Virus record (IMG/VR): IMGVR_UViG_3300046331_000135
Coordinates: 1 to 30,904 of that record
Direction: 5' to 3' (one strand)
DNA length: 30,904 nucleotides
From: a virus
Under the pieces are notes generated by a model, which saw only the letters and a program-made list of their open reading frames with translations, was not told the DNA's origin and ran no database searches. Positions 1 to 30,904 of this stretch are shown here, in pieces (the stretch's first letter is position 1; each line of letters begins with the position of its first letter). The translations under genes were made by a program, and so were the position numbers.

Positions 1-1
1 G

Positions 2-118
2 GTTGATAATTTAAAACAAACAAATACTTTTAACAATGGAAGAGTCGAAAAAACACCTGAGCAACTTGCAAGTGACATCTTTAATTCAGAAACGGCAAGA
101 AACTTTAGATTTAGCTAA
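2..118 (+). CDS. C-terminal end of replication protein gene (continues from 30504 across the circular junction)
   Basis: This reading frame is open from base 2 to a TAA at 116-118 and has no start of its own, so it is the 3' end of a gene cut by the window edge. The 401 bases from the ATG at 30504 to the right end leave two bases over. Together with base 1 these make one codon, and the next codon starts at base 2, the frame that is open here. Joined circularly the product would be about 172 residues, ending in a hydrophilic tail (TPEQLASDIF, then NFRFS). That the ends join is inference; the matching frame is seen directly. It overlaps the next gene if that gene starts at 36. Confidence 0.6.
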   Translation, partial: VDNLKQTNTFNNGRVEKTPEQLASDIFNSETARNFRFS

Positions 119-740
119 GGCGATAATTACAAAGAATATAAATTTAGGTTTTTACGAATTAGATTTGTCAATTGATAAAACTTTGGATAAGCCGATTATG
201 AGATCTACTTTTAAAAACGAAAATTCTCAAATTGGATTTACAATCGTTGGAATATTAGTAAACCGTTTTATTGACTCTTTTGGTTTTAGCACTAAATTAA
301 ACGAATCTCAATTGGAGATATTGACTTGCGATACAATTGAAAAGTTTACTTACGAAAGTTTAGAAGATATTGTTTTGTTTTTTAAATTGGCAAGGAGCGG
401 AACGTTTGGAACTACAAAGCGAGGAGTTGATAGCAATTTAATATTTGGCGAATGGTTCCCGATGTACATGGAAATGAAAGCAGAAGCGAGGGAACGAGAA
501 CAATTAAAACAAAAGAAACAAACTGAAGAGAGTTTACTAAGTATTGAAGACGTCAAAAAATCATACGAAAAAATACAGGTTGGAAATTCATTTCGTGACC
601 GAGTTTTAAATTACATCAACAAAATTACAGAGGGAATAACCAGATTAGAGCTGGAGGATTTAATACAGGCCTGGAGCGAAGACGAACAAAAGAAACCTTA
701 TTTAAGAGAATTAAAAGAAAAAAGACTAATTATAAAATGA
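36..740 (+). CDS. DUF6633-like phage early protein
   Basis: A 234-residue protein of unknown function. The middle part (about residues 100-150), with the pattern ESLEDIVLFFKLARSG followed by a tryptophan-containing helix and a charged stretch rich in Glu, Lys and Arg, resembles DUF6633 proteins encoded next to replication genes of Bacteroidota phages. Residues 148-165 are strongly charged and probably helical. The ATG at 36 implies an 83-base overlap with the upstream replication frame ending at 118. TTG at 66 or GTG at 72 would shorten this, so the start is uncertain. Its 3' end overlaps the next gene by four bases (ATGA), which suggests coupled translation. The family assignment is from memory of the pattern and is moderate. 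Confidence 0.75.
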   Translation: MEESKKHLSNLQVTSLIQKRQETLDLAKAIITKNINLGFYELDLSIDKTLDKPIMRSTFKNENSQIGFTIVGILVNRFIDSFGFSTKLNESQLEILTCDTIEKFTYESLEDIVLFFKLARSGTFGTTKRGVDSNLIFGEWFPMYMEMKAEAREREQLKQKKQTEESLLSIEDVKKSYEKIQVGNSFRDRVLNYINKITEGITRLELEDLIQAWSEDEQKKPYLRELKEKRLIIK

Positions 741-1111
741 AAGCACAAGAATTAAGATTAGGGAATTATATAAGCGAAATCGGAATAGATTTTGATTATA
801 ATGGAAATAAAATTAGTGACGGAACTTTTGAAATAGTAGAAGTTAATATTGATATTTTAAAAGATATATTAGGATGTTGGGAAGTTTATTATAAACCAAT
901 ACTATTAACTAAAAAATGGTTGATTAAATTAGGGTTTAGTTATTCAATAGGTTGGGATGATTTTGAATACTTACATAAAGACGGAGTTCATATTTATTTT
1001 TGTAATGACGGTACAGATAAATGGTTTGAGTATGAAATGGAATTTAAAGTTGAATCAGTACATCAATTGCAAAATCTACATTTTGCACTAACAGGAATAG
1101 AATTAAAATGA
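737..1111 (+). CDS. Conserved small phage protein (VHQLQNLHFALTG family)
   Basis: A 124-residue protein starting LRLGNYI and ending with VHQLQNLHFALTGIEL, a tail seen in many small proteins of unknown function in Bacteroidota phages and mobile elements. It is rich in aromatic residues, has no membrane segment and contains a typical central LTKKWLIKLGF segment. The start overlaps the previous stop by four bases (ATGA) and its own stop overlaps the next ATG, so 36-1359 reads as one translationally coupled operon. No enzymatic motif is visible and the function is unknown. Confidence 0.85.
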   Translation: MKAQELRLGNYISEIGIDFDYNGNKISDGTFEIVEVNIDILKDILGCWEVYYKPILLTKKWLIKLGFSYSIGWDDFEYLHKDGVHIYFCNDGTDKWFEYEMEFKVESVHQLQNLHFALTGIELK

Positions 1112-1359
1112 AAGTAAAAAAAGTCCCAGAGGGAGAAATGCCAGTTAAATATTATAATTGTGTCGAAATAAGTTATATCTTAGGCACCTATCCAAAAGAA
1201 ATAAGAAACCGAATTGATCAATTAAATATATTTCCAGACGCAATAATTGGCAAAGCTAAATGTTATAATATTGATAAAGTGAATATTATAATGGCATTTA
1301 AAAGATACGACAAAAAAGAGGAGTACTTAATATTTGAATCAAAATTGAATTATTTATAA
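1108..1359 (+). CDS. Small putative helix-turn-helix protein
   Basis: An 83-residue protein. Residues 18-58 (CVEISYILGTYPKEIRNRID, then a short loop and KCYNIDKV) resemble the winged helix-turn-helix of MerR or excisionase-like proteins, in which a helix pair is followed by a wing ending in Tyr-x-Ile-Asp. It overlaps the preceding gene by four bases. It is the last gene of the coupled block, because about 97-127 bases without a clear gene follow. A role in DNA binding is inferred from this resemblance only. Confidence 0.65.
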   Translation: MKVKKVPEGEMPVKYYNCVEISYILGTYPKEIRNRIDQLNIFPDAIIGKAKCYNIDKVNIIMAFKRYDKKEEYLIFESKLNYL

Positions 1360-1374
1360 TACCATGTTAACCAA
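1360..1374 (+). repeat. 15-base inverted-repeat partner of 3790-3804
   Basis: TACCATGTTAACCAA directly follows the stop codon of the 1108-1359 gene and lies in the leader of the gene starting at 1457 or 1487. Its exact reverse complement occurs at 3790-3804 inside a short non-coding stretch that ends in a terminator. RNA from 3790-3804 could pair with mRNA here. The rest of 1375-1456 contains no ORF I can support; a short GC-richer patch (TGCCGAGGCA) is its only notable element. Confidence 0.6.
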
Positions 1375-1486
1375 CAAAATCATAAATTAAATCTTTGCCG
1401 AGGCAGGAATAAAGAATCATAGACTTTTAAACAAACATCACTCACAATATACCGAAATGGATATAATGGTCCTGGAAAGGATTAAA

Positions 1487-1702
1487 ATGGGAAAAAAAGT
1501 TAAAAACAATTACTACATACCAAAAAAAGATTATACACTAAAAAAGGTATTAAGAAAGTCAGACGGAGTAATATTTGAATCCGTTGCCGATTGTGCTGAG
1601 AAAACAGGAATGACAAAACAGCAAATTTATAATTACATAAACAATCAAAAGTACTCAGAGAACAAACAACTTGTTTATTTATACGAAGACGATGACGAAT
1701 AA
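1487..1702 (+). CDS. Small NUMOD1-like DNA-binding protein
   Basis: A 71-residue basic protein from the ATG at 1487; an upstream in-frame ATG at 1457 would add ten residues. The segment GVIFESVADCAEKTGMTKQQ followed by IYNYINNQ and a final LVYLYED has the layout of NUMOD1 modules: a helix-turn-helix that starts with a strand (VFxSxxEAA, G-x-S/T, I-x-x-x-L/I-N) and is normally attached to homing endonucleases. Here it stands alone, with no nuclease domain. I prefer 1487 because the family pattern begins shortly after it. The last codons overlap the next gene in another frame (ATG at 1692). Confidence 0.65.
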   Translation: MGKKVKNNYYIPKKDYTLKKVLRKSDGVIFESVADCAEKTGMTKQQIYNYINNQKYSENKQLVYLYEDDDE

Positions 1703-1916
1703 GACGCAAAGAAATAGAATTGAATTACAGTTGAGGTTGTATAAACAGTATTTAAAGATTTGCCGAATTGAATACGTTGGAAACCTTTGCAAAGAGATTG
1801 TAAAGCTGGAGGATCGTTTGGATTTATTCAGACAAATGACAGAAATGGAAATAAAAAACAAAGTTGACTTTCAATATGTAATTGTACAAAGCAAAGCCAA
1901 CAAATTAAATTTATAA
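1692..1916 (+). CDS. Small hypothetical coiled-coil protein
   Basis: A 74-residue protein from the ATG at 1692, which overlaps the preceding stop (1700-1702) by 11 bases. A longer frame opening at 1671 has a non-ATG start and deeper overlap, so I reject it. The protein is helical and charged (RIELQLRLYKQYLKICRIEY, then EIVKLEDRLDLFRQM), with heptad-like leucine spacing that suggests a coiled coil. No known family was recognised. It sits in the run of very small early genes. Confidence 0.6.
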   Translation: MTNKTQRNRIELQLRLYKQYLKICRIEYVGNLCKEIVKLEDRLDLFRQMTEMEIKNKVDFQYVIVQSKANKLNL

Positions 1917-1919
1917 GTT

Positions 1920-2123
1920 ATGACAGCAAAAGAAAAAGCAAAAGAGTTATTTTATAAAATGTCTTATAATAGTTCAGACGAATACCATAATTGTAGTCAT
2001 TATGTAGCAAAAAATTGCACTTTAATGGCAGTTGATGCTATTTTAAGTGTTGCAAAAGAAATAGCAACAAAAGAAAGTATTGATTATTGGCAAGAAGTTA
2101 AAAAAGAAATAGAAAAACTATGA
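1920..2123 (+). CDS. Small conserved phage protein, first of a tandem paralogue pair
   Basis: A 67-residue protein with the pattern MTAKEKAKELFYKM, a Cys-containing middle (KNCTLMAVDAILSVAKEI) and a C-terminus YWQEVKKEIEKL. It is clearly related to the next gene, which shares the N-terminal MTAxEKAxELFYK, the central C-x-L-x-AVD and the C-terminal YWxxVKxEIEKL. Proteins of this type are common in Bacteroidota phages and have no known function. The ATG at 1920 follows the previous stop by three bases and its stop overlaps the next ATG (ATGA at 2120). Confidence 0.8.
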   Translation: MTAKEKAKELFYKMSYNSSDEYHNCSHYVAKNCTLMAVDAILSVAKEIATKESIDYWQEVKKEIEKL

Positions 2124-2323
2124 CAGCAGAAGAAAAGGCAGAAGAATTATTTTATAAATATAGACATTTAAAAAATTTTGATTCTTATATAAATGATAAA
2201 AACGCAAAACAATGTGCATTAATAGCAGTTGATGAGGTAATAGAACAACTTGAAGGATATGGATGGTATAAACCTCAAAAAACTTATTGGGACGCAGTTA
2301 AACAAGAAATAGAAAAGTTGTGA
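2120..2323 (+). CDS. Small conserved phage protein, second of a tandem paralogue pair
   Basis: A 67-residue paralogue of the 1920-2123 product, with the same length and the same conserved ends (MTAEEKAEELFYK and YWDAVKQEIEKL) but a diverged middle. The C-x-L-x-AVDE segment is retained. The start codon overlaps the upstream stop, as expected for a tandem duplication that kept translational coupling. Its stop TGA at 2321-2323 overlaps a GTG at 2320 that starts another tiny ORF. Confidence 0.8.
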   Translation: MTAEEKAEELFYKYRHLKNFDSYINDKNAKQCALIAVDEVIEQLEGYGWYKPQKTYWDAVKQEIEKL

Positions 2324-2445
2324 AAAAAATTGATAAAAGATACGAAAATATTTTCGAACAGGAAAAGAGATTAAAAAAAGAGGCTAAGGAATTAGCAGAA
2401 AAACACAAGGACACAAAACCAATTAAGTATTTGATAAAGAAATAA
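2320..2445 (+). CDS. Very small basic helical protein (GTG start)
   Basis: A 41-residue ORF from GTG 2320-2322, which overlaps the preceding stop, to TAA 2443-2445. The product is almost wholly charged (MKKIDKRYENIFEQEKRLKK, then further Lys/Glu helix and KYLIKK). The tight GTGA coupling and the lack of any other gene in the interval support it. A match to a TTTG box used by the next promoter (2430-2433) lies inside its last codons. Function unknown; it could be non-functional. Confidence 0.5.
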   Translation: MKKIDKRYENIFEQEKRLKKEAKELAEKHKDTKPIKYLIKK

Positions 2446-2458
2446 TTTATTATATTTG
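2430..2458 (+). promoter_or_regulatory. Bacteroidota-type promoter for the first HNH gene
   Basis: TTTG at 2430-2433 and TATATTTG at 2451-2458 are separated by 17 bases, matching the Bacteroidota TTTG/-33 and TAnnTTTG/-7 consensus. Transcription should start within a few bases of 2463, exactly where the first leader hairpin begins. Confidence 0.6.
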
Positions 2459-2462
2459 CATA

Positions 2463-2541
2463 TGTAGAGTGGTCGCTACAATTTAAAATATTAATTGAAA
2501 TCCCATCAGGATAAAAGACGACCACCTTTTTGAATGATGGG
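2463..2541 (+). promoter_or_regulatory. Structured leader RNA, copy 1 (kissing-loop/pseudoknot)
   Basis: Hairpin 1 pairs TGTAG (2463-2467) with CTACA (2476-2480) around the loop AGTGGTCG. Loop bases GTGGTCG (2469-2475) are perfectly complementary to CGACCAC (2519-2525). That segment lies inside the loop of hairpin 2, formed by CCCATCA (2502-2508) and TGATGGG (2535-2541). An AT-only linker separates the two hairpins. The ATG of the HNH gene follows 11 bases after hairpin 2, behind a U-rich stretch. The same plan occurs at 3893 and 30401 with compensatory changes. Its role is probably in expression control, by inference. Confidence 0.8.
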
Positions 2542-2552
2542 TATTTTATTTT

Positions 2553-3101
2553 ATGGAAAAAAAAGAAATTTGGAAAAAAGTAATTGGTTACGATTATGAT
2601 TATGAAATAAGTAATTTTGGAAATTTTAGATGTAAAAATCCATTTCATAAATTATATCAAAATGTAAATTATAAACAAAGCAAAGATGTAAAAGGCTATT
2701 TAAGAGTTGGATTAGTTTTAGATAAAAAAATAAAAACAATAAAAACTCATCGATTAGTTGCAATGTATTTTATTGAAAATTTTAATCAAAATTTGACAGT
2801 TAATCATATTGATTTTAATAAAACAAATAATCATGTTTCTAATTTGGAAATGCTTACAAATGTCGAAAATGTTTTACATTATCAAAAAGAGGTTATTCAA
2901 AAAAAATCAACTTCAAATACAATTGGAGTTGGATTTCATACAGGAATAAATAAATGGACCTCAAGAGTAACATATAATAACAAAAGATATAGTGTTGGCA
3001 CTTACGATACGGAAGAGGAAGCTATAAAAGCTCGTGAAGATTTTAACAACAACATAGAAAAATTAAAAATAGGTAAAGGAAAATCAAACAAAAAAAAGTA
3101 A
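2553..3101 (+). CDS. HNH homing endonuclease (NUMOD4-HNH-AP2)
   Basis: A 182-residue protein with three modules. Residues 5-27 (EIWKKVIGYDYDYEISNFGN) are a NUMOD4 motif. Residues 66-109 are an HNH nuclease core with His66, the Asn84-His85-x-Asp87 segment, Asn92/93 and the usual NLE and VEN pattern. Residues 120-165 are an AP2-type DNA-binding domain (IGVGF, W-x-S-x-V, VGTYDTEEEA). It is a free-standing selfish or regulatory nuclease that would nick or cut DNA. It has its own promoter and the structured leader at 2463-2541, and is followed two bases later by the MazG-like gene. The ATG at 2553 occupies the same position relative to the leader as in the second HNH gene. Confidence 0.93.
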   Translation: MEKKEIWKKVIGYDYDYEISNFGNFRCKNPFHKLYQNVNYKQSKDVKGYLRVGLVLDKKIKTIKTHRLVAMYFIENFNQNLTVNHIDFNKTNNHVSNLEMLTNVENVLHYQKEVIQKKSTSNTIGVGFHTGINKWTSRVTYNNKRYSVGTYDTEEEAIKAREDFNNNIEKLKIGKGKSNKKK

Positions 3102-3103
3102 TT

Positions 3104-3406
3104 ATGAAATACAATGAATTAGAAAAATTGGTTATAAAATGGGCAAATGATAAGGAAATTTTCACAAAAGGAAACAAAATGTCTCAGGCTTTAAAAACTT
3201 TAGAAGAGGTTGGGGAACTTATAAATTCAATTCATAAAGATGATAAAATTGGAGCATGTGATGATTTGGGGGATATATTAGTTACAATAATTATCCAAGC
3301 TGAAATGCAAGGTTTGAGCCTTGAAGAGTGTTTATTAAGTGCCTATAACGTAATATCAAAACGTAAAGGACAAATGATCAACGGGCAATTTGTAAAAGAG
3401 GAATAA
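3104..3406 (+). CDS. MazG-like nucleotide pyrophosphohydrolase
   Basis: A 100-residue all-helical protein with the MazG signature: E34-E35-x-x-E38 in TLEEVGEL and the second metal site D53-D54-L-G-D57 in CDDLGDILV. MazG-family enzymes hydrolyse (d)NTPs to monophosphate and pyrophosphate using magnesium. In phages they are thought to adjust nucleotide pools or ppGpp-like alarmones. The length fits the single-domain phage form. It lies two bases after the HNH gene and probably shares its transcript. No obvious terminator follows; an A-rich stretch leads into the next promoter. Confidence 0.9.
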   Translation: MKYNELEKLVIKWANDKEIFTKGNKMSQALKTLEEVGELINSIHKDDKIGACDDLGDILVTIIIQAEMQGLSLEECLLSAYNVISKRKGQMINGQFVKEE

Positions 3407-3433
3407 AAAAAAATAAAAAAAAATTGATTTTTA

Positions 3434-3464
3434 TTTTGTAATTAAAAAATATTTATTAATTTTG
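3434..3464 (+). promoter_or_regulatory. Early-type promoter
   Basis: TTTTG at 3434-3438 and TAATTTTG at 3457-3464 are 18 bases apart. The stretch 3440-3464 matches 27854-27878 at 24 of 25 positions, which marks a shared phage promoter type (AATTAAAA near -25, TAnnTTTG at -7). It would drive the 3507 gene. Confidence 0.6.
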
Positions 3465-3506
3465 ACAAAGAAATTAAAATTATAACCAAAACAAAAAATC
3501 AAAATC

Positions 3507-3725
3507 ATGACAACTCAAACATTTTTAAACAATTTAGAATCAACTCAAAAAGAATTATTTGCAAATCAAAAAGTTTTATTAAGATCATTTAATAATTTTT
3601 TAAGCGACAACCAAGAATTTAAAACTGAGTTTTTTAAGGCAAGTCAAAAAGAACAAGAAAGTATTTTTAAATATGTAGTTTTTGAGGTTATTGGAAAAAT
3701 AGCAATTGAAAAAACTTTTAACTAA
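3507..3725 (+). CDS. Small hypothetical early protein
   Basis: A 72-residue helical protein (QKELFANQKVLLRSFNNFL, then FKTEFFKASQKEQESIF) with no recognised family. It has its own promoter at 3434-3464 and an A-rich leader ending AATCAAAATC-ATG, the same leader used by the 27900 gene. The coding sequence is extremely AT-rich. It is probably an early gene that acts on the host, but this rests only on size and promoter type. Confidence 0.65.
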   Translation: MTTQTFLNNLESTQKELFANQKVLLRSFNNFLSDNQEFKTEFFKASQKEQESIFKYVVFEVIGKIAIEKTFN

Positions 3726-3761
3726 AAACAATCTAAATTGAAACTGATTCAAAAAAAATAC

Positions 3762-3769
3762 TACATTTG
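3762..3769 (+). promoter_or_regulatory. Possible promoter of a small RNA
   Basis: TACATTTG matches TAnnTTTG, with a TTG at 3738-3740 about 21 bases upstream. No ORF follows before the terminator at 3807-3842, so this box would give a transcript of about 65-70 nt. The box alone is a weak signal in DNA this AT-rich. Confidence 0.35.
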
Positions 3770-3789
3770 TATTGATTTTGAATTATGTT

Positions 3790-3804
3790 TTGGTTAACAT
3801 GGTA
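3790..3804 (-). repeat. 15-base inverted-repeat partner of 1360-1374
   Basis: TTGGTTAACATGGTA here is the exact reverse complement of 1360-1374. Both copies are non-coding. It may be an RNA pairing site or a shared protein-binding site. Confidence 0.6.
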
Positions 3805-3806
3805 AG

Positions 3807-3842
3807 ATAGGGGTTGTTTACTTTGAACGCCCCTATTTTTTT
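3807..3842 (+). terminator. Intrinsic terminator
   Basis: ATAGGGG (3807-3813) pairs with CCCCTAT (3830-3836) and is followed by a T run to 3842. GTT/AAC pairs inside the loop may extend the stem. It separates the 3507 gene from the second HNH unit. Confidence 0.8.
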
Positions 3843-3854
3843 AATAACCTTAAA

Positions 3855-3889
3855 TTTTGTATTTATTAATTAAAAAATAATTATCTTTG
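3855..3889 (+). promoter_or_regulatory. Promoter for the second HNH gene
   Basis: TTTTG at 3855-3859, AATTAAAA beginning at 3868 and TATCTTTG at 3882-3889 form a Bacteroidota-type promoter. The expected start lies within a few bases of 3893, the first base of the leader hairpin. Confidence 0.6.
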
Positions 3890-3892
3890 CTT

Positions 3893-3968
3893 TGTAGAGT
3901 AGTCGCTACAATTAAAAATTTATATAAATTCCAGCATTGATAAAGACGACTACCTTTTGACATGCTGG
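3893..3968 (+). promoter_or_regulatory. Structured leader RNA, copy 2 (kissing-loop/pseudoknot)
   Basis: Hairpin 1 is TGTAG (3893-3897) with CTACA (3906-3910) and loop AGTAGTCG. Loop bases GTAGTCG (3899-3905) pair perfectly with CGACTAC (3947-3953). Compared with copy 1, one loop base changed from G to A and its partner changed from C to T, keeping the pair. Hairpin 2 is CCAGCAT (3931-3937) with ATGCTGG (3962-3968), which differs from copy 1 at several positions on both strands yet remains fully paired. The linker contains the palindrome AATTTATATAAATT. The start codon follows nine bases after hairpin 2. Confidence 0.8.
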
Positions 3969-3977
3969 TTTTATTTT

Positions 3978-4493
3978 ATGGAATGGAAAGCAGTTTATTA
4001 CAACGGATTAGAAACAAACGTTGAAGTTACAAAATGTGGCAAAGTAAGAAAAATTAAAGTTGATTGGTATGGTGATCATTTTAATTGTAAAATTGGCGAA
4101 GTAAATTTTAGTAAATTAAAATTAACATCTGAAGGTTATAGGCAAATAGGGATTCAAATAAAAGGATTAAAAGCTAAACAAATTAAATTGCACCAGTTAA
4201 TAGCTTCAGCATTTTTAAATTACAAATTTAATGGGCATAAAAAAGTTGTAATGCATTTAGATGACAATCCTTTAAATAATAATTTAAATAATTTAAAAAT
4301 AGGAACTCATAGAGAAAATATGTCACAAGCAAGAACAACTAAAAGTGGATTGCCAGTTGGAGTTTGTTTTGATAAACAAATGAAAAAATATAGATCTCAA
4401 ATTTATATTAATGGCAAAAGAATTTTTTTAGGTCTTTTTAAAACTATTGAAGAAGCATCAAATACTTACCAAAATAAATTAAAACAAATATAA
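3978..4493 (+). CDS. HNH endonuclease with AP2 domain
   Basis: A 171-residue protein. An N-terminal strand region takes the place of NUMOD4 (residues 12-30, VEVTKCGKVRKIK). The HNH core spans residues 72-115, with His72 (LHQLIASAF), His93 in VVMHLDDNPLNN, the Asn-rich NLNNLKIGT and His111-R-E-N114. The AP2 domain spans residues 124-165 (GLPVGVCF, YRSQIYINGKR, LGLFKTIEEA). I place the start at ATG 3978 rather than an upstream TTG at 3957 because 3957 falls inside leader hairpin 2 and 3978 matches the spacing in the first HNH gene. It is probably a free-standing homing nuclease related to the first but well diverged. Confidence 0.88.
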   Translation: MEWKAVYYNGLETNVEVTKCGKVRKIKVDWYGDHFNCKIGEVNFSKLKLTSEGYRQIGIQIKGLKAKQIKLHQLIASAFLNYKFNGHKKVVMHLDDNPLNNNLNNLKIGTHRENMSQARTTKSGLPVGVCFDKQMKKYRSQIYINGKRIFLGLFKTIEEASNTYQNKLKQI

Positions 4494-4510
4494 ATTTAAA
4501 ATCAAAAACT

Positions 4511-4813
4511 ATGCTTAACCTTTTTAAAACCAGAAACAGATTTGACTTAGACAAACCAAACAATCAAAAGGCTGAAATACTTTTTGAGTTAATTAATCAA
4601 AATTATGCTACTCGATTGGATTTAATGCAAATGACTGGTTGTTTAAATATCACTGCAATAATTTCAAAGTTAAGACTAGACCACGAAATAGAAATTAAGT
4701 GTAATTTTAGAGATGTACTTAATAAACATGGAAGACCGGTTAAATTCGGAATTTATAACTTAGTAAACAAAGGAGACGCATTAAGCAAATACAATACAAT
4801 AAACAAACGATAA
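4511..4813 (+). CDS. Winged helix-turn-helix protein
   Basis: A 100-residue protein. Residues 18-75 (AEILFELINQNYATRLDLMQ, a G-x-LNITAIISKLR recognition-type helix, then a basic wing with KHGRPVKFGIYNL) look like a winged helix-turn-helix of the kind used by small phage regulators and helix-turn-helix DUFs in Bacteroidota. DNA binding and a regulatory role are inferred. It lies 17 bases after the HNH gene and nine bases before the ParB-like gene, so it probably belongs to the same transcript. Confidence 0.7.
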   Translation: MLNLFKTRNRFDLDKPNNQKAEILFELINQNYATRLDLMQMTGCLNITAIISKLRLDHEIEIKCNFRDVLNKHGRPVKFGIYNLVNKGDALSKYNTINKR

Positions 4814-4822
4814 TCAAAACAC

Positions 4823-5419
4823 ATGCAGAAATTTAAAATCAGCGAGATAAAACTCAACCCAAACAATCCACGTTTAATAAAAGACGACAAATTTGAAAAG
4901 CTGGTAAAATCTATAAAAGAGTTTCCAGAGATGTTAGATATTAGACCAATTGTAGTTAATAGCGATATGGTAATACTTGGAGGTAATATGCGATTCAAAG
5001 CATGTAAGGAAGCCGGATTAAAAGAAATACCAATAATAGTAGCCGACAATCTAACAGAGGAGCAACAAAAAGAGTTTTTAATTAAAGACAATACAAGTGG
5101 TGGGGAATGGGATTTTGAAGTATTAGCAAACGAATGGGATAACGAACAACTTGAGGATTGGGGATTAGATCTTGTGGGTTTTGATATTGATGCAGATGAA
5201 TACGGAGAGGATTTCAGCTTGCCAGACGGAGACAAATCGCCTTTTCAACAAATGACTTTTACTTTAGCAGACGAACAATCTGAGCAAATAAAAAACGCAA
5301 TAGCAGACATCAAAGCAACAGAGGAATACAAATACGCTGAGACAATGGGAAATGAAAACTCAAATGGAAACGCACTTTATTTAATTATCATGCAATGGGT
5401 AGAGCAAAGGAAATATTAG
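4823..5419 (+). CDS. ParB-like N-terminal domain protein
   Basis: A 198-residue protein with a ParB/Sulfiredoxin-type N-terminal domain: ISEIKLNPNNPR (residues 6-17), PIVVNSDMVILGGNMRF (42-58) and RFKACKEAGLKEIPIIV (57-73). The GGNMR box at 53-57 corresponds to the GxxR nucleotide-binding loop; members bind CTP or ATP or act as nucleases. There is no ParB helix-turn-helix or dimer domain. The acidic C-terminal half (DIDADEYGED, residues 131-140) is typical of phage versions found near terminase genes. The next gene overlaps it by 25 bases, which points to joint action with the Mom-like protein. Confidence 0.85.
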   Translation: MQKFKISEIKLNPNNPRLIKDDKFEKLVKSIKEFPEMLDIRPIVVNSDMVILGGNMRFKACKEAGLKEIPIIVADNLTEEQQKEFLIKDNTSGGEWDFEVLANEWDNEQLEDWGLDLVGFDIDADEYGEDFSLPDGDKSPFQQMTFTLADEQSEQIKNAIADIKATEEYKYAETMGNENSNGNALYLIIMQWVEQRKY

Positions 5420-6129
5420 TCAAAGTAATACCGTCAAAGATTGCAAATGAGTTTATAAAGAAAAACCATTACAGCGGTAAAGTAGTTCCAAACTCAACTT
5501 TACATTTTGGATGTTTTTTAGATAATAAATTGCATGGAGTTTTAAGTTATGGAAGTCCTTTTGTTAAAAAAAATGTTTTACAACTTGTAAAAGATAGCGA
5601 ATGGAATTCAATGATTGAGCTTAACAGAATGGCATTTGATGACTATTTACCAAAATATAGTGAAAGCCGTTGTATTGCAATAACAATAAAATTAATTAAA
5701 AAAAATGCTCCTCAAATTAAATGGATTTTAAGTTTTTCAGACGGTGCAAGTTGTGGAGACGGTACAATTTACAGAGCCAGCGGCTTTAAATTAATTGGTA
5801 TAAAAGAAAACAACGGTATATTTAATTATAATGGAGAAAACATACATGGCAAAGTATTATGGGATAGAGGAGTTTCAAAAAGTTGGTGTATAGGAGATAA
5901 AGAACTTGAGTTAATTAGAAGTAGAGGAAACCAAATTGAAAGGCTTGATGGTTTTCAATTAAAATATATTTACTTAATTGACAAAAGTTGTCAAATCACA
6001 GTTCCGGTTTTGCCTTTTACTAAAATTGACGATATTGGAGCTGGAATGTATAAAGGCAAAAAAATAACCCTATCCGAAAGACAGGGTTTAAATGAGAGCG
6101 ATGTAATAGATTCGAACTTTACTTCTTAA
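5395..6129 (+). CDS. Mom-like DNA modification protein (GNAT-like fold)
   Basis: A 244-residue protein resembling the Mu Mom family, which adds a carbamoylmethyl group to adenine N6 and protects phage DNA from host restriction. Visible family features are NHYSG at 24-28, GVLSYG at 48-53, ELNRM at 75-79, SESRCIA at 89-95 and SFSDGA at 113-118, followed by G-x-IYRASGFKLIG. It overlaps the ParB-like gene and lies directly upstream of terminase, the usual context in such phages. Its last 23 residues (222-244) are encoded opposite a minus-strand terminator and tRNA-like gene, so the C-terminal tail may be an extension caused by an insertion. No Com-like regulator was seen. Family assignment is by motif pattern. 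Confidence 0.75.
   Translation: MGRAKEILVKVIPSKIANEFIKKNHYSGKVVPNSTLHFGCFLDNKLHGVLSYGSPFVKKNVLQLVKDSEWNSMIELNRMAFDDYLPKYSESRCIAITIKLIKKNAPQIKWILSFSDGASCGDGTIYRASGFKLIGIKENNGIFNYNGENIHGKVLWDRGVSKSWCIGDKELELIRSRGNQIERLDGFQLKYIYLIDKSCQITVPVLPFTKIDDIGAGMYKGKKITLSERQGLNESDVIDSNFTS
6058..6088 (-). terminator. Minus-strand terminator of the tRNA-like gene
   Basis: Read on the minus strand, AACCCTGTC (6088-6080) pairs with GATAGGGTT (6074-6066), and U7 follows at 6064-6058. One pair is A-C on the + strand but G-U on the minus strand, and only the minus side has a U-tract, so the element works in the minus direction. Confidence 0.75.
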
Positions 6130-6167
6130 CTGGAATGTCAAGCGTGCAACCATTACACTAACATCGC
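6097..6167 (-). tRNA. tRNA-Gly(TCC)-like gene, minus strand, unusual anticodon loop
   Basis: On the minus strand, GCGATGT (6167-6161) pairs with ACATCGC (6104-6098) as a perfect 7-bp acceptor stem. TA follows, then a D-arm GTGT-AATGGTT-GCAC with the GG of the D-loop. The anticodon stem is CTTGA/TTAAG and the T-loop is GTTCGAATC. The T discriminator and GCG start fit tRNA-Gly. The loop CATTCCAG contains T-TCC-A, giving a UCC anticodon for GGA, a very common Gly codon here. Oddities are an 8-nt anticodon loop (or a 6-nt loop under a 6-bp stem), a weak T-stem with a bulge, a total of about 71 nt and no encoded CCA. A -7 box upstream and a terminator downstream make a complete unit antisense to everything else. 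Confidence 0.6.
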
Positions 6168-6178
6168 ATTTGATTTGA

Positions 6179-6186
6179 CAAATATA
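6179..6186 (-). promoter_or_regulatory. Minus-strand promoter box of the tRNA-like gene
   Basis: The minus strand reads TATATTTG at 6186-6179, a TAnnTTTG box, 11 bases before the tRNA-like 5' end. This would leave a leader of roughly 4-6 nt. No clear -33 TTTG is visible. Confidence 0.5.
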
Positions 6187-6200
6187 TAAAAAAAATTAGA

Positions 6201-6578
6201 ATGGCATACGATAGGAAAAAAATATTTGAACAGGCAAAGGAAGTTATAGTAAAACATAAGCTATTTTTTATTGAGGACATTGTGGCTTTTTTGCCAATTT
6301 CAAAACCAACTTTTTACGATTTCTTTAATCCTGACTCTAACGAACTTAACGAACTAAAAGGATTGTTAGAAACAAACCGGACAGAACTAAAAGTTTCAAT
6401 GCGTTCTAAATGGTACAAATCAAACGCTCCAGCTTTGCAAATGGCATTAATGAAATTGATTGCAACTCCAGAGGAATTGAAAAAACTTTCAATGCAATAT
6501 AATGACCATACAACCGGAGGGGAAAAGATACAAGTTATTAATTTAGGAGAGGGAATAAAACCGAATGAAGCTAATTAG
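6201..6578 (+). CDS. terS: Terminase small subunit
   Basis: A 125-residue protein directly before terL and overlapping it by 14 bases. The N-terminal part (residues 12-45, EVIVKHKLFFIEDIVAFLP, then SKPTFYDFF) forms a helix-turn-helix for recognising the packaging site. The middle helices (ELNELKGLLETNRTELKVSM) would form the oligomerisation core. The tail is polar. Sequence conservation of TerS is low, so the call rests on size, helix-turn-helix and position. It recognises phage DNA and regulates the TerL motor. Confidence 0.82.
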   Translation: MAYDRKKIFEQAKEVIVKHKLFFIEDIVAFLPISKPTFYDFFNPDSNELNELKGLLETNRTELKVSMRSKWYKSNAPALQMALMKLIATPEELKKLSMQYNDHTTGGEKIQVINLGEGIKPNEAN

Positions 6579-7866
6579 TAAACAGGAAAACGCAGTTTAT
6601 TATTTAAAAGATAACCAAACCAAAGAGATTGTTTACGGAGGAGCTGCCGGAGGTGGAAAGTCCGCTTTAGGCATTCTTTGGCTTATTGAGCAATCACAAA
6701 GGTACCCAGGCACTCGTTGGTTAATGGGGAGAGCTAAATTAAAAGCTTTAAAAGAAACAACCTTAAATACTTTTTTTGAGCTTACTACAAAACTCGAATT
6801 ATTAAACCAATACCACTACAATTCACAATCTGGTGTAATTACATGGAATAACAAAAGCGAAATCCTACTTAAGGATTTATTTTTGTATCCGGCCGATCCA
6901 AACTTTGACAGCTTAGGTTCGTTGGAGATAACCGGAGCGTTTGTTGATGAGTGTAACCAAATAAGCCACAAGGCTTGGCAAATCCTAAAATCACGTATTA
7001 GATACAAATTAAACGAATATAATTTAATACCTAAGTTATTAGGAACGTGCAACCCGTCAAAGAATTGGGTTTATAATCAATTCTACATAAAACAAAAAAA
7101 CGGAACGATTGAAATAGATAAAAAGTTCATTCAGGCTTTACCTCAGGACAATCCACATTTACCAGCTTCTTATTTAGAGTCGCTTTTGTCACTTGACGAA
7201 AATAGCAAACAACGTTTATATTACGGAAATTGGGAGTATGATAACGACCCGTCAAAACTTATTGATTTTGACAAAATTCAGAACGTTTTTACCAACGAAT
7301 TTATTGAGGGAGGGCAAATGTACATTAGTGCCGATATCGCTCGTTTTGGATCGGATAAAATGGTTATTTGCGTTTGGTCCGGTTTTAGAGTTGTTGATAT
7401 AGTTTCGTTAAACAAATCATCAATTGTAGAAATTGCTCAGCTTATAAGAGAGTTGGCAAACAAATACAAAGTAACGATGTCAAACGTAATAATTGATGAA
7501 GACGGAGTTGGAGGAGGTGTTGTCGATATGCTGAAAGGTTGTAAAGGATTTATAAACAATTCAAAACCTTTATTGGTAGAAAATCAAATCGTACAATTCC
7601 AAAATTTAAAAACGCAATGTTATTTTAAATTAGCCGAGTTAATACAAGGCGATCAAATTTATATTAAGTGCCAAGAACAAACAATAATTGATGACATAAC
7701 AAAGGAGCTCGAAATGGTCAAAAGAGATAAGATTGATAGCGACGGAAAGCTCCGAATAATATCAAAAGAAATGGTAAAACAATCGATTGGGAGGTCGCCA
7801 GATTATAGTGACGCATTAATGATGCGAATGTATTTTTGTTTTGAACAAACATTTTTTACGTTTTAA
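6565..7866 (+). CDS. terL: Terminase large subunit
   Basis: A 433-residue packaging motor. The ATPase domain has Walker A GGAAGGGKS at residues 25-33, Walker B AFVDE at 125-129 and the coupling motif TCNPS at 161-165. The RNase H-like nuclease domain has Asp257 in SADIARFGSD, Asp311 in IIDEDGVGGG and Asp416 in SPDYSDALMM as metal ligands. It is complete and of normal length. It cuts concatemeric DNA and pumps it into proheads through the portal. The nuclease core resembles PBSX/XtmB-type and HK97-type enzymes, which are used with both cos and pac mechanisms, so I cannot tell the packaging mode. Confidence 0.96.
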   Translation: MKLISKQENAVYYLKDNQTKEIVYGGAAGGGKSALGILWLIEQSQRYPGTRWLMGRAKLKALKETTLNTFFELTTKLELLNQYHYNSQSGVITWNNKSEILLKDLFLYPADPNFDSLGSLEITGAFVDECNQISHKAWQILKSRIRYKLNEYNLIPKLLGTCNPSKNWVYNQFYIKQKNGTIEIDKKFIQALPQDNPHLPASYLESLLSLDENSKQRLYYGNWEYDNDPSKLIDFDKIQNVFTNEFIEGGQMYISADIARFGSDKMVICVWSGFRVVDIVSLNKSSIVEIAQLIRELANKYKVTMSNVIIDEDGVGGGVVDMLKGCKGFINNSKPLLVENQIVQFQNLKTQCYFKLAELIQGDQIYIKCQEQTIIDDITKELEMVKRDKIDSDGKLRIISKEMVKQSIGRSPDYSDALMMRMYFCFEQTFFTF

Positions 7867-7881
7867 TATTTTTTTTTTTAA

Positions 7882-7889
7882 TATCTTTG
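7882..7889 (+). promoter_or_regulatory. Leaderless-type late promoter box before portal
   Basis: TATCTTTG ends four bases (ACGT) before the portal ATG. The same TAnnTTTG-N4-ATG arrangement precedes 13281 and 19073. A start site a few bases after the box would fall on or next to the ATG. Confidence 0.5.
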
Positions 7890-7893
7890 ACGT

Positions 7894-9276
7894 ATGAAAG
7901 AGACTATCAACAATATACTACAAAATTTAACAGGCAAGTTAATGGGCAAAAATGTTTATAACGAAGCATTTTTTAGCTATTTAGGAGCAGGTTATACATC
8001 TTACGATGTAGATAATAAAACTTATATCAACAAAGGATACAATACAAACCCAGACGTTTTCGCTTGTATTACTCAAATGGCAACTAAAACAGTTTCAGTT
8101 CCATACGAGGTTAAAATTGTAAATGATAAAGAAAGCTACAAAAAACTAAAGAATTTCCAACGGGCAACTGCTGGAAATTTTGACTTTATACAGCAAATCA
8201 AAAAAGCAAACTTACAAAAGAAATCTTACGATGAGGTTGATTTGGCTTTTCCATTGGAGCAACCGAATACAACTCAGACGTGGAGTGATGTTTGGGCACT
8301 TTATAAAACTTATATGAAACTAACAGGAAACTGTTATTTTTATTTGTTAAGTCCGGAAGAGGGAGCGAATGCCGGAGTCCCAGTTCAATTATATGTTTTG
8401 CCAGCTCACTTAATGCAAATTGTATTAAAAGAAAAGGCGAACATGTTAAGCACTGAAAGCCCAATTGATCACTATGTTTTAATTGAGGGGAATAGTTTGA
8501 TTAAATTCAAAGCAAAAGACGTAATTCATATTAAATACTCAAATCCAAACTTCGACCTTTCAGGATCGCATTTGTACGGAATGAGCCCATTAAGAGCCGC
8601 TTTAAGAAACATAAATAGTTCTAATAGCGGAATTGACCTCAACGTTAAAACTTTGCAAAATGGAGGAGCTTTTGGCTTTATTCATGGAAAAGGAACTCCT
8701 TTGTCAGTTGACCAAGCTAACAGCTTAAAAGAGCGTTTGGTTGAAATGGATGCAAGTCCGGAGAGATTGAGTCGAATTGCTGGAGCAAGTGGGGAATTAG
8801 CATTTACAAGAATATCGTTGACAACAGACGAATTAAAACCGTTTGATTATTTAAAGTTTGATCAAAAAGCAATTTGCAACGTTTTAAACTGGCCGGATGA
8901 GTTATTGAATAATGACGGAAAAGCAAGTTTGGGAAGTACAGACACAAGCCAAGCCAGAAAGCAAGCTATTACAGATAATATTTTGCCGGACCTTGTTTTA
9001 TTACAAGACTCTTTAAATAAAAATTTTATTAAAAAGTTCAAAGGTTACGAGAACGCAGTAATTGAGTGGGACATTGACGACTTGCCAGAGATGCAAGAGG
9101 ATATGAGCAAAAAAATGGAATGGTTAAGTAAAGCACCATTAACTCCAAATGAAGTTCGTCACGCTTTAAAATATGACATGATTATGGAGGACGGAATGGA
9201 TACTGTTTGGATTGAAAGTAATAAACAAAGAGTTACCGATGTTTCGATGACTGCTTTTGATCAGGCTAATTCATGA
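7894..9276 (+). CDS. Portal protein
   Basis: A 460-residue HK97-type portal. Recognisable segments are NPDVFACITQMATKTVSVPY near residues 52-71, the central HYVLIEG and DVIHIKYSNPN region followed by LYGMSPLRAALRNI, and the QKAICNVLNWPDELL plus SARKQAI-like (SQARKQAITDNILPD) pattern typical of phage_portal proteins. It forms the dodecameric ring at one capsid vertex through which TerL pumps DNA. The gene begins four bases after a TATCTTTG box, 27 bases after terL, and overlaps the next gene by four bases. Confidence 0.95.
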   Translation: MKETINNILQNLTGKLMGKNVYNEAFFSYLGAGYTSYDVDNKTYINKGYNTNPDVFACITQMATKTVSVPYEVKIVNDKESYKKLKNFQRATAGNFDFIQQIKKANLQKKSYDEVDLAFPLEQPNTTQTWSDVWALYKTYMKLTGNCYFYLLSPEEGANAGVPVQLYVLPAHLMQIVLKEKANMLSTESPIDHYVLIEGNSLIKFKAKDVIHIKYSNPNFDLSGSHLYGMSPLRAALRNINSSNSGIDLNVKTLQNGGAFGFIHGKGTPLSVDQANSLKERLVEMDASPERLSRIAGASGELAFTRISLTTDELKPFDYLKFDQKAICNVLNWPDELLNNDGKASLGSTDTSQARKQAITDNILPDLVLLQDSLNKNFIKKFKGYENAVIEWDIDDLPEMQEDMSKKMEWLSKAPLTPNEVRHALKYDMIMEDGMDTVWIESNKQRVTDVSMTAFDQANS

Positions 9277-10034
9277 TAAACTGGGAGCGTTTGCAATATA
9301 TGTACGAAAGGAAAGCGTACAGGATTGTGCAAAAGCACATAAAAAAGATTTTAGGGGAAATTCCTTTAAATAATATATCTTTATCAAATTATCAAATATT
9401 AGTTTACTCTAATATAACAGAGGATAAGATTAAAGAGATGTTCGTTGACATTTATACGACAGTAGGATACGACTACAACAAAAGAATAAAAAAGGAAATA
9501 GAACGCACAACAAAGAACGTTTTATTTTCGGATTCATTTTTACAAGATATTTTAGTATTTTTGTCCGGAGAGGGAGGAGCTAAAATAGTAAGTGTCAGAG
9601 GAACGTTAATTGAGGACATAATTAAAGCTATTGAAGATAAATTAAAGAACGACACGTCTTTAATAAATTTACAAAACGCAATTTATGAAATAGTGCAAAG
9701 GTCACAACAGTTTTATAAATGGCAGGCTTTAAGAATAGCGAGAACTGAAACAACTTTCGCTTCAGCTTACGCAGCAATGAGAGCAGCATCACAATCAAAC
9801 TTTGAAATGACAAAGGAATGGATTGCAGCCAAAGACGATAGGACAAGAAAGGACCACAGATTGGAAAACGGACAAATTGTTGATTTTAACGATCCGTTTA
9901 TAATGAATGACGGAAGCCAATTGCAATACCCAGGCGATCCAAAAGGAACAGCCTCTCAGGTTATAAATTGTAGGTGTACAATAGCCTTTAAGGCAAAGAA
10001 AGACAAAGACGGGAATATTATATTTAAAAAATAA
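9273..10034 (+). CDS. Minor head protein (Mu F / SPP1 gp7-like)
   Basis: A 253-residue head morphogenesis protein. The C-terminal half carries the family signature: RIARTETTFASAYAAMRAA near residues 151-169, KEWIAAKDDRTRKDHR near 180-195 and NCRCTIAF near residue 240. The N-terminal half is helical and lysine-rich. Members bind the portal or enter the procapsid during head assembly. It is coupled to portal by an ATGA overlap and lies five bases before the protease gene, in the standard head gene order. Confidence 0.9.
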   Translation: MINWERLQYMYERKAYRIVQKHIKKILGEIPLNNISLSNYQILVYSNITEDKIKEMFVDIYTTVGYDYNKRIKKEIERTTKNVLFSDSFLQDILVFLSGEGGAKIVSVRGTLIEDIIKAIEDKLKNDTSLINLQNAIYEIVQRSQQFYKWQALRIARTETTFASAYAAMRAASQSNFEMTKEWIAAKDDRTRKDHRLENGQIVDFNDPFIMNDGSQLQYPGDPKGTASQVINCRCTIAFKAKKDKDGNIIFKK

Positions 10035-10039
10035 AAGAT

Positions 10040-10684
10040 ATGGATTTTAAACAATTATCTTACGACTTAAAAGACTTGGACGAAAACAAAGGAATTGTGG
10101 TTGCTTACGCAAACGCTTATAACTTTAAAGACTCAGACGGAGACATTTCGGCTCCAGGTTCTTTCAATAAGACAGTAACGGAAAATTTCAAAAGAATTAG
10201 AGTTTTAAAGGACCACAATCCAACAATGATGATTGGAGTACCTTTGGAAATAAACGCAAATGATCCTTACGGATTATTAACTACGTCTCAATTTAACATG
10301 AACAAGCCATTAGGTAAAGACATGTTCACAGACGTAAAATTGATGCACGAAAGCGGTTTAAATGCTGAATTGAGTATTGGTTACCAAGTTTTACAAAGAG
10401 ACGCTAAAAACAAGGCGGTAATTAACGAATACAAGTTAATGGAATACTCTTTCTTGTCAAGCTGGGGAGCAAACGAATTAAGCACCGTACAAGGTTTAAA
10501 AAGCATCAAATCACATTACGGTATTATGGAATTAATCGAGAAAGCGTATAACTTAGATTATAGCGACCAAAGATTAAGAAATATCGAACAACTATTAAAA
10601 TCACTTTCAGATGAGCCGGCAGAGGTTGCCACTTTGAACGAGGAGCCGATTATATTAAACACATTGAAAAATTTTACACTTTAA
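10040..10684 (+). CDS. Prohead protease (HK97 type, peptidase U35/S78)
   Basis: A 214-residue serine protease. The catalytic His59 lies in VLKDHNP and the catalytic Ser112 in AELSIGY, with the D-x-DGD (residues 31-35) and PGSFNKT segment expected near the N-terminus. It cleaves the N-terminal delta domain of the capsid protein during maturation and then removes itself. The last 40 residues are acidic and probably not part of the catalytic core. Placement between the Mu-F-like gene and the major capsid gene is canonical. Confidence 0.93.
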   Translation: MDFKQLSYDLKDLDENKGIVVAYANAYNFKDSDGDISAPGSFNKTVTENFKRIRVLKDHNPTMMIGVPLEINANDPYGLLTTSQFNMNKPLGKDMFTDVKLMHESGLNAELSIGYQVLQRDAKNKAVINEYKLMEYSFLSSWGANELSTVQGLKSIKSHYGIMELIEKAYNLDYSDQRLRNIEQLLKSLSDEPAEVATLNEEPIILNTLKNFTL

Positions 10685-10698
10685 AACAAAAAAACAAA

Positions 10699-11841
10699 AT
10701 GGAAGCATTAGAAATTAAAGCTGCTTTGGAAGGAATCAAAGCACAAGTTGAAACAAAAACTGCTGAGCAATCAGTAGAAGTAAAGTCTTTAATCGAAGCA
10801 TTAGAGGCAAAAATGGAATCAAAAAACAACGAAACAATCGAAGGATTGAAAGCTGACTTAAAAGCTATTCAAGATCACGCTGACTTGTTAGACGTTAAAT
10901 TACAAGAAAAAACTGCTGAAACAAAATCAGTTGGTTATTTTGACGTAATGGAAAAAGCGTTAAACGAAAACTTTAACGAAATCAAAGAAGTAAGATCAGG
11001 AAAATCTGTACAAGTGAAAGCTGTTGGAGATATGACTTTGGCTAACCTTACAGGTGCTCAACCAAAAGATTACAACTTCAATACTGTAATGATCCCAGGT
11101 CAATTAGTAAACGTTGCTGACTTAGTTGGTTCTGTTAACATTTCTGGAGGTACTTATACTTTCCCAAGAGAGGGAGCTGGAGAGGGTTCAATCGCTACTC
11201 AAACAGAAGGTTCTTCTAAAGCACAAAGAGACTACGATTTTACAATGGTAGATGTAAACACAGACTTTATTGCTGGTTTTACACGTTACAGTAAGAAAAT
11301 GGCTAACAACTTGCCTTTCTTGACTTCATTTATTCCAAACGCATTGAGAAGAGATTATTTTATCGCTGAAAACTCTGCGTTTAATACTGTATTGGCTGGA
11401 GCTGCAACTGCATCTACTCAAGTTATCACTGACAAAAACAAAATCGAAATGTTGATCAACGAGATCGCTACATTAGAAAACTCAAACTACGCTGTAAACG
11501 GAATCGTTGTGCGTCCTTCTGATTTCTACGACATTATGAAAACTGCAAAATCTAGCTCATCTGGATACGGTCTTCCTGGAATCGCTGTTTACGAAGGTGG
11601 TGTATTGAGAATCAACGGAATTGCTGTTTACAAAGCTACATGGTTAGCTGCTAACAAATATTTCGTAGGAGATTGGTCAAGAGTAAACAAAGTAGTAACT
11701 CAAGGTTTATCTTTAGAGTTCTCTGAGCAAGAAGGAACTAACTTCGTGAAAAATAATATTACAGCTCGAATTGAGTCTCAAACTGCATTAGCTGTTGAGC
11801 AACCAGCTGCAATCATTTACGGAGATTTTACTGCTGCATAA
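10699..11841 (+). CDS. Major capsid protein (HK97 fold)
   Basis: A 380-residue protein. Residues 1 to about 105 are a coiled-coil scaffolding (delta) domain rich in Glu, Lys and Ala (EALEAKMESKNNETIEGLKA). It should be removed by the protease near the transition to the capsid domain at about 105-115. The rest shows HK97 capsid features: IPGQLVNVADLVGSVNI, YTFPREG, and a C-terminal A-domain with GLPGIAVYEGG and the typical VVTQGLSLEFSEQEGTNF and RIESQTALAVEQPAA segments. Codons ending in C (AAC, TTC, ATC) are more frequent than in neighbouring genes, consistent with very high expression. A terminator follows. Confidence 0.96.
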   Translation: MEALEIKAALEGIKAQVETKTAEQSVEVKSLIEALEAKMESKNNETIEGLKADLKAIQDHADLLDVKLQEKTAETKSVGYFDVMEKALNENFNEIKEVRSGKSVQVKAVGDMTLANLTGAQPKDYNFNTVMIPGQLVNVADLVGSVNISGGTYTFPREGAGEGSIATQTEGSSKAQRDYDFTMVDVNTDFIAGFTRYSKKMANNLPFLTSFIPNALRRDYFIAENSAFNTVLAGAATASTQVITDKNKIEMLINEIATLENSNYAVNGIVVRPSDFYDIMKTAKSSSSGYGLPGIAVYEGGVLRINGIAVYKATWLAANKYFVGDWSRVNKVVTQGLSLEFSEQEGTNFVKNNITARIESQTALAVEQPAAIIYGDFTAA

Positions 11842-11861
11842 GTTGTAAGTTCTTAAAAATT

Positions 11862-11893
11862 AAAAGCCTATGCAATTTGTATAGGCTTTTTTT
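11862..11893 (+). terminator. Intrinsic terminator after the major capsid gene
   Basis: AAAAGCCTAT (11862-11871) pairs with ATAGGCTTTT (11881-11890) as a 10-bp stem with a 9-base loop, and the T run continues to 11893. It separates the capsid gene from the connector genes. Confidence 0.9.
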
Positions 11894-11894
11894 A

Positions 11895-11902
11895 TAAATT
11901 TG
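11895..11902 (+). promoter_or_regulatory. Promoter box restarting transcription of the connector/tail genes
   Basis: TAAATTTG lies immediately after the terminator and 23 bases before the ATG at 11926, so transcription could resume here. No clear -33 element is visible because the terminator occupies that region. Confidence 0.45.
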
Positions 11903-11925
11903 TATAAATTAAAATATTAAAGAAA

Positions 11926-12081
11926 ATGGAAAACTATATTGTAATAAAATCATTTTTCAAATCGGACGAGAAAAAAGATTATAACGTTGGAGACCTTGTT
12001 GAATTGTCAAAAGACGATGCTGAAAGATTTTTGCGTAATGAATTAGTTGAGAAACAAAAAGCAACAAAAGCAAAAAAATAA
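11926..12081 (+). CDS. Small hypothetical head-region protein
   Basis: A 51-residue protein from ATG 11926 to TAA 12079-12081, whose last base is the first base of the next ATG (TAATG). It starts MENYIVIKSFFKSDEKKDYN and continues GDLVELSKDDAERFLRNELV with a lysine-rich tail. Short proteins of this type, with VGDxVELS-x-x-x-A-x-x-L, often sit between the major capsid and connector genes of HK97-type phages. A role in the head is inferred from position. Confidence 0.75.
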   Translation: MENYIVIKSFFKSDEKKDYNVGDLVELSKDDAERFLRNELVEKQKATKAKK

Positions 12082-12530
12082 TGGCGTATATTGACGTATT
12101 AACACTGGCAAGGGTCAAAAACTATTTAAGAATAGACGAGGATTTGACAGACGATGACAACGAAATCATTTCAATGATTAATGGAGCTTGTCGTTTTGTT
12201 GAGAAAAGAACTAATCATTTGTTTTATGATCGTGACGTTACTTATACAAATCAATTAAGTTTAAAAGTTTACGATTATCCAATAAATGAAATTGTAACTC
12301 CAGCGGATCCTATTGTAATTCATTTTTCGACTTACGATGTATTTCCAAACGAGACAACTGTAACTTTGAACGTTGGGTATGAGGACCCGACAGACGTTCC
12401 AGACGAGCTTTTACAGGCATGTTTGCAAATGATAAAGGTTTGGTATTACGAAAGCGAAAAACAAGTCAATACAACGCTTATTCCGGAGGCAGTAATGCAA
12501 GCTATTTATATTAACAGACGATTTTTATGA
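12081..12530 (+). CDS. Head-tail connector protein (HK97 gp6-like)
   Basis: A 149-residue protein with the gp6/YqbG pattern: an N-terminal LARVKNYLRIDEDLTDDDNE (residues 8-27), the helix MINGACRFVEKRTN, and VPDELLQACLQMIKVWYYES near residues 108-127. This adaptor forms a ring under the portal. The gene overlaps the next by four bases (ATGA) and starts within the stop of the previous one, inside the connector operon. Confidence 0.9.
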   Translation: MAYIDVLTLARVKNYLRIDEDLTDDDNEIISMINGACRFVEKRTNHLFYDRDVTYTNQLSLKVYDYPINEIVTPADPIVIHFSTYDVFPNETTVTLNVGYEDPTDVPDELLQACLQMIKVWYYESEKQVNTTLIPEAVMQAIYINRRFL

Positions 12531-12859
12531 TAGCTAGAGAATTATCCAGAAAAGTTGAAATATATAAAACTGAAAACGTTGAGGACGGTTTTGGCGGTTA
12601 TACTATTGATGACGTTTTAATTGGGAGTTTTTGGGCAAACGTAAAACAAGCCAGTTCATTTAGAGACAACGCAAACGGAGGTTCTTATATTAAAGATAAT
12701 TATTCTTTTAAGATTAGAAACAACTCAACTATTGATGTTGATAGGGATAATCTAAGTATTGTTTACAGAGGCAATAAATACGTTGTTAACAATCTTGAAT
12801 ATGATGACGAGTTATTCAGATTCATTAATATAACTGCAAATGGCAAAGGGATCGATTAA
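12527..12859 (+). CDS. Head closure protein (head-tail joining family)
   Basis: A 110-residue beta-rich protein that begins with the family pattern LSRKVEIYK-x-x-x-VEDGFGGY (residues 6-25) and has SFWANVKQ at 33-40 and KNDYSFKIRNN-type strands. This fits the Phage_H_T_join/SPP1 gp16-like stopper that seals the head after packaging. It overlaps the previous gene by four bases and the next by 20 bases. Confidence 0.88.
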   Translation: MIARELSRKVEIYKTENVEDGFGGYTIDDVLIGSFWANVKQASSFRDNANGGSYIKDNYSFKIRNNSTIDVDRDNLSIVYRGNKYVVNNLEYDDELFRFINITANGKGID

Positions 12860-13268
12860 AGGAATTGACCAAGTTGTAAAAGAGCTTCGAGCAATTAGTA
12901 AAGACGTTGAAAAGGAAATCGATGCTATAACTTATAATACTGCCTTACAAATTGAAGGAGACGCAAAAAGAATTGCTCCTGTTAATTATGGTAAATTAAG
13001 ACAAAGCATTTATACAACAAAAATAAAAGATAGTAATTATAAGATTACAGCTAACGAAAGTTATGCTCCTTACGTTGAATTTGGGACCGGAGGATTGGTT
13101 AATGTGCCAGCAGGATGGGAGGCTTTGGCTTCTCAATTTATTGGTAAAGGAATAAAACAAATCAATATTCATGCTCAACCTTTTATGTATCCAGCCTATA
13201 CAAAAGGTAAAAAAGATTATTTGGATAACTTAAAAAAATTATTATCAAAATATAATAAAAAAATTTAG
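12840..13268 (+). CDS. HK97 gp10-like tail connector protein
   Basis: A 142-residue protein with the gp10 family signature: ALQIEGDAKRIAPVNYGKLR near residues 50-69 followed by SI, and YAPYVEFGTGG near 80-90, then a basic C-terminal PFMYPAYTKGKK. Family members join the head stopper to the tail. The order gp6-like, closure, gp10-like, terminator-like, tube is the standard one. The start overlaps the preceding gene by 20 bases. Confidence 0.92.
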   Translation: MAKGSIKGIDQVVKELRAISKDVEKEIDAITYNTALQIEGDAKRIAPVNYGKLRQSIYTTKIKDSNYKITANESYAPYVEFGTGGLVNVPAGWEALASQFIGKGIKQINIHAQPFMYPAYTKGKKDYLDNLKKLLSKYNKKI

Positions 13269-13276
13269 TAATTTTG
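13269..13276 (+). promoter_or_regulatory. Leaderless-type late promoter box
   Basis: TAATTTTG overlaps the end of the gp10-like gene and stops four bases (ACGT) before the ATG at 13281. The eight bases from TTTG to the end of the spacer are identical to those before the portal gene. Confidence 0.5.
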
Positions 13277-13280
13277 ACGT

Positions 13281-13709
13281 ATGATAACAACTAATCCAGA
13301 CAAATACATTAGAAAGGCAATTTTTGACCTATTGAATGATATTGTTGTATCAGGCAAAACGATTAAATGCTATGATAGTAGGATTGCAGGAAACGCTAAA
13401 GTTGCAAACTACATCTTACTTACTAATCAAACAAAAAGTATTGAGAAAGCAAATAAATGCGAGTACCGTTGGAAATCTTCCGTTTTAATAGAGATATTTA
13501 CCAAGACAAGCTCTCAGGGGAATGCTGGCAGTAGACTATTATTAAACGATATAGAACAAGCGGTTAACGATTTACTTTTACCTCAAATTTCAATTGACAA
13601 TTTTGACGTTGTTACTCAGGATTTGAGCTACAATACACAATTAGAATCAGTAACAGACACAGAAAACATTTACCGAAGTTTTTTAACTTTGGAATTAACA
13701 TTAAACTAA
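13281..13709 (+). CDS. Tail completion/terminator-like protein
   Basis: A 142-residue protein in the position of tail terminator genes (DUF3168 or HK97 gp11-like). It has an N-terminal helix (DKYIRKAIFDLLNDIV), central strands YILLTNQTK and KSSVLIEIFTKTSS, then the helix LLLNDIEQAVNDLLLP and a C-terminal YRSFLTLELTL strand, the alpha-beta pattern of tail terminators. It would cap the tail tube and join it to the connector. Assignment is by layout and context. It is preceded by a TAATTTTG box four bases before its ATG. Confidence 0.75.
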   Translation: MITTNPDKYIRKAIFDLLNDIVVSGKTIKCYDSRIAGNAKVANYILLTNQTKSIEKANKCEYRWKSSVLIEIFTKTSSQGNAGSRLLLNDIEQAVNDLLLPQISIDNFDVVTQDLSYNTQLESVTDTENIYRSFLTLELTLN

Positions 13710-13718
13710 AAAAATATT

Positions 13719-14159
13719 ATGGCAACACCAATCAAAGGAGAAGTTGGAATTCTTTACGTAGCAGACGCAGGATCTTACAAGCCAGTAGCTTGTTTGACTT
13801 CTAACAGTTTATCAACAGCCGTTTCGGTTATTGAATCAAACACAAAATGTAACCCAGGAGTTACAAAAATTCAAGGAGGTATCTACTCTTACACTTTAGA
13901 CGCTGAAGGAGAGTACATTGACACAACTTCAGTAGGAGGAGACGATACAAAAGTATCTCACGACTTTTTAGTTGATTTACAACTTGACAAAGCATTAGTA
14001 AATTGGAAATTAGTAACTGGAGTTACTGGAGCAGTTTACTACGGTAGTGCTTTAATTTCTGACTTATCATTAGATATGGGTTCAGGCGATGACTTGGCAA
14101 CTTTCTCTCTTACATTAAACGGAGACGGTTTAATTTCAACAGTTGATCCATTAGACTAA
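13719..14159 (+). CDS. Major tail tube protein
   Basis: A 146-residue beta-rich protein of the TP901-1 tail tube type. It begins GEVGILYVADAG-x-YKPVAC, has LTSNSLSTAVSVIES then TKCNPG, and continues to IQGGIYSYTLDAEGEYID and a C-terminal ATFSLTLNGDG. The pattern of a first strand, a central loop with Thr/Asn and a final SLTLNGxG strand is diagnostic of tube subunits. Codon use resembles the major capsid gene (GAC, TAC and AAC frequent), as expected for an abundant protein. A paralogue lies at 19073-19573. Confidence 0.92.
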   Translation: MATPIKGEVGILYVADAGSYKPVACLTSNSLSTAVSVIESNTKCNPGVTKIQGGIYSYTLDAEGEYIDTTSVGGDDTKVSHDFLVDLQLDKALVNWKLVTGVTGAVYYGSALISDLSLDMGSGDDLATFSLTLNGDGLISTVDPLD

Positions 14160-14186
14160 GACATATTTTAACCAAACAATCAAATC

Positions 14187-14519
14187 ATGAATAAAGTAGT
14201 ATTATTAGACAAAGAGTTTCATTTTGGAATAGGTTTTTTAAATGAATTGTTGGACGGAACAGGTTTAAGACTTGACGAATTAGGCACACAAGCCGATGCG
14301 GTTTTAATTCCTAAAATGATGTATTATTCATTATTATACTCCTACAAAAGAAAGGCTCAGGAAGTTGATTTTACTATGTATAACGTGAATGATTGGATTG
14401 ATGAAAATGGAGGTATAGGAGGCGAATTTTGGAATAATTTCCACAAAGCCTTTAATGACTCTATGAATAAAGACGTCCCAGTTGACAATAGCAAAAAAAA
14501 AGTGAATCCAGAGAAATAG
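14187..14519 (+). CDS. Tail assembly chaperone, upstream frame (gpG-like)
   Basis: A 110-residue protein located between tail tube and tape measure, the position of the lambda G / G-T pair. It starts VVLLDKEFHFGIGFLNELLD and ends in a lysine-rich tail (SKKKVNPEK). Near its end nine adenines (14493-14501) allow -1 slippage into the open downstream frame. The short form and the frameshifted long form would chaperone the tape measure protein during tail assembly and are absent from the virion. Confidence 0.88.
   Translation: MNKVVLLDKEFHFGIGFLNELLDGTGLRLDELGTQADAVLIPKMMYYSLLYSYKRKAQEVDFTMYNVNDWIDENGGIGGEFWNNFHKAFNDSMNKDVPVDNSKKKVNPEK
14495..14501 (+). other. Programmed -1 frameshift slippery site A AAA AAA
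   Basis: In the upstream reading frame the codons are AGC AAA AAA AAA GTG, so the heptamer A AAA AAA is in the correct phase for simultaneous slippage by one base. The -1 frame is open from here to 14842 without a stop, while the zero frame stops 18 bases later at 14517-14519. Confidence 0.85.
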
Positions 14520-14842
14520 ATTTTAAAGCGGATGTTATCGCTTTTGCTTGTGGCGAACTTGGAATTTTGCGTTTAAGTGATGTTTATGATATGACTTTCG
14601 CAGAGTTCCAAATTCGCCTTTTTGCGTATAAAAGAATGGAGTTAAGAGAATGGGAAAAGGTTAGACAAATAGCTTGGAGTGCATTTATAGCTCCACACCA
14701 AGACCCTAAAAAGTTACCTAAGTCAATAGACAAGTTTATGAAGTTGGGAGGTAACGAAACAAAACGAGGAGTTAGCGATGAGCAAAAAGAAAACTTCTTA
14801 AAAGCATACAAAGAATATTTAAACCAGAAAAAAAATGGCTAA
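14501..14842 (+). CDS. Tail assembly chaperone, frameshift extension (gpGT T-part)
   Basis: This frame, read after the -1 slip at 14495-14501, continues SESREIDFKADVIAFACGEL and then LRLSDVYDMTFAEFQIRLFA before a basic helix and SDEQKENFLKAYKEYL. It ends overlapping the tape measure start (14835). It has no good start of its own; the only internal candidate, TTG at 14567, would remove the conserved-looking part upstream. The MTFAEF segment followed by a W-containing helix (REWEKVRQIAWSAF) is typical of T-domains. The fused G-T protein would be about 217 residues. Confidence 0.85.
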   Translation, partial: SESREIDFKADVIAFACGELGILRLSDVYDMTFAEFQIRLFAYKRMELREWEKVRQIAWSAFIAPHQDPKKLPKSIDKFMKLGGNETKRGVSDEQKENFLKAYKEYLNQKKNG

Positions 14843-16832
14843 ATTACAAATCGAGGTAGGAGCTGATATAGGCGAATTAAAAGATAAATTAGCGGAGGCA
14901 CAATTATTACTCGAAAAATTAAAAAAGCAAAAAGTTGACGATTTAAAAATTGGTCTTGACGTTAAAGGTTTGCAAACGCAAATTAATGATGCAAAAGCAA
15001 ATATTAGTGGCTTAACAAAAGCTATAAATACAAACTCAGCCGCACAAAATACAAATTCAAGAGCAACAGCAAACGGATCGAGTACATTAACTCAATTTTC
15101 TCGTATTGCTCAGGATGCTCCTTTTGGGATTATAGGTATTGGAAACAACTTAACTGCAACAGCTGAAAGTTTTGGATATTTAGCTAAAAGCTCAGGAGGA
15201 GCTATAAACGCATTTAAAGCTATTGGAGCATCTTTATTAGGACCTGGAGGTATTATATTAGCTTTTTCTGCTGTAACTAGTGGTCTTACTTACATGGCTC
15301 AGGAAGGTATTACAGTTGGAGATGTATTTGATAAGATACGAGGCAATTTTGATGGTTTTGCAAAATCTATGCAGGAAGCAAATGCAGAAGCTGCAAAAAA
15401 TTCAGCTGAACAAATTTCATCTTTAACTGCATTAGCCAGCGTTGCTAAAAATGTAAGTATATCAATGAGCGACAGAATGTTAGCTGTAAAAGAATTACAA
15501 AAAACATATCCAGCTTATTTTGGGAACTTAACACAAGAGCAAATTTTAAATGGGGATTTAAAGGACATTATTGATGACGTTACAGATGCTTTATTAGCTA
15601 AAGCAAAAGCGGCTGCTTACAGTTCAAGAATAAGCAAATTAGCCGAAGAGGAAATTAATATAACTGAAAAAATAACTAAAGCAAATAAGGATTTAAGAGA
15701 ATCCGAGATTGAGGCAGCTAAGCAAAGAAATAATACAGCAATGGCTTATTCGGCTGGTGGGATTGGAGCCGCTTTAGGTGCAAGTGCAAATCAGGTTAAT
15801 AATTACAAACAAACAATTTTTAATTTACAGTCTGAACTTAAAAAAAATATTGACACTCAAAGAAAATATCAAGAGGAAGTCAACAAAACTACAGCAGCAT
15901 CAATAAAATTAAATGCAGCAGAAGCACCAAAAGCAAAAGTTGAAGCATTTAAAAAAGATAATGAGTTTGATAAAAATGCTGAGGCAGCTTTACAAGGTCG
16001 TTATGATATTGAGGCTGGAATAATTAAAAGGGGAGAAGAGGCAAAATACAAGGAAATGCTTAAGGGGCAAAAAGCTCAACAAGGATTAGCCGACGAAACA
16101 AGCCGTATTGCAGTAGCTGGTTATGCTGCTGAAGAGGCTGCAAGGATGAAAACCATTGAAGGTTTACGAGATGACTTGGCAGCTGAAATGGTACTTTTAA
16201 AAACTCATTTAGCAAACAAGTTAATAACTCAGGAGCAATACGATTTAATGGCTCAAGAGCAACGCTTGAAATCTATTGAAGCTCAAAGAGCATTAGTTCC
16301 AGAGCACCAAATAATTAGCGATGCAATTGTAGGAACCATTCAAAATATGGGAACCGCATTAGGCGAAGCGTTGGCGACTGGTGCAAATATTGCTCAATCA
16401 ATGGGTAACGCTTTACTTCAAGGTCTGGGAGGATTGTTAGCTGCAATGGGAGATCATTTAATTAAAATCGGTACCGCTGCTGTTTTAGCCAGTAAAGTTA
16501 TGAAAGTATTTGGAACTGTTGCAGGATTTGGAGCTGGATTAGCTGCTATTGCTGGAGGTGTTATACTTAAAGGCGTTGGAGGAATGATTGCTTCAAAAGC
16601 AAGCCAAAAAATTGGTCAAAGTTCAAATGGTGTAGATGGAGGTGGAAACCAAAGAGGATCAATGTCAACTGGAGCCGATATACAAACTCCAACAAGCTCA
16701 GTATCACAAGGAGGAACTTTTAACAATAGCGGAACAGTTGTTTTTGAAATATCAGGACAGAAATTGATTGGAGTATTGAGCAATACATTAGGAGCAAATA
16801 AAAGATTAGGCGGAAACTTAGCAATAGGATAA
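14835..16832 (+). CDS. Tape measure protein
   Basis: A 665-residue protein. It begins with a TMP-type N-terminus (LQIEVGADIGELKDKLAEAQ) followed by coiled coil. It then has small-residue and hydrophobic segments (GIIGIGNNLTATAESFGYLA, GGAINAFKAIGASLLGPGG), a long helical middle, and a second glycine/alanine-rich hydrophobic region near residues 535-590 (GNALLQGLGGLLAAMGDHLI). It sets tail length and may help DNA enter the cell. At about 0.15 nm per residue this suggests a tail near 100 nm; that figure is inference. It overlaps the chaperone gene by eight bases. Confidence 0.93.
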   Translation: MAKLQIEVGADIGELKDKLAEAQLLLEKLKKQKVDDLKIGLDVKGLQTQINDAKANISGLTKAINTNSAAQNTNSRATANGSSTLTQFSRIAQDAPFGIIGIGNNLTATAESFGYLAKSSGGAINAFKAIGASLLGPGGIILAFSAVTSGLTYMAQEGITVGDVFDKIRGNFDGFAKSMQEANAEAAKNSAEQISSLTALASVAKNVSISMSDRMLAVKELQKTYPAYFGNLTQEQILNGDLKDIIDDVTDALLAKAKAAAYSSRISKLAEEEINITEKITKANKDLRESEIEAAKQRNNTAMAYSAGGIGAALGASANQVNNYKQTIFNLQSELKKNIDTQRKYQEEVNKTTAASIKLNAAEAPKAKVEAFKKDNEFDKNAEAALQGRYDIEAGIIKRGEEAKYKEMLKGQKAQQGLADETSRIAVAGYAAEEAARMKTIEGLRDDLAAEMVLLKTHLANKLITQEQYDLMAQEQRLKSIEAQRALVPEHQIISDAIVGTIQNMGTALGEALATGANIAQSMGNALLQGLGGLLAAMGDHLIKIGTAAVLASKVMKVFGTVAGFGAGLAAIAGGVILKGVGGMIASKASQKIGQSSNGVDGGGNQRGSMSTGADIQTPTSSVSQGGTFNNSGTVVFEISGQKLIGVLSNTLGANKRLGGNLAIG

Positions 16833-16833
16833 T

Positions 16834-19053
16834 ATGGCTTTAAGAAAAATTTTAATAGAATTTACAGCAAACCCAACTTTGGGAAATGCTTTTAGTTACG
16901 ATATAACAATTGACTCAGTTGCCTTTTCATATCCAAACGGATACGATACTCTAAATTTAGAATACGTTTCAGGCTCAGACGTCGCAAATACTTCAATAGG
17001 TAGAAAATCAACTCTAACAGAAACGATTGACGCTACTTTAAATTTTTTAGTTACTTATTATTCAAGTTCTTTTATTAGCTATTCAAGAGTTGAAAACTCA
17101 ATCGAGGTTATAATTAATTTTGAGGATGCTGTAATTACATATCCGGATGACGCAAACGAAAACATTTTAATTTCTGACGAGGCATATACTCCAGATGTAA
17201 ATTACAAACTTAAATATGTAGTTGATTGGGCTGATACAGAAAAAGTTGATTACTCAGTAAGAATTTACCAAAAAGCATATACCGGAAGCTCAACAGAGGT
17301 TTCTGGTTATGCCACGTTACAATACGGATCAGTTAATGACAATTTAGAGCCTATTCGTGGAAATGGTTTAAATTTATTTTTAAACGCTTCAAACGATTTA
17401 ACTTTGGAGGATTTATATACAGAGGACGAAAATTCTTTCTCTGTAAAAATGTATAGAAAAAATAAACTATTATTTGACGGCTATTTAAAGCCAGACGGAG
17501 TTTATCAATCATTTGTACAAGACCAATGGATTTTGAATTTATCATGCGTTGACGGATTAGGTTTATTAAAAGATTTGGCTTTTGTTCAAAGCAACGGATT
17601 GCATTGGATAGGAAAACAAAAAGCAATTAACGTTGTTTATAATTGTTTGAAAAGGACTGGACTTGAAATGAACATCAATACAAGCGTAAATATTTATTAC
17701 GAAGGATTAACTCCAAGCGATACTTTAGATCCTTTAAACGAGGTTTATGTTAGTGTGGATAGGTTTGTAAAAGATGACAACGACACAATAATGGATTGCA
17801 ACGAGGTTTTAACTTCGATTTTAAATTTATTCAATGCGGTTATTTGTCAAATGGATGGCGAATGGTTTATTTATAGACCAAGTGAGATATTTGAAAACAA
17901 TATTGTAAAATTTAGACAATATAGTCAAACGGATAATTCTTACGTTAAATTAAACACTAAAAATTTAGCTTTTAACTTAGGTAGCCAAATAGATAATTAT
18001 TATCCACATCATGCCGGAGGCAATCAACAAATAGAAATCAAAGGATCAGTTTCGGCAACTCGAATCAATTATAAATTTGGATTTTTGAAATCATTAAACT
18101 CAAATCCTAATTTAACTCACACCGGTTACACTTTCCCAGGTTGGACAGTTATAAACGAGCCTTATGTTATTTTAGACCCAACAGACAACGAGGGATTAAT
18201 TTCGGCTCCAGTTATTTTAAGTGGTTTATCTACTCCGGTATTCCCAATTATGTATTCGGATGACGTTGATTTGAACGCTGGAAATACAATTAGTATTATT
18301 TTAAGAGGTAGATTAACAAATTCAAGCGTTGCAGCTCAGGCAAAATTTAGAGTAACATTAACAGAAGGTTCTGGAGCAATAAGTTATTTAAAATTTGACG
18401 GAACTTGGACGGCAACAGATACATCAATTATTTTAGGATTAAACCCAAACTTTGATGTAACAATTCAATCTTTGGCTTTACCAGCTGACGGAGCTGTAAG
18501 TATGACAATTTATCAAGCCTTACAAACATCCTCTGGATCAACTCTTTACGAGGTTACTTACGCAGATATTCAAAACAATGCAACAGTTTCAACAAGTGGA
18601 TCAGTTGGGGAATTTCATTCAGCACAAAGACAAAACAGACCAAGTTCAATCTCACAAGAAACTAAAACTATTTTTAACGGAGATAGTCCTTCTTTAATTT
18701 ACGAGGGTGCAATATGGAAAGCCGATACAGAAACTCCTACATCTTTATGGTTCCGAAAAGACAAAACAGAAAGTAAAGCAATTTTACAAATTGCCGTTGA
18801 GGATATATTAAGAGTTCATCAAAGACCTCAAAAAATATTTACTGGAGACATTTATGGATATTTGCCTTATTTGTCTATTATTTCAATAAATAATTTAGAA
18901 GGTAAATTTTTACCTTTGGAATGGAGTTTTGACGCTTCAAGAAATATAACAAGCGTAAAACTTTTACAATTATTTGGCGAGGAGCTTACCGATATAAACT
19001 ATAATCTAACTTTGGATTATGGAAACACAACAAAGGTCACAATCACATCATAA
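16834..19053 (+). CDS. Large tail-tip protein
   Basis: A 739-residue protein directly after the tape measure gene, the position of Dit/Tal-type tail tip proteins. It is beta-rich with a segment LLFDGYLKPDGVYQSFVQDQ near residues 211-230 followed by WILNLSCVDGLGLLKDLAF, which is typical of Bacteroidota phage tail-tip proteins that combine distal tail and baseplate hub-like domains. The C-terminal third (from about residue 430) contains carbohydrate-binding-like strands. No enzymatic motif is visible. It probably links the tube to the fibre. Confidence 0.75.
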   Translation: MALRKILIEFTANPTLGNAFSYDITIDSVAFSYPNGYDTLNLEYVSGSDVANTSIGRKSTLTETIDATLNFLVTYYSSSFISYSRVENSIEVIINFEDAVITYPDDANENILISDEAYTPDVNYKLKYVVDWADTEKVDYSVRIYQKAYTGSSTEVSGYATLQYGSVNDNLEPIRGNGLNLFLNASNDLTLEDLYTEDENSFSVKMYRKNKLLFDGYLKPDGVYQSFVQDQWILNLSCVDGLGLLKDLAFVQSNGLHWIGKQKAINVVYNCLKRTGLEMNINTSVNIYYEGLTPSDTLDPLNEVYVSVDRFVKDDNDTIMDCNEVLTSILNLFNAVICQMDGEWFIYRPSEIFENNIVKFRQYSQTDNSYVKLNTKNLAFNLGSQIDNYYPHHAGGNQQIEIKGSVSATRINYKFGFLKSLNSNPNLTHTGYTFPGWTVINEPYVILDPTDNEGLISAPVILSGLSTPVFPIMYSDDVDLNAGNTISIILRGRLTNSSVAAQAKFRVTLTEGSGAISYLKFDGTWTATDTSIILGLNPNFDVTIQSLALPADGAVSMTIYQALQTSSGSTLYEVTYADIQNNATVSTSGSVGEFHSAQRQNRPSSISQETKTIFNGDSPSLIYEGAIWKADTETPTSLWFRKDKTESKAILQIAVEDILRVHQRPQKIFTGDIYGYLPYLSIISINNLEGKFLPLEWSFDASRNITSVKLLQLFGEELTDINYNLTLDYGNTTKVTITS

Positions 19054-19060
19054 AATTTAT

Positions 19061-19068
19061 TAATTTTG
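19061..19068 (+). promoter_or_regulatory. Leaderless-type late promoter box
   Basis: TAATTTTG ends four bases (TAGT) before the ATG at 19073, the same geometry as at 7882 and 13269. Confidence 0.5.
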
Positions 19069-19072
19069 TAGT

Positions 19073-19573
19073 ATGGAATATTTTAAAGGAGAAGAGAGAA
19101 TCTTATATATAAAACTTGAAGGAGTATATATCCCGATAGGTTGTTTGAGTGATAATTCATTTAGTGAAAGCTCAGAAACAATTGACACAACAACAAGAGA
19201 CAATGCAGGCTGGTCCACAAGCCGACCAACTATGCAAAGTTATAGCATCGGTTTTAACGGCATACAAGTCAATTCTACAATAGCTGGAGGAGATTTTGAA
19301 GTTGCAAGTTATGACCGATTAAAAGAACTTAAAAGAGATCGTCAATTATTAGAATGGAAAATACAAGGGGAAAATTTCCCTATTGTTGATTATGGTAAAG
19401 CCTATATAACTGATATTTCGGAAGCGGCTACTGTAAATGAATTAATTACATTTAGCGGAACTTTAAACGGCTTCGGACAGCCTTTAATGGCATCATACGC
19501 TTTGGTATTATTGAACAATGGCAATCCAAGCGTAATAGTACAAGACGGAAATTCAAACTTAATACAAGTATAA
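19073..19573 (+). CDS. Second tail-tube-like protein
   Basis: A 166-residue paralogue of the major tail tube protein. Both share ILY(V/I), YxPxxCLxxNS at the start, a Thr/Asn-rich loop (IDTTTRDNAG here, ESNTKCNPG in the tube), the following SYSIGFNGI strand, DRLKELKRDRQLLEWKI as the central helix, and a final FSGTLNGFG strand. It has a C-terminal extension of about 30 residues (ALVLLNNGNPSVIVQDGN). It lies after the tail tip gene rather than with the tube gene, so it may form a tip or collar ring with the tube fold. It has its own promoter box. Confidence 0.8.
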   Translation: MEYFKGEERILYIKLEGVYIPIGCLSDNSFSESSETIDTTTRDNAGWSTSRPTMQSYSIGFNGIQVNSTIAGGDFEVASYDRLKELKRDRQLLEWKIQGENFPIVDYGKAYITDISEAATVNELITFSGTLNGFGQPLMASYALVLLNNGNPSVIVQDGNSNLIQV

Positions 19574-19577
19574 AAAA

Positions 19578-22500
19578 ATGGCAATAGATCCAACAACTAC
19601 AACGACCGTAAAGGTTAGCGAACTCGCAAGTGCGGGGTACAATACAACGGACTTAATACCTCACGAGGTAGCGGGTATTTTAAAGAAAGGTAATTTACAA
19701 GACTTAGCAACTTTTATAGGTTCTATTATTGACGTTGAGGGAAGCGTAGGTTTTAGAGCCGTTAATGTTACAGACGGACAAACTTTACCGGCTACAACAG
19801 AAGAGGAATTTATTTTAGTAGGTCCTGGAACATTTCCAAACGTTGGAGGAGGCTCAGCAATAACAACAACAGAACCTTTAAACGCTTTGGTTTCAAATGG
19901 TACTTATTGGTTTATCGGAGTAGAAATTCCAATTGCAGCAAGTGGAGCATGGGGGTCAATTGAGGGGAACATTGAAACTCAAACAGACTTACAAGACGCT
20001 TTGGATTTAAAAGCTGACTTAGTTGACGGAAAGGTTCCAGCTTCTCAATTGCCAAGTTATGTTGATGACGTTGTTGAGGTTGCTAATTACGCCGCTTTAC
20101 CTTCAACTGGAGAGACTGGAAAAATTTACATAACAATAGACACGAATAAAGTATATCGTTGGTCCGGTTCAGCTTACATTGAGATTGCTGAAAATAATGC
20201 TGTTTGGGGATTAATTGAAGGTACTTTGTCAAGTCAAACAGACTTGAATACAGCTTTAGGGTTAAAAGTTCCTTACACTGGTGCAACTGGAAACGTTGAT
20301 TTAGGAAGTCATAAATTAACTGCATCGGACTTAGTTGTAAACCACGCAAGTGGATCAGGTGCGGCAGCAACAATAAGCAAGGGAGGTAACGGAGAGGCTT
20401 TAACAGTTACAAAAAGCTCAGGAAGTGGAAACGCTGCGAGTATTTTAGGTGGAGTTACTTTATTAGACGAATTGCATTTAAATACTGATTTAGCGGATGC
20501 TTATATTGCAAGTGCGGCAACTTGGAACGCAAAACAAGCTGCATTAAATGGAACTGGTTTTGTTAAAATTTCAGGAACAACAATTAGTTATGATAATACT
20601 ACTTATTTATCAGGAACGGTTGCAATTGCAAATGGTGGAACTGGAGCAACAACTGCTGGAGCTGCAAGAATTAATTTAGGAGCTACAACGGTAGGAGCAA
20701 ATATTTTTACAATACCAAATCCTAATCCAGTAACAAAAGCATATATTAGAGCAAATGCTGACAATACAGTAGAATGGCTTGACGGAAATGCTTTTAGAGA
20801 ATCAATTGGAGCAGGAACTGGAAACGGAAGTGTAACTTCTGTAAATGGTACGGGAAGCTATGGTGGTTTAACTTTAACAGGAACAGTAACTGGTTCTGGC
20901 GATTTAACATTAGGTGGAACTCCAACTGGAACTTGGCCGATTAGTGTAAGTGGAAACGCTGCTTCTGTTAATACAGTTTTTAATACAACAAACGCAGACC
21001 ATTATATAACTTTTGCCGATGCAAATAACGGTTCACCAACTGCTGAATTTTTATATACAGTAGGAACATTAAAATACAATCCAAACACGGGAGCATTAAC
21101 TGCTGGTTCATTTGTAAAATCAGGCGGTACAAGTTCACAATTTTTAATGGCGGATGGTTCTGTTTCAACTGGTTCAGGTGGAACGGTTACAAGTGTTGCT
21201 GCTATAACATTAGGCACAACAGGAACTGATTTATCTTCAACGGTTGCAAATGGTACTACAACTCCAGTTATTACTTTAAACGTTCCAACTGCAAGTGCAA
21301 CAAATAGAGGTGCTTTAAGTTCTGCTGATTGGACAACTTTCAATAGCAAACAAAATGCTTTAACTAATCCAGTTACAGGGACAGGAACAACAAATTACAT
21401 TCCTAAATTTACTGGTTCAAGTGCTATTGGTAATAGTTCTATTTTTGACAATGGAACAAATGTAGGTATAGGAACAGCAAGTCCTGCATATAAATTACAA
21501 GTTAACAAATCAGAATCAGGTTCAAATCCTTCTGCAGTTTTAAGACTTGAAAATACTGGTGCATATTATACGTCAAAATTAACACTTACAGACGGAACTA
21601 CAAATGATGCAAATATTAGTTATTTAGGTGCTAATCAATCTTTAGGTTTTGGAATTGGAAGTTCTTTAAATCAAATGGTTTTGCTATCTACAGGCAACGT
21701 AGGAATAGGAACAACAAGTCCAACAAAAAAGCTACACATAAAAGGTGGAAACGATAGCGTTTTATTTTTAGATAATGGTGGAGAAAGATATACTACACAA
21801 TATTTCGCTAATAATGGAACTACGAAATCATTTTTAGTGTGGGATAATACAAACTCTTTATTTGAAATAGGAACTGCTGTTTCATCTGATTTACGTTTAC
21901 TTACAAATAATGCAGAACGTATTCGTATTTTCTCAAACGGAAATACTTTTATCGGATCAACTCCAACAGACGCTGGTTACAAACTTGACGTTAATGGAAC
22001 TGCAAGAGCAAGTGTTTTTAGTGTAAATGCAAACGGTACTATTCAAAGTAGCGGATTTTGGGGAACTTTAACAACGGCTGGCGCTGGTTCTTATGCTGAT
22101 TGGGCGGTAATAAATAGCGCAACTAATGCAATAATGCACAATCCAACTGGAACTTTAAATATGGTATTTAGTGGAAGTGTAACTACTGAAAAAGGTATAT
22201 TTAGAAATTCTGGAGTTCCAGCTATTCAAGTGTTTAGAGATTTAGATGTTACAAGCGTAGGTCCAGCTGGACAAGGAATTGAATTTGGAGCAAGGAGCGG
22301 CACGACTTATATTGCTGGTGCTGCAATTTATGGAGGATTAGGAAATCCTGGTACAACTGGAAATTTAGTTTTTCAAACTTTAAACGGTGGGTCTTTAGGT
22401 ACAAGGTTAACTATCACTTCAGCTGGAGCAGCTACATTTAGCAGTACCGTAACTGCAACGGGTTTTTTCAATAGTTCTGATATAAGATTAAAAGACGTTA

Positions 22501-22730
22501 CCGATTACGATTATAACGTTTCAGAAATCAAGCCAATGAATTATTATTGGAAAGATAAAAGAGACGATAAAAAACACGTTGGATATTCGGCTCAAGAGGT
22601 GCAAAAAGTAATGCCTGATGCGGTTAATGAAGACGAAAAAGGATTTTTATCTGTTAACTATGTAGAAGTATTAGTTGCCAAGATATCTCAAATGGAAAAA
22701 GAAATTGCTTACTTAAAATCTAAAATATAA
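19578..22730 (+). CDS. Tail fibre with C-terminal peptidase S74 chaperone
   Basis: A 1050-residue fibre. The N-terminus (VKVSELASAGYNTTDLIPHE) is an attachment region. The middle is a long repetitive shaft with many Gly-Thr-Ser strands (GNGSVTSVNGTGSYGGLTL) and repeated NVGIGTxSPxxKLxV units near residues 626-850. The last 90 residues are an intramolecular chaperone of the peptidase S74 family: SSDIRLKDV at 966-974, with the catalytic Ser967 and Lys972 spaced as in endosialidases, HVGYSAQEVQKVMPDAV and a final coiled coil. The chaperone trimerises the fibre and then cuts itself off. It should carry or support receptor binding. Confidence 0.93.
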   Translation: MAIDPTTTTTVKVSELASAGYNTTDLIPHEVAGILKKGNLQDLATFIGSIIDVEGSVGFRAVNVTDGQTLPATTEEEFILVGPGTFPNVGGGSAITTTEPLNALVSNGTYWFIGVEIPIAASGAWGSIEGNIETQTDLQDALDLKADLVDGKVPASQLPSYVDDVVEVANYAALPSTGETGKIYITIDTNKVYRWSGSAYIEIAENNAVWGLIEGTLSSQTDLNTALGLKVPYTGATGNVDLGSHKLTASDLVVNHASGSGAAATISKGGNGEALTVTKSSGSGNAASILGGVTLLDELHLNTDLADAYIASAATWNAKQAALNGTGFVKISGTTISYDNTTYLSGTVAIANGGTGATTAGAARINLGATTVGANIFTIPNPNPVTKAYIRANADNTVEWLDGNAFRESIGAGTGNGSVTSVNGTGSYGGLTLTGTVTGSGDLTLGGTPTGTWPISVSGNAASVNTVFNTTNADHYITFADANNGSPTAEFLYTVGTLKYNPNTGALTAGSFVKSGGTSSQFLMADGSVSTGSGGTVTSVAAITLGTTGTDLSSTVANGTTTPVITLNVPTASATNRGALSSADWTTFNSKQNALTNPVTGTGTTNYIPKFTGSSAIGNSSIFDNGTNVGIGTASPAYKLQVNKSESGSNPSAVLRLENTGAYYTSKLTLTDGTTNDANISYLGANQSLGFGIGSSLNQMVLLSTGNVGIGTTSPTKKLHIKGGNDSVLFLDNGGERYTTQYFANNGTTKSFLVWDNTNSLFEIGTAVSSDLRLLTNNAERIRIFSNGNTFIGSTPTDAGYKLDVNGTARASVFSVNANGTIQSSGFWGTLTTAGAGSYADWAVINSATNAIMHNPTGTLNMVFSGSVTTEKGIFRNSGVPAIQVFRDLDVTSVGPAGQGIEFGARSGTTYIAGAAIYGGLGNPGTTGNLVFQTLNGGSLGTRLTITSAGAATFSSTVTATGFFNSSDIRLKDVTDYDYNVSEIKPMNYYWKDKRDDKKHVGYSAQEVQKVMPDAVNEDEKGFLSVNYVEVLVAKISQMEKEIAYLKSKI

Positions 22731-23197
22731 TGGCTTGGAGTGATTTGCAATCGAATCAAATGGTAAGTTATACAGATTCGCAAAGTGGATATTTTACTTT
22801 GCAACCTGGACAATCAACTGTCGTATCTAACCAATGTATGACTAAAAATGACGCTTTGACTAAATACGTTCTTGACAGTTCATATATGGAAGATTATGCA
22901 TCTAACCAATTAGTACCTAAAAGTACTTGGGTGGCTGGGGGATATCCAATTTCGCTTTCACTACCTAGAATTACAGGTTCAAGTGCGTGTATTTTTGGGC
23001 AATCATTTCCAACTACTGTTTACTCGTCTGTATTAAGTCCTTTTTTAGGTGACCAGTTTTTTACAAATGGTTCACTAACTGTGGCATTTCAAGGAAACGA
23101 CCTTTGGTATGAAGTTTCAGGTGCATCTGTTGGAGGTTATTCGTATCAAATAAACAATTCAGGAGTAGTTATAGATACCTATGACTGTATGTATTAA
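22730..23197 (+). CDS. Small tail-fibre-associated protein
   Basis: A 155-residue protein starting MAWSDLQSNQMVSYTDSQSG and rich in Ser, Gly and Tyr. It overlaps the fibre stop (TAATGG) and is beta-rich with no membrane segment. Proteins beginning W-x-DLxxNQMVSYTxxQ are frequent next to fibre genes in Flavobacterium phages and prophages; they may be tip or receptor-binding modules. The function here is inferred from location and composition. A short tetranucleotide repeat follows its stop. Confidence 0.75.
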   Translation: MAWSDLQSNQMVSYTDSQSGYFTLQPGQSTVVSNQCMTKNDALTKYVLDSSYMEDYASNQLVPKSTWVAGGYPISLSLPRITGSSACIFGQSFPTTVYSSVLSPFLGDQFFTNGSLTVAFQGNDLWYEVSGASVGGYSYQINNSGVVIDTYDCMY

Positions 23198-23217
23198 TAA
23201 ATAAATAAATAAATAAA
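23198..23217 (+). repeat. (TAAA)5 tetranucleotide repeat
   Basis: Five perfect copies of TAAA fill the gap between the stop at 23195-23197 and the ATG at 23219. The repeat puts stop codons in several frames and forms the whole leader of the next gene. Copy number could vary by slippage. Confidence 0.9.
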
Positions 23218-23218
23218 A

Positions 23219-23545
23219 ATGAAAACAATTGAATCAATCTCAATTTGGGATAACGGAACAACACAGACAGCAACTATTTTAAATGCTTACGCAGTAAATG
23301 TATCGCTTGGAAATTCAGCTACATTTTACTATTCCTTACTATCTGAATCAATGCAACTATTAGCTCAAGGTAACTTGACTATGTCTGGCGAAGACTATTC
23401 AGCTTGGGAAGTTGATAATTACGCTTGGGATTGGATTGCAGGTCAATTAAATTTAGTAATTACTGGCGATTATGTAGCTACAGTAGTTGAAGAGGTAGTT
23501 GAGGAAGTTGCTCCAGTTGAAGAGGAGGAAACAACAGAAGAGTAA
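23219..23545 (+). CDS. Small acidic tail-region protein
   Basis: A 108-residue protein with an immunoglobulin-like or beta-sandwich appearance (IESISIWDNGTTQTATILNA, ATFYYSLLSES) and a strongly acidic tail (VVEEVVEEVAPVEEEETTEE). It follows the fibre accessory gene after the (TAAA)5 leader. The acidic tail may be flexible. No family was recognised with certainty; similar small proteins occur before lysis genes in related phages. A virion role is inferred. Confidence 0.7.
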   Translation: MKTIESISIWDNGTTQTATILNAYAVNVSLGNSATFYYSLLSESMQLLAQGNLTMSGEDYSAWEVDNYAWDWIAGQLNLVITGDYVATVVEEVVEEVAPVEEEETTEE

Positions 23546-23584
23546 ATAATATAATTTCAAAATCATAAAAAAAATAATTTTTAT

Positions 23585-23592
23585 TATCTTTA
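23585..23592 (+). promoter_or_regulatory. Promoter-like box before the 23619 gene
   Basis: TATCTTTA, one base off TAnnTTTG, lies 26 bases before the ATG in an AT-rich gap of 73 bases. The same TATCTTTA-AC form lies before the ERF gene at 28345-28352. Confidence 0.35.
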
Positions 23593-23618
23593 CAACTTAA
23601 ATTAAAAAAATAACCAAA

Positions 23619-23780
23619 ATGGAAACAAAACAAGCAATCGAAATTTTAGTACAAGTTGCACATTTAGCTCAAAAAGAAGGCTTATTAAATTTAAACGATG
23701 CCGTTGCAGTAGCTCAGGCAATTAACGTGGTAGCTCCAAAACAGGACGAAAAAGAAGTTGAAAAAGAATTGGTTAATTAA
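23619..23780 (+). CDS. Small hypothetical protein
   Basis: A 53-residue protein from ATG 23619 to TAA 23778-23780. It starts METKQAIEILVQVAHLAQKE and continues with a second helix (LNLNDAVAVAQAINVV) and a charged tail. It has a leader of the common TAACCAAA-ATG type and is followed by a terminator, so it sits in its own short transcript. Similar short helical proteins occur before holin genes in Bacteroidota phages. Function unknown. Confidence 0.7.
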   Translation: METKQAIEILVQVAHLAQKEGLLNLNDAVAVAQAINVVAPKQDEKEVEKELVN

Positions 23781-23787
23781 AAAGTTT

Positions 23788-23811
23788 GGGGGTGTTGAGG
23801 CATCCCCTTTT
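23788..23811 (+). terminator. Intrinsic terminator
   Basis: GGGGGTG (23788-23794) pairs with CATCCCC (23801-23807) with one G-U pair and a six-base loop, followed by TTTT. It ends the 23619 transcript just before the holin gene. Confidence 0.7.
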
Positions 23812-23816
23812 ATTAA

Positions 23817-24251
23817 ATGAAGTATTTAAATTACATTTTTACAAGTCTTATTTTATTATTTGTTCCAATTTATGGACTTTTAATTGCAGTCGGTTCGGCT
23901 ATTATTTTAGACACTTTTACGGGTATTTTTAAGTCAATTAAATTAAATGGCTGGAAATCGATCCGAAGCAGAAAATTATCTAACATAATTTCAAAAATGG
24001 CTTTATACGAAATTTGTATTGTATTTTTATACTTAATTGACAATTTTGTTTTGAATGAATTTATCAAATCCGCTTTTGGGTTTGATTTTATGTTTACGAA
24101 AATATGTGCTATTCTTTTAATATTTGTCGAGTTGGTTTCTATTAAGGAAAATATTGAGGAGACATTTAAAGTTGACATTTGGCAATTATTAAAAAAGTCA
24201 TTTAATAGAGCTAAGGAGATAAAAACAGACTTAGACGAAATTACAAAGTAA
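23817..24251 (+). CDS. Holin
   Basis: A 144-residue membrane protein resembling phage holin family 4 (phi29/Cph1-type). Hydrophobic segments lie near residues 4-30 (YIFTSLILLFVPIYGLLIAV), 61-82 (ALYEICIVFLYLIDNF) and 90-108 (FTKICAILLIFVELVS). The D-x-FTGIFK motif after the first segment (residues 32-38) is typical of the family. It forms membrane lesions that release the endolysin. The gene ends at the start of the endolysin gene (TAATG), and the order holin-endolysin-spanin is standard. Confidence 0.87.
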   Translation: MKYLNYIFTSLILLFVPIYGLLIAVGSAIILDTFTGIFKSIKLNGWKSIRSRKLSNIISKMALYEICIVFLYLIDNFVLNEFIKSAFGFDFMFTKICAILLIFVELVSIKENIEETFKVDIWQLLKKSFNRAKEIKTDLDEITK

Positions 24252-24697
24252 TGCAACTATCTAAAAATTTATCACTTGCCGAAGTTGTACGAAGTGAGTC
24301 TGCAAAAAGGAGAGGCATAAACAATATGCCAACCGCTGAGCATTTAGAAAATTTAAAGGACCTAGCTTTAAATGTATTTCAGCCTATTAGAGACCATTTT
24401 AAAGTACCAATTCATATTTCTAGTGGGTATAGATCCAGAATATTAAATAATGCGGTAAACGGAGCCGCAAAGAGTCAACATTGCTTAGGAGAGGCAATTG
24501 ATATTGATGTGGACGGGACCAGCATAACAAACAAACAAGTTTTTGACTTTATCAAAGACAATTTGGAATTTGACCAGCTTATAAATGAGTTCGATTATAG
24601 TTGGGTTCATGTATCATTTAAAAAAGGCTTAAACAAAAAACAAGTTTTAAGAGCAAAGAGAAACGGAATAAAAACTTATTATACCAATTTCGAGTGA
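24251..24697 (+). CDS. Endolysin, peptidase M15 family
   Basis: A 148-residue L-Ala-D-Glu or D-Ala-D-Ala peptidase of the M15A type (peptidase_M15_3). Zinc ligands appear in S75-Q-H77-x-x-G80-x-A-x-D84 and H120 (SWVHVSF), with the upstream SSGYRS (58-62) and the N-terminal LSLAEVVRSESAKRRGI, which fits M15 cell wall peptidases of phages. It has no signal peptide, so it needs the holin for release. It overlaps the next gene by four bases (GTGA). Confidence 0.93.
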   Translation: MQLSKNLSLAEVVRSESAKRRGINNMPTAEHLENLKDLALNVFQPIRDHFKVPIHISSGYRSRILNNAVNGAAKSQHCLGEAIDIDVDGTSITNKQVFDFIKDNLEFDQLINEFDYSWVHVSFKKGLNKKQVLRAKRNGIKTYYTNFE

Positions 24698-25155
24698 AAA
24701 AATTAATCCTTTTATTTTTAGCAATTACTTTTTTTGGATGTGCGTCCAGAAAAGTAACTATTGACAAAAATAAAGAGGTTTTAAATTCGGACTCAATTTC
24801 AGTTACAAAAACAGATTCAGTTTCTAAGATAAATACCAACATTAAAATAACGGAAAACTTTGAGGAGATTGAAATCAAACCAGAAGTTTGTGGAGTTGAA
24901 ATGATAGTTGGCGGAATTACCTATAAAAACGCTGTTTTAACATATAAAAAAGCAAATAAGGTATATTCAGATAACTCAAATAAAATTGTCTCAAAAAAGG
25001 CTTTAAAACAAGTTTCAAAAAAGAAAAAAGAAATCAAAATCAACAAGAATAAAATTATAGATAAAAAAGTAAACTATTTTGTTTATTTATGGCTTCTGCT
25101 TATTCCTATTGGAATGTATATTTATAGAGAAATTAAAAAGAAATTATTTCTATAA
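24694..25155 (+). CDS. Lipoprotein with C-terminal membrane segment, candidate u-spanin
   Basis: A 153-residue protein from GTG 24694, coupled to the endolysin stop. Residues 1-16 are a lipoprotein signal (MKKLILLFLAITFFGC) with Cys16 as the lipidation site. Residues 17-125 are a polar, lysine-rich linker with helical stretches. Residues 126-146 (YFVYLWLLLIPIGMYIYREI) are a membrane segment followed by a basic tail. A lipid anchor in the outer membrane and a C-terminal anchor in the inner membrane is the architecture of unimolecular spanins such as T1 gp11, and the position after holin and endolysin fits. Function is inferred from topology. Confidence 0.7.
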   Translation: MKKLILLFLAITFFGCASRKVTIDKNKEVLNSDSISVTKTDSVSKINTNIKITENFEEIEIKPEVCGVEMIVGGITYKNAVLTYKKANKVYSDNSNKIVSKKALKQVSKKKKEIKINKNKIIDKKVNYFVYLWLLLIPIGMYIYREIKKKLFL

Positions 25156-25196
25156 AGAATCTCAAATTGCGATTTGCAATTAAAAACATCTAACTT

Positions 25197-26408
25197 ATGT
25201 TGAAAAAACGAACTAGATTAAGCGAAATGGAAGCTATTGCGTTGGGCTTGGCTTTAAAAAAGAGAAAAGAGAATTCATTAGGTAATGAACGCTATTTCCT
25301 AACAAAAGAGCAAATTGATCAACTGCAAAAATTAAGAGACTTTCATTCAACTGAATTTAAAGAAGTTAGGCGAACATTAAACGACAGCGGTAAAGTAATT
25401 AGTACAGTTGAAAAATTAGGACAAAAAAAACTAATTGACATTCCGTCAAATCACGAAATTAAAAGAGTTTCTACAAACGTTACCAACGGGCAGCAGTGGA
25501 TTATTACGGAGCCAATAAAAGAACAAATTGTTGATCCGGAACAAATTGATTTTACAAAATTTTTTGAGGGCAAAATAACACCAGTTGATATAAAGCCAAA
25601 AGCGATCAATCAAAAGGCTTTGTTTGATCGAGCCGTTTTAACAGACGTTCACGTTGGGATGAAAGTAAGTGACGGGCATTCTTTATACGACGGATCTTGG
25701 GATGAAGAGGAGCTTTTTAAAAGACGTGATATATTTGTAAATGAAATCATAAATAATCAAAAATCAAACAAACTTTTGATTCACGAGTTAGGCGACTTTA
25801 TGGACGGCTACAACGGAATGACTACTAGAGGAGGACACGAATTGCCTCAAAACATGGATAATCAAAAAGCCTTTGACTTTGCTTTAAGTTTTAAAATAAC
25901 TTTAATCGATGCTTTATTTCAGTATTATAGCAAAATAGAAATTGTAAATATTTGCAACGACAACCACGCTGGAGCTTTTGGATATATTGTTAATTCTGCT
26001 TTCAAATCGTATATTGAACTAAAATATAAAAACGTTTCCGTTATCAATCAAAGAAAATTTATTGATCATTATATATTTGACAATCGTTGTTTTATTCTTA
26101 CGCATGGTAAAGACGACAAAAGTTTAAAGTTTGGATTTAAACCGCACTTGGATGCAGTTCAAATAGAAAAGATTAAAAACTATATTGACGAATACAAATT
26201 GCATTGCTATCAAATAGAATTCTCAAAGGGAGATAGTCATCAATTACTTTTCGATTTAACTAGCTCAACGGCTTTTGAATATCAAAATTTTGGAGCGTTT
26301 AGCCCTCCGTCTGATTGGGTAAAAGTAAATTTTAAAAACACAAAAAGCAGTTTTACAACAATGAATTACTACGAAAAGCAAAAAACTATTAATAATTACA
26401 TTTTTTAA
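25197..26408 (+). CDS. Calcineurin-like metallophosphoesterase
   Basis: A 403-residue protein. After a helical N-terminal region (1-140) comes a complete metal-binding set: D150-V-H152 (TDVHVG), G199-D200-x-x-D203 (LGDFMDG), N256-H257 in CNDNHAG, H303 in LTHGKDD and G345-D346-x-H348 (KGDSH). These match the D-x-H, GD-x-x-D, GNH, H and GH-x-H motifs of the family, with the usual GNH changed to DNH. The substrate is unknown; phage relatives are suggested to act on DNA ends or nucleotides. It stands alone between the lysis genes and the small-gene cluster and is followed by a strong terminator. Confidence 0.85.
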   Translation: MLKKRTRLSEMEAIALGLALKKRKENSLGNERYFLTKEQIDQLQKLRDFHSTEFKEVRRTLNDSGKVISTVEKLGQKKLIDIPSNHEIKRVSTNVTNGQQWIITEPIKEQIVDPEQIDFTKFFEGKITPVDIKPKAINQKALFDRAVLTDVHVGMKVSDGHSLYDGSWDEEELFKRRDIFVNEIINNQKSNKLLIHELGDFMDGYNGMTTRGGHELPQNMDNQKAFDFALSFKITLIDALFQYYSKIEIVNICNDNHAGAFGYIVNSAFKSYIELKYKNVSVINQRKFIDHYIFDNRCFILTHGKDDKSLKFGFKPHLDAVQIEKIKNYIDEYKLHCYQIEFSKGDSHQLLFDLTSSTAFEYQNFGAFSPPSDWVKVNFKNTKSSFTTMNYYEKQKTINNYIF

Positions 26409-26433
26409 AATACCTTTAAACCCCTGTAAAATA

Positions 26434-26462
26434 AAGCCATTCTAACTGAGTGGTTTTTTTTT
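26434..26462 (+). terminator. Intrinsic terminator
   Basis: AAGCCATTC (26434-26442) pairs with GAGTGGTTT (26448-26456) with two G-U pairs and a five-base loop, then T to 26462. It ends the late transcription block. Confidence 0.8.
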
Positions 26463-26486
26463 ATTAATTTTTTTTGTCTTTTTGTC

Positions 26487-26515
26487 TTGTAATTAAAAAA
26501 TTTATATTAAATTTG
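26487..26515 (+). promoter_or_regulatory. Early-type promoter of the second small-gene cluster
   Basis: TTG at 26487-26489, AATTAAAA from 26491 and TAAATTTG at 26508-26515 are spaced as in the promoters at 3434, 27854 and 30371. The TTGTAATTAAAAAAT segment is shared with 3436-3450. Confidence 0.6.
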
Positions 26516-26552
26516 TACTATAAATTAATTAAAACAACAAAATCAAAACATC

Positions 26553-26645
26553 ATGAAAACATTTTTATCAAAATCAATCAACCAACAGAATTTCGCTTAT
26601 TTAATGGCAATGTACATTTTATTTCAATTCATTTTTAGATCTTAA
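26553..26645 (+). CDS. Tiny hydrophobic-tailed peptide
   Basis: A 30-residue ORF from ATG 26553 to TAA 26643-26645. It begins MKTFLSKSINQQNF and ends with an aromatic, hydrophobic stretch (YLMAMYILFQFIF) that could insert in a membrane. It has the leader ATCAAAACATC-ATG expected for this phage and follows an early-type promoter by 37 bases. It might be a real membrane micropeptide or a leader ORF. Unknown function. Confidence 0.45.
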   Translation: MKTFLSKSINQQNFAYLMAMYILFQFIFRS

Positions 26646-26649
26646 CATT

Positions 26650-26910
26650 ATGAACAATTACGACGACTGGAAAGCTGGTAACTACGAAACTGAAAGAGAC
26701 GAAGAGTTATACACTGAGGAACAAATCCTTTTAGAACAAATAGAAATTTTAGAACGAAGAGAAAAAGATAAAGTTAGGAATATTTTAAGATTGCAAGGTC
26801 AATTAAAAAGATTGGCAGAGCTTGAGTTATTATATTCAACTTTTGGCAAATTAACGTTTGAAGAACAAGAAGAAAAAAGACTAATACTGCAAATTTATGA
26901 AACCATTTAA
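26650..26910 (+). CDS. Small coiled-coil protein
   Basis: An 86-residue, highly charged helical protein. After NNYDDWKAGNYETERDEELY comes a long helix (ILLEQIEILERREKDKVRNI, then LRLQGQLKRLAELELL) with heptad leucines, so a coiled coil is likely. The start MNNYDDWKAG is a pattern seen in other small Bacteroidota phage proteins. Function unknown. It overlaps the next ORF by 14 bases. Confidence 0.7.
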   Translation: MNNYDDWKAGNYETERDEELYTEEQILLEQIEILERREKDKVRNILRLQGQLKRLAELELLYSTFGKLTFEEQEEKRLILQIYETI

Positions 26911-27055
26911 AAAAGTTTACGAGCTTACTTATAAAGAATATATCTTTTACGTCCATAAAAAAATTACTTTTTTTGGAATTACACTTTCAACTACATTTTT
27001 AGGAAAGTTTACAAATCCAGAGTCAGCAATTAAATACATGAAATCTTTAAAATAA
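26897..27055 (+). CDS. Small hypothetical protein
   Basis: A 52-residue protein from ATG 26897, overlapping the previous gene by 14 bases, to TAA 27053-27055. It is basic and rich in Phe and Tyr (VYELTYKEYIFYVHKK, then ITFFGITLSTTF) and ends ESAIKYMKSLK. Spacing of strands and a final short helix suggests a compact alpha-beta fold. No family recognised. The next gene starts six bases later. Confidence 0.6.
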   Translation: MKPFKKVYELTYKEYIFYVHKKITFFGITLSTTFLGKFTNPESAIKYMKSLK

Positions 27056-27061
27056 AATACT

Positions 27062-27277
27062 ATGACAGCAGTAGAATGGTTGCACGAAAAATTAGCAAAA
27101 TCTTCACAAGAAGAGTTAGTTGGTAATATAAATTTATGGTTTAAAGAAGCCAAAGAAATGGAAAAACAACAGATTATTGATGCTTATAGAAGAAGTACGT
27201 ACCAATTTGAAGTTGATGCAAAAATTAATTGTAGAACGGCAGAACAATACTACAACGAAACATTTAAAAACAAATAA
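27062..27277 (+). CDS. Conserved small phage protein (AEQYYNETF family)
   Basis: A 71-residue protein matching a widely distributed family in Bacteroidota phages. It begins TAVEWLHEKLAK, has a central KEAKEMEKQQIIDAYRRS (residues 29-46) and ends TAEQYYNETFK. Short length and helical make-up are typical. The molecular role is unknown. It lies in the second cluster of small early genes between two other short proteins. Confidence 0.85.
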   Translation: MTAVEWLHEKLAKSSQEELVGNINLWFKEAKEMEKQQIIDAYRRSTYQFEVDAKINCRTAEQYYNETFKNK

Positions 27278-27280
27278 ACA

Positions 27281-27463
27281 ATGATACAGAACGAACGAGG
27301 GGCTGGGAGAAAGCCAAAATATAAAAGAGGAGTTGAGACTTTTAAATACAACGATTTATTGCCGTTGCCAATTGAAAGCCAAATAAAACTTTTTATTGCA
27401 GAAATAACCAAACCATATTTAAACGACGAACCCGTAAAATCAAAATCAAAATGGAAAAAATAA
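27281..27463 (+). CDS. Small basic conserved phage protein
   Basis: A 60-residue protein with an N-terminal GAGRKPKYKRGVETFK (residues 7-22) that resembles an AT-hook-like basic patch, followed by LPLPIESQIKLFIAEITKPY and a lysine-rich tail. Proteins with the GRxPKYxxG-x-ETF pattern occur in many Bacteroidota phages, and DNA binding is a reasonable inference. It overlaps the next gene by 13 bases. Confidence 0.72.
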   Translation: MIQNERGAGRKPKYKRGVETFKYNDLLPLPIESQIKLFIAEITKPYLNDEPVKSKSKWKK

Positions 27464-27648
27464 TAGGAACAGAACCAATGGTGCAAGGCGAGAGATTGTC
27501 TTATGAAATCAAATTAGTTTTAGTAAATGGAAGAGTAACTTTAAACGGCAAAACCTGGAGCGAGTTAACAATTTACGAACGACAAATATTTGAAATCTTA
27601 ATTATTCAGGAACGTGAGGCAATCACAGAAATTTTAGACAATGAATAA
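27451..27648 (+). CDS. Small hypothetical protein
   Basis: A 65-residue protein (MEKIIGTEPMVQGERLSYEI, then strands LVLVNGRVTLNGKTWSEL and a C-terminal helix EREAITEILDNE). The fold looks like a small beta-alpha domain. No family recognised. It overlaps the previous gene by 13 bases and the following AP2 gene by eight, so it is part of a tightly packed operon. Confidence 0.65.
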   Translation: MEKIIGTEPMVQGERLSYEIKLVLVNGRVTLNGKTWSELTIYERQIFEILIIQEREAITEILDNE

Positions 27649-27835
27649 ATACACCGGAGTAAATTACAAAAGAGGTATTTGCAAATATCAATCAAAGGTT
27701 ACTCACTTTGGAGTTACTTATTTTTGTGGATTTTTCGATACTGAGTTGGAAGCTGTAAAGGCACGAGACCTTTGTATAATTAGAAACGACTTAAAAGTAA
27801 AGTTGCAAATATTAAAACCAGTAAAAACAAAATAA
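27641..27835 (+). CDS. Stand-alone AP2-domain protein
   Basis: A 64-residue protein that is almost only an AP2-type DNA-binding domain: YTGVNYKRGICKYQSKVTHF, then TYFCGFFDTELEAVKARD. This is the same pattern as the C-terminal parts of the two HNH endonucleases (GVGF...Y, G-x-(Y/F)-(D/K)-T-E-E-A). No nuclease domain is present. It may be a remnant of a homing endonuclease or a small DNA-binding regulator. It has weak similarity only at the domain level with the two HNH proteins. Confidence 0.85.
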   Translation: MNKYTGVNYKRGICKYQSKVTHFGVTYFCGFFDTELEAVKARDLCIIRNDLKVKLQILKPVKTK

Positions 27836-27853
27836 ATACCTTTTTATAGTTTT

Positions 27854-27878
27854 AATTAAAAAATATTTATTAAATTTG
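27854..27878 (+). promoter_or_regulatory. Early-type promoter of the recombination genes
   Basis: This stretch, from AATTAAAA to TAAATTTG (27871-27878), matches 3440-3464 at 24 of 25 positions. It ends 21 bases before the ATG at 27900, which has the leader AATCAAAATC-ATG also seen at 3507. Confidence 0.6.
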
Positions 27879-27899
27879 CTTAACCAAAAAATCAAAATC

Positions 27900-28343
27900 A
27901 TGTCAAAACAATTATTCGAGTTGATGCGTGAACAGGAATTGCAAACAAACAATTTCTTACCATCAAAAAAAGAAATCCAATTAACAAGTAAAAAGTTTGT
28001 GTCCGATTTGTTAGATGCTGGAGAAGTTAACAAAGTTGAGGTTTATGCTCAGGCTTTACGATTAAAAGAGGCATTATCAATTATTGAGGCTGAATTAAAA
28101 GAGAGCTTAGGACAAGAAAACTTCGAGGCTTTTGGAATTAAAGGCACTTTCAGAAACGGAGGCGAAAGTTTAAACTACTCAGAGGATCCAATTTATGCGG
28201 ATTTACAAGCTCAATTAAAAGAACGAGAGGAACTTTTAAAAACAGTTAGAAAAGTAGAAAATACGGTTTACGACTCAGAGGGTATTGAAATACCAAAAGT
28301 AAGCACAACAAACAGAAAGTCAAGTTTATCAATTACATACTAA
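27900..28343 (+). CDS. Hypothetical protein upstream of the ERF recombinase
   Basis: A 147-residue protein from ATG 27900. A frame-opening TTG at 27876 lies inside the promoter box and is rejected. The N-terminal part (SKQLFELMREQELQTNNFLP) is polar, the middle is helical (EVYAQALRLKEALSIIEAEL), and a GTFRNGG segment precedes a helical stretch with REELLKTVRKVEN. The gene precedes ERF, where Gp157-like helper proteins are often found, but I cannot match it to Gp157. Likely a partner in recombination or replication, by position only. Confidence 0.7.
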   Translation: MSKQLFELMREQELQTNNFLPSKKEIQLTSKKFVSDLLDAGEVNKVEVYAQALRLKEALSIIEAELKESLGQENFEAFGIKGTFRNGGESLNYSEDPIYADLQAQLKEREELLKTVRKVENTVYDSEGIEIPKVSTTNRKSSLSITY

Positions 28344-28344
28344 T

Positions 28345-28352
28345 TATCTTTA
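28345..28352 (+). promoter_or_regulatory. Weak promoter-like box before the ERF gene
   Basis: TATCTTTA lies 20 bases before the ERF start codon and differs from TAnnTTTG by the last base. The same form is seen at 23585-23592. Confidence 0.25.
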
Positions 28353-28372
28353 ACAATTAAATATCTTATCTT

Positions 28373-28867
28373 ATGAAACAAATTGCAACGGCTTTATTAA
28401 AAGCACAAACTGAAATGAGCAATCCAAAAAAAGGCTCAACAAATCCTTTCTTTAAGTCAAAATACGCTGACTTAAACTCAATTAGAGAGGCAGTCATTCC
28501 AGTATTAAACTCAAACGGAATAAGCGTATTACAACCCATTGTACATACAGACGGAAAAAACTTTGTAAAAACTATTTTATTGCACGAATCAGGCGAGTTA
28601 ATGGAATCGTTGACTGAGATTGTTTATAATAAAATAAACGACGCTCAGGCACAAGGATCAGGAATAAGCTACGCAAGGAGATATGCTTTACAATCATTTG
28701 TTTGCGTTGGAGCTGATGACGATGACGGTCAAAAAGCAGTACAAAACAAACCAAACGCTTCAAGAGAAGTTATGCAAAAAGCAAAAGAGGCAAACGCAAC
28801 TATTGAGCAAATCAAATCAAAATATTCGGTTAGTGCTGAATTAGAACAATATTTTATTAATCTTTAA
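28373..28867 (+). CDS. erf: ERF-family single-strand annealing protein
   Basis: A 164-residue protein with the ERF signature. The N-terminal LLKAQTEMSNPKKGSTNPFF and KYADLNSIREAVIPVLNSNG (residues 30-49) are typical. So are the strand-helix segment ETIVY-like ESLTEIVYNKINDAQAQGSG, the GISYARRYALQSFVCVGADD motif (residues 97-116) and the DDDG acidic run. It anneals complementary single strands during phage recombination. The C-terminal region is shorter than in long members. It is followed by the SSB-like gene. Confidence 0.92.
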   Translation: MKQIATALLKAQTEMSNPKKGSTNPFFKSKYADLNSIREAVIPVLNSNGISVLQPIVHTDGKNFVKTILLHESGELMESLTEIVYNKINDAQAQGSGISYARRYALQSFVCVGADDDDGQKAVQNKPNASREVMQKAKEANATIEQIKSKYSVSAELEQYFINL

Positions 28868-28878
28868 ATTTTATTACT

Positions 28879-29172
28879 ATGGGAGTTAAAACTTCTTATT
28901 ACGGATCCATTGATTTCAGTAAATTAATGGAACAGGCAAAAGTTGGAAACCGAGCGTTTTCAAAAAATGAAAATGGAAAAATTTATTTAAACGTGAGAGT
29001 TTGGGTAAATGACGAACTTGACAAATATGGAAACGTTGCAAGTTTTCAAAGTAATTTTAAGGGAGCCAGTAAAGAGGACCGGTTTTACTTTGGTAACTTA
29101 AAAGAAAGTGCTCCAGTTGAAATTGAGGTTTTAGGAGCTGACATTATTAGCGAGTCAGACTTACCTTTTTAA
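28879..29172 (+). CDS. Single-stranded DNA-binding-like protein
   Basis: A 97-residue protein just downstream of ERF. It has OB-fold-like strand pattern (KTSYYGSIDFSKLMEQAKVG, IYLNVRVWVNDELDKYGNVA, FYFGNLKESAPVEIEVLG) and ends in an acidic tail with SESDLPF, like the DDDIPF-type tip of bacterial SSBs that recruits partners. It likely coats single-stranded DNA during recombination and replication. Identity is inferred from the tail and context, not from a full domain match. Confidence 0.65.
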   Translation: MGVKTSYYGSIDFSKLMEQAKVGNRAFSKNENGKIYLNVRVWVNDELDKYGNVASFQSNFKGASKEDRFYFGNLKESAPVEIEVLGADIISESDLPF

Positions 29173-29183
29173 TTAAATAAATT

Positions 29184-29219
29184 AGGAGCCGATAAGGGAT
29201 ATCTCGGCTCCTTTTTTTT
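29184..29219 (+). terminator. Intrinsic terminator
   Basis: GGAGCCGA (29185-29192) pairs with TCGGCTCC (29204-29211), extended by A29184-T29212, and is followed by T8. It separates the ERF/SSB-like block from the NinB-like and NinG genes. Confidence 0.9.
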
Positions 29220-29222
29220 ACT

Positions 29223-29654
29223 ATGAAAATAACTATAACATCAAACGTAATAAACGGCAACCTAAAAAGGAACAGAAGCCAAATTTTAGAAACGATAAAA
29301 AGTTTCGAGGGTAAAGATGTTTTAATTACTTTTGATAAGCCTAAAAAGAAGCGTTCTAATAATCAAAATAGTTATTACTGGGGTATTATTGTACCAATAA
29401 CAAAACAAGCCATAAAAAGCGAATGGGGAGAAGTTTGGAGTAGCCAAAAAGTTCATGACTTTTATAAAATGCAATTTAATACGATTGAGATTATAAACGA
29501 AAAAACCGGAGAGGTTATTAATATTCCAAAAAGCACAACCGAAAACACAACAACGGACCAGGAAGAGTATCACTTTCAAATTAGAGAGTTTTTAAAAGAA
29601 TGGTTTTCTGTGGAATGTCCGCTTCCAAACGAGGATTTAACTTTAAATTTATGA
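29223..29654 (+). CDS. NinB-like recombination protein
   Basis: A 143-residue protein with the pattern KKKRSNNQNSYYWGIIVPIT (residues 41-60). This is similar to the RSxxQNxxxW segment of NinB/Orf-type phage recombination mediators and to a large family of Bacteroidota phage proteins. The C-terminal TGEVINIPKSTTENTTTDQE and the helix REFLKEWF complete the family pattern. The gene starts three bases after the terminator's T run and overlaps NinG by four bases (ATGA), which repeats the ninB-ninG association of lambda. The call is moderate. Confidence 0.7.
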   Translation: MKITITSNVINGNLKRNRSQILETIKSFEGKDVLITFDKPKKKRSNNQNSYYWGIIVPITKQAIKSEWGEVWSSQKVHDFYKMQFNTIEIINEKTGEVINIPKSTTENTTTDQEEYHFQIREFLKEWFSVECPLPNEDLTLNL

Positions 29655-30196
29655 TTAATAAAATAAAGCCAAGACGCTGCAAAATTTGTAGTGAAGTTTT
29701 TACTCCTAACAGACCATTAATTCCGGTTTGCTCGCCAAAATGTGCGATTGAATATTCAAACAAGTTAAAAGCAAATAAAGCTAAAAAAGAAAAAAGTATC
29801 TTAAAAGAAAAGTTGAAAACGCTTTCAGACTTAGAAGCCGAAGCTAAAAAATCATTTCAAAGATATGTCAGGCTAAGAGATAAAGATTTGCCATGTATTA
29901 GTTGTGGAAATCAAAACACAAACGATTGGGCCGGAGGACATTATTTTTCTGCTGGCATGTATTCGGGTTTAATGTTTGACGAAAGGAATTGCCATAAACA
30001 ATGCAATACTCACTGCAATAAATATTTATCTGGAAACCTATTGGAATATAGAAAAGGATTAATTAAAAGGTATGGGGTTGAATTTGTAGAAAAATTAGAA
30101 TTCGAATCGGATCAAAAAAGAAATTACAAATATACAAGGGAAGAGCTAATTGGTAAAAAATTTCAATATGATTTGAAATGTAAAGATTTTAAATAA
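29651..30196 (+). CDS. ninG: NinG-like recombination protein
   Basis: A 181-residue protein from ATG 29651. A longer frame opening at 29600 overlaps NinB too deeply and is rejected. An N-terminal zinc ribbon is formed by Cys10, Cys13, Cys27 and Cys31 (RRCKICSEVF and VCSPKC). A lysine-rich coiled coil covers residues 33-75. The C-terminal half has LRDKDLPCISCGNQNTNDWA, GGHYFSAGMY, NCHKQCNTHCN and YLSGN, the HNH-like NinG signature. NinG (Rap) cleaves Holliday and D-loop junctions and supports phage recombination. It overlaps the next tiny gene by one base (TAATG). Confidence 0.92.
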   Translation: MINKIKPRRCKICSEVFTPNRPLIPVCSPKCAIEYSNKLKANKAKKEKSILKEKLKTLSDLEAEAKKSFQRYVRLRDKDLPCISCGNQNTNDWAGGHYFSAGMYSGLMFDERNCHKQCNTHCNKYLSGNLLEYRKGLIKRYGVEFVEKLEFESDQKRNYKYTREELIGKKFQYDLKCKDFK

Positions 30197-30360
30197 TGAA
30201 CGAAATTGAAATCATTGCAATAAACTTAAATACAGGCGATACAATGAAAAAACTAATGACTTACGATGATTGGCTCGTATTTCATAAAACAAAGCGTAAA
30301 AAAGGCTATATTTACATACCTTATAAAATTGGTTTTAGTCAATTTAAAATAAATATGTAA
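30196..30360 (+). CDS. Small hypothetical protein
   Basis: A 54-residue protein from ATG 30196 to TAA 30358-30360. It is basic and beta-prone (IEIIAINLNTGDTMKKLMTY, DDWLVFHKTKRKKGYIYIPY) and coupled to the ninG stop. No family recognised. The replication gene's promoter follows closely. Confidence 0.65.
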   Translation: MNEIEIIAINLNTGDTMKKLMTYDDWLVFHKTKRKKGYIYIPYKIGFSQFKINM

Positions 30361-30370
30361 AAAGTTTTTT

Positions 30371-30395
30371 AATTAAAATAAAATTTTTATATTTG
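30371..30395 (+). promoter_or_regulatory. Early-type promoter of the replication gene
   Basis: AATTAAAA begins at 30371 and TATATTTG is at 30388-30395, the same layout as the other early promoters. The expected start lies just before the leader hairpin at 30401. Confidence 0.55.
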
Positions 30396-30400
30396 GCAAT

Positions 30401-30485
30401 GTTATTGTTCGGGCAGGCTCAATAACTATTAAGATTTTAATAAATAGCTCACAAAAGTAAGTCCTGCCCGACTGAAATTGTGGGC
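30401..30485 (+). promoter_or_regulatory. Structured leader RNA, copy 3 (kissing-loop/pseudoknot)
   Basis: Hairpin 1 pairs GTTATTG (30401-30407) with CAATAAC (30420-30426). Its 12-base loop contains TCGGGCAGG (30409-30417), perfectly complementary to CCTGCCCGA (30463-30471). Hairpin 2 pairs GCTCACAA (30447-30454) with TTGTGGGC (30478-30485), with one G-U pair, and encloses the partner segment. The plan is the same as in copies 1 and 2, but nearly every paired base differs. The replication gene's ATG follows 18 bases later, after a U-rich stretch. Confidence 0.8.
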
Positions 30486-30503
30486 TTTTATATTTTTAAA
30501 AAT

Positions 30504-30904
30504 ATGGCAGAAAACAAAAAATCCTTTGTTTTATATTCAGACTCAAAAGGATTAATCGACCAACTTCCAGACGATATTGCTGGTAGATTATTTAAACACA
30601 TTTTCGCTTACGTTAATGACGAAGATCCGATTAGTGAAGAGCTTATTTTAAATATTGCTTTTGAGCCTATTAAAACCCAGTTAAAAAGGGATTTAGTAAA
30701 ATGGAGCAATCAAACAGAACAACGAAGACAAGCGGGTTTAAAAAGTGCTGAAATCCGTAAACGAAATTCAACGGAAGTCAACGAGCGTTCAATTTCGTCA
30801 ACTGATAATGTAAATGTAAGTGTAAATGATAATGTAAGTGAGAATGTAAGTGAAAGTGTTATTCTTTTAAAAAAAGAAACAAAAAGTATATTTAGCTTTG
30901 AGCG
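30504..30904 (+). CDS. Replication protein, DUF6291-like (partial; continues at base 2)
   Basis: This partial gene gives 133 full codons. The N-terminal region (SFVLYSDSKGLIDQLPDDIA, then LFKHIFAYVNDEDP and AFEPIKTQLKRDLVKW) matches the DUF6291 domain of phage replication proteins from Bacteroidota. A tract of Asn, Val and Ser (NVNVSVNDNVSENVSESV, about residues 102-119) is a low-complexity linker, common before the DNA-binding or helicase-interaction region. Its DNA holds short direct repeats. The reading frame agrees with the frame at 2-118, which would complete a protein of about 172 residues. Confidence 0.8.
   Translation, partial: MAENKKSFVLYSDSKGLIDQLPDDIAGRLFKHIFAYVNDEDPISEELILNIAFEPIKTQLKRDLVKWSNQTEQRRQAGLKSAEIRKRNSTEVNERSISSTDNVNVSVNDNVSENVSESVILLKKETKSIFSFE
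30813..30852 (+). repeat. Iteron-like direct repeats inside the replication gene
   Basis: AATGTAAGTG occurs at 30813-30822, 30831-30840 and 30843-30852, with related GTAAATG units between them. They code for the Asn-Val-Ser linker. An origin within the initiator gene, as in lambda O, is possible but inferred. Confidence 0.55.

Follow-up and report, generated by a model that had tools for sequence, protein, structure and literature searches.

In plasmid attenuators controlled by antisense RNA, such as that of pT181 repC, a loop-loop contact is coupled to a terminator before a replication gene; engineered forms of these attenuators exist (PMC3753616, PMC4878617). The repBA-type pseudoknot (Rfam PK-repBA, RF01089) activates translation. 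In phages, T4-type homing endonuclease genes lie under RNA hairpins, namely I-TevI/II/III, segB and mobE, as does seg43 of Aeromonas phage 25 (PMC2988022); each such leader is a single hairpin that sequesters the Shine-Dalgarno sequence and is thought to restrain expression. The HK022 put RNA of lambdoid phages has two stems, lies close to the 5' end of early transcripts and has been proposed to act on transcription in cis. It is an antiterminator that binds the zinc-binding domain of RNA polymerase, and neither a loop-loop helix nor a T-run has been reported for it (PMC9378689).

The virus record analysed here (the window, 30,904 bases) carries three leaders, numbered 1, 2 and 3 along it. As in the T4-type systems, a structured 5' leader precedes phage homing endonucleases, but the leaders of the window consist of two kissing hairpins (P1 and P2) followed by a T-run and do not involve a Shine-Dalgarno sequence, and leaders of this class are found before replication genes too. 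Neither a Shine-Dalgarno sequence nor a start codon was found in a helix; the start codons are located 6-77 nt past P2, outside all helices. In the pT181 repC-type attenuators an antisense RNA supplies one of the two loops as a separate molecule, whereas here both loops belong to one transcript. The PK-repBA leaders are similar in the distant pairing of a 5' hairpin loop and in their position before a replication gene, but leader 3 reached a covariance score of only 12 against the Rfam cut-off of 45 bits. For put, the architecture was compared with the description in PMC9378689 only.

The order of elements was the same in leaders 1 and 2 (Table 1): a sigma-A TANNTTTG box, P1, a linker of 19-21 nt, P2, the T-run and the ATG. 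P1 was composed of TGTAG, an 8-nt loop and CTACA. P2 contained a G+C-rich lower stem, an internal loop (about 4x4), a short upper stem and an 8-nt apical loop, of which 7 nt could pair with the P1 loop (7 bp). It had been claimed in the first-pass annotation that the same leader stands before two HNH genes and that both copies keep TGTAG/CTACA, the loop pairing, AAGACGA and TTTTATTTTATGG; the sequence and the pairing confirmed the leader at both places, with all of these features kept. In F. psychrophilum maps, TANNTTTG occupies positions -12 to -5 (PMC9723704), and the -33/-7 promoter elements are TTTG/TANNTTTG (PMC6847099). Since the box ends a few bases before P1, P1 should start at about +1 and the transcript should begin at P1.

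Table 1. Coordinates of the leaders and of the adjoining genes in the window
Feature	Position	Strand	Basis or remark
Leader 1	2451-2552	+	TANNTTTG box to base before ATG 2553
Leader 1, plausible -33 element TTTG	2430-2433	+	sequence; published -33/-7 consensus
Leader 1, -7 box TATATTTG (sigma-A, Bacteroidetes)	2451-2458	+	sequence and published consensus
Leader 1, hairpin P1, TGTAG-AGTGGTCG-CTACA	2463-2480 (2463-2467/2476-2480)	+	near expected +1
Leader 1, hairpin P2	2502-2541	+	lower stem 2502-2508/2535-2541; upper stem 2513-2517/2526-2530
Leader 1, kissing helix	2469-2475 with 2519-2525 (CGACCAC)	+	P1 loop and P2 apical loop
Leader 1, T-rich run	2542-2552	+	directly 3' of P2, up to start codon
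NUMOD4 + HNH_3 + AP2-like endonuclease, 182 aa	2553-3101	+	Pfam; AP2 below Pfam cut-off
Leader 2	3882-3977	+	TANNTTTG box to base before ATG 3978
Leader 2, -7 box TATCTTTG	3882-3889	+	sequence, promoter-anchored detector
Leader 2, hairpin P1, TGTAG-AGTAGTCG-CTACA	3893-3910 (3893-3897/3906-3910)	+	stem pairing
Leader 2, hairpin P2	3931-3968	+	lower stem 3931-3937/3962-3968; upper stem 3942-3945/3954-3957
Leader 2, kissing helix	3899-3905 with 3947-3953 (CGACTAC)	+	P1 loop and P2 apical loop
Leader 2, T-rich run TTTTATTTT	3969-3977	+	after P2
HNH_3 + AP2-like endonuclease, 171 aa	3978-4493	+	start ATG 3978, not TTG 3957
Leader 3, -7 box TATATTTG	30388-30395	+	sequence, promoter-anchored detector
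Leader 3, hairpin P1, TTATTG-TTCGGGCAGGCT-CAATAA	30402-30425	+	pairing, detector
Leader 3, hairpin P2, AGCTCACAA/TTGTGGGCT	30446-30486	+	pairing, both rules; 11b counterpart with compensatory changes
Leader 3, kissing strand CCTGCCCGA	30463-30471 with 30409-30417	+	pairing
Leader 3, T-rich run TTTATATTTT	30487-30496	+	after P2
DUF6291 protein (phage replication protein family)	30504-30902	+	runs off window; Pfam

The proteins encoded behind leaders 1 and 2 were well diverged, as had been noted, with 34% identity over 115 aa. The start of the second gene, which had been placed at 3978 from the leader, was backed by a homologue at locus L037, 60% identical to the second protein, which has no leader and begins with the same Met. 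When the two proteins were used as protein-only queries against IMG/VR, no relative was found for the first and three loci only for the second.

Two pattern scans of IMG/VR were performed, one with P1 and part of the P1 loop fixed and the other with TTTG added. Among the distinct matches of the second scan, 23 of 24 had an exact 7-nt loop complement downstream and the 24th paired with one G-U; such a complement occurred in shuffled downstream sequence at a rate of 0.4%. Covariation was analysed in an alignment of 24 distinct leaders, 2 from the window and 22 from the scans and similarity searches, the latter having been found by P1/promoter patterns or similarity and not by the kissing partner. 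P1 was nearly invariant in this set because it had been fixed by the search pattern. The kissing helix was paired in 100% of the aligned leaders, with both-side changes at 2 of 7 pairs, and the P2 stems covaried, double changes being present at 6 of 7 lower-stem and 3 of 4 upper-stem pairs. The covariation score was 0.330; shuffling gave 0.086, and slid versions never exceeded 0.083. Copies found with the model or descriptor had other P1 and loop sequences with intact pairing, for example TATCG-AGGACTAG-CGATA, and the kissing pair of the FCV-3 leader was GTAGTGC/GCACTAC. The predicted energies, about -3 kcal/mol for P1, -10 for the kissing duplex and -16 for P2, do no more than make the helices plausible. 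Nature offers a test of how far the structure is conserved in two orphan proteins (MKILRTDGGGESF; loci L092 and L096), which are orthologues with 89% identity; their leaders are only 61% identical and keep the pairing.

A leader without an HNH gene, which the first-pass annotation had placed at 30401, was also seen; a DUF6291 gene lies downstream of it, and phage 11b contains a counterpart. The architecture of leader 3 was that of leaders 1 and 2, its sequence was unrelated to theirs, and the covariance model of the other leaders scored it at background level only (16 bits, E 0.2). Its class membership therefore rests on the architecture and on the 11b counterpart, which was reached via the downstream protein, the leader 3 region itself having no nucleotide match among phages. 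The 11b leader had the same kissing strands, and paired changes were found in P1 (G-C to A-T), in the upper stem (AGT/ACT to AAG/CTT) and in P2. Leaders were located upstream of the DUF6291 operons of hattifnatt, lillamy, 11b and elemoC; a weaker form was present in phi19:3 and phi13:2, where P1 is weak and the call rests on the long-range helix and P2. DUF6291 homologues in elemo phages are annotated as 'replication protein'. No leader was detected at the DUF6291 genes of Riemerella RAP44, Shewanella ZP9, Vibrio 1.074.O and MT835521.

The distribution of the leaders was studied with two rules, of which the first, a promoter-anchored detector, did not use the T-run and the second required it. 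In the window, the first rule gave three strong + strand sites (2451, 3882 and 30388) and one weak - strand site, and ten dinucleotide shuffles of the window gave about 0.1 matches per + strand and 0.5 per - strand. The second rule gave the identical three sites; neither the - strand nor any of six shuffles yielded a match. The first rule combined with the T-run yielded 27 matches in 597 kb of phage records, which express no frequency since many of these records were picked for holding a leader, and 0 after shuffling; there was no match in 316 kb of Flavobacteriaceae chromosome. First-rule matches in FCV-3 (17677, 19092, 25589 and 8684) and elsewhere were chance-like by eye and were left out as leaders. 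The detector gave no match in phages 6H and B124-14. Nothing was found when 397 Flavobacteriaceae genomes were compared with model R1, a weak search with 11 candidates scored per genome and no positive control, and of 8 matches in a genome-wide pattern scan the only real one was L051, a phage-looking contig.

Judging by these sequence comparisons, leaders 1, 2 and 3 belong to one class of Bacteroidetes phage 5' leader RNAs, in which the P1 loop is complementary to the P2 apical loop (7-9 bp in most cases), there is a T-run after P2, and the ATG lies 6-77 nt further on. The genes behind the leaders encoded NUMOD4/HNH_3 enzymes, GIY-YIG enzymes, an HNH-like zinc-ribbon family that matches no Pfam entry, a Lin1244_N replication-type protein, DUF6291 proteins, a helicase (hattifnatt gp034) and small orphan proteins. 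A conserved orphan of 78-79 aa (MNTLLVQGFKIDINHF...), with no Pfam match, was repeatedly found behind a leader in IMG/VR contigs (L012:4608, L039:1626, L046:10438(-), L040, L041, L044 and others). The leaders before small orphans at L108:14334, L102:2940(-) and L110:10239 share an element between P2 and the ATG, AATAGTT..GGTAATCTT.AAACC, perhaps another small hairpin.

No family of Rfam release 15 reached its gathering cut-off over the leaders, and a permissive search of leaders 1 and 3 gave sub-threshold matches only. A self-cleaving ribozyme and a guide RNA were rejected because they had no Rfam support. An IscB/TnpB-type guide RNA was likewise rejected, since the downstream proteins were small NUMOD4/HNH_3, GIY-YIG, replication or orphan proteins and no guide-RNA family of Rfam matched. 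A word-based search of the open-access literature found no description of this leader.

The sequence following P2 was rich in T: on average, 6.1 of 8 nt were T, and at least 5 T were present in 43 of 44 distinct leaders, although T was not used by the first rule, whereas comparable places upstream of ordinary phage genes contained 2.7 of 8. In the 11 leaders in which P2 ended at least 20 nt from the ATG, there were 5.5 T beside P2 vs 3.2 beside the ATG, and the T-run therefore goes with P2. The last 5 bp of P2 had a G+C content of 63% vs 37% for the leader; a G+C-rich hairpin base directly precedes the T-run, as in an intrinsic terminator or attenuator. The distance between P2 and the ATG varied from 6 to 77 nt, which differs from the fixed spacing of a ribosome-occlusion device, and P1 started mostly 3-6 nt past the -7 box, where +1 is expected. 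Taken together, the link between the T-run and P2, the variable distance to the ATG and the position of P1 favour a reading in which P2 is a terminator and the leader an attenuator. The chances appear to be about even that the leader is a kissing-loop transcription attenuator in which P2 and the T-run act as a terminator tied to P1; the structure is borne out by the sequences, and from it we infer attenuation.

According to this proposal, P2 with the T-run would be an intrinsic terminator between the promoter and the gene, and P1, made early, would capture the P2 loop on its emergence. The kissing helix could then nucleate and stabilise the interrupted P2, raising termination, or it could be the state on which a trans factor acts for read-through. 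With either option, the endonuclease and replication genes would be kept low until some signal of the infection stage. Several points speak against the proposal. As no competing antiterminator helix was seen, a switch would have to rely on a trans factor or on the kinetics of folding. A standard terminator scan of 2400-4100 found 0 terminator-like sites; P2 has an internal loop. The T-runs were interrupted by A, and a few leaders had no T-run directly after P2 (L098, TATATAAGCA, and L144).

Because the T-run lies within the translation start region in most copies, a translational role is possible. The folded leader would then limit ribosome access to the start codon just 3' of P2, as hairpins do for the T4-type endonucleases. 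T4 endonuclease genes are repressed by hairpins that sequester the ribosome binding site, a hairpin lies immediately before seg43 of phage 25 (PMC2988022), structure in the start region reduces translation in F. johnsoniae (PMC6847099), and P2 ends 6-12 nt before the ATG in about half of the leaders. However, this distance is not conserved over the class (6-77 nt), the start codon and its flank are outside the helices, the T-run stays with P2 and not with the ATG, and this phylum, the Bacteroidetes, has no Shine-Dalgarno sequence that a hairpin could sequester (PMC6847099), which makes translational control unlikely. It is quite improbable that the nascent folded leader binds the elongating RNA polymerase as put does, conferring resistance to pausing and termination, with the T-run of P2 a mere pause site. 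The leaders share the placement of HK022 putL, which opens an early phage transcript, as well as the length of about 70-90 nt and the two stem-loops, and putL needs no protein factors (PMC9378689). Nevertheless, neither a loop-loop helix nor a terminator-like T-run has been reported for put, the words 'kissing' and 'pseudoknot' being absent from the text of PMC9378689, and lone endonuclease genes of 0.5 kb offer few downstream terminators to overcome.

Protection of the mRNA, in which P1, placed right at the 5' end, and the rod that it builds with the kissing helix and P2 would block 5'-end-dependent decay and lengthen the lifetime of the message, agrees with the start of P1 a few nt from the expected +1 and with the occurrence of the class before unrelated genes, as a generic function predicts. 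A 5' hairpin alone would suffice for this purpose, though, and the conserved kissing pairing and the T-run after P2 would be left unexplained; only a small probability is given to it. Finally, the near-palindrome TGTAG...CTACA by the promoter could be a repressor site in DNA, the RNA pairing being incidental, since it sits directly after the -7 box and P1 is nearly invariant in the pattern-selected set. But P1 was fixed there by the search pattern and other copies have an unrelated P1 with intact pairing, while covariation is seen in both P2 stems and in the kissing partner, which lies 40-50 nt away. The DNA operator, very improbable indeed, was rejected on this covariation.

To judge the association of the leader with endonucleases, 160 IMG/VR loci gathered with two endonuclease alignments, leaders being disregarded, were used. 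By the first rule, 9 of 72 and 9 of 66 non-redundant loci had a leader; after shuffling, none of the 138 upstream regions did. At loci that had a TANNTTTG box and an upstream space of 90 nt or more, the leader was found in 12 of 25, and at loci with less than 60 nt upstream in 0 of 61. Reading of the other 13 by eye revealed further copies with a weaker P1 or P2. A relaxed rule, made after some loci had been read by eye and hence partly post hoc, added 9 of the 25, giving a partly post hoc 21 of 25; in all 133 loci included in its count, it found a leader at 29, again partly post hoc, and at 0 of 665 shuffles. The first-pass annotation had counted a lack of leaders at most close homologues against its own reading. 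Most loci were indeed leaderless (104 of 133), but the sample mixes hosts and operonic genes, and the leaderless loci were mostly of other hosts or without upstream room. As many hosts are mixed, this protein-selected sample gives no frequency for Bacteroidetes phages alone.

The suggestion that the leader travels with the endonuclease stood in part. In phage filifjonk, the gene that matches hattifnatt gp040 has an SSB-like gene 10 nt behind it (empty site), whereas in hattifnatt a promoter, a leader and an HNH gene, in this order, stand between gp040 and an SSB-like gene that is divergent. On its left the insert begins just past the gp040 stop and before the promoter; on its right, divergence obscures the boundary. 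Leaders with 93-96% identity were found before non-homologous frames (leader 2 of the window and L100; L093 and L046), and proteins with 72-89% identity had leaders only 58-61% identical. From the empty site, the near-identical leaders on unrelated frames and the leaderless L037, it follows that the leader moves with endonucleases yet is swapped between them. The 12 of 25 loci (21 of 25 by the relaxed, partly post hoc rule) also speak for joint travel. As a feature of HNH genes the leader did not hold up, since it also precedes GIY-YIG and replication genes and the 60%-identical HNH gene lacks it. The idea that both leaders respond to one phage regulator found no support; loop sequences differ between copies in one phage, which argues against a factor reading the loop sequence. 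As far as these comparisons go, phages of Flavobacterium-type bacteria carry the leader at the 5' end of homing-endonuclease and DNA-replication messages, and the module has been picked up time and again by mobile endonucleases that are unrelated to one another.

It is conceivable, at somewhat below even chances, that these leaders are an undescribed class of cis-acting kissing-loop attenuators on early genes across Bacteroidetes phages, also taken up by at least three unrelated homing endonuclease families as a portable expression module, leader and endonuclease recombining as separable cassettes. Regulation in Bacteroidetes phages is poorly known, and their promoters and translation starts are unlike textbook ones; an RNA module recognisable from sequence would be a handle on the timing of early and replication gene expression and would explain how freestanding homing endonucleases could stay in step with any phage they entered. 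The many natural variants with distinct loop pairs are suited to a direct mutational test.

Several minor observations were made. The site before the SSB-like gene holds a ParB-like gene in morran (L307:592-1472, morran9-1), a leader and endonuclease in hattifnatt (L108:13256-13880, hattifnatt9-1) and nothing in filifjonk, and the SSB allele adjoining the hattifnatt endonuclease is divergent, as co-conversion could leave it. On the - strand of the window, a tRNA-like match at 6096-6167 (Rfam tRNA, 38.6 bits) overlaps the end of ORF 5395-6129; ARAGORN gives it a two-base anticodon and cannot name the amino acid. At 11864-11915, a clean terminator-like hairpin (AAAAGCCTAT...ATAGGCTTTTTTT) was seen by eye; a TAAATTTG box comes next, and then a small ORF.
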